Shown here: one piece after another, positions 1-64,000 of the stretch
Layout of the letters: the number at the start of each line of letters is the position of its first letter
How positions within the stretch are numbered: the stretch's first letter is position 1
DNA from: Methylicorpusculum sp.
GTDB lineage: Bacteria > Pseudomonadota > Gammaproteobacteria > Methylococcales > Methylomonadaceae
DNA length: 64,000 nucleotides
Assembly: GCF_030651835.1 (NCBI RefSeq)
Contig: NZ_JAUSBX010000011.1
Location: 1 to 64,000, forward strand
Direction of reading: 5' to 3'
Notes under the pieces: model-generated
Told to the model about the DNA's origin: nothing
The model's database searches: none
The model's input: the letters and a program-made list of their open reading frames with translations, nothing else
Translations under genes and position numbers: made by a program

Positions 1-233
1 AACAGGCGCTGTACGCGCTCGATAATTTCGACCCGTTTGGCCAGGCCAATGTCTTATCCCGCGGCATGATCGGCGATATCGGCGGCCAGCCGATGGTCGC
101 CTCACCGCTGTACAAGCAGCATTTCAACCTGGCAACCGGCGCGTGCTTTGAAGATGACACCGTCAAAGTCGCCACCTATCCCACCCGGATCGCCAATAAC
201 CGGGTCTCAGTCTGTGTCCAGGATGTCCCATGA
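1..233 (+). CDS. nirD: NirD, nitrite reductase (NADH) small subunit, 3' end only
   Basis: The reading frame open from the window edge (codons from position 3) ends at TGA 231-233 and gives about 76 C-terminal residues. The pattern SRGMIGDIGGQPMVASPLYKQ, followed by F-x-L-x-T-G-x-C-x-E-D and a YPTRI-like strand, is typical of the Rieske-like small subunit of cytoplasmic assimilatory/ammonifying nitrite reductase. The Rieske Cys/His ligands are absent from this tail, as in most NirD proteins. nirB would be expected just upstream, outside the window. About 250 bp without a clear gene separate it from the next CDS. The gene is cut by the window edge, so its start and regulation cannot be judged. 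Confidence 0.88.
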   Translation, partial: QALYALDNFDPFGQANVLSRGMIGDIGGQPMVASPLYKQHFNLATGACFEDDTVKVATYPTRIANNRVSVCVQDVP

Positions 234-487
234 AATATCATTACTCTATTGCCGACGTTTTTTATTGAAAAAATCGCGTCATCCTGCTTCGTCATAAACC
301 TCTGTAGGGACGTAAAATCTTGCGTCTCTATCTTCCTGGTTTAATCTCCTTTCAACTCACTTTAAAAGCGATTTTTTCAAAACTCTCTTGAGCTTAAGCA
401 TTTCTTGGGTACATTGTTAAGGTCTGTACGAATGCCAAAGGTTTAGCAACCTGAGCATACAAACCACATCAACAAGGAATTCATTCT

Positions 488-1216
488 ATGGCTGGCAAAA
501 TTCTGATTTACGGCGGTTATGGCGCAACCGGTTCGGCAACGGCTCGCGCTCTTGGTGAGCGTGGCAATGATCTTCATTTGGTTGGCCGAAATGAGGTCAA
601 ACTCAAGGCTCTTGCAACAGAGCTGGGCGCCGGTTATACCGTCGGCGATATCAATGACGCCACTCTTTTTGCCCGCGCATCAAGCGATGCGGGAGAGATT
701 TTGAAAGGCTTAGTCTATGCCGTAGGTTCAATCAATTTACGAGGGCTTCAACGCCTCACCGAAGCCGATTTTCTCAATGACTTCAGGATCAATGCTTTGG
801 GAGCGGCATTAGCCGTGCAGGCGGCTTTGCCGATGCTCAAGAAGAGCGTCGAAGGCGCATCGGTGCTGTTTTATTCCAGCGTAGCCGCTTTACAGGGTTT
901 TGCCTTTCATGCCTCAGTCGGCATGGCTAAAGGCGCGGTGTCGGGCTTGACATTGTCGCTTGCAGCCGAGCTTGCTCCTAAAATACGCGTTAATGCGATA
1001 GCGCCTTCACTGACCCGAACACCTCTGGCTGATGGCATTCTTGCCAATGAAAAATTAGCCGCCGACATTGCCGAAATGCATGCCTTACAACGATTGGGAG
1101 AACCCGAGGATATTGCGGCTCTCAGCGCCTTTCTATTGTCATCTCAAGCCAGCTGGATAACCGGACAGATCATCAGTGTTGACGGAGGCCGATCAACTTT
1201 GCGCGTCAAAGGCTGA
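488..1216 (+). CDS. SDR-family protein lacking the catalytic tyrosine
   Basis: A 242-residue Rossmann protein of the short-chain dehydrogenase/reductase family. The N-terminal nucleotide-binding glycine motif is GGYGATG (9-15). An NAG-like region follows near 76-84, and the C-terminus has the usual ITGQIISVDGG element. In the active-site segment Ser131 and Lys148 stand at the canonical spacing, but position 144, where the YxxxK tyrosine belongs, is Val (SVGMAK). The protein may therefore bind NAD(P) without normal SDR chemistry, or use another residue. ATG 488 is preceded by AAGGA at a good distance. It follows nirD on the same strand, but the 250-bp gap argues against a shared operon. The substrate is unknown. 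Confidence 0.85.
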   Translation: MAGKILIYGGYGATGSATARALGERGNDLHLVGRNEVKLKALATELGAGYTVGDINDATLFARASSDAGEILKGLVYAVGSINLRGLQRLTEADFLNDFRINALGAALAVQAALPMLKKSVEGASVLFYSSVAALQGFAFHASVGMAKGAVSGLTLSLAAELAPKIRVNAIAPSLTRTPLADGILANEKLAADIAEMHALQRLGEPEDIAALSAFLLSSQASWITGQIISVDGGRSTLRVKG

Positions 1217-1380
1217 TCAACCCGGATTGCCGGATAAACTCAGAACCGGCTATAAACTTCCTGATTAGCAAGCTGTTTAAGATCAAACGCTTTATCCGTT
1301 TAGTCGACCGAGTCATTTCTGCAGGGATTGCCAAAATCCAGACCCCATGGATAGCTCGAAGCTTACCCTCCATGACACTG

Positions 1381-1404
1381 GATGCCCGTTTCCAGGCGGG
1401 CATC
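1381..1404. repeat. Short palindromic hairpin in intergenic DNA
   Basis: GATGCCCG and CGGGCATC form a perfect 8-bp stem around an 8-base loop. It lies 165 bp past the SDR gene in a stretch (1217-1510) with no credible gene. It resembles the dispersed GC-rich palindromes common in proteobacterial intergenic regions. No T-tract follows, so terminator function is not supported. Confidence 0.4.
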
Positions 1405-1510
1405 ACGGGCTTTAGCTTTAGCTGAAACAGCTTGTAATCAGGTTAAACTTTGACTCAAATGGCAATGAAGCCGCCTGATTATTTAGCCTGATCAATGTCA
1501 CCTGAAATTC

Positions 1511-1723
1511 CAGCAATTCTCAGTTTGATCTTTTCGCCGTCATTTTGGTCTGGAAAAAGCCTTTTGAGGAACGCCGTAAACCCTTCCATGAGGACTTGAC
1601 TGCAGCATCTGACCGCCAAGGAGGGTGGAAATGCAGATTTTGTCCGGAATAAAAATCTGCCCTGCTGCCGACATCCTCAAAAAGCTTCCCCAGCCCCTTT
1701 TTTGTTCAAATTGAGAATTGCTG
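1511..1723 (+). mobile_element. MITE-like element, copy 1 (long form, 213 bp)
   Basis: The ends are 18-bp imperfect inverted repeats: left CAGCAATTCTCAGTTTGA (1511-1528), and right 1706-1723, whose reverse complement is CAGCAATTCTCAATTTGA (one mismatch). The element is flanked by a perfect 9-bp direct repeat CTGAAATTC at 1502-1510 and 1724-1732, the mark of transposition with 9-bp target duplication. The interior carries a CAGATTTT...AAAATCTG hairpin and no transposase frame. Close relatives lie at 20842-21046 (same orientation), 40387-40529 (inverted) and 51747-51911. A short open frame inside it is not regarded as a gene. Confidence 0.9.
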
Positions 1724-1737
1724 CTGAAATTCACATT

Positions 1738-1775
1738 GACACTTTTATTGTCAAAGTGTCTTGTTTATTTACTAT
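1738..1775 (+). promoter_or_regulatory. Inverted repeat with possible promoter before the membrane-protein gene
   Basis: GACACTTT (1738-1745) and AAAGTGTC (1753-1760) form a perfect 8-bp inverted repeat with a 7-base spacer. A possible -35 TTGTCA (1748-1753) and -10 TACTAT (1770-1775), 16 bp apart, overlap it. This arrangement would suit an operator controlling the gene at 1864. The promoter match is only moderate. Confidence 0.35.
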
Positions 1776-1805
1776 AGATGTTTAGACTTACCCCCCTGGT
1801 TAGTA

Positions 1806-1832
1806 AGCCGGGGTATTCTCCCGGCTATTTTA
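1806..1832 (+). terminator. Intrinsic terminator or attenuator upstream of the membrane protein
   Basis: AGCCGGG (1806-1812) pairs with CCCGGCT (1820-1826), followed by ATTTTATTT. It lies between the candidate promoter near 1750-1775 and the start codon at 1864, so it would cut a leader transcript short, or simply isolate the gene from upstream transcription. Confidence 0.55.
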
Positions 1833-1863
1833 TTTATAGATTTAAATCTTAGCGTGGATATGG

Positions 1864-2484
1864 ATGAAAAATTGGTTTCGTTTTCTGTGTTTTTTTGTTC
1901 TAAGCTTCTTTGTTGCCGTTTTTATCTGGGCCAGCCATGCTGTTTTTGTCCTCGATAATGTCAATGTTTATTCAGAAAACGGACCGCTTGAAAACATGCA
2001 GGTTGGCTTGATAGCCATCAGTTGCTTCGTTTTTTTAACACCACTCGCACTGAAAAAGAGTTCGGAAAAACTGACCCACCTTTTTTGTTTTTGGCTTTGT
2101 TACAGTTTCCTAGTAAGGGAGTTAGACATTGAAAGACTTGACGCACCTGATTTCCTTGTGTTGATAGGCTCCGGTATTGGCAGAAATATTATATTGGCAG
2201 TGGGATTTATTTCACTAACGGGCTATGCCTTGTCTAAATTCTCTTACTATAAAGAAGTCGCTTTAGCCTTTCTTAAATCAAAGACAGGCTTATTATTAAT
2301 GCTTGGCGGGCTGTTTCTAGTGATTGGAACGCTGTTTGAAATAAGTTCTTCAATTAATCAAAATGTCTTATTTGAAGAACTTTTTGAACTGGGCGGATAC
2401 TGTTTTATTTTGGTGTCAGCTTTGTCTCTTAACTTCATTTCCACTCCGGAAACAAGTTCCGTCACAATGCCAGGCAAAATCTAA
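1864..2484 (+). CDS. Unknown polytopic membrane protein
   Basis: 206 residues, with a hydrophobic N-terminal helix (about 3-29) and further hydrophobic stretches near 46-62, 70-86, 106-125, 137-153 and 170-192, giving about six membrane segments. A charged segment RELDIERLDAPD lies near 90-101. I do not recognise the family and no catalytic motif is visible. ATG 1864 is chosen because the hydrophobic N-terminus starts there; the Shine-Dalgarno is weak (GGATATGG). The gene is isolated: a MITE and a hairpin lie upstream and the next gene is convergent. The DNA is more AT-rich than the neighbouring genes, which might mean acquired DNA. Confidence 0.65.
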   Translation: MKNWFRFLCFFVLSFFVAVFIWASHAVFVLDNVNVYSENGPLENMQVGLIAISCFVFLTPLALKKSSEKLTHLFCFWLCYSFLVRELDIERLDAPDFLVLIGSGIGRNIILAVGFISLTGYALSKFSYYKEVALAFLKSKTGLLLMLGGLFLVIGTLFEISSSINQNVLFEELFELGGYCFILVSALSLNFISTPETSSVTMPGKI

Positions 2485-2562
2485 ACTAGCTGGGTTTCCC
2501 AAGCCCTCGAGGTCAGTGCTTACGGCGCTGACCTCGCAAAACATTGAAGCGGTCAGGCAAAG

Positions 2563-2997
2563 CTAATGATGGTGAATGTGTTCGCGAATAACCGATTCAT
2601 CCTCAACCACCAGATTTTTATTCAGTGACTGGGCAACCAAATCTGACACATGACTATTCAGTGACTCGCGCAACACCCCTAAAAAAGCAGGTGGCGCGAC
2701 TAAAATCAGTTTTCCGTATTCGTTGTTGACGCGGCCCTGGTCAAGTTTAACGCCTATTTGTTTGGCAAACACCACCGCTTCGTGGTGTTTAAAATCGGTG
2801 GGGGCTTCAAAAGTATGGTCACCTTCACCATGGCCTCCAGCGATACCTCCCTGCCTATCGGATAGCTCATTCAACTCGCGCATTCTACCTTCGACATGAA
2901 CCATTCCATCAAACTCCTGCATTGGCTCGGTCAGACTGGTCGATGAGAAAAATCTTGCTCTGGAACTATCAGCGACTACAACCCAGGTTACCAACAT
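2563..2997 (-). CDS. Host-attachment-family protein (COG5622-like)
   Basis: A 144-residue protein with the N-terminal pattern TWVVVADSSRARFF, a central acidic/His/Gly-rich segment (GGHGEGDHTFEAPTDFK) and the conserved GKLILVAPPAFLGVLR, as in proteins annotated as required for attachment to host cells. The fold resembles the N-terminal domain of eRF1/Pelota-like proteins. The biochemical role is unknown, and the name comes from a plant-associated homologue and should not be read as virulence here. A strong AGGGGG lies just before ATG 2997. The C-terminus ends in a HIHHH run. It appears monocistronic. Confidence 0.8.
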   Translation of the reverse strand: MLVTWVVVADSSRARFFSSTSLTEPMQEFDGMVHVEGRMRELNELSDRQGGIAGGHGEGDHTFEAPTDFKHHEAVVFAKQIGVKLDQGRVNNEYGKLILVAPPAFLGVLRESLNSHVSDLVAQSLNKNLVVEDESVIREHIHHH

Positions 2998-3205
2998 AAA
3001 ACCCCCTACGCATTAAATTATCGACTTGCAAAATCTAGAATTGGATTAGTCATAACTTTCCCGAGGCAGACATGCCCAGCAGCATCAAGAAAGAAACAGT
3101 GATTTCGAAGCGGATTTTATACTTTGGAAATAAGGGCGTCTTAAAATTGAGTTTGAATTGAGTTGGAACGCAGATAGATGGTTTGTTTCCTGCACGAAAG
3201 CCCGT

Positions 3206-3233
3206 CTAAAAGCCAGCAGTCTACAGACTGGCT
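3206..3233 (-). terminator. Intrinsic terminator of the fds operon
   Basis: On the minus strand AGCCAG...CTGGCT forms a stem that overlaps the fdsD stop codon and is followed by TTTTAG. It marks the end of the formate dehydrogenase operon. Confidence 0.65.
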
Positions 3234-3451
3234 CAGCTGGAACGGGCCAGATCGTCAATGGCTGTTTTAACAATGCCATGAAGCGCTGTGCCGTCTTTTT
3301 CGCAATAGTCAATGATCTCGCGGCGCATTCTCGGATCCCAGGATCTTAAAATATGATTTCTGATGCCGACAGATGCCGCCTCTTTGTCACTTTCTGCGTT
3401 AAAAAAATCGCCTATGTCATTGGCCATTTTGATGAGTCTTTCTATATTCAT
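3233..3451 (-). CDS. fdsD: Formate dehydrogenase delta subunit FdsD
   Basis: A 72-residue protein starting MNIERLIKMANDIGDFF, with a W-D-P-R-M-R-x-x-I motif typical of FdsD. In soluble NAD-linked formate dehydrogenases this small subunit is needed for activity or assembly, probably together with FdhD, and is not an electron carrier; it has no cysteine cluster motif. Its start overlaps the fdhD stop by 4 bp (ATGA type), indicating translational coupling. It is the last gene of the operon and an intrinsic terminator overlaps its stop codon. Confidence 0.93.
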   Translation of the reverse strand: MNIERLIKMANDIGDFFNAESDKEAASVGIRNHILRSWDPRMRREIIDYCEKDGTALHGIVKTAIDDLARSS

Positions 3452-4323
3452 GGTAATTCGTTCTTGATCAAGGAAGGATAAGGGGGATGTGTCAACCTAC
3501 GGGAGTGAGCATAAACCACATGCTGATCATCGCGGGCAAAGCCGACCAGCGTCAGTCCGGTTTCTTCCGCCAAACGTATTGCCAAGCCTGTAGGTGCAGA
3601 AATGGCCGCCAGCATAACGATGCCCACACTGGCCGTTTTTTGAACCATTTCGTAGCTGGCCCGACTGGTCACAATCACAAAACCACCGGCTAGATTCTCT
3701 GCATTCGATAATAGCGAACCTATCAGTTTATCCAGCGCATTGTGCCGACCTACATCCTCGCGAATGTTTTGAATGCCGGAACCGGGGACAACCCAGGCTG
3801 CGGCATGGACGGCTCCGGTCAATTGATTAAGCCGCTGATGCAGCTTGATTTTATCCAATGTATTCAAAAGCTCGGCTGCGGTTACCGTCAACTCGCCTTG
3901 AACGGGCTCAGGACTGCGGACGGCTTGCTGCAGCGTACTGGCACCGCATAAGCCGCAACCGGTGCGGCCTGTTAAATTTCTGCCTTTATCTGACAAACAT
4001 TGGAAGCGCTGCTCCGGAATTTTCAACCTGACTTCAATGCCATTGGAACGCGTCACGACGCGCGAATTAAGCAATTCGGAACGGTCCTTGATAATTCCTT
4101 CGGTGATACTGAAACCCAAGGCAAAATCTTCAAGGTTAGTCGGTGTCGCCAGCATCACAACATGCGGCTGACCGTTATAAACCAGAGAAACGGGGACTTC
4201 CTCGGCAATATAATCCTGCTGCACAATCTGCTCGCCCCCGGTCCAGCGTTCGACCCGGCTTTGCTGGTAACTGGGCCAACCCAGTTCCAGCGACGACGGC
4301 ATAACAGCAGAGCCGTTAAGCAT
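3448..4323 (-). CDS. fdhD: FdhD, formate dehydrogenase accessory sulfurtransferase
   Basis: A 291-residue FdhD-family protein. It delivers sulfur (via IscS in the E. coli system) to the bis-MGD cofactor of formate dehydrogenase so that the metal gains its sulfido ligand. The functional CxxC is Cys123-Gly-Leu-Cys126, within GRTGCGLCG. The conserved C-terminal GxDVGRHNALDK-type motif (here REDVGRHNALDK) and TSRASYEMVQK are present. Its start overlaps the end of fdsA by 8 bp, so FdhD is made with its client. Length is normal for the family. Confidence 0.95.
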   Translation of the reverse strand: MLNGSAVMPSSLELGWPSYQQSRVERWTGGEQIVQQDYIAEEVPVSLVYNGQPHVVMLATPTNLEDFALGFSITEGIIKDRSELLNSRVVTRSNGIEVRLKIPEQRFQCLSDKGRNLTGRTGCGLCGASTLQQAVRSPEPVQGELTVTAAELLNTLDKIKLHQRLNQLTGAVHAAAWVVPGSGIQNIREDVGRHNALDKLIGSLLSNAENLAGGFVIVTSRASYEMVQKTASVGIVMLAAISAPTGLAIRLAEETGLTLVGFARDDQHVVYAHSRRLTHPPYPSLIKNELP

Positions 4324-7168
4324 GGTGACTACCTTGTTCCAGCAATTCCAGTTGCTGCTGTGAAAATGCCTCGTATTTTTGCTGCCATTCTGATGATTGG
4401 CTTACTTTAGCGACCTGCACCGCGGTAACTTTATATTCCGGACAGTTGGTTGCCCAATCAGAGTTATCGGTGGTAATCACATTCGCACCCGATTCAGGAA
4501 AGTGGAACGTGGTGTAAACCACGCCCGGCTGAACCCGTTCGCTGATCAACGCACGTAACACAGTTTCACCGGAACGACTTTTAATTCCTACCCAATCGTC
4601 ATTAACAATACCTCTGTCTTCGGCATCATGAGGATGAATTTCCAGGCGGTCTTCGGAATGCCAGGCGACATTTTCGGTACGTCGGGTTTGCGCGCCGACA
4701 TTGTATTGCGACAGAATCCGGCCGGTGGTCAGAATCAGCGGGAACATGCGGGTTGTACGTTCCTGAGTCGCGACATACTCGGTCAGCATAAACAAGCCTT
4801 TACCACCGGGACGCATAAAGCTTTGCTCATGCATGGTCGGTGTGCCGTCTGGTGTTTCATCATTACAAGGCCACTGCACACTGCCCAGGCGGTCAATTTT
4901 TTCATAGCTAACGGACGCAAAAGAAGGCGTTAATCGGGCAATCTCGGCCATGATTTCGGAAGGATGCGAATAATTCATTGGATAGCCCATCGCATTGGAC
5001 AGCAGTTGCGTAATCTCCCAGTCTTCATAACCACCCAAAGGTTTCATGACTTTACGCACGGGTGAAATACGGCGTTCGGCATTGGTGAAGGTGCCGTTTT
5101 TTTCCAGGAAAGACGAACCGGGCAAAAATACATGCGCAAATTTGGCGGTTTCATTCAAAAACAGATCCTGCACGATCACGCATTCCATTTCCCTTAGTGC
5201 ATGGTGGACATGCTGAATGTCGGGGTCCGATTGCGCAATGTCCTCGCCTTCGACATAAAGCCCTTTAAAAGTGCCGTCACTGGCGGCATCGAACATATTC
5301 GGAATGCGCAAACCGGGTTCGGATTCAAGTATGACATTCCAGTCATTTTCAAACAGCGTGCGCGTTTCGGTATCGGACACATGGCGATATCCGGGGAACT
5401 CATGCGGAAACGAGCCCATGTCGCAGGAACCTTGAACGTTGTTTTGACCGCGCAACGGATTGACACCCACCCCTTCCCGGCCCAGATTACCTGTTGCCAT
5501 CGCCAGATTGGCAATGCCGATGACTGTCGTTGAACCTTGACTGTGCTCGGTAACCCCCAAACCATAGTAAATGGCGCCATTGGCTCCGGTAGCATAAAGC
5601 CTGGCCGCTGCTCGCACATCAGCAGCCGGCACACCGGTCACTGCTTCTGTCACTTCAGGCGCATGGCGCGGATCGGCGATAAAGGTTGTCCATTTTTCGA
5701 ATGCCGCCTTCTCGCAGCGTTCTTGCACAAAGTCTTGATCGACTAAATTTTCAGTGACGACAACATGTGCAATGGCATTGATCAAGGCAACGTTAGTACC
5801 GGGCCGCAGTTTCAGATGATAATCGGCTTTGACATGCGGGGTTTTGACCAAATCGATGCCGCGAGGATCTATAACAACCAGTTTTGCGCCTTGACGCAGA
5901 CGTTTTTTCATCAACGACCCAAAAACCGGATGACCGTCCGTCGGGTTAGCACCGATAACCATGATGACATCAGCTTTCATCACCGAATCAAAGTTCTGGG
6001 TTCCGGACGATTCACCAAAGGTTTGTTTGAGCCCGTAGCCGGTGGGCGAATGGCAGACGCGGGCGCAGGTGTCGACATTATTATTACCGAAACCGGCGCG
6101 AACCAGTTTTTGCACCAGATACGTTTCTTCATTGGTGCAGCGCGATGACGTGATGCCGCCTATTGCACCAATACCATAATTTGCCTGGATGCGCTTCAAC
6201 TCGGATGCGGCATAACTGATAGCCTCTTCCCAACTGACTTCCTGCCAGGGATCTTTGATGCTTTTACGAATCATCGGTTGGGTAATACGATCTTTATGCG
6301 TCGCATAACCGAACGCAAACCGGCCCTTGACACAGGAATGGCCATGATTGGCTTTGCCGTCTTTGTGCGGCACCATACGGATAACCTGATCGCCTTTCAT
6401 TTCTGCCCGGAATGAACAGCCGACGCCGCAATAAGCACAGGTCGTAACAACCGCATGTTCAGGCTGACCATGCTCGATGACCGATTTTTCCATCAATGTC
6501 GCCGTTGGACAGGCTTGCACGCAAGCACCACATGAGACACATTCCGAATCCATAAAGGCTTCGTTTTGGCCGGGCGAGACTTTGGAATCAAATCCGCGTC
6601 CGTCTATGGTCAGTGCAAAGGTACCCTGGGTTTCCTCGCAGGCTCTGACACAACGGGAGCAGACGATACATTTACTGGGATCGAAGCTGAAATAAGGATT
6701 GCTTTCATCCTTCACCGCATTCAGATGATTTTCACCTTGAGGGTTATAACGGACCTCACGTAAGCCCACCGCACCGGCCATGTCCTGCAATTCGCAATCG
6801 CCGTTTGCCGAACAAGTCAAGCAATCCAGGGGATGGTCGGAAATATAGAGCTCCATGATCCCGCGGCGAACATCGGCCAGCTTTTTATTCTGCGTGACCA
6901 CTTTCATGCCTTCGGCAACCGGAGTAATACAGGAAGCGGGCATACCTCGCGCGCCTTCAATCTGGACAACACACAGGCGACAGGAACCAAAAGGCTCGAC
7001 GCTGTCAGTGGCGCATAATTTCGGAATATCGATACCGATGCTTGCTGCCGCCCGCATCACCGATGTTCCGGCAGGCGCTGTCACCTGAAATCCGTCGATT
7101 TCCAGATTAACCAGCGTAGAAGCAGTCCTGGCGGGTGTTCCAAAGTCTTGTTCTTTATTCATGGACAT
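4316..7168 (-). CDS. fdsA: NAD-dependent formate dehydrogenase alpha (catalytic) subunit
   Basis: A 950-residue cytoplasmic molybdo/tungsto-bis-MGD subunit that oxidises formate to CO2. In order: a 2Fe-2S ferredoxin domain (Cys52, 63, 66, 80), a NuoG-like His112/Cys116/119/125 cluster site, two 4Fe-4S motifs (Cys167/170/173/177 and Cys210/213/216/220), then the catalytic domain opening with the 4Fe-4S motif CAYCGVGC (244-251). The metal-ligand residue is Cys372 in ARVCHSPTG, not selenocysteine, followed by the catalytic His373. The C-terminal molybdopterin dinucleotide-binding domain is present. GGAGG lies 8 bases before ATG 7168. It sits 19 bp after fdsB in the operon. Mo versus W cannot be told from sequence. 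Confidence 0.97.
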   Translation of the reverse strand: MSMNKEQDFGTPARTASTLVNLEIDGFQVTAPAGTSVMRAAASIGIDIPKLCATDSVEPFGSCRLCVVQIEGARGMPASCITPVAEGMKVVTQNKKLADVRRGIMELYISDHPLDCLTCSANGDCELQDMAGAVGLREVRYNPQGENHLNAVKDESNPYFSFDPSKCIVCSRCVRACEETQGTFALTIDGRGFDSKVSPGQNEAFMDSECVSCGACVQACPTATLMEKSVIEHGQPEHAVVTTCAYCGVGCSFRAEMKGDQVIRMVPHKDGKANHGHSCVKGRFAFGYATHKDRITQPMIRKSIKDPWQEVSWEEAISYAASELKRIQANYGIGAIGGITSSRCTNEETYLVQKLVRAGFGNNNVDTCARVCHSPTGYGLKQTFGESSGTQNFDSVMKADVIMVIGANPTDGHPVFGSLMKKRLRQGAKLVVIDPRGIDLVKTPHVKADYHLKLRPGTNVALINAIAHVVVTENLVDQDFVQERCEKAAFEKWTTFIADPRHAPEVTEAVTGVPAADVRAAARLYATGANGAIYYGLGVTEHSQGSTTVIGIANLAMATGNLGREGVGVNPLRGQNNVQGSCDMGSFPHEFPGYRHVSDTETRTLFENDWNVILESEPGLRIPNMFDAASDGTFKGLYVEGEDIAQSDPDIQHVHHALREMECVIVQDLFLNETAKFAHVFLPGSSFLEKNGTFTNAERRISPVRKVMKPLGGYEDWEITQLLSNAMGYPMNYSHPSEIMAEIARLTPSFASVSYEKIDRLGSVQWPCNDETPDGTPTMHEQSFMRPGGKGLFMLTEYVATQERTTRMFPLILTTGRILSQYNVGAQTRRTENVAWHSEDRLEIHPHDAEDRGIVNDDWVGIKSRSGETVLRALISERVQPGVVYTTFHFPESGANVITTDNSDWATNCPEYKVTAVQVAKVSQSSEWQQKYEAFSQQQLELLEQGSHHA

Positions 7169-7187
7169 AGTATTTCCTCCAGAAAGT

Positions 7188-8741
7188 TTAAGCCGCTTCA
7201 GCTTGATCGGTCAGTCCGAAATCGAGCGGAAAATGGTTTAAGGCGCTTAAAACAGGATAAGGCGTCATTCCGCCCAGGGCGCACAAGGAGCCATTGAGCA
7301 GGGTGTCGCACAAATCGCGCAGTAACGGGATGTTTTTATTGAGTTCGCGGCCATTGATAATGTCATCCAGTACTTCCATGCCGCGCGTCGATCCTATCCG
7401 GCAGGGTGTGCATTTGCCACACGATTCTATGGCGCAAAACTCCATGCTGTAACGGGCCATTTCCGCCATATCGACCGTGTCATCGAAAACCACGATGCCG
7501 CCATGCCCGACAACGGCCCAAATAGCGGCAAACGCTTCATAATCCAGGGGTGTATCGAATTGTGATTCGGGTAAATAGGCCCCCAAAGGACCGCCGACCT
7601 GCACCGCCTTGATCGGTCTTCCGCTGGCTGAACCGCCGCCAAAGTCATAAAGCAATTCACGCAAGGTCAAACCGAATGCCAATTCAACCAAACCGGGACA
7701 TTTGATATTACCGGCCAGTTGTATCGGTAAGGTTCCGCGCGAACGGCCCATGCCGAAATCGCGGTAGAATTCACCGCCTTTATCCAAAATGATAGGGACT
7801 GAAGCCAACGAGATAACATTATTGACGATAGTCGGTTTACCGAATAATCCGCTGATTGCGGGCAGTGGTGGCTTAAATCTGACCAAGCCACGTTTGCCTT
7901 CCAGGCTTTCCATTAGCGACGTTTCTTCACCACAGACATAAGCGCCGGCACCCAGGCGGACTTCCAACTCAAAGGTTTTACCGCTACCCTGAATGTTTTG
8001 ACCCAGATAGCCTGCCGCATAAGCCTTAGCGATTGCGGTATTCAGCGCTTTGTGAGCATGCGGATATTCAACGCGCAAATAGATATAACCTTGCGTCGCT
8101 CCCACCGCAATACCGGCGATGGTCATGCCCTCTATCAGCACAAACGGATCGCCCTCCATCACCATGCGATCGGAAAAAGTACCCGAATCGCCTTCATCGG
8201 CATTACAGATAATGTATTTTTGATCCGCCTCGGCATTCAATACGGTATTCCATTTGATTCCGGTTGGAAATGCCGCACCGCCACGGCCACGCAAACCGGA
8301 ATCGGTCACCTGCCTGACAATGTCTGCACCGCTGATGGTCAGCGCATTATTGAGACCACGGTAGCCGTCATGTGCCAGATAATCTTCCAGACTGACCGGA
8401 TCGGTAAGCCCGATCCTGGCAAAAGTCAAACGTTGCTGTTTTTTAAAAAACGGCAGTTCTTCTGTTAAACCTAAAAACAAGGGGTGCGGACTGCCGCTCA
8501 GAAAGCCGGAATCGAACAATCCGGAGACATCATGCACTTGTACCGATCCATAAGCGACCCGGCCCAGCTCAGTCAGCACTTCCACTAAAGGCTCCAGCCA
8601 GAACAGTCCTCTTGAGCCATTTCGAATCAAGCGGATATCGATACCTCGCTGTTGCGCTTCCCGGCTGACTACCTGGGCAATTCGTTCCGCGCCCAACGCT
8701 AGTGCGCCTGAATCACAAGAGATATAAACAGTGACCGCCAT
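7188..8741 (-). CDS. fdsB: Formate dehydrogenase beta subunit, NADH/FMN-binding
   Basis: A 517-residue homologue of respiratory complex I NuoF with an N-terminal thioredoxin-like extension, as in soluble formate dehydrogenases. The glycine-rich GLRGRGGAAFPTG segment near 150-160 binds FMN/NAD. Downstream are GAGAYVCGEETSLMESLEG and the C-terminal 4Fe-4S motif ESCGKCTPCR. It passes electrons from the FdsA clusters to NAD+. AGGAG precedes ATG 8741, and only 2 bp separate it from the fdsG stop. Length and motif order are normal. Confidence 0.96.
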   Translation of the reverse strand: MAVTVYISCDSGALALGAERIAQVVSREAQQRGIDIRLIRNGSRGLFWLEPLVEVLTELGRVAYGSVQVHDVSGLFDSGFLSGSPHPLFLGLTEELPFFKKQQRLTFARIGLTDPVSLEDYLAHDGYRGLNNALTISGADIVRQVTDSGLRGRGGAAFPTGIKWNTVLNAEADQKYIICNADEGDSGTFSDRMVMEGDPFVLIEGMTIAGIAVGATQGYIYLRVEYPHAHKALNTAIAKAYAAGYLGQNIQGSGKTFELEVRLGAGAYVCGEETSLMESLEGKRGLVRFKPPLPAISGLFGKPTIVNNVISLASVPIILDKGGEFYRDFGMGRSRGTLPIQLAGNIKCPGLVELAFGLTLRELLYDFGGGSASGRPIKAVQVGGPLGAYLPESQFDTPLDYEAFAAIWAVVGHGGIVVFDDTVDMAEMARYSMEFCAIESCGKCTPCRIGSTRGMEVLDDIINGRELNKNIPLLRDLCDTLLNGSLCALGGMTPYPVLSALNHFPLDFGLTDQAEAA

Positions 8742-8743
8742 GA

Positions 8744-9214
8744 TTAAGCTCCTATCTCGACTAATGAACGATCAAAGGTTTCCGGAGAAACCCGCCCGAA
8801 AACCTCCGAGTCAATCTGCATCGCCGGTGAACAGGAACAAAGTCCCAGGCAATAAACCGGTTCCAAAGAGAACTTGCCGTCCGGAGTGGTTTCGTGAAAA
8901 TCAATACCCAGCCTGTTTTTGACATGCGCTTCCAAGTGCTTACTGCCCATAGCCTGACACGATTCCGCCCGGCATAAATGAATCGTATGCTGACCCGGAG
9001 CCGATTCCCTGAAATAGTGATAAAAACTGATCACGCCATGCACTTCCGCACGCGACAAGTTCAGTTCTGAGGCGATAAAAGTAATGCTGTCTTTGGGAAT
9101 ATAGCCGAATGCATTTTGAATCTCATGCAGGATGGGCAGCAAAGCGCCGGGCTTATCCTTGAGGCGTGTAGTGATGTCTTGCAATGTCGTTTGCATCGAA
9201 GCGGTTTCAGTCAT
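8744..9214 (-). CDS. fdsG: Formate dehydrogenase gamma subunit (NuoE-like)
   Basis: A NuoE-like thioredoxin-fold protein carrying one 2Fe-2S cluster; the ligands are the Cys pairs in [10 protein letters not shown] and [10 protein letters not shown]. The N-terminal helical domain includes [11 protein letters not shown]. The start at ATG 9214 (156 residues, MTETASMQ) is preferred: a purine-rich GCGAGA lies upstream and the length fits the family. An in-frame ATG at 9298 would add 28 residues of unusual composition with no ribosome site. First gene of fdsGBA-fdhD-fdsD. The start choice is the only doubt. Confidence 0.92.
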
Positions 9215-9380
9215 ATTTATCTCGCTATGCGATCCGGATCGGCTCAGACACTCACGGATCGGAGCCGGGTAATTAAAAGTCACTTGGAATTGAGCCATCA
9301 GTCATTAAACCGGACGTTTTAAATTAGACAGGAGCAGTCAATCCTTCTGTAATGAAAGCAGGTCAATTATCTCTACTCTC

Positions 9381-9398
9381 GAGAATATCATGAGAATA
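9381..9398. promoter_or_regulatory. Direct repeat GAGAATA upstream of the fds operon
   Basis: GAGAATA occurs at 9381-9387 and 9392-9398, an 11-bp period that puts both on one DNA face. A TCTCGAGA palindrome overlaps the first. It lies 167 bp before fdsG in the regulatory gap shared with the divergent regulator. It is a candidate protein-binding site, not identified with any known factor. Confidence 0.35.
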
Positions 9399-9539
9399 CT
9401 CTTTTGTAAAAAACACATAATAAAACATAATTTAACAATTTATAAAATGACTCGTTAAATTGATTATTTTTCCTATTTTTTATGTCTTTTAATTATAGGA
9501 ACAAAGTTTGATCTGTAAAAATCACAATTTTTTGACCTT

Positions 9540-9560
9540 ATTATCACTGATTCTGATAAT
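9540..9560. promoter_or_regulatory. 21-bp inverted repeat between the regulator and the fds operon
   Basis: ATTATCA (9540-9546) and TGATAAT (9554-9560) are perfect 7-bp arms with a 7-bp spacer, in the divergent gap between fdsG and the HTH regulator. The position, about 30 bp upstream of the regulator's candidate -35 box, suits an operator. The bound factor is unknown. Confidence 0.45.
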
Positions 9561-9591
9561 GTCTTACGGGAAAGCCGGCCATACACTGAGA

Positions 9592-9622
9592 TTGCTTGGA
9601 CCTGATAAGCTCGCTATATTGT
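9592..9622 (+). promoter_or_regulatory. Candidate sigma70 promoter of the regulator, overlapped by a ModE-like half site
   Basis: TTGCTT (9592-9597), a 17-bp spacer and TATATT (9615-9620) make a good promoter for the regulator at 9657. CGCTATATTGT (9612-9622) covers the -10 box and resembles one half of the molybdate-responsive ModE box of E. coli (CGTTATATTGT). The second half is not convincing. Confidence 0.45.
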
Positions 9623-9656
9623 TGGGCCAAGTAATGCTTTTAGCGAGGTCTGTCCC

Positions 9657-10544
9657 TTGTCCGACATGATGACCGTTCATGAGGTTGCCGAATATTTGCG
9701 CGTAAAAGAACGCAAGATTTATGATTTAATTACTCAAAAACAAATTCCCTGCACCCGCGTGACCGGAAAATGGCTTTTTCCCAGGTATTTGATCGATATG
9801 TGGTTGATGCAAAACAGCGAGTCGGTCTCACAAGACACGTTATTCAGAACCGTTCCTGAAATTGTCGTAGGCAGTCATGACCCACTGTTGGAGTGGGCTT
9901 TACGCGAAAGCAGCCTGCCTATGGCCATGCAGGCCACCGGAAGTATGGAGGGTTTGAGCCGCTTTGCAGCTAGTGAAGCGCTGATCTGCGGCATGCATGT
10001 TCTGGATACCGAAAGCGGGGAGTTCAATGTCCCGGTGATTAAAAACGCGTTACCGGATCACAGCGTGGTCGCAATCGAGTGGGCTTGGCGTGAACAAGGA
10101 CTGGTCGTCGCAGCGGGCAATCCTTTGCAAATCATTTGCATGGACGACCTGATCAACAAGAAAGCGGTTTTAATCGATAGGCAAAGCGGCGCAGGGAGCC
10201 GCATTTTGCTCGACTATTTGCTTGAAAAATCAGGGATAGACAAGACACAAATCAAAATCGCTGACAAACCTGCCCGAACCGAAATTGATGTAGGTCTGAC
10301 CATCTCCAGCGGCAAAGCCGATGCCGGTATCGCGGTAGCTTCGGTCGCGAGGCAACTACATCTGGATTTTATCCCGTTGACAAAAGAACGCTTCGATCTG
10401 GTGATGCGGCGTTATGATTATTTCGAAGCTCCGGTTCAACGCCTGCTTGAATTTACACACACACCCGCATTTGCGGAAAAAGCCAGGGAACTGAGCGGTT
10501 ATGATTTATCGGGTGCAGGTAAAGTCGTTTTGAATTTACGTTAA
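9657..10544 (+). CDS. HTH (excisionase-type) regulator with C-terminal PBP-like domain
   Basis: 295 residues. The first ~55 form a MerR/excisionase-like helix-turn-helix (VHEVAEYLRVKERKIYDLI...GKWLFPRYLIDMWL). The rest (about 70-290) resembles a periplasmic-binding-protein-like ligand domain of the type fused to such HTHs and to some molybdopterin proteins. Divergent from the formate dehydrogenase operon, so it is probably its regulator; with a Mo/W enzyme as neighbour, molybdate, tungstate or formate are possible ligands (inference). TTG 9657 is taken as start because GCGAGG lies 8 bases upstream; ATG 9666 is the alternative. It is unlike the LysR-type FdsR described in Cupriavidus. Confidence 0.82.
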   Translation: MSDMMTVHEVAEYLRVKERKIYDLITQKQIPCTRVTGKWLFPRYLIDMWLMQNSESVSQDTLFRTVPEIVVGSHDPLLEWALRESSLPMAMQATGSMEGLSRFAASEALICGMHVLDTESGEFNVPVIKNALPDHSVVAIEWAWREQGLVVAAGNPLQIICMDDLINKKAVLIDRQSGAGSRILLDYLLEKSGIDKTQIKIADKPARTEIDVGLTISSGKADAGIAVASVARQLHLDFIPLTKERFDLVMRRYDYFEAPVQRLLEFTHTPAFAEKARELSGYDLSGAGKVVLNLR

Positions 10545-10634
10545 GTAAAGAGTAACCACTCGTCGGCTTTGAATTGATATCCAATTGGTCAATCGTATTA
10601 AAATTGCGCCAAAACCCATTTCATTTATCTCAAC

Positions 10635-11645
10635 ATGTCTATTCAATCGACCTTCAAACCGGCCTGGTGGCTTACCAATCAACATTTACAAACCATTTAT
10701 CCCTCATTGTTCAGAACCGTACCCAATCCACCGGACTATTTCCGGGAACGACTGACGACACCGGATGATGATTTTATCGATGTTGATTTTTGCGGAACCG
10801 GTCCAAAGCCTTTAATCATGCTTTTACATGGTCTGACCGGAAGTTCGCAGTCGGGTTATATCAAAGGCCTGCAATCTGTTTTATTAAAAAAAGGGTTTCG
10901 AAGTGCTGCGCTCAACTTTCGTGGCTGTAGCGGCCAATCCAACAACAGCGCCCGTTGTTATCATTCGGGCGAGACTGAAGATATCCATTTTTTATATCAA
11001 ACTCTGCGTGAACGCGAACCTCATACGCCGATTGGCGCAGCCGGTTTTTCTCTGGGCGGGAATGTTTTGCTCAAATGGCTGGGCGAACAAGGTGACAATT
11101 TGGATCTGTTTGGTGCCGTGGCCGTATCCGTTCCGTTGCTTCTGGGTCATTGTGCGACCAAGCTGGACCAGGGCATGTCGAGGCTTTACCGTAAGAACCT
11201 GTTAAAAGAACTAAAAGAATACATGACGCAAAAAGCGCAGCATTTGGAGCATATAGGCCGGCAAAGGGACTTAGACAGAATCAGGAAGCTGGGTGATTTA
11301 TCGAATATCCGTTCATTCTGGCAGTACGATGACCGGGTTGTCGCCAGACTGCATGGCTTCAAGGATGTCAATGACTATTACCAGCGCTCCAGCTCACGCC
11401 AGTTTCTCAAATCGATTACCGTGCCGGTCTTGTTGATTCAGGCTGAAGATGACCCCTTTATGACACAGGAAGTGCTGCCGGCTTTGAATGAGGTTTCGGC
11501 AAGCGTCGAATTGGAATTTACCCCGAAAGGCGGGCATGTCGGTTTCGTTTCAGGCCGCCTGCCCTTGAGACCTGTCTTTTGGCTGGAGACACGCATCCCA
11601 GCCTTTTTCGATGAGAAATACAAAAAGCCAGAAGCGGCTAATTGA
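10635..11645 (+). CDS. YheT-family alpha/beta hydrolase
   Basis: 336 residues with an alpha/beta-hydrolase fold. The N-terminal NQHLQTIYPSLFR segment is typical of the YheT/ABHD1-3 group. An oxyanion-hole HGLTGSS lies near 65-71, and the nucleophile elbow is GFSLGG with Ser139. The GGHVGF motif near the C-terminus gives the catalytic His, with Asp in AEDDPF. Predicted to be a cytoplasmic carboxyl-ester hydrolase; the natural substrate of bacterial members is not established. The gene stands alone, 90 bp after the regulator. Confidence 0.9.
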   Translation: MSIQSTFKPAWWLTNQHLQTIYPSLFRTVPNPPDYFRERLTTPDDDFIDVDFCGTGPKPLIMLLHGLTGSSQSGYIKGLQSVLLKKGFRSAALNFRGCSGQSNNSARCYHSGETEDIHFLYQTLREREPHTPIGAAGFSLGGNVLLKWLGEQGDNLDLFGAVAVSVPLLLGHCATKLDQGMSRLYRKNLLKELKEYMTQKAQHLEHIGRQRDLDRIRKLGDLSNIRSFWQYDDRVVARLHGFKDVNDYYQRSSSRQFLKSITVPVLLIQAEDDPFMTQEVLPALNEVSASVELEFTPKGGHVGFVSGRLPLRPVFWLETRIPAFFDEKYKKPEAAN

Positions 11646-11665
11646 TATCGATTGCGTGACAGTCT

Positions 11666-11929
11666 TTATTCCCGTTGCTGTCTCCAGCGGTAATAAACCT
11701 GACCGTCATCACATTGCCAGCTTAAGCGCTGGGTTCCGGTCTCACTGACAAGCTGTTTGCATTGGTGATCTTGTTTGAATTGCTCCCATTGCCCTTCATC
11801 CAGATTAGCACTGGCATAAAGACTCCAAAGCTTGAAAATAACCAGCGCGAAAATGCCTGCAATCATAATATCAACGGGTTTCGCGCGAAATTTCCGAAAG
11901 TTGAAGCTATTGGGAAGTTTGAAATTCAT
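11666..11929 (-). CDS. Small single-span membrane protein, unknown function
   Basis: 87 residues: a basic N-terminus (KLPNSFNFRKFRAKP), one transmembrane helix near 18-40 (VDIMIAGIFALVIFKLWSLYA), then about 45 soluble residues with two cysteines (HQCKQ, WQCDDG) that could form a disulfide in the periplasm. The ending QVYYRWRQQRE is rich in aromatic and basic residues. AGGAGCACCT lies just upstream of ATG 11929, supporting translation. I do not recognise the family. It is convergent with the hydrolase gene. Confidence 0.6.
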   Translation of the reverse strand: MNFKLPNSFNFRKFRAKPVDIMIAGIFALVIFKLWSLYASANLDEGQWEQFKQDHQCKQLVSETGTQRLSWQCDDGQVYYRWRQQRE

Positions 11930-11992
11930 AGGTGCTCCTTTGGAACCAGGATTTAATCATACACGTTTGCAATTGCCTATCCTGCCTTAGGA

Positions 11993-12045
11993 CAGCAATT
12001 CCCAGTTTCATAATTTCAGCGTCACTTTGAGCTGAGGGAAAGTTT
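11993..12045 (+). mobile_element. Truncated MITE copy 5 (left end only)
   Basis: From CAGCAATTCCCAGTTT at 11993 to about 12045 the sequence follows the left end of the copy at 51747, including TTTCAGCGTCACTTTG. No right terminal repeat is found and homology fades before the C/G-rich palindrome at 12067. Confidence 0.65.
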
Positions 12046-12066
12046 TTAATAAATCCCCCTCGATCC

Positions 12067-12086
12067 CCCCCTTTTTTCAAAGGGGG
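12067..12086. repeat. C-rich/G-rich palindrome
   Basis: CCCCCTTT (12067-12074) and AAAGGGGG (12079-12086) form a perfect 8-bp stem with a 4-base loop, next to the decayed MITE and 52 bp past the end of the large kinase gene. Such C/G-block palindromes are a frequent intergenic repeat type in proteobacteria. It could also act as a terminator, but lacks a good T-tract. Confidence 0.45.
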
Positions 12087-12137
12087 AAGTGATTTGTAGC
12101 GATACCCTTAGTCTGAAATAGAAGAAGGCTGACAGTC

Positions 12138-15100
12138 CTAACTTTCGTCTTGATTGATTAAAGGCGCTACGGACTGCAAAAAAGGCGACAACACCTGATC
12201 AACTTCGGCCAATTCCGCCAGAATAATATCCAATGACTGCCCTTGATGGATGGCAAGATCCAACGCTGCAGCTTGACTGTGTATGACTTCTAAACCCAGG
12301 GTTGCGGAAACGCCTTTCAGTGTATGAGAAAGGCGTTTCGCCTTTTCCATTTCGCCCGTTGCCAGATGACTCCTCATTAATGCGACATCTTGTCCATGAC
12401 CCTCTACAAACATTTTGAGCAGTTTGGCATATTTGGTCATATTGCCTCTGACAACGCTCAAACCGGCATCGAGATTCACCCCGTCAAGCCCCTCTAAAAG
12501 TGATCTCAAAGCATAATCGTCCTGAGCTTTTTTATCTTCATTGAGCTTAATTGAGCCGATTTTTTGATTTATTAACCACTTCAATATAATTTGGTAAAGC
12601 AGATCGGGATCGACAGGTTTGCCGATAAAGTCATTCATACCCGCATTTAAACAAAGCCGTCTATCCTCGTCAAAAGCATTTGCCGTCATTGCCAGAATGG
12701 GAACTTCTTTATTACCAGGCGATTGACGAATCAAGCGCGTGGCTTCCATGCCATCCATTACCGGCATTTTCATATCCATCAAAACCAGCGCATAAGACCG
12801 CAGCTCCATTTGCTGCACTGCTTTGAGACCATTATCGACAATATCTACCTGCAAACCAACTGCCGCCAGCAATTCGCGGGCTACCTCCTGATTGACAAGA
12901 TCATCTTCTGCAACAAGAACCCGGACCTCTGCATATTGACTGCGCAAAGTTTGCTCTGCCACGTTACTCTCCTTACACGTCCAGGTCATTTGATCAGGAA
13001 TATTTTGACTCTGGGTTTTACCTAATAAAACGGAAAACCAGAAAAGGCTGCCTTTTCCCAGTTGACTTTCGACACCTACATCACCCCCCATCAACAAGGC
13101 CAAACGCTTGGTAATCGCCAATCCTAGACCCGTGCCGCCAAACCTGCGCGTCGTCGACTCGTCGGCCTGGGTAAATGCTTTGAACAATTTTTTCTTTTGA
13201 TCATCAGCCAGGCCGACACCCTGATCTTTAACCGCAATACGCAACATAACCGCTGCTTTGTCTGTTTCAATCACCTGGGATGTCACGGTAATTTGTCCGG
13301 AGTCGGAAAACTTGATCGCATTACCTAAAAAATTAATCAGCATCTGCCGCAAACGAAGTGCATCACCGATCAAAACCGCAGGAACTGTCGGATCATGTTC
13401 CATGACCAGTCGCAAACCTTTTTCTGCGGCTCGCTGGCCCACCATGCTTAGCGCATCACCCATCAAGCGTTGCGGTGCAAATTCACTCTGTTCAATGTTC
13501 AATTGCCCTGCTTCAATTTTTGATAAATCGAGAATATCATTGATGATAGCTAATAAATGCTGAGCCGCATCTTCAACCTTACCTAATTGGTTCCGGGAAT
13601 GAGGATCGGTAATAGCCTTTCGCAGCAAATGCGTCAAACCAAGAATAGCATTCATTGGCGTCCGAATTTCATGGCTCATATTGGCCAGGAACGTACTTTT
13701 CGCCTGATTGGCTTCTTCAGCTTGCCTTTTGGCCTCAACCAGCTCAACGGTTCGAGTCTGCACCAGCTCTTCTAAATGCCCCCGATAGTTATTGAGCTCC
13801 TGCTCGGCTATTTTTCGTGAAGTTATATCCCGGCTAATACAAAATACCAACTTTTCGCCATCCCAAACGGTACCGCTGGCGCTGACTTCAACATCGAAAA
13901 GAAAACCATCTTTACGGCGATGCTGTGTTTCAAAAATAGTCTGGGTCTGTAACAGATTGGAAAAGTCTTTTTCAACCTGCTCTTGAGTAAAGCACGCATC
14001 GAAATCCCAAGTATAAAGATCCATCACCTCCTCGACGGTGTACCCCAGCATATCGGCAAAACGCTGATTAGCCTCACGCACCCGATGCTGCTGATCAATG
14101 ATGACTATGCCGTCCCTTGAATTATCGATCAGCGCCTGACGACGTTCCATCTCGTACGCCAGTGATTTTTCAAGCTCTCTGTGCTGAGTGATATCCGTCC
14201 AGATCGCAACGATAAAGTAACAATTCTGCAGTTTGATCATCTGCTTGCTGATATTCATGTTTCGCAGGCGACCGTCTGCGTGCAGTAAAACCGTTTCAAA
14301 ATTATCATTACCTGCTTCAAGCATACTCGAACTGCTATACTTGGCCGAAGCGGGCACAAGATCCTTAATCCCTAAAAGCTTGAAATCTTCCCGGTCATAC
14401 CCTAATCCCAAGCAAGCTGCCGAATTGAATTCGACAAAGCGGCCCATAACCGGGTCAATCAACACTATCCCTACCGCCGCCTGTGTAACGATAGAACGGA
14501 AAATTTCGTTACGCTCCCGAAGCAGTCTAGCCGTTTTCCGCCTGTCCATAACACTCGCCAAACGCTCAGCTATGCTATCGATCAAGATGCGTTCTTCTGG
14601 TAAAAACAGCGACTCCACTTTAAACGGCGGCTCTGCTGTATAGATAACACTGACACTCCCTATCAGTTCCTGCTGGGATTTGATAGCCGCTGTCTGGACA
14701 TAGGGACTATCCTGATAAAGATCACTGGTGTAAAACGTTCCACACCATTCAATACAAGCTCCGGCGATGTCGTTATATCGCCAACCATCGGGCAACAGAT
14801 CGACTACTCCTTGCAGCATCACCTCCAGATCCTGCTCCACATTTTCAGTAATGCTGTACACAGCGTGCAAACATTTCTGCTCTTTGATACGCTCGTTAAG
14901 CGCCAACTGAATTTCCCGCCTGTCAGTGATATCCCGAGTAACACCTAAAACGCCTATCAACTGATTAGCACTGTCGTACATCGGCGTTTTTATTGTTTCA
15001 AAATACCCCCTGTAACCGCCGTCGGCAAAAGTCAGCCATTCTTCATTTACGCGAGACTGATTGGCTTTTATCGCCTCAAGATCATTTTTTCTGAAAAAAT

Positions 15101-18005
15101 CAGCCTCTTCCTGACTGAAATAATCGTAATCTGATGTTCCTATCGCATCTTGTTCGGAAACGCCTAAAAGTCGCTCAAACATCCGGTTGCATGAAATGTA
15201 AAAACCTCCGGGATCTTTTACCCACACTAAATCAGGTATCGTTTCAATGAGGGTTCGCATCCTTACTTCACTCAGTTTTAAAGCAGCATCATTCTGCTTG
15301 CGTTCACTGATATCCCTGACAATCACCTGTATAAAAGTTTGCCCCTCCATGCTAAACGAATTTAAGTGAATCTCTGCATCAAATTCAGCGCCAGAAAGCT
15401 GTTTATGCCGCCATTCAAACAGACTAAGCTTTCCCTGCATGACTTGATCAATTTTAATTTTGACCAATTCGACAGAATCAGAGCCGTCCGGCTGAACCTG
15501 TGGCGAAAACACCGCCGGTGAGGCGCCTATAAATTCATCACGTTCACAACCAAAAAGCTGCAAGGCTTTTTCATTGCACGCTACAAACAGACCATCCTGG
15601 ATTATCGCAATGGCATCGGCTGAGTTCTCGAATAATGTGCGGTATCGGATTTCGCTGGCATGGATTAGCGCTTCAGTCCTGGTACGCTCGGATATGTCGC
15701 TCCAAATAGCGACCAAGAAAGGCCGCTCTCTAAGATAGATCAGAAAGTTATTGGCGCGTATATACATCAACGCACCATTTTTATGTCGATGTACCGTTTC
15801 GAAAACATACATCCCGGCTTTAGCTATTTCTCTAATTTTAATCGCCACCTGATTGGCATCCATCTCGCCTTGTATATCAGGAATACTCAAATTAGAAAAT
15901 TCCTCACGGGAATACCCCAACCCATGACAAGCCGCCTCGTTAAATTCTACAAAACGAAACGTATCAACATCAATCAGGCAAATGCCATCCGAGGCATTAG
16001 TCACTATGGCGCGATAAATTTCCTCACGTTCAGCCAAAGCGGTTTGTAAATATTCCTGGGGAGTAATGTCTTTGTAGGAAATAACCCGGCACGGGGCGTC
16101 TTTAATAACCAGGGACTTACTGCTGCGCGTTAGTACTCTGCCATCCTGACAATACAGCTTGTCGCGGATGACATCCCGGTCCAGATGAAGGCTTGAACCA
16201 AAAAAATCTCGATGATCCGGATCAATTAACTGATCCAAAACGTGTTGATGAAGAACTGTGTAGTCTGGTGTATTGACCAAATTAGCCGGAATTCGCCAAA
16301 GTTCGAAATAGCGATGATTGGCAATCAAAACTTTATTGTCTTGAGTGATGACCAGAATGCCCTCGTCGGTAGAATCCAAGGTCATCTTCAATAGCGCTTC
16401 CGTATGGAGTAACTGATCTTCCGTCCTTTTTTGCAGCGTAATATCGGTAAGCATCGAAAAACTACCGGCAAACTGATCATTTTCATCGGTAATTGCCGAG
16501 GTCGTGACTTTGACCCAAACGACTTGCCCGTCTTTGTCACGCATACGTTGTTCATATTCAGCCGGCAAGCCTTTTTTTACCTGCGCCATCAGCCGTCGAT
16601 GATCATCCAGATCCTCATCCGGAATAAACCGGCTAATAGCCAGCCCAATCAGTTCAGGTTCAGACCAACCTAATAGCGCCGCGATACGCTTATTCACAAA
16701 CGTGATTCGCTCGCTTGCATCCAGTGTCAAAATACCCTCGTTTGCCAGTTCCATAATGCGCTGATTACGCAGCTGACTTTCGGCTAAAGCCAGTTCGTTT
16801 ACTTTGCGCTCCGTGATGTCCATCGATGTGCACAGACTGAGTTCAGGACGCCCCAACTGATCACGCCTGACCACCCTTGATCGCGTGTGTAACCAAAGCC
16901 AATCCGAGAGGTCAGATCTCATCCGGTAAACCACATCTACCAGGGGATTGTCAGCCTGCATCGCTTGATCAAACTGGAATATGACGCTGTCTTTATCATC
17001 AGGATGAACGAGCGCCAGCCAGTCATCAAAAGTCTTGGCCGCTTCCGCTGCTTCAATCCCCAATATTTTTAAACAGTTTTCCTGAAAACGCAGCCTGCCA
17101 CTAACAAAGTCAATTTCCCAAAAGCCCAGATGGGTGACTTCTACCGCTAAACGTAAACGCTGTTCAATATGCCGACGACTCGCCGCTAACTTGTCCTTTT
17201 GATGCTGGGTCGCCGCCAACAAAATATTGGTACCAATTCGCTCCATTAAGCTGTGGCGACTGATAAGACCTTCCACTTTGCTTTGCTGATTAACAACCAC
17301 CAGATGCTGCAATGATTGGCATTGCATAAGCTCTAACGCATCAAGAACCGCTGTAGTGCTTGGCACAGTCATAGCCGGCTGATGCATTATTTGCACGACC
17401 GGAATCAAGTTTAAAGGACTGGAATTCATCGCTGAAATGACAGCAGGAATATCTCGCTCAGTTAAAATCCCCAGCGATTTTTCGTCTTCCATGACCAACA
17501 CATAGGAACTTTGTTTTAGCAACATCAAAGCTATTGCTTCATCTAAAGATGACGAAGAATGTATGCGCGGCAACTCCTTATCCATAATGCCATTAAGATC
17601 TCCCAACTGCCTTACCAACGTCACGCCCATATGCCTGAAAAAATCAGACTCACTGACGATACCGGCAACCAACTCGTGCTCATCGACAACCACAAGATGG
17701 CGGATTGGACGATCCAGAAACAGCGTTAAAGCTGTCTCAATAGTGCATTTTTTCTTAATCGTTACAACAGGCGAGGTCATGACCTCATTAATCGGAGTAA
17801 GAGGGGAAATATGCGCGTGAGCCAGTTTCAACAAATCCCGCTCAGTTAAAATTCCCAGCGGTTTGCCGTGTTCCGTTATAACAATCGAAGAAATTTGATC
17901 CTCAGCCATTTGTCTGGCCGCTTGACCCAGCAAACAATCCGAAGAGACCAGGCATACCGCAACGTTCATGATGTCGGCAGTGGTCAAATCATAAACTGAT
18001 TTCAA
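12138..18005 (-). CDS. Giant hybrid histidine kinase: 4 CBS, 8 PAS, GAF, HisKA-HATPase-REC-Hpt
   Basis: 1955 residues with no signal peptide or membrane helix, so probably a cytoplasmic sensor. In order: four CBS motifs (about 1-262) likely to bind adenine nucleotides; six PAS domains (about 275-1040); a GAF-like domain (about 1045-1190); two more PAS (about 1195-1430); HisKA with phospho-acceptor His1445 in MSHEIRTP; HATPase; a receiver with Asp1744 in LVLMDMKMP; and an Hpt with His1894 in LSHTLKG. All phosphorelay residues are present. The start is TTG 18005, supported by AAGGGG 8 bases upstream. No response regulator gene adjoins it, so its target is elsewhere. PAS4 and PAS7 are strikingly alike (FVEFNxAACxGLGYxRE), suggesting internal duplication. 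Confidence 0.93.
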
Positions 18006-18290
18006 GTGTTCACCCCTTTAAAACGAATGCACGATGGAGCATTAAATCCATGCTAATTGGAAAGCGTCATGGATCTTAAATTTTACCGCAAAACGTTGAC
18101 TCATTAACCAAGCAACAGAATCAGATACAAATATCGTTTAAATTATGAAAAAGATATAGGCGATTAGAAATAAATCTGCTGAAAACTTGTGCGACAACAC
18201 ACATATTTAAATCAGTAAGAACAAAATCCGGGGCTTAGAAATCAGGCCCATGATTTATAACACCCTTATCTGTGAATTCAGCGATTAGCC

Positions 18291-18323
18291 CAGTCCTTTC
18301 TCTCCTTCAAATTGAGAATTACG
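18291..18323 (+). mobile_element. MITE right-end remnant
   Basis: TTCAAATTGAGAATT preceded by a C/T-rich run matches the right end of the long MITE copies (1706-1723 and 21029-21046), but the final CTG is lost. No left end is recognisable. It is a decayed fragment in the 600-bp gap before the EF-G gene. Confidence 0.45.
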
Positions 18324-18601
18324 CTTAAGAGCATTTCAAGCTAGTTTAATCTCAGTTTTAGGTTACAATATGGGGTTTTTCGATTCTGGACGCGTTTTGT
18401 AGGGGATAGCTCTCGCAGGTGAATGCTTAAACACAGTCACTCGAGCCGTAAGTAGTGCTGATGATCTTCATTTTGGATTTTAGCAGTGCAGACCCATTCC
18501 CACTGCAGAAACCGGTGATTAAAAGCGTTTCCCTAAGAAACCCGGGCATGTCCTGATGAAAAGTTTTTTATGCCTTAAGCCTTAACTTTTAGAGTACAAA
18601 C
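18324..18601 (+). promoter_or_regulatory. Long leader region of the EF-G paralog
   Basis: No gene is seen. A -10-like TACAAT lies at 18364-18369, which would give a leader of about 230 nt. The leader holds a GCAGTG/CACTGC hairpin (18483-18488/18501-18506) and a GTTTC...GAAAC hairpin near 18528-18542. No known riboswitch consensus was recognised. The adjoining stretch 18006-18290 is AT-rich and shows only possible promoter DNA for the kinase. Confidence 0.3.
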
Positions 18602-20686
18602 ATGACAGATCTATCGCTATACAGAAACATCGGCATATTCGCGCACGTGGATGCCGGGAAAACAACTACGACAGAGCGGATTCTTAAACTCACCGGAAAA
18701 ATCCACAAAATTGGTGAAGTGCATGACGGCGCTGCGACCACAGATTTCATGGAACAAGAACAAGAACGCGGCATTACCATTCAATCTGCGGCGACTACCT
18801 GTTTCTGGAAAGATTATCGCTTTAACATTATTGACACTCCCGGGCACGTTGACTTTACCATTGAAGTTTACCGCTCGTTGAAAGTTCTTGATGGCGGGAT
18901 CGGTGTTTTCTGTGGCTCCGGGGGCGTAGAACCGCAATCCGAAACCAACTGGCGCTATGCAAACGACTCAAAAGTTTCACGTGTTATCTACGTCAACAAA
19001 CTGGATAGAACCGGCGCAGATTTCTACCGTGTGGTTAAGCAGGTTCAAGATGTTTTGGGTGCGGTTCCGGTTGTCATGACCCTGCCTATCGGCACTGAAG
19101 ATGAGTTTGTCGGTGTTGTCGACTTGTTAACCGAAAAAGCCTGGATTTGGGATAACTCCGGCGACCCAATGAATTATGAAATCACTGACGTTCCTGCCAA
19201 CATGCTGGAAGACGTTAAAAAATGGCGCGCCGAATTGATCGAAAAGGTTGTCGATCAAGATGACGATGTCATGGAAAAATACCTGGAAGGCGAAGAACCC
19301 GATATCGAAACACTGAAGCGATGCATCCGCAAAGGCGCTATCAAGATGGATTTCTTCCCAACTTTTTGCGGCTCATCGTTCAAAAACAAGGGCGTGCAAT
19401 TGGTTCTGGATGGCGTTATTGATTATCTGCCATGCCCAACCGAAGTCAATCCCCAACCGGAAGTTGATTTGGAAGGCAACGAAACTGGTAACTTCGCTAT
19501 CGTTGATCCCAACAGACCATTACGGGCACTGGCATTCAAGATCATGGACGACCGTTACGGTGCATTGACGTTCTTACGCATTTATTCCGGTCGTCTTGAA
19601 AAAGGCACCAACGTTTTAAATACGTTCACCGGCAAAACCGAACGTATTGGCCGTATCGTAGAAATGCATGCGGATAACCGCGCAGAAATCGATTCAGCAC
19701 AAGCGGGTGACATTGTTGCCGTGTTGGGCATGAAAAACGTTCAAACCGGTCACACATTATGCGACCCGAAAGAACCGGCCACTTTAGAGCCTATGGTTTT
19801 CCCTGATCCGGTCATCTCAATCGCCGTGGCTCCAAAAGATAAAAGCGCATCAGAAAAAATGGGCGTTGCACTGGGCAAAATGATCCAGGAAGACCCTTCA
19901 TTCCGCGTTGAAACCGATATCGACAGCGGTGAAACCATTCTTAAAGGGATGGGAGAACTGCATTTGGATATTAAAGTTGATATTCTGCGCAGAACGCATG
20001 GTGTTGACGTTATCGTTGGTAAACCCCAGGTGGCTTATCGCGAAACGATCACTCGCCGGGTTGAAGACAGCTACACGCATAAAAAGCAAACCGGTGGTTC
20101 AGGCCAATACGCGAAGATTGATTACGTTATTGAGCCAGGCGAACCGGGCAGCGGCTATGTTTTCGAATCAGCGGTTACCGGTGGTAACGTACCTAAAGAA
20201 TACTGGCCTGCTGTTGATAAAGGCTTCAAAAACAGCCTGGACAAAGGTGTTTTGGCAGGATTCCCCTGCTTGGACTTCAAAGTTATTCTTACTGACGGTG
20301 GGTTCCACGCGGTTGACTCCTCGGCGATTGCTTTTGAAATTGCCGCCCGTGCCGCTTATCGCCAAACGGTTCCTAAAGCCGGCCCACAATTGATCGAACC
20401 GATCATGAAAATAGATGTATACACACCTGAAGATCACGTAGGTGATGTCATCGGTGACCTTAACCGCCGCCGCGGCATGATCAAGTCACAAGAAGCGGGC
20501 GTCACTGGCGTCCGGATCAAAGCCGAAGCACCGCTGAGCGAAATGTTTGGCTATATCGGTGATTTACGGACTATGACTTCAGGTCGCGGTCAGTTCTCCA
20601 TGGAGTTTTCTCATTACTTACCTTGTCCGAAAAACGTTTCGGATGAGGTCATTAAAGAAACTTTGGAACGCAACGCTAAAAAGTAA
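18602..20686 (+). CDS. fusA: Elongation factor G paralog (EF-G2 type)
   Basis: A 694-residue translational GTPase. G1 AHVDAGKTT (about 14-22), G2 region with RGITI, G3 DTPGHVD and G4 NKLD are intact, followed by EF-G domains II-V, including [16 protein letters not shown] and RRRGMI segments in domain IV/V. It lies alone, not in an rpsL-rpsG-tuf operon, and has paralog features such as [19 protein letters not shown] and [12 protein letters not shown]. It is therefore probably a second EF-G, as found in many proteobacteria, acting in translocation or ribosome recycling. A perfect intrinsic terminator follows. fusA is used in the broad family sense. Confidence 0.9.
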
Positions 20687-20710
20687 GAATCGCTATTAAT
20701 TAGCCGATTC

Positions 20711-20749
20711 AAAGCCCCTGGCAAACGTGTTTGCCAGGGGCTTTTTTTT
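20711..20749 (+). terminator. Strong intrinsic terminator after the EF-G paralog
   Basis: AAAGCCCCTGGCAAAC pairs perfectly with GTTTGCCAGGGGCTTT (20729-20744), followed by a run of T to 20749. It starts 25 bp past the stop codon. Confidence 0.95.
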
Positions 20750-20841
20750 ACCTTAATTTTCACTGATCATTACCCAACCAGTGCCGAGAATATTCTGTTT
20801 CTCAGGATTATTTGGATTAAATCAATACACCATCAATCGAT

Positions 20842-21046
20842 CAGCAATTCTCAGTTTGATCTTTTCGAAGTCAATTTGGTCCGGGAAAAGCCTTTTGAGG
20901 AACGCCGTAAACCCTTCCATGCGGACTTGACAGCAGCACCTGACAGCCGAAATGCAGATTTTGTCAGGAATAAAAACCTGCCCTGCTACCGACATCCTCA
21001 AAAAGATTCCCTCAGCCCTTTTTTCTCTTCAAATTGAGAATCGCTG
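20842..21046 (+). mobile_element. MITE-like element, copy 2 (long form, 205 bp)
   Basis: Left end CAGCAATTCTCAGTTTGA at 20842; right end 21029-21046, whose reverse complement is CAGCGATTCTCAATTTGA. Flanked by the perfect 9-bp direct repeat TCAATCGAT at 20833-20841 and 21047-21055. Same orientation as copy 1 and highly similar along its length, including the internal ATGCAGATTTTGTC segment. No coding capacity of note. Confidence 0.92.
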
Positions 21047-21128
21047 TCAATCGATCAATGGAGGTTTTTTTGATCTTTAGCTTAATTATCAGTATGCTCG
21101 AGGTGTGAACTGAACTGAGGATTGACTT

Positions 21129-22460
21129 ATGACCAAATCGACTTACCGGGAACGGTTACTTGCTCTGTCCAATCAGTTAATCAAAATCCAAAAACCGATT
21201 CAAATTTTGGATTCGATCAAATGGCCACGCGAGATAAGAACTGAATTTTTTGACCATAAATTTCGAAGACTACCCGCTGTTGACGCAGCGTTTTATCAGA
21301 AACAAACACCTAATTACGATGTCTCTGCGGTTTTTGAAGCGCTGAATGAGCTTCGCCTGACTATCGCACGCGAATTGGGTAAAACCGATCCGTTAGGCCT
21401 GATATTGCAAGACACAACAACCCAGTACATGCGGGTTATCAGCTTACTCCGCACACGCGGCACGCCTGATTTCTTAATGCACAGCCAATCACTCTACGGT
21501 TCGGCCAAAGACCATCTGTGCGGCGACAATAAAAGCCTGCTGGAACTCGGCGAAAGTTTATGCGGTATTTTTTCGTTACCGGGCGCCAAACATCTTAATC
21601 GCGCCTATCCCAAAGTATTTTCAGCGGAGGATGCCGTACAACGCTTATCTCAACGTTTGTCGAATCATTTTGGTGACGGTGCTCTGAGCGTTGTGCTGGA
21701 TGATGGCATTGTTTCGGATGCCTCAGCGGGGGGAGATAAAATAAAAATCAATAAAAATGCCAGCTTTTCAGAACTAGACCTGCAAGTTCTGGAAGTTCAT
21801 GAAGGCTGGGTGCATGTCGGAACAACCCTAAATGGTCGCAACCAGCCCTGGGCTACCTGGCTGAGTGTAGGTTCGCCCCGCATTACGGCGACACAGGAAG
21901 GTTTAGCCGTTCTAATCGAGACATTAACCTTTAGTTCATTTCCGAACCGGGCCAAGCGCATAAGCGATAGAGTGATTGCTATTGATATGGCTGAACAAGG
22001 TGCGGATTTTCTGGAAGTTTTTCACTATTTCTGCGACTCCGGCATCAGCCCAAGCGACAGCTATACGATTGCGCAGCGGGTCTTTAGAGGCGGCATGGTA
22101 AAAGGCGGGGCATGTTTTACCAAGGACTTATCGTATGTCAGAGGCTTTATTGAACTGGTTAACTTCATCAGAACCGCGACATTGGAAGGCGTACCTGAAA
22201 TCTTACCGATGCTCTTCGTAGGCAAAGTGACGCTGGACGACATTCCCGTAATTTATGAACACTATCTTGATGGTTTAATCAGCCCACCTGAACATCTGCC
22301 ACCCATGTTCAGAGACTTGAATGGACTTTATGTGTGGTTCGGTTTTTCATCGGGCATAGCTCAAATCAATATCAATAATGTACAAGACCATTTCAGCGAA
22401 ATGTTCAGCCATATTGCCCGATTGCCCGCTGCTCCCAGTCCCGATTGTGAGCTAAGTTAA
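21129..22460 (+). CDS. QEGLA-motif protein (DUF1704, flavohemoglobin expression-modulating family)
   Basis: A 443-residue protein of the DUF1704/TIGR02421 family. It contains HEGWVH (224-229), a gluzincin-like zinc motif in which Trp stands within the HExxH pattern, and the name-giving TQEGLAV (255-261), whose Glu could be the third ligand. Later conserved segments are VFRGG (about 318-322) and KDLSYVRG. A metallopeptidase activity is suggested by these motifs but unproven; the family name comes from an indirect effect on flavohemoglobin expression. It starts 83 bp after MITE copy 2 and about 100 bp before the MlaC-like gene. Confidence 0.88.
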   Translation: MTKSTYRERLLALSNQLIKIQKPIQILDSIKWPREIRTEFFDHKFRRLPAVDAAFYQKQTPNYDVSAVFEALNELRLTIARELGKTDPLGLILQDTTTQYMRVISLLRTRGTPDFLMHSQSLYGSAKDHLCGDNKSLLELGESLCGIFSLPGAKHLNRAYPKVFSAEDAVQRLSQRLSNHFGDGALSVVLDDGIVSDASAGGDKIKINKNASFSELDLQVLEVHEGWVHVGTTLNGRNQPWATWLSVGSPRITATQEGLAVLIETLTFSSFPNRAKRISDRVIAIDMAEQGADFLEVFHYFCDSGISPSDSYTIAQRVFRGGMVKGGACFTKDLSYVRGFIELVNFIRTATLEGVPEILPMLFVGKVTLDDIPVIYEHYLDGLISPPEHLPPMFRDLNGLYVWFGFSSGIAQININNVQDHFSEMFSHIARLPAAPSPDCELS

Positions 22461-22561
22461 TTCATTTCAAAAACTCACTGTATAATGAATCGGTTAATTT
22501 TTATTGAATATCAAGCCCATATCATTACACCTACCTTCACTTTTTTCTTCAGGAGCATTTT

Positions 22562-23191
22562 ATGCAAAAACAGCAGTTTTATGCGTTAAGTTTAATCATT
22601 TTTTCAGCATGTTTTTTTTCGAAACTGTCTTTTGCCGCTGAAGACTTAGTAGCCGCCCAGCGCGTCATTGAAAAAAGCGCCACGCAAATTCAAGACAATC
22701 TGAAACTCCCCATTTATCAGAATGATTTCAATAAAGCGGCAAACTTTGTTGATGGAGTCGTCTCGCAATTTGTCGATATGCCAAGAGTCTCTTTACTGGT
22801 GCTGGGTAATAACATTCGCAAAGCGTCACCTGATCAAAGACAACGGTTTATGAACGAATTCAAGACGCTTCTTGTCCGGACATATACCCAGGCATTTCTT
22901 GAATATAAAGAGTGGCGGATTTCTTTTATGCCTAACAACGATTCAAAAGACGATGGCAGAACCATAGTCAGGGCCCAAGTCATTCAGCCCGGTAAACAAC
23001 CCGTCAATATCAGTTACCGGATGATACTGAACAAAAAAGGTGAGTGGAAAGTTTATGACATCATGATAGAGGGCATTAGTCTTATCACCAATTACCGGAC
23101 TACCTTTAATCAGGAAATTGCCCAGACCGGTTCTATCGACGGCGTAATTCAAAGTTTGGTAGACAAAAACAACAGATCCCGCCTGAATTAA
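22562..23191 (+). CDS. MlaC/Ttg2D-like periplasmic phospholipid-binding protein
   Basis: 209 residues with an N-terminal signal peptide (hydrophobic 8-25, FAAED after likely cleavage at SFA-AED). The mature domain has the family pattern: DFNKAANFVDGVV, RQRFMNEFKTLLVRTYTQAFLEYKEW, and the late YRMILNKKGEWKVYDIMIEGISLITNYRTTFNQEI. In the Mla system this protein shuttles phospholipid between outer-membrane MlaA and the inner-membrane MlaFEDB complex. None of the other mla genes is in the window, so it is an orphan here. AGGAGCATTTT precedes the ATG. Confidence 0.92.
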   Translation: MQKQQFYALSLIIFSACFFSKLSFAAEDLVAAQRVIEKSATQIQDNLKLPIYQNDFNKAANFVDGVVSQFVDMPRVSLLVLGNNIRKASPDQRQRFMNEFKTLLVRTYTQAFLEYKEWRISFMPNNDSKDDGRTIVRAQVIQPGKQPVNISYRMILNKKGEWKVYDIMIEGISLITNYRTTFNQEIAQTGSIDGVIQSLVDKNNRSRLN

Positions 23192-23304
23192 CAATCATTG
23201 TCATGAGTGCCCTGCATTAGTCTGCTTAAGTCGCTTTTTTGCGGGGGACATGCGGGCGCTTCAAAACCACCCCAACTCACAACATAAAGGCTGAAAAGTT
23301 TAAA

Positions 23305-23754
23305 CTAAAGCTTCAGATCAAATTTACCTTTATAGTTGAACGGCAGCTTGATGAATTGATTGGCGAGTTGAATATCGCCTCTTAATTCATAACTCAATTT
23401 TTCATGCCTGGCTCTTTTGAGCAGGCGCAGCAACACACTGAGGTTTGAACTGACGGGCAAAGATATGACTTGGTCGCCGAATTCGGGGATGGTGATTTCT
23501 TGATCTGAAACACCCTGAGCAAATTTATACCCTTCCACATCAAGGAAATACTGCATGCCTTTTATGGATAAAGCGGCATCATTCGGATTTTGAACACGAA
23601 GTTTGAGTTTAAATCGCTGTTCAAACAAGCCTAGAGCAATGGGTGAGATACCGACCAGAGAAAGATGAGGTGTTTTAAAGTCACTGACAAAATAAGAACA
23701 AGCAGAAAGCCAACACGTAAAAAAGACAATTCCAATCAATTTTATTTTTTTCAC
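23305..23754 (-). CDS. LEA14-like (LEA type 2) lipoprotein
   Basis: 149 residues. A lipoprotein signal (MKKIKLIGIVFFTCWLSAC) has its lipobox LSAC with Cys19. The remaining ~130 residues form a WHy/LEA2-type beta domain, with FKLKLRVQNPNDAALSIKGMQYFLDVEG typical of bacterial members. Membrane-anchored periplasmic protein, possibly a desiccation or stress protein by analogy, but bacterial members lack firm function. It lies 56 bp downstream of corC on the same strand and may be co-transcribed. Confidence 0.8.
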   Translation of the reverse strand: MKKIKLIGIVFFTCWLSACSYFVSDFKTPHLSLVGISPIALGLFEQRFKLKLRVQNPNDAALSIKGMQYFLDVEGYKFAQGVSDQEITIPEFGDQVISLPVSSNLSVLLRLLKRARHEKLSYELRGDIQLANQFIKLPFNYKGKFDLKL

Positions 23755-23810
23755 AAGCCTCTCGTCGGCGGGCTGATTTTAAGATTTTTTACCCTGGAGG
23801 TTTATTGAAT

Positions 23811-24671
23811 TTATTCGTCGGAATTGTCGAGAATCTTGACTTTTAGTAGATGGATGCGCCGACTGTCAGCCTTTAGCACTTCAAATCGAAACCGGTCCTC
23901 CACGACTTTCTCGCCTTTCTTGGGCAGATGACCCAGACGCGTCACAATAAAACCACCGACTGTATCGTATTCATCTGTCGCGAAATCAGTGGAAAAGTAT
24001 TCGTCAAAATCTTCAATCGGAGTCAGCGCCTTTACCGTATATTCGGCATCGCTGCGTCTAAAAATATAATCTTCTTCATCGCCTTCCAGATCGTGTTCGT
24101 CTTCAATTTCACCCACAATCTGTTCCAGAACATCCTCTATCGTCACCAAACCGGCAGCAGCTCCGTATTCATCGACCACAATAGCCATATGATTGCGGTT
24201 GGTCCTGAACTCTTTGAGCAAAATATTCAATCGCTTGCTTTCCGGAACCACACTGACCGGGCGCATGATTTCTTCAATCTTGATGGTCAGGTCTGACAAA
24301 ATATGGGACAACAAATCCTTTGCCAATAAGACGCCAACCACTTTACTACGGTCATCTTCTATAACCGGAAAACGAGAATGCCCATGTTCCAGCACTAAAG
24401 GCAGTATGGATTTAAGTTCGGCATCATGAGGAACCACCACCATTTGTACGCGCGGAATCATGATATCCCTGACGCGCATTTCAGAAACCTCCATGACACC
24501 TTCAATCATTGCAAACGCGTCACTGTCGATCAGATGATTATCTTTCGCTTCCCTGAGAATATCCATCAAATCCTCTTGATCCTGGGGATCACCGCTGAGC
24601 ATTTGTCCGATTTTACTTAACCAGCTTTTTTGTGTGCCACCATTACTACTGTGAGGAGATTCCTCGCTCAT
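23811..24671 (-). CDS. corC: CorC/YbeX-type CBS and transporter-associated domain protein
   Basis: 286 residues with the start at ATG 24671, chosen because it overlaps the ybeY stop (ATGA) and gives MSEESPHSS; an ATG three codons earlier is the alternative. Two CBS domains (about 65-185: VRDIMIPRVQM... and MRPVSVVPE) are followed by a CorC_HlyC domain (about 205-285). No membrane domain, like E. coli YbeX. Linked in other bacteria to Mg2+/Co2+ efflux and to ribosome metabolism. It sits in the conserved ybeZ-ybeY-ybeX order; lnt, often next, is absent here and a LEA14-like gene follows instead. Confidence 0.93.
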   Translation of the reverse strand: MSEESPHSSNGGTQKSWLSKIGQMLSGDPQDQEDLMDILREAKDNHLIDSDAFAMIEGVMEVSEMRVRDIMIPRVQMVVVPHDAELKSILPLVLEHGHSRFPVIEDDRSKVVGVLLAKDLLSHILSDLTIKIEEIMRPVSVVPESKRLNILLKEFRTNRNHMAIVVDEYGAAAGLVTIEDVLEQIVGEIEDEHDLEGDEEDYIFRRSDAEYTVKALTPIEDFDEYFSTDFATDEYDTVGGFIVTRLGHLPKKGEKVVEDRFRFEVLKADSRRIHLLKVKILDNSDE

Positions 24672-25135
24672 GATTCGCATACCTCGTTATACGGGTTTTG
24701 GATATTTAATCGGGCTAAAATAGCAATTTCATGGGACTCCATTGCTTCGGCCTCAATCTCGTCAATATGATCAAAGCCTAACAAATGAAGCACGCCGTGT
24801 ACAATGATATGAGCCCAATGGTCGTTTAGCAATTTATTTTGTTCAGTCGCTTCTTCCGCTAAAACCGGAGCACATACAACTAAATCGCCTAAGAGGTTAA
24901 CTTCCAGAGAAACGCCCTCCGGCACTTCAAAAGGAAAACTTAAGACATTGGTGGAGCCGTTTTTATGACGGTATTGCTCGTTGAGCTCCGCGCTCTCTTC
25001 TTTATCGACAACCCGCACTACCAATTCCGCATCGTGGGCATGGCCGTCCAATGCTTCATCAACCCACTGGTGAATCAGTTCTTCGCTTGGTAAACCTGAC
25101 GGATCAACCATCCACTGAATTTCAATATGATTCAT
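24668..25135 (-). CDS. ybeY: YbeY endoribonuclease/rRNA maturation factor
   Basis: 155 residues with the zinc motif HGVLHLLGFDH (family HGxLHLxGyDH) and the TNVLSFPFE segment. It acts in 16S rRNA 3'-end maturation and ribosome quality control. Its start overlaps the ybeZ stop by 4 bp and its stop overlaps the corC start, so translation of the three genes is coupled. Normal length. Confidence 0.97.
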   Translation of the reverse strand: MNHIEIQWMVDPSGLPSEELIHQWVDEALDGHAHDAELVVRVVDKEESAELNEQYRHKNGSTNVLSFPFEVPEGVSLEVNLLGDLVVCAPVLAEEATEQNKLLNDHWAHIIVHGVLHLLGFDHIDEIEAEAMESHEIAILARLNIQNPYNEVCES

Positions 25136-26112
25136 TGAGGCGGCTTGTTATTTTTTTCAAAAGCCTCATAGGCGAGCACTATTCGCTGAACCAGAGGATG
25201 CCTGACCACGTCCTTGGCAGCAAAAAAAGTAAAACTGATGCCCTCCACATCTTTGAGCACCTGGAGCACATGACGTAACCCGGACATTTTTTCCGAAGGC
25301 AGATCAATTTGCGTGACATCACCGGTAACTACCGCTGTAGAACCAAAGCCGACCCGGGTCAGGAACATTTTGATCTGCTCGACCGTGGTATTTTGCGCCT
25401 CATCAAGAATAATAAATGAATCGTTTAGCGTTCTTCCCCGCATGAAAGCCAAAGGCGCCACTTCAATAACGTCTCGTTCAATCAATTTTTCGACACGTTC
25501 ATAGCCCAGCATTTCGTACAAAGCATCATACAAAGGCCGCAGGTAAGGATCGACTTTTTGAGCCATATCGCCGGGCAAAAAACCCAACTTTTCACCCGCC
25601 TCTACTGCCGGACGCACCAAGATAATACGCCTGACTTTTTCAGCTTGTAAGGCATCGACTGCGCATGCAACCGCCAAATAAGTCTTACCGGTTCCCGCAG
25701 GCCCAACGCCAAAATTGATGTCGTGGGACATAATTTTTTTAAGGTAATTTTGCTGATTGGTACCGCGCCCTTTGACAACACCACGCTTGGTTTTAATCAT
25801 CACATGATTATTGAGCTCAGTATCGGCATGCCCCGCATTAACGGCATCATCAATACTTGATTCCTGCATCGCCAGATGAACCTGTTCCGGCGTCAGGAGT
25901 TCCTGACCCGTGGATTCAAACAATTTGTGCATCACGGCACAGGCGGCTTTGACTGATTCGTCACCGCCTGTAACCTTGAAGTGATTGCCGCGATTGGCTA
26001 TTTCGACTTTGAGCCGCGTTTCGATTTGCCTCAGGTGGCTATCAAATTGACCGCAAAGATTGGAGAGTCTGCCGTTATCCGACGGCAACAGGGTGATTTC
26101 CTCAGAATACAT
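25132..26112 (-). CDS. ybeZ: PhoH-like ATPase YbeZ
   Basis: 326 residues. A KH-like N-terminal region (about 10-65) precedes the PhoH ATPase domain with Walker A GPAGTGKT (137-144) and Walker [12 protein letters not shown]. Forms the conserved pair with YbeY and is thought to act with it on RNA. Its start lies within the 3' end of miaB (11-bp overlap), so miaB-ybeZ-ybeY-corC form a tight operon on the minus strand. Confidence 0.95.
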
Positions 26113-27475
26113 CTAATGTTTCAGCTTGATTTTTTATCTTATCGACTGAAGATTCAACCAGTCGGCCTCTAAGTGAATTGGGCAATGCCTCAGTAATAAA
26201 TACGTCGACAAATTGTCCGGTCAAACGCGGATGCCCGATAAAATTAACCACGCGGTTATTTTCAGTTCTACCTTGCATTTGTAATAAGTTCTTTTTTGAT
26301 TGCCCCTCAACCAAAATGGTTTGAGTGGTCCCAATCATGTTGTTTGAAATAGTGACCGCCATGTCGTTAATCAAGTCCTGCAATCGCTTGAGCCTCAACT
26401 TTTTGACATCCGCAGGCACATCATCCGGTAAATCGGCGGCCGGCGTGCCCGGTCTTTGGCTGTAAATAAAACTGTAGGACAGATCGAAACCGACTTCCCT
26501 TATCAGGCGCAGGGTATCTTCGAATTGTTCATCTGTCTCACCCGGAAACCCGATTATAAAATCAGACGACAAAGTCAAATTAGGCCTAACTTTACGCAAT
26601 TTACGGATGGTTTCGATGTAGTCAGCCCGCACATGACCACGCTTCATTGCCTTAAGAATGGCGTCACTGCCGCTTTGCACCGGTAAATGTAAATGATTGA
26701 CCAGTTTTGGAATTTCCGCAAAGGCATCGATTAAGCTATCGGTAAACTCAACAGGATTAGAGGTTACAAAGCGGATCCTGTCGATACCGTCAATCGCAGC
26801 CACATGATGCAACAGTAAGGCAAAATCGGCAATATCGCCGTCCGCCATCAGACCTCGGTAGGCATTGACATTTTGACCTAACAAACAGACTTCCCTAACG
26901 CCCTGGTCTGCCAAGGCCGAAATCTCGGTAAGCACATCATTCAGAGGACGACTGATTTCCTCTCCACGCGTATAGGGGACGACACAGAAAGTACAATATT
27001 TGCTGCATCCTTCCATCACCGATACGAATGCTTTTGGTCCCTCTGCTCTCGGTTCAGGCAACGCATCAAATTTCTCTATTTCAGGAAAACTGATATCGAT
27101 AACCCGCCGCTTTTTACTACGCGCTTCATCCAGCAATTGCGGCAAACGATGCAAGGTTTGCGGGCCGAAAACGATGTCGACAAAAGGTGCACGTTGCTGA
27201 ATCGCCGCACCTTCCTGACTGGCCACACAGCCACCGACGCCAATGATGACATCAGGACGCAGTTCCTTGAACGGTCGCCACACACCCAGCGCTGAAAATA
27301 CTTTTTCCTGCGCTTTTTCGCGTACCGAACAGGTATTTAATAATAAAACGTCAGCCTCATCCGGCTTATCGGTCAACTCCAGTCCATGCGAGGCTTTGAG
27401 TACATCCCGCATCTTGTCGGAATCGTACTCGTTCATCTGGCAGCCGTTAGTCTGAATATAAAGTTTTTGGGTCAT
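26102..27475 (-). CDS. miaB: MiaB, tRNA methylthiotransferase
   Basis: Radical-SAM enzyme that adds the 2-methylthio group to i6A37 of tRNA. With ATG 27475 as start (457 residues, [16 protein letters not shown]) the first cluster ligands are Cys12, Cys49 and Cys83, and the radical-SAM CxxxCxxC is Cys157/161/164 in [13 protein letters not shown] domain ends the protein ([13 protein letters not shown]...). A TTG four codons upstream is rejected for the ATG. First gene of the miaB-ybeZ-ybeY-corC cluster, an order conserved in gammaproteobacteria. Confidence 0.97.
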
Positions 27476-27550
27476 ACAACACTGCAAATAAAGTTACACA
27501 TCAAACACCGAACAACCCTTCCATCGTTATCCGGTATTTATAAAAAACAA

Positions 27551-27584
27551 GCAAAAAAGCCCGAGCTCTTTAAACACGGGCTTT
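27551..27584 (-). terminator. Intrinsic terminator downstream of the CsiV-like gene
   Basis: On the minus strand AAAGCCCG...CGGGCTTT forms an 8-bp stem with a 13-base loop followed by TTTT. It lies 147 bp past the CsiV-like gene and separates it from miaB. The 27585-27730 stretch between shows no gene. Confidence 0.85.
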
Positions 27585-27730
27585 AACTTTGGAATTAATT
27601 ATACCCTGAAAAAATGATATTCAAACAAATCAGTATGATCTGCAATCTGATCCGGAATTCTTCTTAACTCAGTAAACTTCGAGCATTTGGCTAAACGGCG
27701 ATCTAATTCCTGCGGACTTGCGCCACCTGT

Positions 27731-28255
27731 TTATAGGGGTTTGACGATAGCCACCACCCCAAATTTGGGGTGATCAAAATAATGTTGTTCGTTGAATTTA
27801 ATCCGGCGCACTTCATTCAGTCGATAGAATTGGTTGGGTAACGGCTGAAATTCAAGGTCAAGAATCAACTCAAGATATTCACCTCGTTGAATACGGACAA
27901 ACCCGCTAACTTCCCCACTCACATCCTTGATACGCACCGCTTCTCCGGTTGCATTGGCACTGAGAGTCTGTTGCCAGGCAGCATGCATCAAAACATTGTA
28001 GGAAAGCTGTACGGCCAATTTATCGTAAACCGGCTTAAGCATTTTTGCAGTTTCGGCAACGCTTCCCAAAACATCAATATCCAGAACGGCATCAGGCCAT
28101 TGAATCCTGGTTTGCGTCTGATCAAACAATTCGGTGCTGGGCATATCTTGAGAAAACACAACCAGTTCGACTTGAAAGCTGTCTTCGGCGCAAACCTGAA
28201 AAACACATAAAACCAATCCGAAAAAAACACTCAACCGCATTAACTTTAACATCAA
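27731..28255 (-). CDS. CsiV-like periplasmic protein
   Basis: 174 residues with a signal peptide (hydrophobic 5-22, VCA-EDS cleavage likely). The mature N-terminus FQVELVVFSQ and the C-terminal LEFQPLPNQFYRLNEVRRIKFNEQHYFDHPKFGVVAIVKPL match the CsiV/DUF2803-type pattern, in which a RR-IKxNExHYxDHPxFGVI-like ending is diagnostic. CsiV was described in Vibrio as a periplasmic peptidoglycan-binding partner of LpoA/PBP1A. The usual neighbour mfd is not present; instead it follows corA by 25 bp. Confidence 0.75.
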   Translation of the reverse strand: MMLKLMRLSVFFGLVLCVFQVCAEDSFQVELVVFSQDMPSTELFDQTQTRIQWPDAVLDIDVLGSVAETAKMLKPVYDKLAVQLSYNVLMHAAWQQTLSANATGEAVRIKDVSGEVSGFVRIQRGEYLELILDLEFQPLPNQFYRLNEVRRIKFNEQHYFDHPKFGVVAIVKPL

Positions 28256-28280
28256 GATACCCTATGCTCTGGAGCCAACA

Positions 28281-29237
28281 CTAAAACCAGCCTTTACGTT
28301 TAAAAATCCAATAAGGTGCAATTCCGGACAACACCATCAACAAAAGTGCACCCGGATAACCCCACAACCACTTCAGCTCGGGCATCATCTCAAAGTTCAT
28401 CCCATAAATACTCGCAATCAGCGTCGGGGGCATAAATACCACAGCAGCGATGGAGAACGTCTTAATAATCTGATTCTGCTCAATATTAATGAAACCTAAA
28501 GCTGCATCCATCAAAAAGTTGATTTTTTCAAACATAAACGTGGTATGCGACAACAAGGTATCCATGTCGCGCATCATATCGTGAATAGGCAGTTGGACTT
28601 CCTTATCCAGACGCATATGCCGCTGTAAAAATGCGACTGAACGTTGCGTATCCATTAAACAGAGACGGATTTTACCGTTACTGTCTTCAAGCTTGGCCAA
28701 TTGATCAATCCCATGTTCGTGGTCTGCATCATCTTCCTCAAGAATCTGATAACTGACCTGCTCCAGCAGGCAAAACACATCTTCAATCGCATCAGCCAGA
28801 TTCTCAATTTTTTGACCAAATATTTCAATTAACAGGTTCTTAGGTGAATCAACTTCAACCTGTTGACGCCGCGCCCGCATCCGCAGCAGCCTGAAATCGG
28901 CCAAATCCAGTCCTTCTCTGAGCGAAATCAAGCGCTCGGGCTGTAAAATAAAGGCTACGGAAACCGTATCCAGGCGGCCTTCACTTTGGGCTAGAAACAA
29001 GGAATGGATATGAATTCCGTTCTCATCGATAAAATACCGGGCGGATGCCTCAATTTCATCGACTTCATCAGAATCAGGCAATTGCGTATGTAAAAACGTC
29101 TGCAGCTGGGTTCGCTCAAGCTCATTCGGATCATGCGCATCAATCCAGTGCGCTTCATAAAGCAGTTGTTTACGGATTTCCTTTGGCAGATATTGTGCGT
29201 TGAGAACGCCGTCTTTTATATTGCATAGTCTCAGCAT
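28281..29237 (-). CDS. corA: CorA-family magnesium/cobalt channel
   Basis: 318 residues. A large soluble N-terminal domain precedes two C-terminal transmembrane helices. The YGMNF signature at the first helix end (SIYGMNFEMMPEL) forms the selectivity loop, and the second helix ends in a basic KRKGWF tail. The family forms pentamers in the inner membrane. Probably transcribed with the CsiV-like gene 25 bp downstream; no M-box riboswitch is seen upstream. Confidence 0.95.
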   Translation of the reverse strand: MLRLCNIKDGVLNAQYLPKEIRKQLLYEAHWIDAHDPNELERTQLQTFLHTQLPDSDEVDEIEASARYFIDENGIHIHSLFLAQSEGRLDTVSVAFILQPERLISLREGLDLADFRLLRMRARRQQVEVDSPKNLLIEIFGQKIENLADAIEDVFCLLEQVSYQILEEDDADHEHGIDQLAKLEDSNGKIRLCLMDTQRSVAFLQRHMRLDKEVQLPIHDMMRDMDTLLSHTTFMFEKINFLMDAALGFINIEQNQIIKTFSIAAVVFMPPTLIASIYGMNFEMMPELKWLWGYPGALLLMVLSGIAPYWIFKRKGWF

Positions 29238-29351
29238 GAGGCTATCTCTTTACCTGTATTTATGTGATAGATGTGATGTGCGAGCATTTTACCTGAAGCC
29301 TTGACGGATGAAGCATTTATCCGAAAACAGACCATCAATTCAGCACGCACT

Positions 29352-29467
29352 GGTATCTGCTCAGCCCCTCACATTTTAGTGGGTGTAGGTAGTTGATTGA
29401 AAAGGCTTCTGCAAGAAGGATGTTGCAGAGAGCTACAGGGACGTATTGATGCATCCTTTGAAATCAA
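29352..29467 (-). repeat. Dispersed repeat B, copy 1
   Basis: The reverse complement of this stretch aligns with 35317-35414, sharing TTGATTTyAAAGG, the TCCCTG block, TTGCAGAAGCCTTTTCAATC and TACACCC...GATACC. This copy carries about 21 extra bases (29415-29435), which with the adjoining sequence form a TCTGCAA...TTGCAGA hairpin. No gene is seen in the 283-bp gap that holds it. Confidence 0.65.
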
Positions 29468-29520
29468 GCACCTGCCCCTTAATTCAAAACGGGCGAGAGT
29501 TATACACACTGAATAACACA

Positions 29521-30507
29521 TCAATCGTCAAAATAATGTAATGCTCCCAATAACGGTGTTTTCGGATTGAGTGATAACTTGACGGACACTTTGTCCAGCA
29601 AAGGCGTAAAACGGCCTTTTGCTTTAAACGCATCCATAAACACACCGTTCTGCAAGAAAGGGCGTATTTTCGGGCCGATACCTCCGCCGATATAGACGCC
29701 GCCAATTGCAAAGGATTTTAACACCAGATTTCCGGCTTCCGCCCCATACAACTCGGCAAACAACCGGACAGCCTCGGCACAAAGCGCGTCTTCTCCATTA
29801 ACCCCCAAGCGGGAGATGATGGCATTCCGATCCACGCCTTCATTATAGAGGGCATTGACAGGAGGAACAGCAGGGCATTCCGGAGCAAATTGCTGCTCGC
29901 GTAGGAAATCGTATAAATGACTGAATCCGATACCGGAAATAAGCCGTTCGCAACTGACATGATCATTATATTTTCTGCGCATGTAACTCAGCAGCAAATC
30001 CTGTTGTGTATTTTGGGCAGCGAAATCGCAGTGGCCGCCTTCGGTCGCCAGCGGATGGTATTTTACACCGTCCCAGTACAATATGGCTTCACCCAGACCT
30101 GTTCCTGCGGCGATCACTGCGATATTGCCTGCGTGGCGCTGTGCATTAGGGTTGAGTTCCAGTAAATCTTTTTCAGGCAAATGCAACATACCCAGTGCCA
30201 TCGCTTCCAGGTCATTCAATAGTCTGACCTTGGCCACATTCAGTTTAACTTTCAAATCTTCTGCATCCAGAATCCAAGGCAAATTGGTTGGATGACAACG
30301 CTGATCCAGCACAGGTCCGGCAACGCCAAAACAAACAGCTGAAAGGGTAACGCCATCCGGCAGAAACGCAGCAAGCAGTTGATCGAACTCCATAAAATCG
30401 GCGCTCGCATAGGTTTCTTCTCGCTCGCATACCAATGAACCGTCGGCTCCTTTTTTAAACAATGTCAATACTGTTTTGGTCCCACCTATATCGCCTGCAA
30501 GAATCAT
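29521..30507 (-). CDS. glk: Glucokinase (Glk family)
   Basis: 328 residues. The N-terminal phosphate motif LAGDIGGTKT (3-12) and VIAAGTGLGEAIL are followed by EGGHCDFAAQN, the glucose-binding EGGH motif of bacterial Glk-type glucokinases. It phosphorylates glucose to glucose 6-phosphate in the cytoplasm. Its start overlaps the end of the GH15/PHK-like gene by 4 bp, so the two are translationally coupled; this hints that the glucose phosphorylated may come from glycogen or another glucan (inference). Length is normal. Confidence 0.94.
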   Translation of the reverse strand: MILAGDIGGTKTVLTLFKKGADGSLVCEREETYASADFMEFDQLLAAFLPDGVTLSAVCFGVAGPVLDQRCHPTNLPWILDAEDLKVKLNVAKVRLLNDLEAMALGMLHLPEKDLLELNPNAQRHAGNIAVIAAGTGLGEAILYWDGVKYHPLATEGGHCDFAAQNTQQDLLLSYMRRKYNDHVSCERLISGIGFSHLYDFLREQQFAPECPAVPPVNALYNEGVDRNAIISRLGVNGEDALCAEAVRLFAELYGAEAGNLVLKSFAIGGVYIGGGIGPKIRPFLQNGVFMDAFKAKGRFTPLLDKVSVKLSLNPKTPLLGALHYFDD

Positions 30508-33500
30508 AGAATACCTTCTTGTTCTGAGTGTTGATTATTATCCAGTAAATGTATAAGGGCATCGAGCATTGCGTTTGCGACTTTATGCGGTGGTAACTGA
30601 TAAAAGGCCTGCCAGGCGAAGGACACCTGTTCTTCATAATGCTCCTGCGCTTCAGGGTGACTTTCCAGCCAGGTTATGCGAACAGCATGACCAATGATGA
30701 CATCAATAATCAAGGTATCGTCAATCTGCAAAGCCGGGTTTTCCTGCATTATCGAAGCCATAGCCAGAAGCGCCTCGACGGTCAGTTGCCGATAAACCGG
30801 AGACTGTATTTTATTGAGTAGATGACTGACAAAAAGTTTAAAGCTTTGTTCACCCGAGGTCATATGCGCCAAAGTGGTTTCACTGTCCAGACGTCGATTA
30901 CTGTTGAACTTTTCACCTATCATCAAGCCTTTGCAGTGATGCAAAATTTCCCACACGCAGGCAAAGAAAGACTCATTTTCACGGCCGACGCTACCTTGCC
31001 GCTCCCGCCATTCATACCAATCTTCCGCATCATCCCTGCGGGCATCCATAGCCGGAGAAAAACGTGCGGTAGCCAACTCGCGCTGTTCACCATCAATATG
31101 CAACAGCTCGACCCGGCCTAATTGATCTTGAACCTGACTGTAATTCCTGAGTGTATCCTCAACTTTGGCTGCCAACTGATGGGGCGGCATGGCTAATATT
31201 TCGTTAAATGCCTGATCCAGCGTGCCATCGGAAAGCCGTTTTCGCGTCGCCAGAATTAATTGCAGAATATGTCCGACCCTGATGGTATGCATATCGGCAA
31301 ACAACTCGGGATCGGATTTGATCAGCATGCCCAAATAGATAATCAGTTCCTGGATAAGAATCTGTTCACTGATATTTCCGGTGCTGTTATAGGTTCTGAT
31401 CGTTTGCAGTATTTCCGAAGAATCTGCCGGACGCTTCAAAGTGGCTTTACCGCTGTATGCCCGACCTACCGTCAATTGATGCTGCCTGACTAATATTTCA
31501 GTAGCCGCCTGCTCAAGATTAATATCGTATTTACCCAGCAAACCGGCACAACGCCTGACTATATCCCAGACATGCAGGTCACCCGCCCTGGCATAAATCT
31601 CTTCCAGTAAATCTTTGACCGAGCAGTCTTCTGAATCGGGCGCCGTCAGGTTTAACGCGTAATCAAGCCCATGACGTAACGTTAATTGAGACAAGGCTTC
31701 CAACTGCCCGTAGAGGGACTGCCCTGACATCAAATAATCGATTAAACCGGCATCATCATTGATTTCAAAATCCATCGCGGCTTGAGCAGTCAAAAGCATC
31801 GGCGTCGAATTGTCACTGGACAATAAATGCGCGAACGGCCGCTCGGAGGTATCCGATAACGGCTCTGAAAACTCAAAATCATGCAAGTAATCAATTTTTT
31901 CATGGCTGGTCGCCGACGCCATATCGGATAAAGACCCCAAACGCACCGGAATAGTCTTGATCAAACCGCCTTGCAATTCCTTGATAAAATCAATCAGGAC
32001 ATCCCTGCCTTGATTTTTCAACATATTCCCTTTGATCGTCATGACCATCAGCGGATTGCCCTGCCTGTCCCAATGTCGGTAAACATAAGAAATTTCCAGA
32101 CGTAACCGCTGAATCAGCAAGCGATTATCCATAGCCAGATAGAAACCTTTCTGGCTTAAAAACTGCGGCAAAAATACCAGGCGCTGATTGGCCAACACAT
32201 AAATCTGCGAAGTCGCCAGCGTTCTTAACTGTCGGTCGGGACGCCCGGTCAAGCCAATCCGATCATTTCTGCCGATATGGGTATACGCTCTGGCCAGTTC
32301 ACTCGCCTCACGCATCTGTATTGGAGCAATTTCAGCCAAGGTCTGCGTTGGAATACCTGCGCTCAGCAAATCTTTCTGGACGGCTTCATCCTCAGACAGC
32401 AAGGCAAACTGCATGGTTACTTCCTGAGTTTTTTTCGCTGTTTTGTGACGACCCAGCGGGTCGATATCATTGATATCAAGCAACCCGTCCTGAATCAAAC
32501 TACCCAGCACATAAAGACTTTGCGCCCACACCAGTGGAATATTTTCATTGGGTTTACGAGGCTGACTGTGTGGCAATGCTTTTTCCGCCTCAATTAAATC
32601 ACGCGGCACGCTATAAAGCTCGGGCAGCAATTTTTGTCCGTTCTGTTCAACCATGAGACGGTCAATTTTTTCACGGTAGTCTTTTGCGCCTTCCTGATGA
32701 TTCGCGAAAAGCCGGTTCAACAGTAAATAAGTAAAAAACAGCGGCCATTCGCATTCAATGTCCATAAACTGCTTAAGTTCATGCGGATCATAATGCAGCC
32801 GGTGACTGTCCTCTATTTCTGTTTGATGCCCATCGAGTAAAAAACGCTTACAGCCGTAACGGCCTTGCAATTTATCGATAATAAGTTGTTCGGTCCTGTT
32901 ACGCAGCGAATCCTGGTCAACAGCGAACGCGGGATAACCAATCACGCTAAGAACCGCAGAATCAACCTCTTTTGACAAGGATTCTCTGGGTAATAAGGAT
33001 TCCAATGCGATACGGGTTCGGGCGATATCATCGCTAATGACATGGATCACAGCAGTTTGTCCGCCATTTTTACCGAACAGATTAAAACCGGACATGGCTT
33101 CCAGAGCCGCTTTAGCCATGCCGATTGAACTGGCGTTCAGCTCAGCAATACCATGATTGATCTTATTGCCTCGCTCCCATATGCCGTAATCGGGAGTTCG
33201 GTAAGTCCGACTGATGTAGTGAACCAGATTTTGGACAAAATTGACTTCGTCTATCGTAAAAATGATGCGTAATCCGGACGCGGTCATCTGCGCAAGCATC
33301 AACAAGAAGAGCGAGGTCGCATCGAGTTGCAGATGTCCCCATTCGCTGTCTCCCACCACAACATTCCCGGTTTTGGTGTCGTATTTGGCATGCAAGGCAT
33401 CCAATGGATCCTGCGTATGCTTGAAGCGCTCGACTTTAAACGCCTGTCGCATCATCGCCGTCAGCAAGCCGCGCATCAGCTTGACAACGCTTTGCTCCAG

Positions 33501-33752
33501 TAGATAGGTTTTACCCTCTGCTTCACCAAGCCGCCGGTAAGCCAGTGCCAGGCCCCAGGCAGATAAAATACTGTAGACATTATCCCTGACCCACGCATCG
33601 GTATAATTACCGTGAATATTGACGGCCGTACTCGCCGGCAGCAATCCGCTGACCCAATCCTGTCGCTGCAGGATAATTTCGTTAACCTGACGGTAATAGG
33701 CATCGAGTTGAGCCAATTTTCCGTTGCTATTCTCTTCGCTAGAATCTGTCAT
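30504..33752 (-). CDS. GH15 / phosphorylase-kinase regulatory-subunit-like protein
   Basis: 1082 residues with no signal peptide, so probably cytoplasmic. The N-terminal half (about 20-450) is a GH15 (alpha/alpha)6-barrel domain very like eukaryotic phosphorylase kinase alpha/beta subunits: AWVRDNVYSILSAWGLALAY, GDSEWGHLQLDATSLFLLML and GIWERGNKINHGIAELNASSIGMAKAALEA (read in pieces). The Glu of the WER motif stands near the GH15 catalytic acid. The C-terminal half is helical, as in PHK. It may be a glucoamylase or a regulatory glucan-binding protein; the sequence cannot decide. Coupled to glucokinase by a 4-bp overlap. Confidence 0.85.
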   Translation of the reverse strand: MTDSSEENSNGKLAQLDAYYRQVNEIILQRQDWVSGLLPASTAVNIHGNYTDAWVRDNVYSILSAWGLALAYRRLGEAEGKTYLLEQSVVKLMRGLLTAMMRQAFKVERFKHTQDPLDALHAKYDTKTGNVVVGDSEWGHLQLDATSLFLLMLAQMTASGLRIIFTIDEVNFVQNLVHYISRTYRTPDYGIWERGNKINHGIAELNASSIGMAKAALEAMSGFNLFGKNGGQTAVIHVISDDIARTRIALESLLPRESLSKEVDSAVLSVIGYPAFAVDQDSLRNRTEQLIIDKLQGRYGCKRFLLDGHQTEIEDSHRLHYDPHELKQFMDIECEWPLFFTYLLLNRLFANHQEGAKDYREKIDRLMVEQNGQKLLPELYSVPRDLIEAEKALPHSQPRKPNENIPLVWAQSLYVLGSLIQDGLLDINDIDPLGRHKTAKKTQEVTMQFALLSEDEAVQKDLLSAGIPTQTLAEIAPIQMREASELARAYTHIGRNDRIGLTGRPDRQLRTLATSQIYVLANQRLVFLPQFLSQKGFYLAMDNRLLIQRLRLEISYVYRHWDRQGNPLMVMTIKGNMLKNQGRDVLIDFIKELQGGLIKTIPVRLGSLSDMASATSHEKIDYLHDFEFSEPLSDTSERPFAHLLSSDNSTPMLLTAQAAMDFEINDDAGLIDYLMSGQSLYGQLEALSQLTLRHGLDYALNLTAPDSEDCSVKDLLEEIYARAGDLHVWDIVRRCAGLLGKYDINLEQAATEILVRQHQLTVGRAYSGKATLKRPADSSEILQTIRTYNSTGNISEQILIQELIIYLGMLIKSDPELFADMHTIRVGHILQLILATRKRLSDGTLDQAFNEILAMPPHQLAAKVEDTLRNYSQVQDQLGRVELLHIDGEQRELATARFSPAMDARRDDAEDWYEWRERQGSVGRENESFFACVWEILHHCKGLMIGEKFNSNRRLDSETTLAHMTSGEQSFKLFVSHLLNKIQSPVYRQLTVEALLAMASIMQENPALQIDDTLIIDVIIGHAVRITWLESHPEAQEHYEEQVSFAWQAFYQLPPHKVANAMLDALIHLLDNNQHSEQEGIL

Positions 33753-33953
33753 ATTTAAACGGTCTGTATTTTAAGAAATTAAGGATAAACACACATCTGA
33801 ACCGTTTTAATAGTATGGTCTTCCTAACCCGTGCCCAATCATAAACCGATTGATTGCCTTGCACCAACTGACTTTTTACACAAAGGCGATTGATCTGCAG
33901 TGGTTGCGCACCATATTGCTACAAACTGTCATCAATCATCACGAAGCACTGGC

Positions 33954-34631
33954 TCAGGTAAATTGAATGACCGGCAAACTCAACGTCTTTGCAAACTGTT
34001 CCAATTGTTTTGTTGCCACATCGTCGACCCTGGCTTTGTCTGATGCCCATAAGACGATTGTGCGCGAAGTATCGACATGAACCAGCTCTATCCAATACAG
34101 CGTAATGAGCTCATGTTGACGAAGCTTTTTCTCCAGTTCTGTATAAAAAGGCTTTCGCCATCTGGGAGGCGGCCTATAGGTCACTCTATATCTTAACGCA
34201 AGTCCAAGGTAATGAGCGACTGGCTCCTCCCACTGTCCCTTCGATGATTCCATCCTGACCTTATCAACAGACAAACGCAGTCGAAACCAGGCAGGCACAC
34301 CTCTATAAATCCAACGCACCCAAAGAACGCCCGTCAAAAGCGTCAAAGGAACTGACGAAACACCGAAAGCAAACATAACAGGATCAAAAGGCTCATCCGT
34401 CAACCATACCCCCGAACTGATCAAAGCGACGAATCCTAGTGCAATTTTGAGTATCAGGCGTTCGTTATTGCGTCTATCAAGTCCGGGCTTTAACTCGACT
34501 ATCCACGGTAATTGCCGGGGATTAAACGGCTTTTTAATATTTCGGAATAATTCAGCATAATAGGCTTGTCGAGCCGACGGCTTCTTCAAAACTATTGTGC
34601 TGTTATCGACAGGCAATGATGACTTGCTCAT
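33954..34631 (-). CDS. Unknown membrane protein with two central TM helices
   Basis: 225 residues. A basic soluble N-terminus (about 1-58) is followed by two hydrophobic segments (about 60-78 and 86-107: IALGFVALISSGVWL and VMFAFGVSSVPLTLLTGVLWV), then a soluble C-terminal domain of ~115 residues rich in Arg and aromatic residues (RYRVTYRPPPRWRKPFYTELEKKLRQH). I do not recognise the family. A 65-bp gap separates it from the exported protein gene upstream on the same strand, so the two may form an operon. Confidence 0.65.
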   Translation of the reverse strand: MSKSSLPVDNSTIVLKKPSARQAYYAELFRNIKKPFNPRQLPWIVELKPGLDRRNNERLILKIALGFVALISSGVWLTDEPFDPVMFAFGVSSVPLTLLTGVLWVRWIYRGVPAWFRLRLSVDKVRMESSKGQWEEPVAHYLGLALRYRVTYRPPPRWRKPFYTELEKKLRQHELITLYWIELVHVDTSRTIVLWASDKARVDDVATKQLEQFAKTLSLPVIQFT

Positions 34632-34696
34632 GAGTCCTCTATAAAGAAATGTACTTACCCTTCAGCGAGTTGATACAAAAAGTAAGATTTAAAAGA

Positions 34697-35263
34697 TCAA
34701 GGCTTAGTCTTGATTTCTTGATATTCAATAATAAGCCGTACTTGCGCATCAAAGGGCACTTTTTCACTTTTTGATAAGTCGCTGTGATGAACCGTTGAAT
34801 CGCCGATCAAGACTTTTTCAACATTCACTGCGATTACGGTATAGGGCGAACCTTCAAAAAACGCTTGTAGTCGCCGGATAAAAACCGGTTCCGATAAGAT
34901 GCGGGAAACAAACCGGTTATCTCCCCCACTTAAACTCCGCCCTTTGTGAATATCCCAATCAATTGAAGCAAGTGATGCTTCAATAAGATAATCGACCAGC
35001 CACGGATAATTTATTGCCCGCCCCAGGTTGACACTGCGCACTTTCCAATCCAAGTCTGCCCATGCATTTAATTGGGTTTTAATCCCCTCACGTAAAGCTG
35101 TCTCGCTGACTAAACACTGGCTATAATCTTCACCAACAGGCCTTACTCTGGCCTCTCGACTCTTTTCAGATAACTCAATAATCAATTCGCATCCCTGCTG
35201 TTGCGCCAAAATCTGAGATTGAGGAAACAGGGCAAGCGTTAAAATCCATAACATAGCGTTCAT
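34697..35263 (-). CDS. Unknown exported protein
   Basis: 188 residues with a signal-peptide-like N-terminus (MLWILTLALFPQSQILAQQQ, cleavage probable after ILA). The mature part has two Cys (QQGCEL, DYSQCLV) that could form a periplasmic disulfide, and an alpha/beta pattern with no known catalytic motif. Possibly part of a two-gene operon with the membrane protein at 33954-34631; a shared envelope role would be inference only. Confidence 0.6.
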   Translation of the reverse strand: MNAMLWILTLALFPQSQILAQQQGCELIIELSEKSREARVRPVGEDYSQCLVSETALREGIKTQLNAWADLDWKVRSVNLGRAINYPWLVDYLIEASLASIDWDIHKGRSLSGGDNRFVSRILSEPVFIRRLQAFFEGSPYTVIAVNVEKVLIGDSTVHHSDLSKSEKVPFDAQVRLIIEYQEIKTKP

Positions 35264-35316
35264 CTTTTTACCGTCATTTTAACTTCTCGCCCGCTTTGAT
35301 TTAAGGTCGTAGGCGA

Positions 35317-35414
35317 TTGATTTTAAAGGACGCACCAATCCATCCCTGTTGCAGAAGCCTTTTCAATCAACCATCTACACCCAATGAAATAGAAAGGGGG
35401 GGTGAGCTGATACC
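35317..35414 (+). repeat. Dispersed repeat B, copy 2
   Basis: Homologous, in inverted orientation, to 29352-29467. The shared core is TTGCAGAAGCCTTTTCAATC followed by a TACACCC block and GATACC. No terminal inverted repeats or target duplication were found, so its nature (mobile or RNA-coding) is open. It fills most of the 246-bp gap before the esterase gene. Confidence 0.65.
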
Positions 35415-35509
35415 TTAATTTTGTGACTTAATTAAGCATCAAGCTTGCAGAAAAAGGCAAGCAATCCTATGCTCAAATTATTGGTTTAATAAGACTCACC
35501 TCCTTTTCA

Positions 35510-36448
35510 ATGTCCGATTTCGACCCTACATACGGCTACACCCTGGATCAACTGCTACGGATCGAACCGCCAACGCCGCCGGAAGATTTTACAGCGTTTT
35601 GGCAGTCGCGCTATCAACGAGCCGTGCAGATAAAACCAAACGCGCGCATCACCCTTGAAAACACCAGTCATGATGATTTTGAGTGCTACGACTTGAAATA
35701 CCGCTCCACAGACGCTGTCGAGATTGGCGGCTGGGCTTTGATCCCCAAACATAGCAAGGTCAGGCGGGGCATCATTGTCGGACACGGTTATGGCGGTCGG
35801 GATGAACCGGATTTCAATCTGCCTGTTTCCGGAGCGGCCTTTCTGTTTCCTTGCTTTCGAGGGATGTCTAAAAGCCGGTGCGAAACGATTTCTGACGATC
35901 CCAGTGTTCATGTTTTACATAACATTGACGATAGGGATCGCTACGTTTTAGGCGGTTGCGTGGAGGACCTTTGGCTTGCGGTTTCTGCATTGCTTGAGTT
36001 ATTTCCATCCGTTGCCGGACATGTTGCCTATCTCGGCATCAGCTTCGGTGGAGGAATTGGCGCACTGGCATTACCCTGGGATGCCCGCATTCAGCGCGCA
36101 CATTTCAACGTACCCAGTTTCGGAAATAATCCGTTGCGCCTGCAATTACCGACCTGGGGTAGCGCGGCGGCGGTGCAAAACTATCAGCAGCAATACGGTC
36201 CTATTCTGGCAACATTAAACTATTATGATGCCGCAATATCCGCCCGTCACATCCAGGTCCCCGTATATATAGCAGCGGCCCTGGCTGACCCGGCGGTTGC
36301 TCCGCCCGGACAATTCAGCATTTACAATGCGCTGTCCGGGGAGAAAAAGCTATTCGTACTCGACAGGGGCCATTCGGAATACTTGGGACAGGCAGAGCAG
36401 GAACGTGATTTGTTATCAGAATTGCAGGCATTTTTCAGCGAATTATAA
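35510..36448 (+). CDS. AXE1-type acetyl xylan esterase / alpha-beta hydrolase
   Basis: 312 residues. The start MSDFDPTYGYTLDQLLRIEPPTPPEDFTAFW is typical of the acetyl xylan esterase/cephalosporin C deacetylase family. The oxyanion region is IIVGHGYGGR, the nucleophile elbow is GISFGGG with Ser in the centre, and the catalytic His is in LDRGHSEYLG near the C-terminus with Asp in AALADPAVAPPGQ. No signal peptide, so probably cytoplasmic deacetylation of imported acetylated sugars. It is convergent with the type I secretion genes (23-bp gap), so unrelated in transcription. Confidence 0.85.
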   Translation: MSDFDPTYGYTLDQLLRIEPPTPPEDFTAFWQSRYQRAVQIKPNARITLENTSHDDFECYDLKYRSTDAVEIGGWALIPKHSKVRRGIIVGHGYGGRDEPDFNLPVSGAAFLFPCFRGMSKSRCETISDDPSVHVLHNIDDRDRYVLGGCVEDLWLAVSALLELFPSVAGHVAYLGISFGGGIGALALPWDARIQRAHFNVPSFGNNPLRLQLPTWGSAAAVQNYQQQYGPILATLNYYDAAISARHIQVPVYIAAALADPAVAPPGQFSIYNALSGEKKLFVLDRGHSEYLGQAEQERDLLSELQAFFSEL

Positions 36449-36471
36449 ACTCACGCGATTGATAGCCCGGC

Positions 36472-37908
36472 TCATCGTTCAGTCAGGCTCTCATGACCGT
36501 ACTGCATCAGCGGACTAAGGAAATATTCAATCACACGGCGTTTGCCGGTCTTTATCTCAACCGTAACCGCCATTCCGGGACTCAGATTCACCTCGGTTCC
36601 CTCGATATTCATCGTCGAACGGTCCATTTTTACTCGAGCCGAATAGATCAAGCCGCGTTTTTCATCATTGATTGCATCATGCGATACAGATGCCATCTTG
36701 GCATGAAGAGTCCCGTATTTAGTGTATTGAAATGTTTCAATTTTAACCTCGGCGGCCTGATTGGCCTTTACAAATCCTATGTCTTTATTTTCTATAAAGG
36801 CTTCCACTTCAAGCGGATTATCACTTGGCACCACGGACATCAACGGTTGTGCCGGCGTCACCACGCCGCCTACCGTATGAACCGACAGTTGCTGAACAGT
36901 GCCGTCTACGGGCGAAGTCAGCTTCATGAGTTTACTGCGTTGGGTGGCTTTGAGTACCTCTTGCTCCAAAGTTTCGACTTTTTGCTGCCCTTCGATCATG
37001 CTGTCCAGGGTTATACGTCGTGTTTCAGCAGCCAACTCCGTCCGTTGTGCAAGCATCCTGGATTTCATCGCATCAATTTCCTTAAGCCGGCTTTTTAGAT
37101 TGGCAAGGTTGCCTTCCTGCTCTATCCGGTTTTGCTCCTGCTCCAAAAAGTCATGCCTGGATACAAAATGTAGCTCAACCAAATTCTTATAATCCTCCGC
37201 TCTTTGCCGCGCAATAGGCACGATCAATTCCAGCTTGCGCACAAGTATTTGGGTTGAATGCAATTCAGCTGCGTACCGAGAAATTTCCGAGTTGATCACA
37301 GCATTCTTGGCAAGGTATTCGCCAAATTGTGCCGACAGCAATCGTTTGGCCTCCTGAAACTTATCCTCATCATTGACATCGCTATCAGGATGACGTTTTA
37401 AACTGGGACTTGTCCCTTTGTCGAGTGCGGCAAGCATAGCCAGACCTCGGGCAACTTGAAGACGAGCGCTAATCAGGTCACTTTGCAGACGATGCTGATC
37501 AGCCAATGCTGTGGTTGGGTCCAGCTCTATCAACACCTCGCCGGTCATCACAAACTGGCCATCGGTCACATAGATAGCTTTAACAGTAGCCGCTTCCAAC
37601 GATTGAATCGTCTTGATGCGGTCATTGGGAACAATTTTGCCTTGAGCGCTGGCAACCACATCAATCCTGCCGAAGACAGCCCACAAAAATGCGAGTCCAG
37701 CAAAAGCAACCAACATCCCCGCTGCAAGCCTCGGTGTTGGAGAAACGGGAGTTTCCTGCAAGGCCAATGCCGCAGGAAGAAACTGAGCCTCATCTTGTAA
37801 ACGTTTTTGAAGATCATGTTCTGCACGATGTTCCCAGGCATACACAAATATGGCGCCGTAACGTTTGAATAAATCGCAACATGCATCAAATTGCAAACTC
37901 ATGCTCAT
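36472..37908 (-). CDS. HlyD-type membrane fusion protein of a type I secretion system
   Basis: 478 residues. The cytoplasmic N-terminus is followed by one transmembrane helix (about 63-83), a barrel-sandwich (lipoyl-like) segment GKIVPNDRIKTIQSLEAATVKAIYV, a long coiled-coil hairpin (about 150-330) and a beta-barrel C-terminus ending in the KTGKRRVIEYFLSPLMQY signature of type I secretion adaptors. It bridges the ABC transporter and an outer-membrane TolC-like channel. It follows the ATPase gene by 4 bp. No TolC or RTX substrate gene lies in the window. Confidence 0.94.
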   Translation of the reverse strand: MSMSLQFDACCDLFKRYGAIFVYAWEHRAEHDLQKRLQDEAQFLPAALALQETPVSPTPRLAAGMLVAFAGLAFLWAVFGRIDVVASAQGKIVPNDRIKTIQSLEAATVKAIYVTDGQFVMTGEVLIELDPTTALADQHRLQSDLISARLQVARGLAMLAALDKGTSPSLKRHPDSDVNDEDKFQEAKRLLSAQFGEYLAKNAVINSEISRYAAELHSTQILVRKLELIVPIARQRAEDYKNLVELHFVSRHDFLEQEQNRIEQEGNLANLKSRLKEIDAMKSRMLAQRTELAAETRRITLDSMIEGQQKVETLEQEVLKATQRSKLMKLTSPVDGTVQQLSVHTVGGVVTPAQPLMSVVPSDNPLEVEAFIENKDIGFVKANQAAEVKIETFQYTKYGTLHAKMASVSHDAINDEKRGLIYSARVKMDRSTMNIEGTEVNLSPGMAVTVEIKTGKRRVIEYFLSPLMQYGHESLTER

Positions 37909-37912
37909 GATT

Positions 37913-40102
37913 TCACCCCTGCTGCAAACTGAACAATCGCGAATAGTAGCCCACGCTTTGGGTTAAAAGTTCGGCATGAGTGCCTTCTTCAACGATTTGC
38001 CCGCGATCCATCACGATGATGCGATTCGCATCTCTCACCGCACTGAGCCGATGCGCAATGATAATGACAGTGCGTCCTTTACTGATCGCTTTCATATTAA
38101 GCTGAATGATGTGCTCACTCTCGTAATCCAGCGCACTGGTGGCTTCGTCAAAAATTAGAATGCGCGGGTCGTTGATCAAGGCGCGTGCGATCGCAATGCG
38201 TTGCCGTTGGCCTCCCGAAAGTGTCGAACCATGCTCACCGACCGGAGTATCATAGCCTTCCGGCAATTCCGAAATAAAACCATGCGCGCCAGAGAGCTTG
38301 GCCATATGAATTATCTTTTCAATCGGCGCACCAGGATTGGAAAGCGCAATATTGTCACGAATACTTCGATTGAACAGGACATTCTCCTGTAACACTACAC
38401 CGATTTGTCTGCGCAATGAAGACGCATCCACCAAGGCTAAATCCATACCATCGACTAATATCCGACCTCGTTCAGGTACATAAAGTCGCTGCATCAGTTT
38501 TGCCAGCGTGCTCTTACCTGAACCGGAATGGCCGACCACACCAATGACCTCACCGGGAGAAATATCTAAGCGGATATTTTTAAGCACTTCCGGCCCGCCT
38601 GGGGTATACCGGAAAACAACATCATCCAATGTCAGATGGCCAGTTATAAGCGGTAACGCGCTTTTATTACCCGAAATCTCGGTATGCGTATTAAGAATAT
38701 CGCCCAATCGCTGCATCGAAATGCCAATCTGCTGAAAATCCGTCCACAATGACGCCAACCGGATCACAGGCTGCGCCACTTGACCCGCCAACATATTGAA
38801 AGCAATCAACTGACCTACAGTTAATTGGCCGTCAATCACCAGGCGCGCACCCAAATACATCGTAGCGACTGTAGCCAGTTTGCTGATTAAAGTAACGCCA
38901 CTGTTAGCTAAAGTCCCCACTGTAGCCGCGCGAAAACTTGACGATACATAAGCTGCGAGCTGATTATCCCATTGGCGCAGCCACTGCGGTTCTACCGCCA
39001 TACTTTTTACCGTATCAATACCGCTGATGGTTTCAACCAAAAATGCCTGGTTTTCAGCGTTTCGATTGAATTTTTCATGCAATCTGGCACGTAATAGCGG
39101 CGTAAAAACTACGGACAAGATAATGTAGCAAGGCAAAGATGCTAGTACAATCAAAGTCAACCAGCCGCTATAAAGCAACATTACCGCGATGAAAACCACG
39201 GAGAACATCAGATCCAATACCAGGGTAACGGAATTACCGGTCAAAAATGATCGAATATTTTCCAGTTCGCGTACCCTGGCAACAGAATCACCCACGCGTC
39301 TAGCTTGAAAATACGCTATAGGCAAATTCAGAAGATGTCTGAACAGCCTCGCACCCAGTTCCACATCCATGCGGCTGGTGGTATGGGAGAACACGTAACT
39401 ACGCAAGGCACCAAGCGATACCTCAAATATAATGACAACAGCCAAGCCGATGGCGATGACATCCAAGGTCACTAAACCCCTATGAACCAATACCTTATCC
39501 ATTACCACCTGAAAAAACAGCGGCGTAATCAGCGCAAAACATTGCAACACAAGACTGACCAGCAGAACTTCGGCCAACAGTTTTCGATATTTGACGACAG
39601 CGGGAATAAACCAGGTAAAGTCAAACTTGCTGAGCTCTCCTCCCAATGATGCACGTGAAGTCAGCAAAATCAACTCTCCTGACCAACATGATTGAAACTC
39701 GGCCAAGCTCAGCATTTTAGGGCGGCCCTCCTCAGGTGACTGGATTAACACCTTATTACCTTCGAAGCGCGCTAAAATAAAAAACTCGCCCGCCTCGCCT
39801 ATCGCAATGGCCGGTAAAGGCGTTTTAGCTAGCCGATTCAACCCCGTTTTGATCAGTTTGGCTTTCAAATGTAAATGTTTGGCGGCCAGTAATAAATCGA
39901 CGGTACCAAACATCCGGCCATGTTCTGCAAATTGATGAGCCAATTGATCCGGGTCCGCCCCAATACCGTGCAACCTAGCCATCATGACAAGACAAGTTAA
40001 GGCGGTATCCAGCTTTGATTGTGATTCAGTTGATTCCGGCGCAAAAGGATCAGCGTCCGTCGATCGGTTGCCATGAGACTCTTGATCGTTTGCTTTAAAC
40101 AT
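37913..40102 (-). CDS. HlyB-type ABC transporter (type I secretion ATPase) with C39-like domain
   Basis: 729 residues from ATG 40102, chosen for GGAG 7 bases upstream; the open frame extends 49 codons further upstream without support. An N-terminal C39-like domain (about 28-145) lacks the ECG catalytic cysteine motif (TALTCLVMMARLHG), so it should dock the substrate and not cleave it. Six TM helices span about 165-435. The nucleotide-binding domain has Walker A GHSGSGKS, signature LSGGQRQRIAIARAL and Walker B ILIFDEATSALD. It exports an RTX-like or other glycine-rich protein encoded elsewhere. Forms an operon with the HlyD gene. Confidence 0.94.
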   Translation of the reverse strand: MFKANDQESHGNRSTDADPFAPESTESQSKLDTALTCLVMMARLHGIGADPDQLAHQFAEHGRMFGTVDLLLAAKHLHLKAKLIKTGLNRLAKTPLPAIAIGEAGEFFILARFEGNKVLIQSPEEGRPKMLSLAEFQSCWSGELILLTSRASLGGELSKFDFTWFIPAVVKYRKLLAEVLLVSLVLQCFALITPLFFQVVMDKVLVHRGLVTLDVIAIGLAVVIIFEVSLGALRSYVFSHTTSRMDVELGARLFRHLLNLPIAYFQARRVGDSVARVRELENIRSFLTGNSVTLVLDLMFSVVFIAVMLLYSGWLTLIVLASLPCYIILSVVFTPLLRARLHEKFNRNAENQAFLVETISGIDTVKSMAVEPQWLRQWDNQLAAYVSSSFRAATVGTLANSGVTLISKLATVATMYLGARLVIDGQLTVGQLIAFNMLAGQVAQPVIRLASLWTDFQQIGISMQRLGDILNTHTEISGNKSALPLITGHLTLDDVVFRYTPGGPEVLKNIRLDISPGEVIGVVGHSGSGKSTLAKLMQRLYVPERGRILVDGMDLALVDASSLRRQIGVVLQENVLFNRSIRDNIALSNPGAPIEKIIHMAKLSGAHGFISELPEGYDTPVGEHGSTLSGGQRQRIAIARALINDPRILIFDEATSALDYESEHIIQLNMKAISKGRTVIIIAHRLSAVRDANRIIVMDRGQIVEEGTHAELLTQSVGYYSRLFSLQQG

Positions 40103-40305
40103 GATTGCTCCGATCCTTTTGAAAAATGTAAACCGGCAACAGTGCTTCGCTGCGATTACCGAAATCATCATTGCCTGATAATGGAGAGCAAGGTCGCCAG
40201 GCCCGCTTTGATGACACACGCTGAAAAATGAGTCTATATGACACCACAAACTCTAACGTACAAACTTAGTCTATACGCTTTTTTTAGCTGTGCGTTGGGA
40301 TTAGT

Positions 40306-40337
40306 CAAAAAGCATGAGAATAGCCTCACACTTTTTG
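40306..40337. terminator. Hairpin between the T1SS promoter region and the MITE
   Basis: CAAAAAG (40306-40312) and CTTTTTG (40331-40337) pair, with an inner GAG/CTC pairing. It could be a bidirectional terminator or chance structure. The rest of 40103-40386 holds no gene. Confidence 0.3.
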
Positions 40338-40386
40338 CTTTTGGTTATTAAGAATTTCGGATTAGCGCACAACAGGGATGACTCAT

Positions 40387-40529
40387 CAGCAATTCGAAAA
40401 AAGGGCTGAGGGAAGCTTTTTGAGGATGTCGACACAGGGGATGCTGCTGTCAAAATGGTTTACGGCGTTCCTCGAAAGGCTTTTCCCTGCCCAAAAAAGA
40501 CGCTGAAAATATCAATCTGGGAATTGCTG
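40387..40529 (-). mobile_element. MITE-like element, copy 3 (short form, 143 bp)
   Basis: Inverted relative to copies 1 and 2. Its left side begins CAGCAATTCGAAAAAAGGGC and its right side ends in CTGGGAATTGCTG, the reverse of the family 5' end. Flanked by the perfect 9-bp direct repeat ATGACTCAT at 40378-40386 and 40530-40538. It lacks the ~60-bp internal hairpin block of the long copies. Confidence 0.9.
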
Positions 40530-40641
40530 ATGACTCATACAGAACACTACTTATCACTAAGCGATACACCCTCCGAACTAAAAAATCGCAGACCCTCGAT
40601 TTACATTTATTCCTTTAACTTCCCTGTTTTGTTACGTCCAA

Positions 40642-41511
40642 TCAATAGATGGTTGCGGCTTGCGGCCTGATAATACACATGACTTCATAGGCTTGAAATA
40701 ATGCGTCATCTATTGCGCCTTGAATGACATTGGGTGTTAATTTCAGGAAGGCCAACACGTCTGAATTCAAGGTCGGCTCGAGAATATCAAAATTAAAATC
40801 GAATTTTGCGCAAGGCTCTATGCTATTCACAATTTTTCTAGCCACATTAATAATGCAGACATCTTCTCTTGGAGTATTGGCTTTAAGTGGATCCAATTGA
40901 AACGCGATTAACTCCCAAATGTTGGGTGGTAATTTCCATTGTTTAAGTAATTCCGCCCCCAGATCAGCATAGTTAAAACCAAAATGCTCTATTTCAGCCG
41001 CAGTCATCACTTCATCGCCCTGTTCTTTAAGCGCAAGAATTTCAGCCGATTCTCCGGGATAAGTCGAAAAAAATATCAGTTTACCTATACTGCTTAATAA
41101 GCCGGCAATAAAAAAACGCTCCTGGTCCGGATGTTTCAGTCGTTTGGCTAGGTTTCTAGACAATACCCCACAAGTGACACTGTGGTACCAAAACACATCC
41201 ATATCGACTAATTCAGCAGGAATCCCTTTAAACCGGGTTGCTACGGAAGTTGCCATAACAATATTTCTTAATTCATTAAAACCAACCAGAGTGATAGCCC
41301 GTGAAACGGTGTCTATTTTTCCCGGCATGCCGAAGTAAGCGCTGTTGACTAATTTAAGAATATTGGCGGTCAATGCGGGATCGTTGATAATGACACCCTC
41401 AAGTTCGAGGATGGAAGGTTCTGGAACAGTCAGCAATTCGTTAACACGTAATGCGATTTCCGGAAGCGAAAACAGAGACCTGACCTGTTTAACTAATTGT
41501 ATGGCATCCAT
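40642..41511 (-). CDS. HDOD-domain signalling protein
   Basis: 289 residues comprising one HDOD domain (about 15-210): LFSLPEIALRVNELL, the conserved DPALTANILKLVNSAYFG and AITLVGFNELRNIVMA. The metal-binding His/Asp pairs of true HD phosphodiesterases are not conserved, as in the family. HDOD proteins act in signal transduction (chemotaxis, twitching, c-di-GMP circuits), usually by protein binding. It is divergent from the GH3 glucosidase gene. No partner domain (REC, GGDEF) is fused. Confidence 0.9.
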   Translation of the reverse strand: MDAIQLVKQVRSLFSLPEIALRVNELLTVPEPSILELEGVIINDPALTANILKLVNSAYFGMPGKIDTVSRAITLVGFNELRNIVMATSVATRFKGIPAELVDMDVFWYHSVTCGVLSRNLAKRLKHPDQERFFIAGLLSSIGKLIFFSTYPGESAEILALKEQGDEVMTAAEIEHFGFNYADLGAELLKQWKLPPNIWELIAFQLDPLKANTPREDVCIINVARKIVNSIEPCAKFDFNFDILEPTLNSDVLAFLKLTPNVIQGAIDDALFQAYEVMCIIRPQAATIY

Positions 41512-41657
41512 TAATAACCTCTTTATTACACTTAATATTAAATTAACTCTTTATTTTCCCTAAAAGCAATAAAAACACCTATGTCCCTATATTCTGGAAA
41601 AGAGCCGTTGCTGCCTGTAATCCTATACCAAGGCGACTATCAGCCTAAGGACCTTAT

Positions 41658-43919
41658 GTGAAAACAATAGCAGGTTGCCTTACACTTTTTTTATTTATTT
41701 CGGAGTCACCCGTGAGCGCTCAAACAATGAACACCCTTATTGAAGATCAGGTTCTTGATTTATTATCAAAAATGACCCTGGAAGAAAAAGTTGGGCAAAT
41801 GACGCAGGTTGACTTTACCGTAATCGGAATACCGCCGGATCAAAACCCGACCTTTCCGATCGACCATCAAAAGCTTGAAGAGGCGGTCTTGAATCATCAT
41901 GTGGGATCCATTCTCAACACCCCATTTACGCCTGATAACAAAGCACAATCAATTGAATCCTGGCGAAAAATGCTGATGACCATTCGTGATGTTTCGCTTA
42001 AAACACGGCTAAAAATTCCAGTCATGTACGGTATAGACGCGATCCACGGCGCGTCTTATACGCAAAATTCGACTCTATTCCCGCAAGCGATCAATATGGC
42101 GGCTACTTTTAATACCGATTTAGCCTATCAAGAGGGCGTTATAACCGCCAGAGAAGTCCGTGCATCCGGATTACACTGGAATTTCTCACCGGTAATGGAT
42201 ATCGGCAGGCAGCCTCTTTGGCCGCGTTTATGGGAAACCTATGGTGAGGACGTCCATTTGTCTAGCGCCATGGGTTCGGCCTATATCAAAGGCCATCAAG
42301 GCGATGATTTTTCTGCGCCGGACAAGGCTCCCACCTGTTTGAAGCATTTTGTCGGATACAGCTTTCCTATTAATGGCAAAGACCGCTCGCCAGCCTGGAT
42401 AGGCGAAAGAATGTTGCGTGAATATTTTTTACCGGCTTTTGAAGCCGGCATCAAGCAAGGCGCACCAACCATCATGATCAACTCGGCTGAAGTCGATGGT
42501 ATTCCAGGTCACGCCAACTTCCAGTACTTAACGACGATTCTCAGAGACGAACTGGGTTTTAAAGGATTCACTGTTTCGGATTGGGCAGATATCAATCGTC
42601 TTTATACGCGTGATAAGTTGGCGGCCTCGCCCAAAGACGCCGTTAAAATGGCGGTGATGGCCGGAGTCGATATGAGCATGGTGCCCTTTGACTTTTCTTT
42701 TTACGATTTACTGCTGAATTTGGCCCGTTCCGGCGAAGTGCCTCTATCTCGTATTGATGAGGCGGTCTCTCGTATTCTGACAGTCAAATATCAAAGTGGA
42801 TTATTCGACTTTGACCGCCCGACGCCTGATCCAAAAGATCATTTTGCAACACCACAGGCGGTCGAGACGAATCGACAGGCGGCTCATGAATCCATCGTAT
42901 TGGCAAAAAACGTTGACCAGGTGTTGCCTTTAAAAAAAGAGGCCCGCATTCTGGTCACCGGGCCCACCGCCAATTTATTGAGCGTGCTAAACGGCGGCTG
43001 GACTATCACATGGCAAGGCGATGCCGAGGAATTGTACCCTCAAGAAAAATCAACCGTACTGGAAGCGATCCGTAAAAAATCGTCAGGAACTGTCACATAT
43101 ATAGGAGGGCAATCATTTGATGATGAGATTGATATAGATCGGGCGGTTAGCGAGGCGGCCAACCATGAATTTATCTTACTGTGTCTTGGCGAAAAGCCGT
43201 ATACCGAAACACCGGGTAATATCGATTCATTGATGCTTGAGCCCCGGCAACAAAAGTTGGCAGAGGCTCTGCTGAAAACCGGCAAACCGGTTATCCTGCT
43301 GACCTTGGGGGGTCGTCCGCGTATTATTACCGCACTTGCCGAAAAAGCGGCCGGGGTTATTTTGGGTTTCTTACCGGGCATGGAAGGAGGTGACGCTATT
43401 GCAGACATTCTGTTCGGTGACTATAACCCGAACGGCAAACTGCCTATCACGTATCCCAGAAACACAAATGATATCGTGCTCTACGATCACAAACCCATAG
43501 AAGCCTTCGAATGGAATGTCTATAACCCACTCTACCCCTTCGGCCATGGATTAAGCTATACCCAGTTTGAAACCACTGGCCTGACGCTGAGTAAACAGCA
43601 ACTGCAAATGGGAGAAAATTTGGATGTCAGCGTCAATGTCAAAAACACCGGAAACCGGACCGGCAAAGAAACGGTTTTGTTGTATTTAAACGATGTCGCC
43701 GCAACGGTCTCACGGCCCGTAAAACAGCTTAAAGCCTTTAAAAAAATCGAATTGACTCCGGGACAACAACAAACCGTCACGTTAACCTTGATGCCGAATG
43801 ATTTGTCCTTTATTGGTGTCAATCTGAAACGCATCATCGAACCCGGAGAGTTCAAAGTCATGATAGGCAATGAATCGAGATCGTTTACCTTAATCGGCTC
43901 CGCTGAATCTTCCCTTTAG
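41658..43919 (+). CDS. Periplasmic GH3 beta-glucosidase
   Basis: 753 residues with a signal peptide (MKTIAGCLTLFLFISESPVSAQ, cleavage after VSA). The GH3 N-domain contains VMYGIDAIHGASY, LKHFVGYSFPINGKDRSPAW and the nucleophile Asp in FTVSDWAD. The C-domain and a fibronectin-III-like domain (YPFGHGLSYTQFE onward) follow, as in BglX. It hydrolyses beta-glucosidic ends of oligosaccharides in the periplasm. GTG 41658 is the start, with AAGGA 6 bases upstream. The MFS sugar permease follows by 8 bp, so the released sugar is probably imported by it. Confidence 0.95.
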   Translation: MKTIAGCLTLFLFISESPVSAQTMNTLIEDQVLDLLSKMTLEEKVGQMTQVDFTVIGIPPDQNPTFPIDHQKLEEAVLNHHVGSILNTPFTPDNKAQSIESWRKMLMTIRDVSLKTRLKIPVMYGIDAIHGASYTQNSTLFPQAINMAATFNTDLAYQEGVITAREVRASGLHWNFSPVMDIGRQPLWPRLWETYGEDVHLSSAMGSAYIKGHQGDDFSAPDKAPTCLKHFVGYSFPINGKDRSPAWIGERMLREYFLPAFEAGIKQGAPTIMINSAEVDGIPGHANFQYLTTILRDELGFKGFTVSDWADINRLYTRDKLAASPKDAVKMAVMAGVDMSMVPFDFSFYDLLLNLARSGEVPLSRIDEAVSRILTVKYQSGLFDFDRPTPDPKDHFATPQAVETNRQAAHESIVLAKNVDQVLPLKKEARILVTGPTANLLSVLNGGWTITWQGDAEELYPQEKSTVLEAIRKKSSGTVTYIGGQSFDDEIDIDRAVSEAANHEFILLCLGEKPYTETPGNIDSLMLEPRQQKLAEALLKTGKPVILLTLGGRPRIITALAEKAAGVILGFLPGMEGGDAIADILFGDYNPNGKLPITYPRNTNDIVLYDHKPIEAFEWNVYNPLYPFGHGLSYTQFETTGLTLSKQQLQMGENLDVSVNVKNTGNRTGKETVLLYLNDVAATVSRPVKQLKAFKKIELTPGQQQTVTLTLMPNDLSFIGVNLKRIIEPGEFKVMIGNESRSFTLIGSAESSL

Positions 43920-43927
43920 GCACACTC

Positions 43928-45214
43928 ATGTCGCTTTTTACCGGCCTTAACAAAACTTCGCTTCATACTGATCAAAACAGGGCAACGCTGACATTGTTGA
44001 CTTCCTTGTTTTTCATTTGGGGTTTTATCACCTGTTTGAATGACATTCTGATTCCACATTTGAAATCGTTGTTTACGCTCAGTTATACCAAAGTCATGCT
44101 GGTACAGTTTTGCTTTTTTACTGCCTATTTTCTCGTTTCAATGCCTAGCGGTTATCTGGTCAAAAGAATCGGCTATAAAAACGCCATCGTCAGCGGATTG
44201 GCAATCGCTGGTTTTGGTTGCCTGCTGTTTTATCCGGCTGCGGCACTCAGGTTGTATTGGTTATTCCTGTCTGCATTTTTTGTATTGGCATCCGGCATCA
44301 CCATGCTGCAAGTCGCCGCAAATCCTTACGTCTCCCAATTAGGAAGCTCCGAAACCGCCTCAAGCCGCTTGACGTTGACACAGGCGTTTAATTCTCTGGG
44401 AACCACTGTAGCGCCTTATTTTGGGGCTACATTTATTCTGAGCAAGACGCTTATCACCAATTCAGCCGTTAACCCTTCCGCAATAGCCTCTCAGCGCGCT
44501 ATAGAAGCAGCCGCTGTACAAAATCCGTATTTATTGATATCGCTGATATTATTCACTACAGCCTTGGTGTGCTGGCTGTATAAATGGCCCGTTTTAAGCC
44601 GGGATCAAGCCCCATCAACTATTGAAAGACCGTTGGTTACTGTAAAAAAAGAAAGAAGCGTTTGGCAGGAAAGACATCTTATTCTAGGCGCCATTGCGAT
44701 TTTTCTTTATGTTGGGGCTGAAGTGTCAATTGGTAGTTTTATGGTAAATTTTTTATCAGAACCTAAAATTATCGGCCTGCCTAGTCATGAAGCGGCCAGT
44801 TACCTTTCCATTTACTGGGGCGGCGCCATGATTGGACGATTTTTAGGTGCTGCACTCATGGCGAAAATCAAACCCAACAAAGTATTGGTATTTCACGCGG
44901 TGGTTGCTGCTTTGCTGATCACAGTCGTTATTTTTGGCAGCGGTAAAGTGGCTATGATTGCCATTTTATCAGTCGGTTTTTGCAACTCGATTATGTTTCC
45001 CAGCATTTTTTCGTTGGGAATCAAGGATTTAGGAGGGTTGACCCAGCAGGGTTCCGGAATCTTATGCGCAGCGATTGTGGGCGGAGCAATCATTCCTGTT
45101 ATTCAGGGCCTGCTGGCCGACGCCTTTGGTATACAGCACGCCTTTGCTTTGGCCTGCCTGTGTTATTTATACATTGCTTACTTTGGGTGGTCAGGCCACG
45201 CCGTTAAGACCTGA
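43928..45214 (+). CDS. FHS-family sugar:H+ symporter (MFS)
   Basis: 428 residues with about 12 membrane helices. The family marks SLFFIWGFITCLNDILIPHLK and FCFFTAYFLVSMPSGYLVKRIGYK are those of the fucose/glucose-galactose permease (FucP/GluP) group, and LQVAANPYVSQLG is diagnostic. Imports a monosaccharide with protons; glucose is likely given the coupled GH3 beta-glucosidase 8 bp upstream. It overlaps the tail of a convergent gene by 11 bp. Confidence 0.93.
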   Translation: MSLFTGLNKTSLHTDQNRATLTLLTSLFFIWGFITCLNDILIPHLKSLFTLSYTKVMLVQFCFFTAYFLVSMPSGYLVKRIGYKNAIVSGLAIAGFGCLLFYPAAALRLYWLFLSAFFVLASGITMLQVAANPYVSQLGSSETASSRLTLTQAFNSLGTTVAPYFGATFILSKTLITNSAVNPSAIASQRAIEAAAVQNPYLLISLILFTTALVCWLYKWPVLSRDQAPSTIERPLVTVKKERSVWQERHLILGAIAIFLYVGAEVSIGSFMVNFLSEPKIIGLPSHEAASYLSIYWGGAMIGRFLGAALMAKIKPNKVLVFHAVVAALLITVVIFGSGKVAMIAILSVGFCNSIMFPSIFSLGIKDLGGLTQQGSGILCAAIVGGAIIPVIQGLLADAFGIQHAFALACLCYLYIAYFGWSGHAVKT

Positions 45215-45944
45215 GTTGCATCAGTGATTGCGCTCGCCAAGCCAAACCTTTGGTTAAATCCAGCCAAGACGATTTATGCTTCTGGTAGTTGAGTATCAAC
45301 TCTGCCTGATAAGTCAGTTTATTGTCGTTTTTAACCGTGCTTAAAATAAATTGAGCCCTGTTATCACCTGAAATGCCGTCTTTAAAATCATCCGGTAACT
45401 TAAAATTCACTCGTCCGGACGCATCAGTCCGGCCCTGCTGACGCGACCCATTCGTCGTCTCAAGCAATACCGCTGTATTGGCCATGGGCTCACCGTCCAA
45501 ACTCACACTGAACGTATAAGGCTGGCTACTCTCATAGCCTATTTCAGGCTTTGGCAATACTCTGGGTTCTATTTGTAAAGGCGATTTAACAACAGCAATC
45601 AAATCATCAGAGGAGGCTTCAATATCACGTCCTTCCAGAAAAAAATACCGCGTTTGCGTACGAATGACCTTACCTTGCTGGTGCTGAGTCACCAATGCAT
45701 GGTAGCCCTTGATTTCAGTAGAGGGCAACAACAGTGTTCCAGAGAAAACGGATACATAATTTTTGGTTAGACTCGGCGTCCAAAAGGCGACCCGCCCTGA
45801 TGAATCAAGCTCAATACTCATTTTCTCTTGATTTTGCAAGTCAGTACCTGCCAACTCTTTAACTTTGATCTTCACCTCGGATATAACTTGAGGAGTCGTT
45901 GTCGTTAGAGCGATCATAATCAGTGTTAGGAGAATTTTGTTCAT
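45204..45944 (-). CDS. Exported protein with Ig-like/carboxypeptidase-regulatory-like domain
   Basis: About 246 residues from ATG 45944 (MNKILLTLIMIALTTTTPQV), a signal peptide with probable cleavage near ISE; AAGGG lies 8 bases upstream, while ATG 45950 is a near alternative. The C-terminal part (about 145-215) has YTFSVSLDGEPMANTAVLLETTNG and GRTDASGRVNFKLP, the pattern of beta-sandwich domains that carry nickel/metal-uptake-like DUF4198 or carboxypeptidase-regulatory folds. The N-terminal half is a beta-rich unknown domain. No partner gene is visible; the function is unknown. Confidence 0.7.
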   Translation of the reverse strand: MNKILLTLIMIALTTTTPQVISEVKIKVKELAGTDLQNQEKMSIELDSSGRVAFWTPSLTKNYVSVFSGTLLLPSTEIKGYHALVTQHQQGKVIRTQTRYFFLEGRDIEASSDDLIAVVKSPLQIEPRVLPKPEIGYESSQPYTFSVSLDGEPMANTAVLLETTNGSRQQGRTDASGRVNFKLPDDFKDGISGDNRAQFILSTVKNDNKLTYQAELILNYQKHKSSWLDLTKGLAWRAQSLMQLRS

Positions 45945-46193
45945 GCTCATACCCTTTTCTTGTCGTAGCAATAAAAAGATTTCAAACTTTATTTATCACT
46001 ACTTAAATAAACCGCACAATAAAATCTAGTATCAAATTTTCCTCATTTTGAAAAAATACCTGATGAAGAAAGCGTTAAGGTACCGAATTATAAATTGTCC
46101 TTACCTTGCCTTAACCTGATAAAAATTATAACTAGCTATCAAACTTGGCGACAACCATTGTACTTAAAAAATATTACAGCAATATTTACACCA

Positions 46194-46213
46194 TTGTTAA
46201 ACAACGTTAACAA
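46194..46213. promoter_or_regulatory. 20-bp palindrome in the gap upstream of the exported protein
   Basis: TTGTTAA (46194-46200) and TTAACAA (46207-46213) are perfect arms with a 6-bp spacer, about 250 bp upstream of the minus-strand gene at 45944. It is a candidate operator. The rest of 45951-46429 is AT-rich with no gene seen. Confidence 0.35.
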
Positions 46214-46429
46214 TTGTTGCAGTCATCATTGGTTGATGGCTCAGAATGGTCAGCAAAGGAATTAAACTGTGTTATTTATCTATAAAAATAACCGGCCTTT
46301 GCCTCACCCTACTTTTCACTCCAACACCTCTATTCATAAAAAGGTCCATAAGAGTGCATTCCGGGCTTCATCATGAGGCACTCGTTGAATTGAAGGGGGT
46401 AAAGCAGATGCGATAAAAAAATCAATCGG

Positions 46430-49204
46430 TTAATTTAAAAACCATTGTAACGATTTTGTAAACGCCTGGACTTCGTTACCGGGTAAGGGCTTACAAAATA
46501 AAAAACCTTGCCCACAACCGCATCCGTATTTCTGGAGAGTATCCAGCTGATCTTGTGTCTCTATACCCTTGGCAACAACAGCCTTACCGACAGGCATAGC
46601 AATACGAATGACATCCTGAATAAATTTTACACTTTCCGTGTCACCGGGAATGTTCCTCAATAATCTGCGGTCCAGCTTTATCAGATCAACCGGCAATTCT
46701 GCGAGGGACTTCAAATCGGTAAATGTCTGCCCGCCAAAATCATCGATACATACAGTGACGCCGGCTTCTTTCAACAAAGAAATTTCAGGCGTTAAAGCCA
46801 TACCGTCGTTCAAAAAAGCGGATTCTTTTAAATCGATAGTAAACCAGGCAGGATTTACTTTTAACTGCTCAAGCTGAGTCAGTATTTTACCCGCCCAATT
46901 CGGCGTGTTAATCTCGCTCAACGCCAGATTAACACTCATTTTTGGAGGTCTGACCCCCTCAGAATTCCAAATTAAAAGCTGCGTACAGACCTGATTAAAC
47001 ATCCATTGAGTGATACTTCCTATATAGCCTTTTTCCTCGGCCAAAGGTAAGAAGTCAATGGGTCCTATGGCACCCAACACAGGATGATTCCAGCGAATAA
47101 GGGCTTCATAGCCCACTATTTGATTGTTGGTAAGTGAATGATAGGTCTGATAGTACAAAGAAAACTGAGAGGTCGGGCATTTCACAGATCCGGCTGAAAA
47201 CTCATTTTTTTCATTTAATAGGCTGAATCGAACCGCTTTAACCAAATCTTCGGCAAGTTGCGCCTGACTAACCTGTAACTCCTGCATCTCTTTAGTATAG
47301 AAAGCATAGCCAAGCTTCTTCTCTTTAGCAGAATACATGGCTGTATCAGCGTAATTGATCAACGTTTCCCCATCGGTTGTATGCTCCGGATAAACGGCAA
47401 CACCGATACTGGCACCCAAGGTCAGAATATGTTCGTCAACATAATAGGGCAACAAAAGAATCTTAAGCAGTTTTTCAGCAACCCTAATCGCAGAATAAGC
47501 ATCTGTTTCGGGCAACAATAACAAAAATTCGTCTCCCCCCATGCGCGCAGCGACATCGGAATCGCGCAGCACTGAAACCATGCGCTTTGCCGTTTCTTTA
47601 AGTACTTCATCACCGGCAGAATGTCCGTAACTGTCATTTACAGACTTGAATCGATCAAGATCCAAATAAAACAGAGAAACGGACCATTTATTTCTATGAG
47701 CCAGATTTAACGTTTGCTGAAGCCGATCAGAAAACAGGCGGCGATTGGCTAAACCGGTTAATTCATCGTAGTAAGACAACGAAGTAAGAATTTCCTGAGC
47801 CTCTCGTCTGGCGGTGATGTCATGGGCAATAGTATCAACCCCGACGCAGTCCCCTTTTTCGTTGTAAACCGGTGTATTAAGAAGCTCAAGCCAGTGTAAA
47901 TCGCCATTGGCATGATAGATTTCGATCTGGTAAAGAGGCTGTAAGTGACCTTGAACACATTGCGCCAACTTTTCTTCAATTTCTTGATTGGCGGGATTAT
48001 CAGAGAGGTAATCTTTAAAATTAGCCTTAAACTCATCCTGACTAAAGCCCAAAATCGAAGTGACCGAAGGGCTGACATAAGTAAATTTCCCCTCCGGATC
48101 TTGCCTGTAAAAAAAATATTCATCCTGGAGATTTTCTACCAGACTGCGAAACTTTTGCTCGCTGACCCGCAACTCTGACGTTCTCTGAGCGACCAGCGCT
48201 TCCAGTTCCATTTGCAGCTCTTGTAATTTCTTGTTGGCTAAAAGTGCGTCCTGATTGGATAGCTCGATTTTTTTATTCTGCCTTCTAATCTGGATGAGCC
48301 ATGAAATCAGCAAGATCAAAACGATCAGCATGGCTCCCAACAGCTTGGCAATGAAAGCAAAATCAACTATCGGTTCAGCCTGAGGCACCCATTTATCAAA
48401 GATATCCTGTTTTTCATCTGCTGACAGCGAATCCAGACCTTTATGAAGAATGTCCGCCAGTATCGGCCAATCTTTTCTAACCGCGATACTCTCATTCGCG
48501 CTGTTGTGATCGTAAAAAGTCACCACTTTGAGGCTGGGAAATAAGCCTCGCTGAGAGAGAAAGTACCCCACACCGGAAAACCCGATAAATGCTTCGGCTT
48601 TACCGGTATCGACTGACTCCAGTCCCTCAGTAATACTGTCAACAAAAAAAGGAGTTAGCGAAGGAAACTCCTCTAAAACACGATCCACATACTGATAATT
48701 TCTTATCAAGGCAACGGTCTTGCCTGCGACATCGGCCCGGCTGTTAATCCCTTTAATATCTTTTCTGGCAATAATGACCAGCGATTTAGACAGATACGGC
48801 TGAGTAAAATTAAACCATTCTCGTCTTTCGGGGCGATCTACCATCGTTGCCACAGCATCTATGTTTTTAGTTGCCGCCGCATCATAAAGTTCGTTCCAAG
48901 TGTTATAGGGCACGACCTCTATGTTGATAGACAAACGCTCACTGATGACTTTGATGATGTCAATGGCAACGCCCTCAATTTGGCCGCTTTCTCCAACAAA
49001 ACTGTAGGGCGGAAAATCGCTATCAAAACCAACTCGAACAGTTTTGTGCCGGCTCAACCAGACAAGTTCTTCAGGGGTCAATTTAATTCTTGATACGGTT
49101 TGGACGCGTGTTTCCTGGTTGTCAGTCAACGCAGCTACTGCCAAGGATGAAAAAGTAATTGATAGTATTAAAGTAAGTACGCGCACAATGGAAGTTTTTT
49201 CCAA
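46430..49204 (-). CDS. SBP_bac_3-PAS-GGDEF-EAL membrane c-di-GMP enzyme
   Basis: 924 residues: a signal/first helix (about 8-27), a periplasmic solute-binding domain of the amino-acid/BvgS type (about 48-268), a transmembrane helix (about 283-305), a coiled coil, a PAS domain (about 338-455), GGDEF (motif GGDEF 556-560, with an inhibitory-site-like RDSD just before) and EAL (Glu700-Ala-Leu). The GGDEF signature is canonical, so diguanylate cyclase activity is likely. The EAL domain has DDFG but reads VAKGIET with Lys879 where VAEGVET is usual, so phosphodiesterase activity is uncertain. It would sense a small periplasmic ligand and set c-di-GMP. Confidence 0.92.
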   Translation of the reverse strand: MEKTSIVRVLTLILSITFSSLAVAALTDNQETRVQTVSRIKLTPEELVWLSRHKTVRVGFDSDFPPYSFVGESGQIEGVAIDIIKVISERLSINIEVVPYNTWNELYDAAATKNIDAVATMVDRPERREWFNFTQPYLSKSLVIIARKDIKGINSRADVAGKTVALIRNYQYVDRVLEEFPSLTPFFVDSITEGLESVDTGKAEAFIGFSGVGYFLSQRGLFPSLKVVTFYDHNSANESIAVRKDWPILADILHKGLDSLSADEKQDIFDKWVPQAEPIVDFAFIAKLLGAMLIVLILLISWLIQIRRQNKKIELSNQDALLANKKLQELQMELEALVAQRTSELRVSEQKFRSLVENLQDEYFFYRQDPEGKFTYVSPSVTSILGFSQDEFKANFKDYLSDNPANQEIEEKLAQCVQGHLQPLYQIEIYHANGDLHWLELLNTPVYNEKGDCVGVDTIAHDITARREAQEILTSLSYYDELTGLANRRLFSDRLQQTLNLAHRNKWSVSLFYLDLDRFKSVNDSYGHSAGDEVLKETAKRMVSVLRDSDVAARMGGDEFLLLLPETDAYSAIRVAEKLLKILLLPYYVDEHILTLGASIGVAVYPEHTTDGETLINYADTAMYSAKEKKLGYAFYTKEMQELQVSQAQLAEDLVKAVRFSLLNEKNEFSAGSVKCPTSQFSLYYQTYHSLTNNQIVGYEALIRWNHPVLGAIGPIDFLPLAEEKGYIGSITQWMFNQVCTQLLIWNSEGVRPPKMSVNLALSEINTPNWAGKILTQLEQLKVNPAWFTIDLKESAFLNDGMALTPEISLLKEAGVTVCIDDFGGQTFTDLKSLAELPVDLIKLDRRLLRNIPGDTESVKFIQDVIRIAMPVGKAVVAKGIETQDQLDTLQKYGCGCGQGFLFCKPLPGNEVQAFTKSLQWFLN

Positions 49205-49272
49205 TTTATTAAGACCGTAACCCCGCCCATCGCCAAGGACGAACCGTTCACATAGAACCGAAGTATAGTCAT

Positions 49273-49312
49273 TTCTATGAGCTATTTAAATTTAAACTAT
49301 GGATTCATAGAA
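49273..49312. promoter_or_regulatory. Inverted repeat upstream of the GGDEF-EAL gene
   Basis: TTCTATGA (49273-49280) and TCATAGAA (49305-49312) are perfect 8-bp arms with a 24-bp AT-rich centre, 69-108 bp upstream of the minus-strand start at 49204. It is a candidate regulatory site. The 49205-49458 gap otherwise shows no gene. Confidence 0.35.
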
Positions 49313-49453
49313 GTTCGCCTACCTATCGGCTAAATAACCACATTAGGCATCCAAAGACAACAGAATTGATTGACCTAGATTGACTCAGGGGCTGCAAAGC
49401 ATCGAAGAATCTCTGCAATCAGAACTGAAAGATAAAAAACTATCTGTACATAA

Positions 49454-49487
49454 TGAAAAAAAACCAGCGATGATCGCTGGTTTTTAT
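49454..49487 (-). terminator. Intrinsic terminator of thiC
   Basis: AAAAACCAGCGA (49459-49470) pairs with TCGCTGGTTTTT (49474-49485), loop TGA, with A/T runs on both sides; it can work on either strand. It lies about 100 bp past the thiC stop and in front of the GGDEF-EAL gene. Confidence 0.9.
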
Positions 49488-49582
49488 GAAGAAAATACCG
49501 AACCCATCCGTCCTGGAGTGATTCAGAAGTAATAACAGCATGCTCAGCCATGCCGAGAGAGTCAGGCCTGTTAGGCTAAAGC

Positions 49583-51460
<1,878 letters not shown>

Positions 51461-51494
51461 CTAAATCATTTGATAAATCAGGGCGCTGGGAAGA

Positions 51495-51582
51495 TGGCTT
51501 CCCTACGCCGGTATTAGCCGGAGTCAGGTTCAAAGGGTTTTTCTCAGCAACAAGACAAAGCTTGAAGCACCCCTAGCCTTAC
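51495..51582 (-). promoter_or_regulatory. TPP riboswitch (THI element) of thiC
   Basis: On the minus strand the conserved pieces appear in order: GGGGTGC, CTGAGA, ACCCTTTGAACCTGA, the P4 arm CCGG...CCGG with TAAT, and GCGTAGGGAAG closing P1. It starts about 130 bp and ends about 45 bp before the thiC start. TPP binding should repress thiC, probably at translation initiation. Confidence 0.97.
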
Positions 51583-51746
51583 GGTTATAGGTTTAAACTA
51601 AAGGATAATCAGGCATATTGCAAGCTTGAAAAAGCGTCTCAGGCTCTTAAGCTTTTCTTTACAGGCTCCACAATTTCAAAATTTTGGGCTAAGTACACGA
51701 CTCGGGCTATCTGGTTAAAGAAAATTCCGGTTTAACGTTCCTGGCT

Positions 51747-51911
51747 CAGCAATTCCCAGTTTGATATTTTCAGCGTCACTTTGGGCAGGGAGAAGCCTTT
51801 CGAGGAAGGTTGTAGACCCATCCGTGGAGACTTGACGGCAGCATCTTTGCTGCCGACATCCCCGCAAAGCTTACCCCCTACCCTTTTTTATCAGCCACCT
51901 GGGAATTGCTG
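51747..51911 (+). mobile_element. MITE-like element, copy 4 (short form, decayed)
   Basis: Left end CAGCAATTCCCAGTTTGA; the right end CTGGGAATTGCTG stops at 51911. Its interior follows the short copy at 40387 (GCCTTTCGAGG, AGACTTGACGGCAGCATC). The flanks TTCCTGGCT and ATCTTTGTT do not match, so no target duplication remains, which suggests an older insertion or later rearrangement. It sits between the TPP riboswitch and the phosphate transporter gene. Confidence 0.8.
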
Positions 51912-52048
51912 ATCTTTGTTTAGCTGTTGGGTCTTTGCTGACAGATTTGCAAGCAGGTATTTATGACAATTTGATGAACTGTATTACGGATCTATGCAAG
52001 CCACTCATTTACATTGAATTTCTGCATCTGTTTTACCATTAGGATAAA

Positions 52049-53665
52049 ATGCCCCGCAAATTAGCAGCTCCGAGGTGTAAACAGGTGGACTTAAAAAACA
52101 TCAACCAAATTGAAGAAGCAAGCACATTAACCAAAAAGGACCTTATTAGATTAGGTCTTGCCGTCATTTTTATGATCTTTGTTTGCTTGTATGTAGGCAA
52201 CATCACTGATCAAGTCGCAGGCCATAATCTCCTTATTGTTGCCGCTGTGATAGGGGGCTATATGGCGCTTAACATTGGAGCCAATGATGTTGCCAATAAT
52301 GTCGGTCCAGCTGTCGGTTCCAATGCGTTGACATTGACGGGAGCAATCGTCATAGCTGCTATTTTTGAGGCGTCAGGCGCTATGATCGCAGGAGGTGAAG
52401 TCGTCAACACCATCAAAGACGGTATCATTGATCCGGACATGATTAAAAATCCTGATACCTTTGTCTGGCTGATGATGGCTGCATTGTTGGCTGCAGCAAT
52501 CTGGTTGAATATAGCTACTTTTTTAAATGCACCGGTATCAACGACTCATTCCATAGTGGGTGGCGTTATGGGCGCCGGCATCGCGGCAGGCGGAACCGAG
52601 ATTGTCGATTGGCCTGTATTAAGCCAGATTGTCCTGAGCTGGATTATTTCGCCCTTATTAGGCGGCTTTTTCGCTGCTCTGTTTTTGTTTTTGATCAAAA
52701 GAAAAATCACTTATCAGCAGGATATGCTGGCTGCAGCGCAAAGACTGGTGCCGCTTTTGGTAAGTCTGATGGCTTGGGCATTTTCCACCTATCTAATATT
52801 GAAAGGGCTGAAAAACATCTGGAAAACAGATTTATTAACGGCAACAACAGTGGGCTTCTGCATTGGTTTAGCCACTTTCTTGATCGTTAGACCCGCACTT
52901 CAACGTGCCGCAGTAAATATGGATTCAACGAAAGCCGGTGTTAATTCGTTATTTACCTTACCTTTGATCTGCTCGGCGGCGTTACTCAGCTTTGCCCATG
53001 GAGCCAATGACGTAGCCAATGCCGTCGGTCCTTTGGCCGCTATCAATGACGCAATCGTCAGTCAAACCGTATCCAGTAAAGCCTCGATTACACCCTGGGT
53101 TATGCTGGTAGGCGCAGTAGGCATATCGCTGGGACTGGCATTGTATGGACCCAAATTGATTCGCACCGTGGGCAGCGAAATTACCGAACTCGACAAAATG
53201 CGCGCGTTTTGCATTGCGATGTCAGCCGCCATCACCGTCATATTTGCCAGCCAGTTAGGACTTCCTATCAGTTCGACGCATACCGCCGTTGGTGCTGTTT
53301 TCGGCGTGGGTTTTTTACGTGAATACCTGAAACACAGTAACGCCAAGCGAATGGAGGAAATCAGAGCGCATCACGAGCATGATGCTCCGGAAAAAATCGC
53401 AGCATTCTTGAACGAGTTCAAAAAAGCATCGATCGACAAAAAAGGCTTGATGTTGAAAGAACTGAAACTACAAGCCAAAATCGAACAAGAGCATTCCTTT
53501 TTAACCAAAAAAGAACGCAAAAGCCTCAAAAAAGTCTATCGCCAGGAATTGGTCAAACGCTCGCATCTTTATAAAATTGCTGCAGCCTGGCTTATCACTG
53601 TGCCTTTATCAGCGCTGCTTGCCGGCCTTTTATTCTTCACTATCAGGGGCATTATGCTGCCTTGA
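52049..53665 (+). CDS. pit: Low-affinity inorganic phosphate transporter, Pit family
   Basis: 538 residues of the PiT family. The two inverted signature repeats GANDVANNVGPAVGSNALT (about 77-95) and GANDVANAVGPLAAIND (about 317-333) are present, each with a partner motif PVSTTHSIVGG / PISSTHTAVGAVFGVG. About 10-12 membrane helices are predicted, plus a charged cytoplasmic segment near 430-505 (HHEHDAPEKIAAFLNEFKKAS). Imports metal-phosphate with H+. Length is somewhat above many PitA proteins because of that segment. Monocistronic; no pho box was identified. Confidence 0.93.
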   Translation: MPRKLAAPRCKQVDLKNINQIEEASTLTKKDLIRLGLAVIFMIFVCLYVGNITDQVAGHNLLIVAAVIGGYMALNIGANDVANNVGPAVGSNALTLTGAIVIAAIFEASGAMIAGGEVVNTIKDGIIDPDMIKNPDTFVWLMMAALLAAAIWLNIATFLNAPVSTTHSIVGGVMGAGIAAGGTEIVDWPVLSQIVLSWIISPLLGGFFAALFLFLIKRKITYQQDMLAAAQRLVPLLVSLMAWAFSTYLILKGLKNIWKTDLLTATTVGFCIGLATFLIVRPALQRAAVNMDSTKAGVNSLFTLPLICSAALLSFAHGANDVANAVGPLAAINDAIVSQTVSSKASITPWVMLVGAVGISLGLALYGPKLIRTVGSEITELDKMRAFCIAMSAAITVIFASQLGLPISSTHTAVGAVFGVGFLREYLKHSNAKRMEEIRAHHEHDAPEKIAAFLNEFKKASIDKKGLMLKELKLQAKIEQEHSFLTKKERKSLKKVYRQELVKRSHLYKIAAAWLITVPLSALLAGLLFFTIRGIMLP

Positions 53666-53700
53666 TACGAATACGTCAGCCGACTGTATAACGAGGGCAG

Positions 53701-53719
53701 TGCCGTTAACTAAACGGCA
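53701..53719 (+). terminator. Weak hairpin after the phosphate transporter
   Basis: TGCCGTT (53701-53707) pairs with AACGGCA (53713-53719) over a 5-base loop, about 35 bp past the pit stop codon; only TTGATTT follows, so termination is uncertain. Confidence 0.4.
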
Positions 53720-53879
53720 TTGATTTCGAGAAAATGGGGTAACTAAATCCAAACAATAGGCACCCCCCTTTGTTGGGACAGGATAGCAGCATTTAATGCC
53801 TATCTAAACCTGCATCTTAGTTACCTACAATCACCTAAGGTCTGTTACTTGCTTGTAAATTACCCGGTTTCTAATAAAC

Positions 53880-53893
53880 TTGATTTAGATCAC
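53880..53893. promoter_or_regulatory. FNR/CRP-like binding site before the msh operon
   Basis: TTGAT-TTAG-ATCAC matches the FNR/ANR consensus TTGAT-N4-ATCAA at 9 of 10 positions. The right part, TCACA at 53890-53894, also matches a CRP half site. It lies 20 bp before GTG 53913. That close, it would more easily repress than activate from the usual -41.5 position, unless the start codon lies further downstream. Confidence 0.45.
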
Positions 53894-53912
53894 ACTTTCC
53901 GGATTCTATCAG

Positions 53913-54890
53913 GTGCAGTTTGTAAACAGACTTTTTGGTAAAAAACAGATCTCCTTGGGTATTGTAGGCCTCAGCTTTTTAACAAAAGGCATCAGCATTG
54001 CCATATCCAAATACAATGAGAGCAATGAATTAAGACTGGTTCATTGCGAATTCATAGCCACAGATCAACCGCCTGATTTAACCGTTGCCTTAGCCGGCTT
54101 GTTCCAACTGTATCCTCTAGAACGGTTCGATTGCCATCTGGTTTTAACGCTTGATAATTACCGGCATATCAACATAGAAGCCCCACCGGTGGCTGATAAT
54201 GAACTCGCCGAAGCCATACGCTGGAAAATTCAGGACTTGATCGATTTTCCGGTAGATAAAGCGGTTATCGACTATTTCTCAACGCCGCCAACCGGGCGCG
54301 TCAACAGCGGAAAATCACTGGATATCATCGCAAGTCCTCTTGATACGATTAAACATCAGGTTGAGCTTTGCCAAAAAGCCAATCTGAATCTCAAAGTCAT
54401 TGATATTCAGGAAACCTCCTTACGGAATTTAGCCGCCTTATTGCCCGAAAACGACCGAGGCGTTGCCATTTTGTATCTGCAGGACAGCAACGGCATGATC
54501 ATCCTGCAAAAACAGGCCACTATTTACTTATCCCGCAAATTTAATACCGGCATCGACAAATTGGGACTAAACATTAATACGTCTGACAATGACAGAGCAC
54601 AATCCGAACAAAGCTCTTTGGCGCTGGAAATTCAGCGTTCACTGGATTATGTGGAAAGCGTATACGGCATCCCCCCTTTTTCCGGGTTAGCTGTCATACC
54701 CATCGCCCAAAACACACAAAGACTCTTGGAAATCCTGAATGACCATCACGGCATCACGGCACGAATTATGGACCTCTCCACCATTCTCGACAGCGACATC
54801 ATGCTGGACGACCTGACACAATCGCTATGCGCCCCTGTCATCGGCGCAACCTGGCGTTATACAGTTGAAAAACTATGCTCCAGCAAGTAA
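53913..54890 (+). CDS. mshI: MshI, PilM-like pilus assembly protein
   Basis: 325 residues with an actin-like/PilM fold. FGKKQISLGIVGLS opens the fold, and the family segment ELAEAIRWKIQDLIDFPVDKAVIDYF and LSRKFNTGIDKLG...SLALEIQRSLDYVESVYG follow. It forms part of the inner-membrane alignment platform with the PilN-like and MshJ proteins. GTG 53913 is the start, without a clear ribosome site; an FNR/CRP-like sequence is 20 bp upstream. It overlaps the next gene by 16 bp. First gene of the assembly operon. Confidence 0.9.
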   Translation: MQFVNRLFGKKQISLGIVGLSFLTKGISIAISKYNESNELRLVHCEFIATDQPPDLTVALAGLFQLYPLERFDCHLVLTLDNYRHINIEAPPVADNELAEAIRWKIQDLIDFPVDKAVIDYFSTPPTGRVNSGKSLDIIASPLDTIKHQVELCQKANLNLKVIDIQETSLRNLAALLPENDRGVAILYLQDSNGMIILQKQATIYLSRKFNTGIDKLGLNINTSDNDRAQSEQSSLALEIQRSLDYVESVYGIPPFSGLAVIPIAQNTQRLLEILNDHHGITARIMDLSTILDSDIMLDDLTQSLCAPVIGATWRYTVEKLCSSK

Positions 54891-55501
54891 ATCTTTATCA
54901 GGATATCGTCAAGCCGCATGGAGACAAAATCCGGCCGTCCCTTTATGGGTGGCTTCTGCTGACAGGCTTGCTGCTAATCACCGGTATGACACTGCACACC
55001 GTCTGGACAAACCATTCACTCAACAACGCAGTCGAGTTGGCCCAGCAGCAACTTAAAATCGAAACAGCTCATGTAGAGCAATTGATTGCCCTGTTGCCTC
55101 CCGAAAAAGAAGAGGCACGAATACGGCTGGAAATAGAACGCTATCAAGCTCAATTGAAAGAATTAAGCCAGAGTCTGCAATTGCTCAAATCAGACAACGC
55201 CATGCAAATCCAGGGCTTCTCAGGTTATTTTCAGGCCTTATCCAATCAGGCTTTTCAGGGACTCTGGCTAAAACACATTTACCTCAGCTCCGAACCGCCG
55301 CTTTTCAAATTTGAAGGCAGTACGCTAAAACCCAAATTAATCGCAGGATTTATTCAGAAACTGCAAAAGGAAGCGGTCTTTCAAGGTCAACATTTTTCTT
55401 CACTGACAGCAGAGCAGTCACCTACAGAAAAGACCTCTATTGATTTTTCTCTTGCCACCACATCTGAATTACTTTTGGAATCGGAGCCTCATGCTAAATA
55501 A
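54875..55501 (+). CDS. PilN-like MSHA platform protein
   Basis: 208 residues: a short cytoplasmic N-terminus with the PilN-type motif QQVNLYQDIVKP, which binds the PilM-like partner, one transmembrane helix (about 25-45), a coiled coil (about 50-110) and a small periplasmic ferredoxin-like domain. It matches the PilN/second MshI component of MSHA systems. Start overlaps mshI by 16 bp and its end overlaps mshJ by 11 bp. In Vibrio these functions are partly combined in other genes, so no firm symbol is given. Confidence 0.85.
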   Translation: MLQQVNLYQDIVKPHGDKIRPSLYGWLLLTGLLLITGMTLHTVWTNHSLNNAVELAQQQLKIETAHVEQLIALLPPEKEEARIRLEIERYQAQLKELSQSLQLLKSDNAMQIQGFSGYFQALSNQAFQGLWLKHIYLSSEPPLFKFEGSTLKPKLIAGFIQKLQKEAVFQGQHFSSLTAEQSPTEKTSIDFSLATTSELLLESEPHAK

Positions 55502-56123
55502 CTACAAAGAGCGTTTTAATGCGTTAAATCAGCGCGAAAAAATTCTGGTAACGGCGGCCGCGCTGATGGTGGCATGGGGCATATGGGATAAGGTTATTTT
55601 ACAGCCGCTTGCAATACAACAAAGCCAGCTCGAAAAATCCTTGTCGGCCATTGATCAACGTATTGCCACACAAAAGCTAACTGCACTTGAACTTGAAAAC
55701 AATACTCTTGAAGGCGGACCCAAATCCTCTAAAACGGTATTAAGCGACTTGAAAAATCAATATTCCCAACTTGAAAACCAGCTTAGCAAAGAAGACAAAA
55801 AATTCGTACCGCCAAAATTAATGGCAAAACTGCTGAGTGACATGCTGAATCAGGCGCCTGATCTGTCATTGATTAAACTCGAAACACTACCCATGATTCA
55901 ACTGACCCAGGCAAAAAATACGTTCCCTGTTTATAAACATGGATTGAGCATCAGTTTTACGGGCAATTATTTCAGCACTCTCCAGTATCTGAAAAACCTG
56001 GAATCCCTACCCTGGCATTTTTACTGGGAAAACATCGACTACCAGGTCAAAGACCATCCGCAGGCTTTAACTACTTTTACAATTTACACCTTGAGTTTTG
56101 AGGAGACTTGGCTTGGCGTTTAA
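55491..56123 (+). CDS. mshJ: MshJ, PilO-like pilus assembly protein
   Basis: 210 residues from ATG 55491, chosen for GGAG 5 bases upstream; the open frame extends further up without support. NNYKERFNALNQREKILVTAAALMVAWGIWDKVI contains the membrane helix (about 20-37), then a coiled coil (about 45-110) and a periplasmic domain ending HFYWENIDYQV. PilO/MshJ-type component of the alignment complex. Overlaps its neighbours at both ends. Confidence 0.88.
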   Translation: MLNNYKERFNALNQREKILVTAAALMVAWGIWDKVILQPLAIQQSQLEKSLSAIDQRIATQKLTALELENNTLEGGPKSSKTVLSDLKNQYSQLENQLSKEDKKFVPPKLMAKLLSDMLNQAPDLSLIKLETLPMIQLTQAKNTFPVYKHGLSISFTGNYFSTLQYLKNLESLPWHFYWENIDYQVKDHPQALTTFTIYTLSFEETWLGV

Positions 56124-56439
56124 CCTGCTGCTAGTCTTTTTTATCAGCGTTCTGACGACTGCCTCGGCATTCGGACAGGGCTATGACCCGACTCAACCCG
56201 ATACCACACAGACACAAACACCGGATAATGCCACAGACGCAGAAGCCCTGACACTTTCCGGGATTTGGCGAACTCAAAAATCCAGACACGCAAGGATTAA
56301 CGGCATACTCGTCAAACAAGGCCAAATTCTGACCAATGGTGCACAAGTCATCAGCATCAGGACTGATAGCGTTATCGTTGAATATAACGGCGCCCGTCAG
56401 ACGCTGCATTTAATTCCTCATTCGATCAAAAAACGGTAA
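56113..56439 (+). CDS. mshK: MshK-like periplasmic protein
   Basis: About 108 residues. TTG 56113 is preferred because AGGAG lies 7 bases upstream, giving MAFNLLLVFFISVLTTASAFGQ as a signal peptide; a TTG five codons earlier has no ribosome site. The mature protein has a Thr/Gln-rich linker, then LSGIWRTQKSRHARINGILVKQGQ and a beta domain ending IPHSIKKR, similar to PilP/MshK proteins that link the platform to the secretin. The start overlaps the mshJ stop. Confidence 0.82.
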   Translation: MAFNLLLVFFISVLTTASAFGQGYDPTQPDTTQTQTPDNATDAEALTLSGIWRTQKSRHARINGILVKQGQILTNGAQVISIRTDSVIVEYNGARQTLHLIPHSIKKR

Positions 56440-56457
56440 ACAACAATAGACTCAACA

Positions 56458-58110
56458 ATGAAAAAAAGCATACTCTCATTCAGTCTCACACTCACCGTTT
56501 TCGTTGCATCTTGCGCAAACATAAAGTCTCCCGAATCACAGCAAGTTGCCAATTTTTTCTCGGAAGTAAACGAGTCGGCCACCTTAACACAAGAAGCTGA
56601 AATCAGGGCGCAGCAAACGAAGTTAGCCAACCTAACAAAGACTCAGGAGGCTGATAGGAATTTTGGGTACCAACGAGAGCGCCTGCCTGTGTTTGACGTT
56701 TCAGTGCATGGCGTAGATGCGCGCGAATTCTTTTTGGGTCTGGTCATTGATACCGAAGAAAACATGCTGGTTCATCCTGAGGTCACCGGAAATATTACGC
56801 TGGAATTAAAACACGTCAGCGTACCGCAAGTACTCGACGCGGTTCGAAAAGTCTATGGTTATGACTATAAAAAGAACGAAATATGTTATATGGTTTATCC
56901 TGCGACTTTGCAAACCAAAATTTTCAAAATCAACCGGCTGGATTTAGTCAGAGAAGGCCGATCCAATACCCGGGTTTCATCGGGGCAATTAGCCGACACC
57001 TCCGATACAGCGGCAACGGGAACCGACAGCTCCGCCAATGAAAATGGCCGAAGCATCGGCACCAATACCACGGGCAGCTCCATCAACACCAAAACCGATA
57101 CGGACTTTTGGTCTGAATTGGACATGGCTTTACAATCGATTCTCTCGGTAGACAAGCAAGCCACAACGGTCATCAACCGGCAATCCGGCACTATTGTGGT
57201 AAGAGCCAAGCCTATGCAATTGCGTGAAATCGAGGATTTTATCAGCATGACCCAAGCCCAAATTAGCCGTCAGGTTGTCCTGGAGGCGAAAATTCTGGAA
57301 ATCATTCTGGATGAAGCCCATCAAACCGGCGTCAGTTGGGAAAGCATTGTCAGGGAGGGTATTGACAAAGCACCGTTGGTCACGGGTAATCCACTGGGCG
57401 CATTAAGTAAGGCTGGAGAAGTATTTGATGTTTTTACTATCGGCGCTACGGCAGGCGACTTCAGCGCGTTTGTGGAATTGCTGGAAAGCCAGGGCAAAGC
57501 CAACATTTTATCGAGCCCTCGCATTTCGACGCTCAACAATCAAAAAGCCATCATTAAAGTGGGTCAGGATGAGTTCTTTATCACCGATGTCTCATCGACC
57601 AACTCGACGTTGGCCAATGCGCCCAGCCAGGCGTCCAACACCATTACTCAGGACATCACCTGGACGCCGTTTTTTTCCGGTATTGTTCTGGACGTAACGC
57701 CGCAAATCGATGACGACGAGGATATTACCCTGCATATCCATCCGTCTATCACCCGAGTGGTGGAGCAAACGAAAACATTTATTATTAACGCTCAAGAAGG
57801 TCAGATTCCTCTGGCTCTAAATACAGTCAGAGAATCAGATAGCGTCGTTAAAGCCCGAAATGGCCAGATCATCGTTTTGGGCGGACTGATGCAGGAAACG
57901 ATTGAAGAAGATAAAGAGGGTGGTGCCGGTTTGGCCCGGATTCCTTATCTGGGCAATTTGTTCAGAATCAACAAAGGTAAAACGCAAAAAACCGAACTGA
58001 TCATTTTGCTAAAACCCACTATCATTAAAACACAAAGCGACTGGCAATCCGATCTGACTCCCAGTCAACAGCGTTTCGAACAACTTAATTCGAAACAATT
58101 ATGGAAGTAA
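56458..58110 (+). CDS. mshL: MshL, MSHA-type secretin
   Basis: 550 residues. A lipoprotein signal with lipobox VASC (Cys19 of MKKSILSFSLTLTVFVASC) targets the outer membrane. N-domains (about 70-270: VDAREFFLGLVIDTEENMLVHPEVTGNITLELKHVSV) include a Ser/Thr/Asn-rich linker near 190-215. The secretin domain (about 320-540) has ILSSPRISTLNNQKAIIKVG and VVKARNGQIIVLGGLMQE. It forms the gated pore through which the pilus passes. Directly upstream of mshE, with mshM and mshN absent. Confidence 0.94.
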   Translation: MKKSILSFSLTLTVFVASCANIKSPESQQVANFFSEVNESATLTQEAEIRAQQTKLANLTKTQEADRNFGYQRERLPVFDVSVHGVDAREFFLGLVIDTEENMLVHPEVTGNITLELKHVSVPQVLDAVRKVYGYDYKKNEICYMVYPATLQTKIFKINRLDLVREGRSNTRVSSGQLADTSDTAATGTDSSANENGRSIGTNTTGSSINTKTDTDFWSELDMALQSILSVDKQATTVINRQSGTIVVRAKPMQLREIEDFISMTQAQISRQVVLEAKILEIILDEAHQTGVSWESIVREGIDKAPLVTGNPLGALSKAGEVFDVFTIGATAGDFSAFVELLESQGKANILSSPRISTLNNQKAIIKVGQDEFFITDVSSTNSTLANAPSQASNTITQDITWTPFFSGIVLDVTPQIDDDEDITLHIHPSITRVVEQTKTFIINAQEGQIPLALNTVRESDSVVKARNGQIIVLGGLMQETIEEDKEGGAGLARIPYLGNLFRINKGKTQKTELIILLKPTIIKTQSDWQSDLTPSQQRFEQLNSKQLWK

Positions 58111-58132
58111 TCGAACTCCGGATAGTGATTCT

Positions 58133-59824
58133 ATGGATCTGAAAAAAAAAATCCGTATTGGTGATTTACTGGTCCAGAACCGGATCATCAGCCATGAACA
58201 ATTATTGACCGCACTGGCCGAGCAGAAAAAAACCGGCCGGAAAATTGGCCGGACGCTCATCGATTTGAATTTTATTAAAGAAATCGAATTGCTCAATTTC
58301 CTGTCACGACAACTGCAAATTCCGTTTTTAAATATTTCTCAATACCCCCGCAAAGCCGAAGTCGTCAAACAGTTGCCCGAAAGTCTGGCGCGTCGTTTCC
58401 GGGTCATGCTGCTGGAGGACAATGACAACGATGTGTTGCTGGCAATGGCAGACCCTACCGATCTATTGGGCCTGGATGAACTATCCCGTATCCTGCAAAA
58501 ATCCATTCGCGTTGCCGTCGTCAAAGAATCGGATTTATTGACTGCAATCGATCAGTCGTACCGTCACACCGATGAAATCTCCAATCTGGCCGAGCAACTT
58601 CAGGAAGAAATCAGCGCCAATGATGTGGATTTGGGTCATTTGCTTGCAAGCAATGAAGTCACCGATGCGCCGGTAGTCAAATTACTGCAATCATTATTTG
58701 AAGATGCCGTCAAAGCCAATGCTTCGGATATCCATATCGAACCCGACGAAAGCGTTTTGCGGATAAGACAGCGAGTTGATGGCGTTCTGATTGAACAAAT
58801 ACTCAATGAAATCAGCATTGCTCCGGCAGTAGCGGTAAGGCTCAAGTTGATGGCCGGGCTTAATATCTCTGAAAAGCGTTTGCCCCAGGACGGACGGTTC
58901 AATGTCAGAGTCAAAGGACGCACCCTTGATGTCAGATTATCAACTTTGCCGATACAACACGGTGAATCCATCGTCATGCGCCTGCTAGACCATTCTCAGG
59001 GTTTGTTAAGCCTAGATACGCTGGGCATTCCTGCCGGCATACTCAATACCTTTAGACGACATATTAAAAGTCCGCATGGACTGATTCTGGTGACCGGCCC
59101 TACCGGCAGCGGTAAAACAACCACGCTTTATGCGGCACTTAATGAAATCAATGATCCGCACACCAAAATCATTACCGCAGAGGATCCGATTGAATACAGC
59201 CTCCCCCGTATCAATCAAACCCAGGTCAATGCCAAAGTCGGACTGACATTTGCAGGCATCCTGCGTTCGGCACTCAGGCAAGACCCCGACATCATTTTAG
59301 TGGGTGAAATGCGGGACACCGAAACTGCTGATATAGCCATTCGCGCCTCGATTACCGGTCATTTGGTATTCTCTACGCTGCACACCAACGGCGCGCTAGA
59401 AACAGCGACACGCTTGATGGATATGGGCGTGGAAGGCTACATACTCGCCAGCTCCTTGCGCGTCATTATGGCGCAACGGTTGGTCAGAAGAATCTGCGAG
59501 CATTGCGCTGAACCGTCGACACCGGAACCCGGCCAACAGATTTGGCTAGACCGAATGAACTTTCCCAAGATCGGCTTTAAACAAGGAAGCGGCTGCCCTC
59601 ATTGCAATAATACCGGTTATAAAGGCCGCATTGGCGTTTATGAACTACTGGAACTCAATGCGTTGACCCTGGATGCCTTGCGGAGAAACGATTCCGCTGC
59701 ATTCACTCGCGATGCGCTCGAAACGCCCGGCTTCAAACGCTTCTCGCATTGTGCCCTCGAGTACGCAATACAGGGACTGACGTCCTTATCCGAAGTACTG
59801 CGTATCGCAGGCGAGTTGGATTGA
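58133..59824 (+). CDS. mshE: MshE, extension ATPase of the MSHA pilus
   Basis: 563 residues. The N-terminal MshEN domain (about 1-150: IRIGDLLVQNRIISHEQLLTAL and similar repeats) is the c-di-GMP-binding module of MshE/PilB-type ATPases. The GspE core has Walker A GPTGSGKTT, an Asp box, Walker B IILVGEMRD and a His box, followed by the four-Cys zinc motif CEHC...CPHC near 455-500. Powers pilus assembly. c-di-GMP control of the pilus is plausible and fits the GGDEF-EAL protein in the window (inference). Spaced 2 bp from mshG. Confidence 0.94.
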   Translation: MDLKKKIRIGDLLVQNRIISHEQLLTALAEQKKTGRKIGRTLIDLNFIKEIELLNFLSRQLQIPFLNISQYPRKAEVVKQLPESLARRFRVMLLEDNDNDVLLAMADPTDLLGLDELSRILQKSIRVAVVKESDLLTAIDQSYRHTDEISNLAEQLQEEISANDVDLGHLLASNEVTDAPVVKLLQSLFEDAVKANASDIHIEPDESVLRIRQRVDGVLIEQILNEISIAPAVAVRLKLMAGLNISEKRLPQDGRFNVRVKGRTLDVRLSTLPIQHGESIVMRLLDHSQGLLSLDTLGIPAGILNTFRRHIKSPHGLILVTGPTGSGKTTTLYAALNEINDPHTKIITAEDPIEYSLPRINQTQVNAKVGLTFAGILRSALRQDPDIILVGEMRDTETADIAIRASITGHLVFSTLHTNGALETATRLMDMGVEGYILASSLRVIMAQRLVRRICEHCAEPSTPEPGQQIWLDRMNFPKIGFKQGSGCPHCNNTGYKGRIGVYELLELNALTLDALRRNDSAAFTRDALETPGFKRFSHCALEYAIQGLTSLSEVLRIAGELD

Positions 59825-59825
59825 C

Positions 59826-61046
59826 ATGGCACACTTCAAATATAAAACCCGCAACCCGTCCGGTCAGCTACTTGAAGGCGTAATCGATGCCGACACCCCT
59901 CAAATAGCCGCTCAAATGTTGGCCAACCGAGGATTAATCCCGATTTCCATCCAGCCCACGCTGATTAATACCGATGTCATGGAGCAATTTTATCGTTGGC
60001 AAGCACTTAGAAGTCTGAATTTGACCGATCTGATTTTGTTCAGCCGTCAAATGTATAGCCTGACCAAAGCAGGCGTCCCGCTGATAAGGTCCTTGCGTAG
60101 CCTTTCCGAATCGACCCGCAACAAAGCGCTGACTGAAGCGCTTAAAAATATTTCGAAGCGGCTTGAGTCCGGCTCATCGCTGAGTCAGGCCATGATGCAA
60201 CAAGGCAAGATTTTCTCGCCACTGTATGTCAGTATTATTAATGTCGGTGAAACCACGGGCGGACTGGATCAGGCTTTTGCTCAACTGGCATATTATCTTG
60301 AACGGGAAAAAGAAACCCAATCACGCATCAAATCCGCATTCCGCTATCCATCGATGGTTTTATCGGCAATCGGTATTGCTTTAATGATGGTCAATATTTA
60401 TGTAATACCGTCTTTTAAAAGTGTATTTGAAAAAGCACATTCTGACTTACCCTGGCAAACTGAATTGCTTATCACTATTTCCGATTACTCCGTTGCCTAT
60501 TGGCCGCATATTGGCGTTGGCCTGATCGGCCTATTCTGGCTTGTGACCAGTTTCATCAACACGCCGTCTGGAAGACTGCTCTGGGATAGAATGCTTTTGC
60601 GCATTCCGATCATCGGCAGCATTGTAGAGCGAGCGACGATGGAACGCTTCTCACGGTCTTTTGCCATGATTCTGCATTCAGGTGTGCCTTTAATCCAGGG
60701 CATCATGATGGTATCGGATGCGATCGGCAACACCTATGTGGGCTCCAAATTAGCCAAGATGCGCATCGGCATTGAAAAAGGCGACTCCATCAGCCGGATG
60801 GCCAGAAGCACTCAGCTCTTTCCCAGTCTGGTACTGCAGATGATCATGGTGGGCGAGGAAACCGGCAATATCAGCGACATGCTTGTCGAAGTGGCCGATT
60901 TTTATGAATTGGAAATCGATGCCGAGTTGAAAAATCTGGCTACCTCGATTGAACCGATTCTTATCGTGATTATCGGTATGATGGTGCTGGTCCTGGCCTT
61001 AGGCATATTCTTGCCGATGTGGAATCTTTCCAGTGCCATGCATTGA
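59826..61046 (+). CDS. mshG: MshG, inner-membrane platform protein (GspF/PilC family)
   Basis: 406 residues. The N-terminal AHFKYKTRNPSGQLLEGVIDAD is typical, then two T2SSF domains (about 70-190 and 275-395), each with helical hairpins, and three membrane helices, e.g. LIVIIGMMVLVLALGIFLPMW at the end. It works with MshE to build the pilus. Last gene of the plus-strand operon; 111 bp without a clear terminator separate it from the convergent mshP. Confidence 0.95.
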   Translation: MAHFKYKTRNPSGQLLEGVIDADTPQIAAQMLANRGLIPISIQPTLINTDVMEQFYRWQALRSLNLTDLILFSRQMYSLTKAGVPLIRSLRSLSESTRNKALTEALKNISKRLESGSSLSQAMMQQGKIFSPLYVSIINVGETTGGLDQAFAQLAYYLEREKETQSRIKSAFRYPSMVLSAIGIALMMVNIYVIPSFKSVFEKAHSDLPWQTELLITISDYSVAYWPHIGVGLIGLFWLVTSFINTPSGRLLWDRMLLRIPIIGSIVERATMERFSRSFAMILHSGVPLIQGIMMVSDAIGNTYVGSKLAKMRIGIEKGDSISRMARSTQLFPSLVLQMIMVGEETGNISDMLVEVADFYELEIDAELKNLATSIEPILIVIIGMMVLVLALGIFLPMWNLSSAMH

Positions 61047-61157
61047 CGCGAGATTGCATAGAAACCAGCATACTTCGGCTTCCACCAAAAATTCAAGGCG
61101 ACTGTCTGAGTTCCTTCGTGCAGGGCTGATCTAAGCTGCTCAACTGATTTTTTAGAA

Positions 61158-61562
61158 TCATTCGCCCATCACAATAGATACGGCCAATTCCCGTGCGGCA
61201 TAATCAGGACTTTGATAGCTCCCGTATTCACTGAGCGCATTTAGCTGATACACGACAGGTTTGGTCTCTCCCTCACTAAAACTGCGACTGCTGCAGCGGA
61301 TGCTGACGGTAAATCCCGGCATCTCTTCGAAAGATAAAGGCGACTGGGCGATAATCGCTTTGCAGTCACCGCTGTTGAGCAAGCGGGCCACCGACCAGCC
61401 CAGTCCGGCGCGAGCAGCTTGATAGGCTCGAGCACTCTGTAAGGCATGCAAGACCGTGGCATGCTGGACACTGGACATCCTCGCCATATAACCTGCCAGT
61501 AAGCCCAGCACCACCAGGATAAAAACGGCCATGACCAGGGAAAATCCTGTTTGCCTTTTCAT
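61158..61562 (-). CDS. mshP: MshP-like pilin-related protein
   Basis: 134 residues. MKRQTGFSLVMAVFILVVLGLLAGYMARMS is a type IV prepilin-like signal (G-FSLVM) with a hydrophobic stretch, and the rest (QHATVLHALQSARAYQAARAGLGWSVARLL, two Cys at DCK and IRCSS) resembles MshP and PilX-type minor pilins. Overlaps mshO by 4 bp. In Vibrio mshQ follows; here the operon ends with mshP. Confidence 0.85.
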   Translation of the reverse strand: MKRQTGFSLVMAVFILVVLGLLAGYMARMSSVQHATVLHALQSARAYQAARAGLGWSVARLLNSGDCKAIIAQSPLSFEEMPGFTVSIRCSSRSFSEGETKPVVYQLNALSEYGSYQSPDYAARELAVSIVMGE

Positions 61563-62392
61563 GGCACATTATCAACATGAATTTGTTGCACTAACTGGAT
61601 TGCTTCATCGGAATGCTTTCCCAGCGTCAGGCTCAACGAAACGAGTCCCGAACGGGTCGCCGAAGCTTCAGCATAGCTAAACCGGCAATGACGGACCTGA
61701 TTGGATAGCTGATTCCCTGTTGTTTTTTTAGGTGGACTCAGCAGTGTTGCATTGATCGGATACCCGGAGTACCTGAGCAATTGCCCGCTTTTGAGATCGC
61801 AGCGATACTGGATTGGCGTATCGACAATAAAAAAGCGCTGTTGGGGCGAGCGCAAGGGAAAAATCAGCAGATCAAACTTGATAATCCCTGACTTGCCGGA
61901 ATTTTGAACTGTGGTTCGATTACTTCCCGTATAGGCATCGCCTTCCCCGTAACCCAGATTATAAATAACGAGACTTTGCCCCGACGTGGCTTGAGGGTTG
62001 AATTGATTCAACTCATTCATTACCTCAAAACAATCATCGACGCCGGTAAAATCCAAAACGTCATCCGCCGGGTTTTCAGCACACAGTCCCGCTCCGGATG
62101 TTGCCGATATGTCAGGCCTATCCCGGTAACGACCGCCGTCCAGGGTATGCAGCATTTCCAGCGTAAGGCCATCGTTTGAAATCCTGATACTGTTCGGTAA
62201 GGCTCTGCGGATATCCCTTTGCATTCTTCGCAAGGCCAGTTCGGCATTGTCGGTCAGTGAAGCACGGTTTTCCATAGTCAAATAAGCTTTGACCGGTTTT
62301 GTAATGACATCGCCGCTTACCGCCACCAGAATACCGATGATGACCATCACCAGGATCAGTTCAACCAAGGTAAAGCCTTGAGTTTTACGCAT
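61559..62392 (-). CDS. mshO: MshO-like minor pilin
   Basis: About 277 residues from ATG 62392 (MRKTQGFTLVELILVMVIIGILVAV, prepilin cleavage at G-F), chosen over a TTG two codons upstream. The large C-terminal domain holds a CAENPADDVLDFTGVDDCF pair of cysteines and the pattern FRYAEA... near the end. Prepilin of the PilW/MshO type, part of the pilus tip or initiation complex. Its stop overlaps the mshP start. Confidence 0.88.
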   Translation of the reverse strand: MRKTQGFTLVELILVMVIIGILVAVSGDVITKPVKAYLTMENRASLTDNAELALRRMQRDIRRALPNSIRISNDGLTLEMLHTLDGGRYRDRPDISATSGAGLCAENPADDVLDFTGVDDCFEVMNELNQFNPQATSGQSLVIYNLGYGEGDAYTGSNRTTVQNSGKSGIIKFDLLIFPLRSPQQRFFIVDTPIQYRCDLKSGQLLRYSGYPINATLLSPPKKTTGNQLSNQVRHCRFSYAEASATRSGLVSLSLTLGKHSDEAIQLVQQIHVDNVP

Positions 62393-62394
62393 CG

Positions 62395-62850
62395 TCAAAA
62401 AGCCATCCGATAGCCTATTAATTCAATCGAGTCGGCCCCGGTTGATGCCACGGTCACCTTGATTCTTTTTGCCGAGACACCATCGACCAGGGTTATTGGA
62501 GCAGAAACGGAGACGGAAACGGTATAGCGAGACAAGTTGGCATCGTCCTGTCCCTGCCGATTTTGTACACCGTTATCGGTGAGTCCATTGTAGTCATCGA
62601 CATCATCGAAGGTTGAGCGGGTTTCTCCAGCTTCATTGCCGTCAGGATCGGCATAAGCCTGCAAGATGATTTCTTCAAGATAGGCTTCAGCAACAGCAAT
62701 TGCCTGATGCTGCACCATCGGATCGCTACTATGACGGATGGTAAAAGTCATGGCGCTGAACAAGCCTGTTATGGCAATGCTGATAATCACCATAGATAGA
62801 ATCAATTCGATCAACGTGACACCGGTTTGGGCTTCAGGATGAACTGTCAT
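62395..62850 (-). CDS. mshD: MshD-like minor pilin
   Basis: About 151 residues from ATG 62850 (MTVHPEAQTGVTLIELILSMVIISIAITGLF); a TTG two codons earlier is the alternative. The prepilin leader ends TG with V where F is usual, followed by TLIELIL. The C-terminus ISVKR...ASTGADSIELIGYRMAF-like beta strands resemble PilV/MshD minor pilins. Overlaps mshC by about 17 bp. Confidence 0.85.
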   Translation of the reverse strand: MTVHPEAQTGVTLIELILSMVIISIAITGLFSAMTFTIRHSSDPMVQHQAIAVAEAYLEEIILQAYADPDGNEAGETRSTFDDVDDYNGLTDNGVQNRQGQDDANLSRYTVSVSVSAPITLVDGVSAKRIKVTVASTGADSIELIGYRMAF

Positions 62851-63397
62851 AAACAAAACCGGTATCGGAGACGATTGTCATTTTTTTCCGGCCTAATTTT
62901 ATCTCGATACTGTTTGAGGCCTGACCCAACGCATTGAAATAAATAACGGCATCAGTGATAGTAATACCGGGTTGAATGCCGGTATAGCTTTGCCCACTAC
63001 TGCCCGGATGAAAAACAGTCTGCGTGAAATGGGATGAATCAGTCGAACGGCATTGACTTCTATCGCCTGCATCAGGCCTATGCAGTGCGTACTGATTGTT
63101 GGCGATACTGACTTGCACATTGCAAGCCGTGGCAATGGCCAATTTCTGTGCGTAACGAAATGCTCCAAGGGTATCGTCAAAAAAAGCCTTCTCCTGGTAT
63201 TCATTCAACTGAAAAAAACGAGGGATTACATTCAAAGACAGTATGCTCATAATAACCAGCGTCATTATGAGTTCAACCAGCGAGAAGCCTGCTTGAAAGG
63301 ATAATTTAGCCGATAATTCACAAGATCCGGATACCTTGAGCGAAACAGCCGCCGGCTTCCGGCTAATTGACTCTATGGCAGGCACTGTCAACGTCAA
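62834..63397 (-). CDS. mshC: MshC-like minor pilin with long leader
   Basis: 187 residues if TTG 63397 is the start. The prepilin motif AG-FSLVELIMTLVIMSILSLNVIP then lies after a leader of about 37 residues, much longer than the usual 6-15; no ATG, GTG or TTG codon lies closer to the motif than GTG 63385 (33-residue leader). The mature part has a GspH-like pattern, AFRYAQKLAIATACNVQVSIANNQYALH, and ends with a beta sandwich. Either the long leader is real or the 5' end has changed. Follows the major pilin by 25 bp. Confidence 0.82.
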   Translation of the reverse strand: MTLTVPAIESISRKPAAVSLKVSGSCELSAKLSFQAGFSLVELIMTLVIMSILSLNVIPRFFQLNEYQEKAFFDDTLGAFRYAQKLAIATACNVQVSIANNQYALHRPDAGDRSQCRSTDSSHFTQTVFHPGSSGQSYTGIQPGITITDAVIYFNALGQASNSIEIKLGRKKMTIVSDTGFVYDSSS

Positions 63398-63422
63398 CCA
63401 TACCTATGATTTACAGACAGAA

Positions 63423-63893
63423 TCAAGAACAATCCAAGCCGTCTGCTAATGATGCCGATGCGGGTGTAACTGCCGTCGTATCTTTCGCTATGCTCGCCGC
63501 GGTATAGATGACATTGCATTTGTCGTTTGATGCAGGACCTGAGGTAAAGCCAATAAGAACACCGTCTTTAATAAATGTTAAATCACCTGTTAAAGAGATA
63601 GCTGCTTGAATACCGTCTGCTGTCGCTGCCGGATAGCCATAAACCATGGCAATTGACTGACCTTCCAGTTCAATTTTACCTTCCTTAGCGGTTTGAGCTT
63701 TCAACAATGCCTGCGAATGCGCAATCGCAATGGCTGAATTGACTGCCCCCAATGCGGCTTTAAGCGCAGATTCTCTGGCATCACGCTGCATATCGGCAAA
63801 TTTGGGCAGTGCCGTTGCAGCCAAAATACCCAAAATAACGATAACCAGCACCAACTCTATTAGAGTGAACCCTTTTTGATGATTAATACTCAC
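63423..63893 (-). CDS. mshA: MshA-like major type IV pilin
   Basis: 156 residues. MSINHQKG-FTLIELVLVIVILGILAATALPKF is a classic prepilin leader: 8 residues, Phe1 and Glu5 after cleavage by prepilin peptidase. The C-terminal domain has two cysteines (DKCN near 128 and LDCS at the end) that should form the D-region disulfide of MSHA pilins. First gene of the pilin operon, read away from the window end; about 107 bp of upstream DNA are visible (63894-64000), with no clear promoter identified. Confidence 0.92.
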   Translation of the reverse strand: MSINHQKGFTLIELVLVIVILGILAATALPKFADMQRDARESALKAALGAVNSAIAIAHSQALLKAQTAKEGKIELEGQSIAMVYGYPAATADGIQAAISLTGDLTFIKDGVLIGFTSGPASNDKCNVIYTAASIAKDTTAVTPASASLADGLDCS

Positions 63894-64000
63894 ATTGACA
63901 CCTGTAAATTGAATTAAACCTCTAACGGCGATTAAATTGCCTATACTTCAGAACCAATAGTAGAACACTCTCAGCCTAATTCAACTGAGTTTAAATAATT

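Follow-up and report, generated by a model that had tools for sequence, protein, structure and literature searches.

The locus raises the question of what a small regulator that faces a formate dehydrogenase operon senses and what it controls. In the window, by which we mean the whole stretch of 64,000 nucleotides that was analysed, the regulator ORF (9657..10544, plus strand; ORF call, domain searches and structure model) encodes 295 amino acid residues from a TTG start. Facing away from it, wholly on the minus strand, is a complete NAD-linked formate dehydrogenase operon, fdsG-fdsB-fdsA-fdhD-fdsD. This arrangement of an HTH/PBP-like regulator opposite formate dehydrogenase, proposed in the initial annotation, was confirmed by the ORFs and by Pfam and NCBIfam searches. 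TTG is the likely start of the regulator because GAGG, 7-8 bases 5' of it, is kept in the window and five aligned relatives (by eye). ORF calls and domain searches gave fdsG (8744..9298) and fdsB (7188..8741), and fdsA (4316..7168), formate dehydrogenase alpha, matched TIGR01591 over its cut-off. The gene fdhD/fdsC (3448..4323) was named by eye from its translation, and a small fdsD-like ORF of 72 amino acid residues (3233..3451) was also named by eye. The start of fdsG is perhaps the ATG at 9214, since the alignment with many relatives begins only at about residue 24-28. At 12138-18005, the window also encodes a 1955-amino-acid-residue sensor protein in which CBS, many PAS-like repeats, kinase, receiver and Hpt-like parts were recognized by eye.

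The regulator consists of two domains. An HTH_17/excisionase-type DNA-binding domain (9666..9815, plus strand) was matched by Pfam PF12728 at residues 4-53 with E 4.6e-12, and the NCBIfam excisionase domain TIGR01764 matched at 43 bits (cut-off 28.8). It is followed by a PBP-like ligand domain, which was matched by Pfam PBP_like (PF12727) at residues 84-267 with E 1.4e-60 and spans residues 65-295 in the model (9849..10541, plus strand). This E-value, together with regulator orthologues (96%, 96% and 83% identity) that are divergent from fds in three relatives, makes the match more than chance. HTH_17 and PBP_like were the only Pfam matches at E ≤ 0.001, a ModE-type HTH and a TOBE/Mop domain being absent at that threshold, and no LysR-type N-terminal HTH was found in the Pfam and NCBIfam searches. 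In the AlphaFold2 model (mean pLDDT 92.2, pTM 0.76), the HTH part extends to about residue 52 and is joined to the PBP domain by a loose linker.

A sequence search of solved structures with the regulator gave weak matches (best PEB3, E 0.073), and when the profile of the regulator family was compared with that of TupA, the probability was 7% (E 0.0048); R175-S181 aligned to the arginine motif of TupA, but we give this match no weight. A Foldseek list for the PBP domain, ordered by E-value, was headed by LysR regulators and PEB3, with a Geobacter tungstate binder at rank 21 and ModA at rank 36. A second structural comparison put phosphate-binding proteins, ModA and tungstate-bound WtpA first (Z about 16-19), followed by sulfate binders, glutamate binders and LysR effector domains at Z 15-16. 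The modelled fold is compatible with an oxyanion binder, and it cannot separate molybdate from tungstate or phosphate. Sensing of formate or of some other small organic acid by the domain, giving substrate induction, seems to us very improbable. The regulator does adjoin a formate enzyme, and the LysR proteins and glutamate binders in the two lists would suit such a ligand, but the second comparison was led by binders of tetrahedral oxyanions and the clade mates of the regulator adjoin metal-oxyanion transport genes (see below).

FdsR is a LysR-type regulator divergent from fds-like operons, and ModE regulates in response to Mo or W. Both names had entered the initial annotation, in which the HTH/PBP protein was said to replace FdsR and to carry a ModE-like half site in its own promoter. 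The replacement was not borne out, as no LysR gene was recognized opposite fds in the neighbourhoods of 16 relatives of the order (ORFs read by eye, first 80 residues). LysR-like genes of genomes that carry the regulator were seen by eye to be divergent from a second, W-type formate dehydrogenase (L218, 4106-5089; L224, 10404-11285). The half site CGCTATATTGT is present exactly, at 9612-9622, and contains the -10 box of the candidate regulator promoter TTGCTT-17-TATATT (9592..9620, plus strand), which was picked by eye, has a poor -35 and is absent from the promoter-scan list. With one mismatch, two words occur in the window against 0.88 expected, and 28 of 100 shuffles reach two. In view of this overlap and this frequency, CGCTATATTGT carries little weight as a ModE site, and an operator at the -10 box was rejected as evidence, the word being the TATATT of a likely promoter and too common. 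A ModE-type protein may act at the regulator-fds gap, given two ModE-type HTHs elsewhere in genome G000, both below the family cut-off (E 2.9e-22 and 1.5e-21).

Gene neighbourhoods of the homologues were read in a scan of named genomes, from which the best 80 of at least 579 related loci were kept. The tungstate uptake genes tupA or tupB were near the homologue in 50 of these 80, and fdsGBA was near it in four (a Methylomicrobium MAG, Methylotuvimicrobium buryatense 5G, a gammaproteobacterial MAG and Methylobacter marinus A45). The initial annotation had asked whether homologues lie mostly at unrelated genes; tup, fdsGBA, moaA or fdhD was on the stretch in 63 of the best 80 loci, and none of the four in the remaining 17. 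One of the 17, L131, had two weak ABC-transporter matches, and mop-modABC was seen by eye at L213, the locus of its congener; in G620, the regulator itself adjoins mop-modABC (by eye). In a class-wide sample, homologues at E ≤ 1e-15 occurred in 56 of 369 genomes. For a distant clade with HTH_17 and PBP_like domains (L082-L101, 26-36% identity), 20 of the 23 full-length loci listed were read, and fdhD was close by in 18 of them. A further formate-dehydrogenase-like gene was often observed in that clade besides fdhD. In a tree of 68 rows, with bootstrap values not fully settled, the ten Methylococcales rows formed one clade (100/99) apart from the others, and the rows beside it were mostly tup-linked. 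Such a placement would suit a regulator that was passed down from a tup-linked ancestor as baggage and has no action on fds, a reading that the operator and gene losses described below make improbable.

To obtain a motif, expectation-maximisation was run on roughly 250 bases of DNA preceding tupB, or preceding the regulator in loci that offered no tupB. The training set comprised 75 loci (L106-L181 minus L131), none of which was fds-linked. The learnt motif, GtAAaataTGCAgnAaaATGCAgaAa, is a tandem half-site with a 10-bp period (width 26). Likelihood scores at widths 16 and 22 were 172-330 for real input against 53-81 for letter-shuffled input, the latter with one letter-shuffle per case and fewer starts (150, against 250 for real input). 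When both strands of the 64-kb window were scanned with this motif from other organisms' loci, the best match was located in the regulator-fdsG gap, at 9406-9431 (plus strand), with a score of 18.4; the next match in the window scored 11.9. This predicted operator is made of tandem ACATAA repeats with a 10-bp period. The first null, 175 pieces of 360 bases, was mostly coding and hence mild, and same-region shuffles were added; the window site was reached by none of 400 dinucleotide shuffles and none of 400 column-permuted motifs. Only the expectation-maximisation motif serves as an independent test, because the pattern RCATAW-N4-RCATAW, which misses G001, was chosen after the sequences had been viewed.

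The eight divergent fds-regulator gaps that were read all contained a match, with scores of 11.4-20.8. Four of the eight scored just 11.4-12.7 and were matched by 4-16 of 400 shuffles, the weakest being G611 (reached by 11 of 400) and G613 (16 of 400); the G001 gap scored 15.2, which 4 of 400 shuffles reached. In Methylobacter marinus, a strong site was near the regulator end of the gap. The fds upstream scored 11.8 in G593, where the regulator is downstream of fds. At nine fds upstreams from genomes without the regulator or a visible remnant, eight scores were at most 7.4 and the ninth, that of G598, was 9.9. Among the tup-linked loci, which had been used to train the motif, 40 of 45 tupB upstreams had a site above 11, centred at a median of 73 bases before tupB. 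The motif was not found upstream of tupA in six carrier genomes, upstream of the W-type enzyme in five, upstream of the regulator in G593, G447, G037, G620 and L131, or in the mop-side gap of G620, all of which scored from -6.9 to 7.7; the tupA scan covered only the DNA before tupA and its divergent neighbour. A switch based on this regulator would thus act on fds alone. The lack of a site at tupA and the W-type enzyme would also be in keeping with baggage, but in G447, whose regulator is elsewhere, the fds upstream contains a strong site (21.9).

Two candidate fds promoters, both on the minus strand, were obtained by promoter scan and alignment. The main candidate, TTTACA-16-TATAAT (9492..9519; 11 of 12), is kept in five of six aligned rows (by eye), the exception being Methylobacter marinus, and is located upstream of the predicted operator relative to fds. 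The second, TTTACA-17-TATTCT with TG (9382..9410), has a -35 that overlaps the predicted operator. Another conserved block, GTAAAAATCACAnTTTTTTGAC, was observed at 9515-9540 of the window, at and upstream of the -35 of the main candidate, and is perhaps the site of another regulator.

An FdsA query had matches in 58 of 61 relatives. These were of two types, one with at least 78% identity (fds) and a second with 35-40%; a further match in G056 was at 32%. tupA was present in 29 of 30 genomes with the second type (exception G051) and in 0 of 28 fds-only genomes. The company of the second type with tupA agrees with published labels, from which the names W-type and Mo-type are taken. In the available text of PMC5652258, M. 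buryatense fdh1 is labelled 'tungsten' and fdh2 'molybdenum', and in that of PMC5802761, M. alcaliphilum has a W-dependent enzyme and a partial Mo-dependent one (Fds2); the labels in both are predictions, except for the W effect on formate excretion. Among the 61 relatives, the regulator was found in exactly the five that have fds, the W-type enzyme and tupA. One of these five, G037, was still counted as a carrier with a broken, internally deleted fds and a regulator with an internal stop. At L063 of this genome (3072-5644), the start of fdsB is fused to an internal part of fdsA and followed by the regulator with its stop, either by decay or by an assembly join.

A survey of 311 Methylococcales genomes gave 13 carriers of the regulator (E ≤ 1e-40). 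All 13 had fds or a piece of it, in line with the co-occurrence with fdsGBA that the initial annotation had put forward as a check. The regulator was present in 11 of 15 genomes with fds (or a piece) and tupA vs 2 of 296 others (Fisher p 1.9e-15) and, by genus, in 7 of 7 vs 1 of 43 (p 8e-8), p-values that are inflated by relatedness in both tables. The fds and W types were told apart by identity in the 61 relatives and by E-value in the 311 genomes (about 0 vs about 1e-129 to 1e-205), for which two candidates per genome were scored and the table was tallied by hand. G550 was placed in the class with fds and tupA because its contig ends in an fdsG fragment beside the regulator. In eight carriers the regulator is divergent from fds (G000, G001, G002, G011, G486, G550, G611 and G613; G011 was taken as M. 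buryatense 5G and G486 as M. marinus A45), in two it is downstream of fds (G593, G037) and in three elsewhere (G447, G620, G626).

Carriers without tupA were G620 and G626. Conversely, an intact regulator was missing from four genomes that have tupA together with all or part of fds, namely G546 (79% complete), G598 (7% contamination), G610 and G446. Three tupA-less congeners of Methylobacter marinus (G485, G487, G030; L199, L200, L201) have regulator pseudogenes at the same place by fds. The fds-bearing, tupA-less G614, from the genus of M. buryatense, has only the first regulator codons, followed by unrelated sequence (by eye). In G610 (C2:228384-230288; L238, L250), regulator residues 210-295 abut fdsA residues 398-950 on the opposite strand; most simply, one deletion would have removed the front of the regulator and of fdsA plus fdsGB. 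This layout matches the partial Fds2 reported for Methylotuvimicrobium alcaliphilum, a likeness that rests on genus and partial fds. In G446, tupA and fds are accompanied by a regulator remnant and a surviving site. These patterns suggest that the regulator is kept with both metal systems and tends to go when either is lost, G620 and G626 being exceptions. The site outlives the intact gene, lost or left as a remnant, in five genomes (G485, G487, G030, G614 and G446; scores 11.4-18.7), as it might if the regulator were baggage; the presence of fds or a piece in 13 of 13 carriers and the joint truncation of regulator and fds in G610 argue against that reading.

We consider it probable that the protein is an oxyanion-responsive TaoR-type regulator of the Mo-type fds in methanotrophs that own a W-type enzyme, that is, a W/Mo isoenzyme switch. 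The computed basis of this reading is the domains, the fold class, the neighbourhood, the shared motif, the co-occurrence and the co-loss. The cytoplasmic PBP domain would bind tungstate and/or molybdate, and the regulator would bind the tandem 10-bp-spaced ACATAA-like repeats at 9406-9431. From this operator it would control fdsGBA-fdhD-fdsD, matching expression of the Mo-type enzyme to the W/Mo supply, with the W-type enzyme and tupA elsewhere in the genome. Our guess is that the tungstate-bound regulator represses fds and is released under tungsten shortage, since the site is placed between fds and its best promoter candidate and also covers part of the -35 of the other one. The promoter layout and the tupB-proximal sites fit repression, the action reported for TaoR on tupABC. 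With the second candidate promoter alone, activation would also fit.

The regulator might instead be a molybdate-responsive activator of the Mo enzyme, acting by feed-forward with no W/Mo switch, which we regard as unlikely, though less so than baggage or formate sensing. The label of fds as Mo-type in the available text of PMC5652258, the regulator beside mop-modABC in G620 (by eye) and the site abutting the -35 of the second promoter candidate all speak for it. However, tungstate uptake genes are found at 50 of the best 80 loci (of at least 579), the better of the two promoter candidates is upstream of the site, and the regulator has decayed in fds-bearing, tupA-less genomes, an outcome not expected of a sensor for Mo alone. 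The Mo/W-oxyanion-responsive HTH/PBP control of fds first proposed is supported by the neighbourhood, the candidate operator, the co-occurrence and co-loss, and the fold; the ModE half site as operator, the novelty of the kind and the replacement of FdsR are not supported.

Going further with the W/Mo switch, it seems to us an even question whether a tungstate-uptake regulator, apparently acquired once, was re-aimed at the Mo isoenzyme, such that Mo-formate dehydrogenase would be made only at tungsten shortage and lineages losing either metal system would discard the regulator. In M. buryatense, according to the available text of PMC5652258, formate excretion rises by more than two orders of magnitude once the Mo enzyme is lost, and loss of the W enzyme alone gives no phenotype. 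With the tungsten content of the medium left aside, these phenotypes are as expected if the Mo enzyme serves at tungsten shortage. In M. alcaliphilum 20ZR, tungstate lowers formate excretion from 45.8 to 2.4 mg per g dry weight, according to the available text of PMC5802761. No regulator is named for a W/Mo switch of methanotroph formate oxidation in the available text of the cited literature. Formate oxidation sets the NADH supply and formate loss of methanotrophs, and the regulator, if the reading is true, would be the missing piece of the W/Mo formate-oxidation switch in gammaproteobacterial methanotrophs. The switch is directly testable, as a candidate regulator and its defined 26-bp site are at hand and gene removals have been published for one species, M. 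buryatense (PMC5652258).

Several known systems can be compared with this regulator. LysR-type FdsR is likewise divergent from an fds-like operon and has an effector domain of PBP-like fold, but its HTH is of another family, and in this genome a LysR-like gene (by eye) sits at the second formate dehydrogenase. ModE belongs to the same metabolic area and is Mo/W-responsive; the window regulator, in contrast, has neither a ModE-type HTH nor TOBE, and the word put forward as its ModE half site coincides with a -10 box. TaoR, which we take to be DVU3193 of Desulfovibrio vulgaris, is the regulator of a tungsten enzyme; this excisionase-like protein reportedly activates aor and represses tupABC at plentiful tungsten. 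Members of the family have Mo/W transport or Mo/W enzyme genes as neighbours, and such genes adjoin the regulator in the window (fdsGBA) and in its clade (63 of the best 80 loci). DVU3193 appears in PMC10102598 under the name tupR. In the available text of PMC11980592, TaoR is described as having HTH and PBP-like domains, and the 'TaoR-like' proteins of that paper add a TOBE domain, which the window regulator lacks. The architecture of an HTH_17/excisionase-type domain followed by PBP_like (PF12728, PF12727, TIGR01764) is that of TaoR by this published description. Since both domains are shared, the kind of regulator is already known, and the claim of a circuit of undescribed kind did not hold. 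Unlike TaoR, the window regulator is beside an NAD-linked Mo-type fdsGBA, and tupA is located elsewhere and has no motif before it; among the open papers listed in a literature search, none dealt with TaoR at methanotroph fds. The same PBP_like domain occurs with other partner domains in a Mo/W context, in MoeA-PBP_like fusions and in regulators with a ModE-type HTH plus PBP_like. An archaeal MoeA-PBP is proposed to bind tungsten and is found with TupA in bacteria, according to the available text of PMC11733289, and in G447 the regulator adjoins a moeA-PBP fusion (by eye). As a parallel pairing, another HTH plus PBP_like protein was observed by tupA in G037 and G020 (L008, L009, L024), of ModE type in G037 by family match. 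Among these systems, the regulator is best seen as one more protein of the TaoR kind, for which a new role as a W/Mo isoenzyme switch is plausible.
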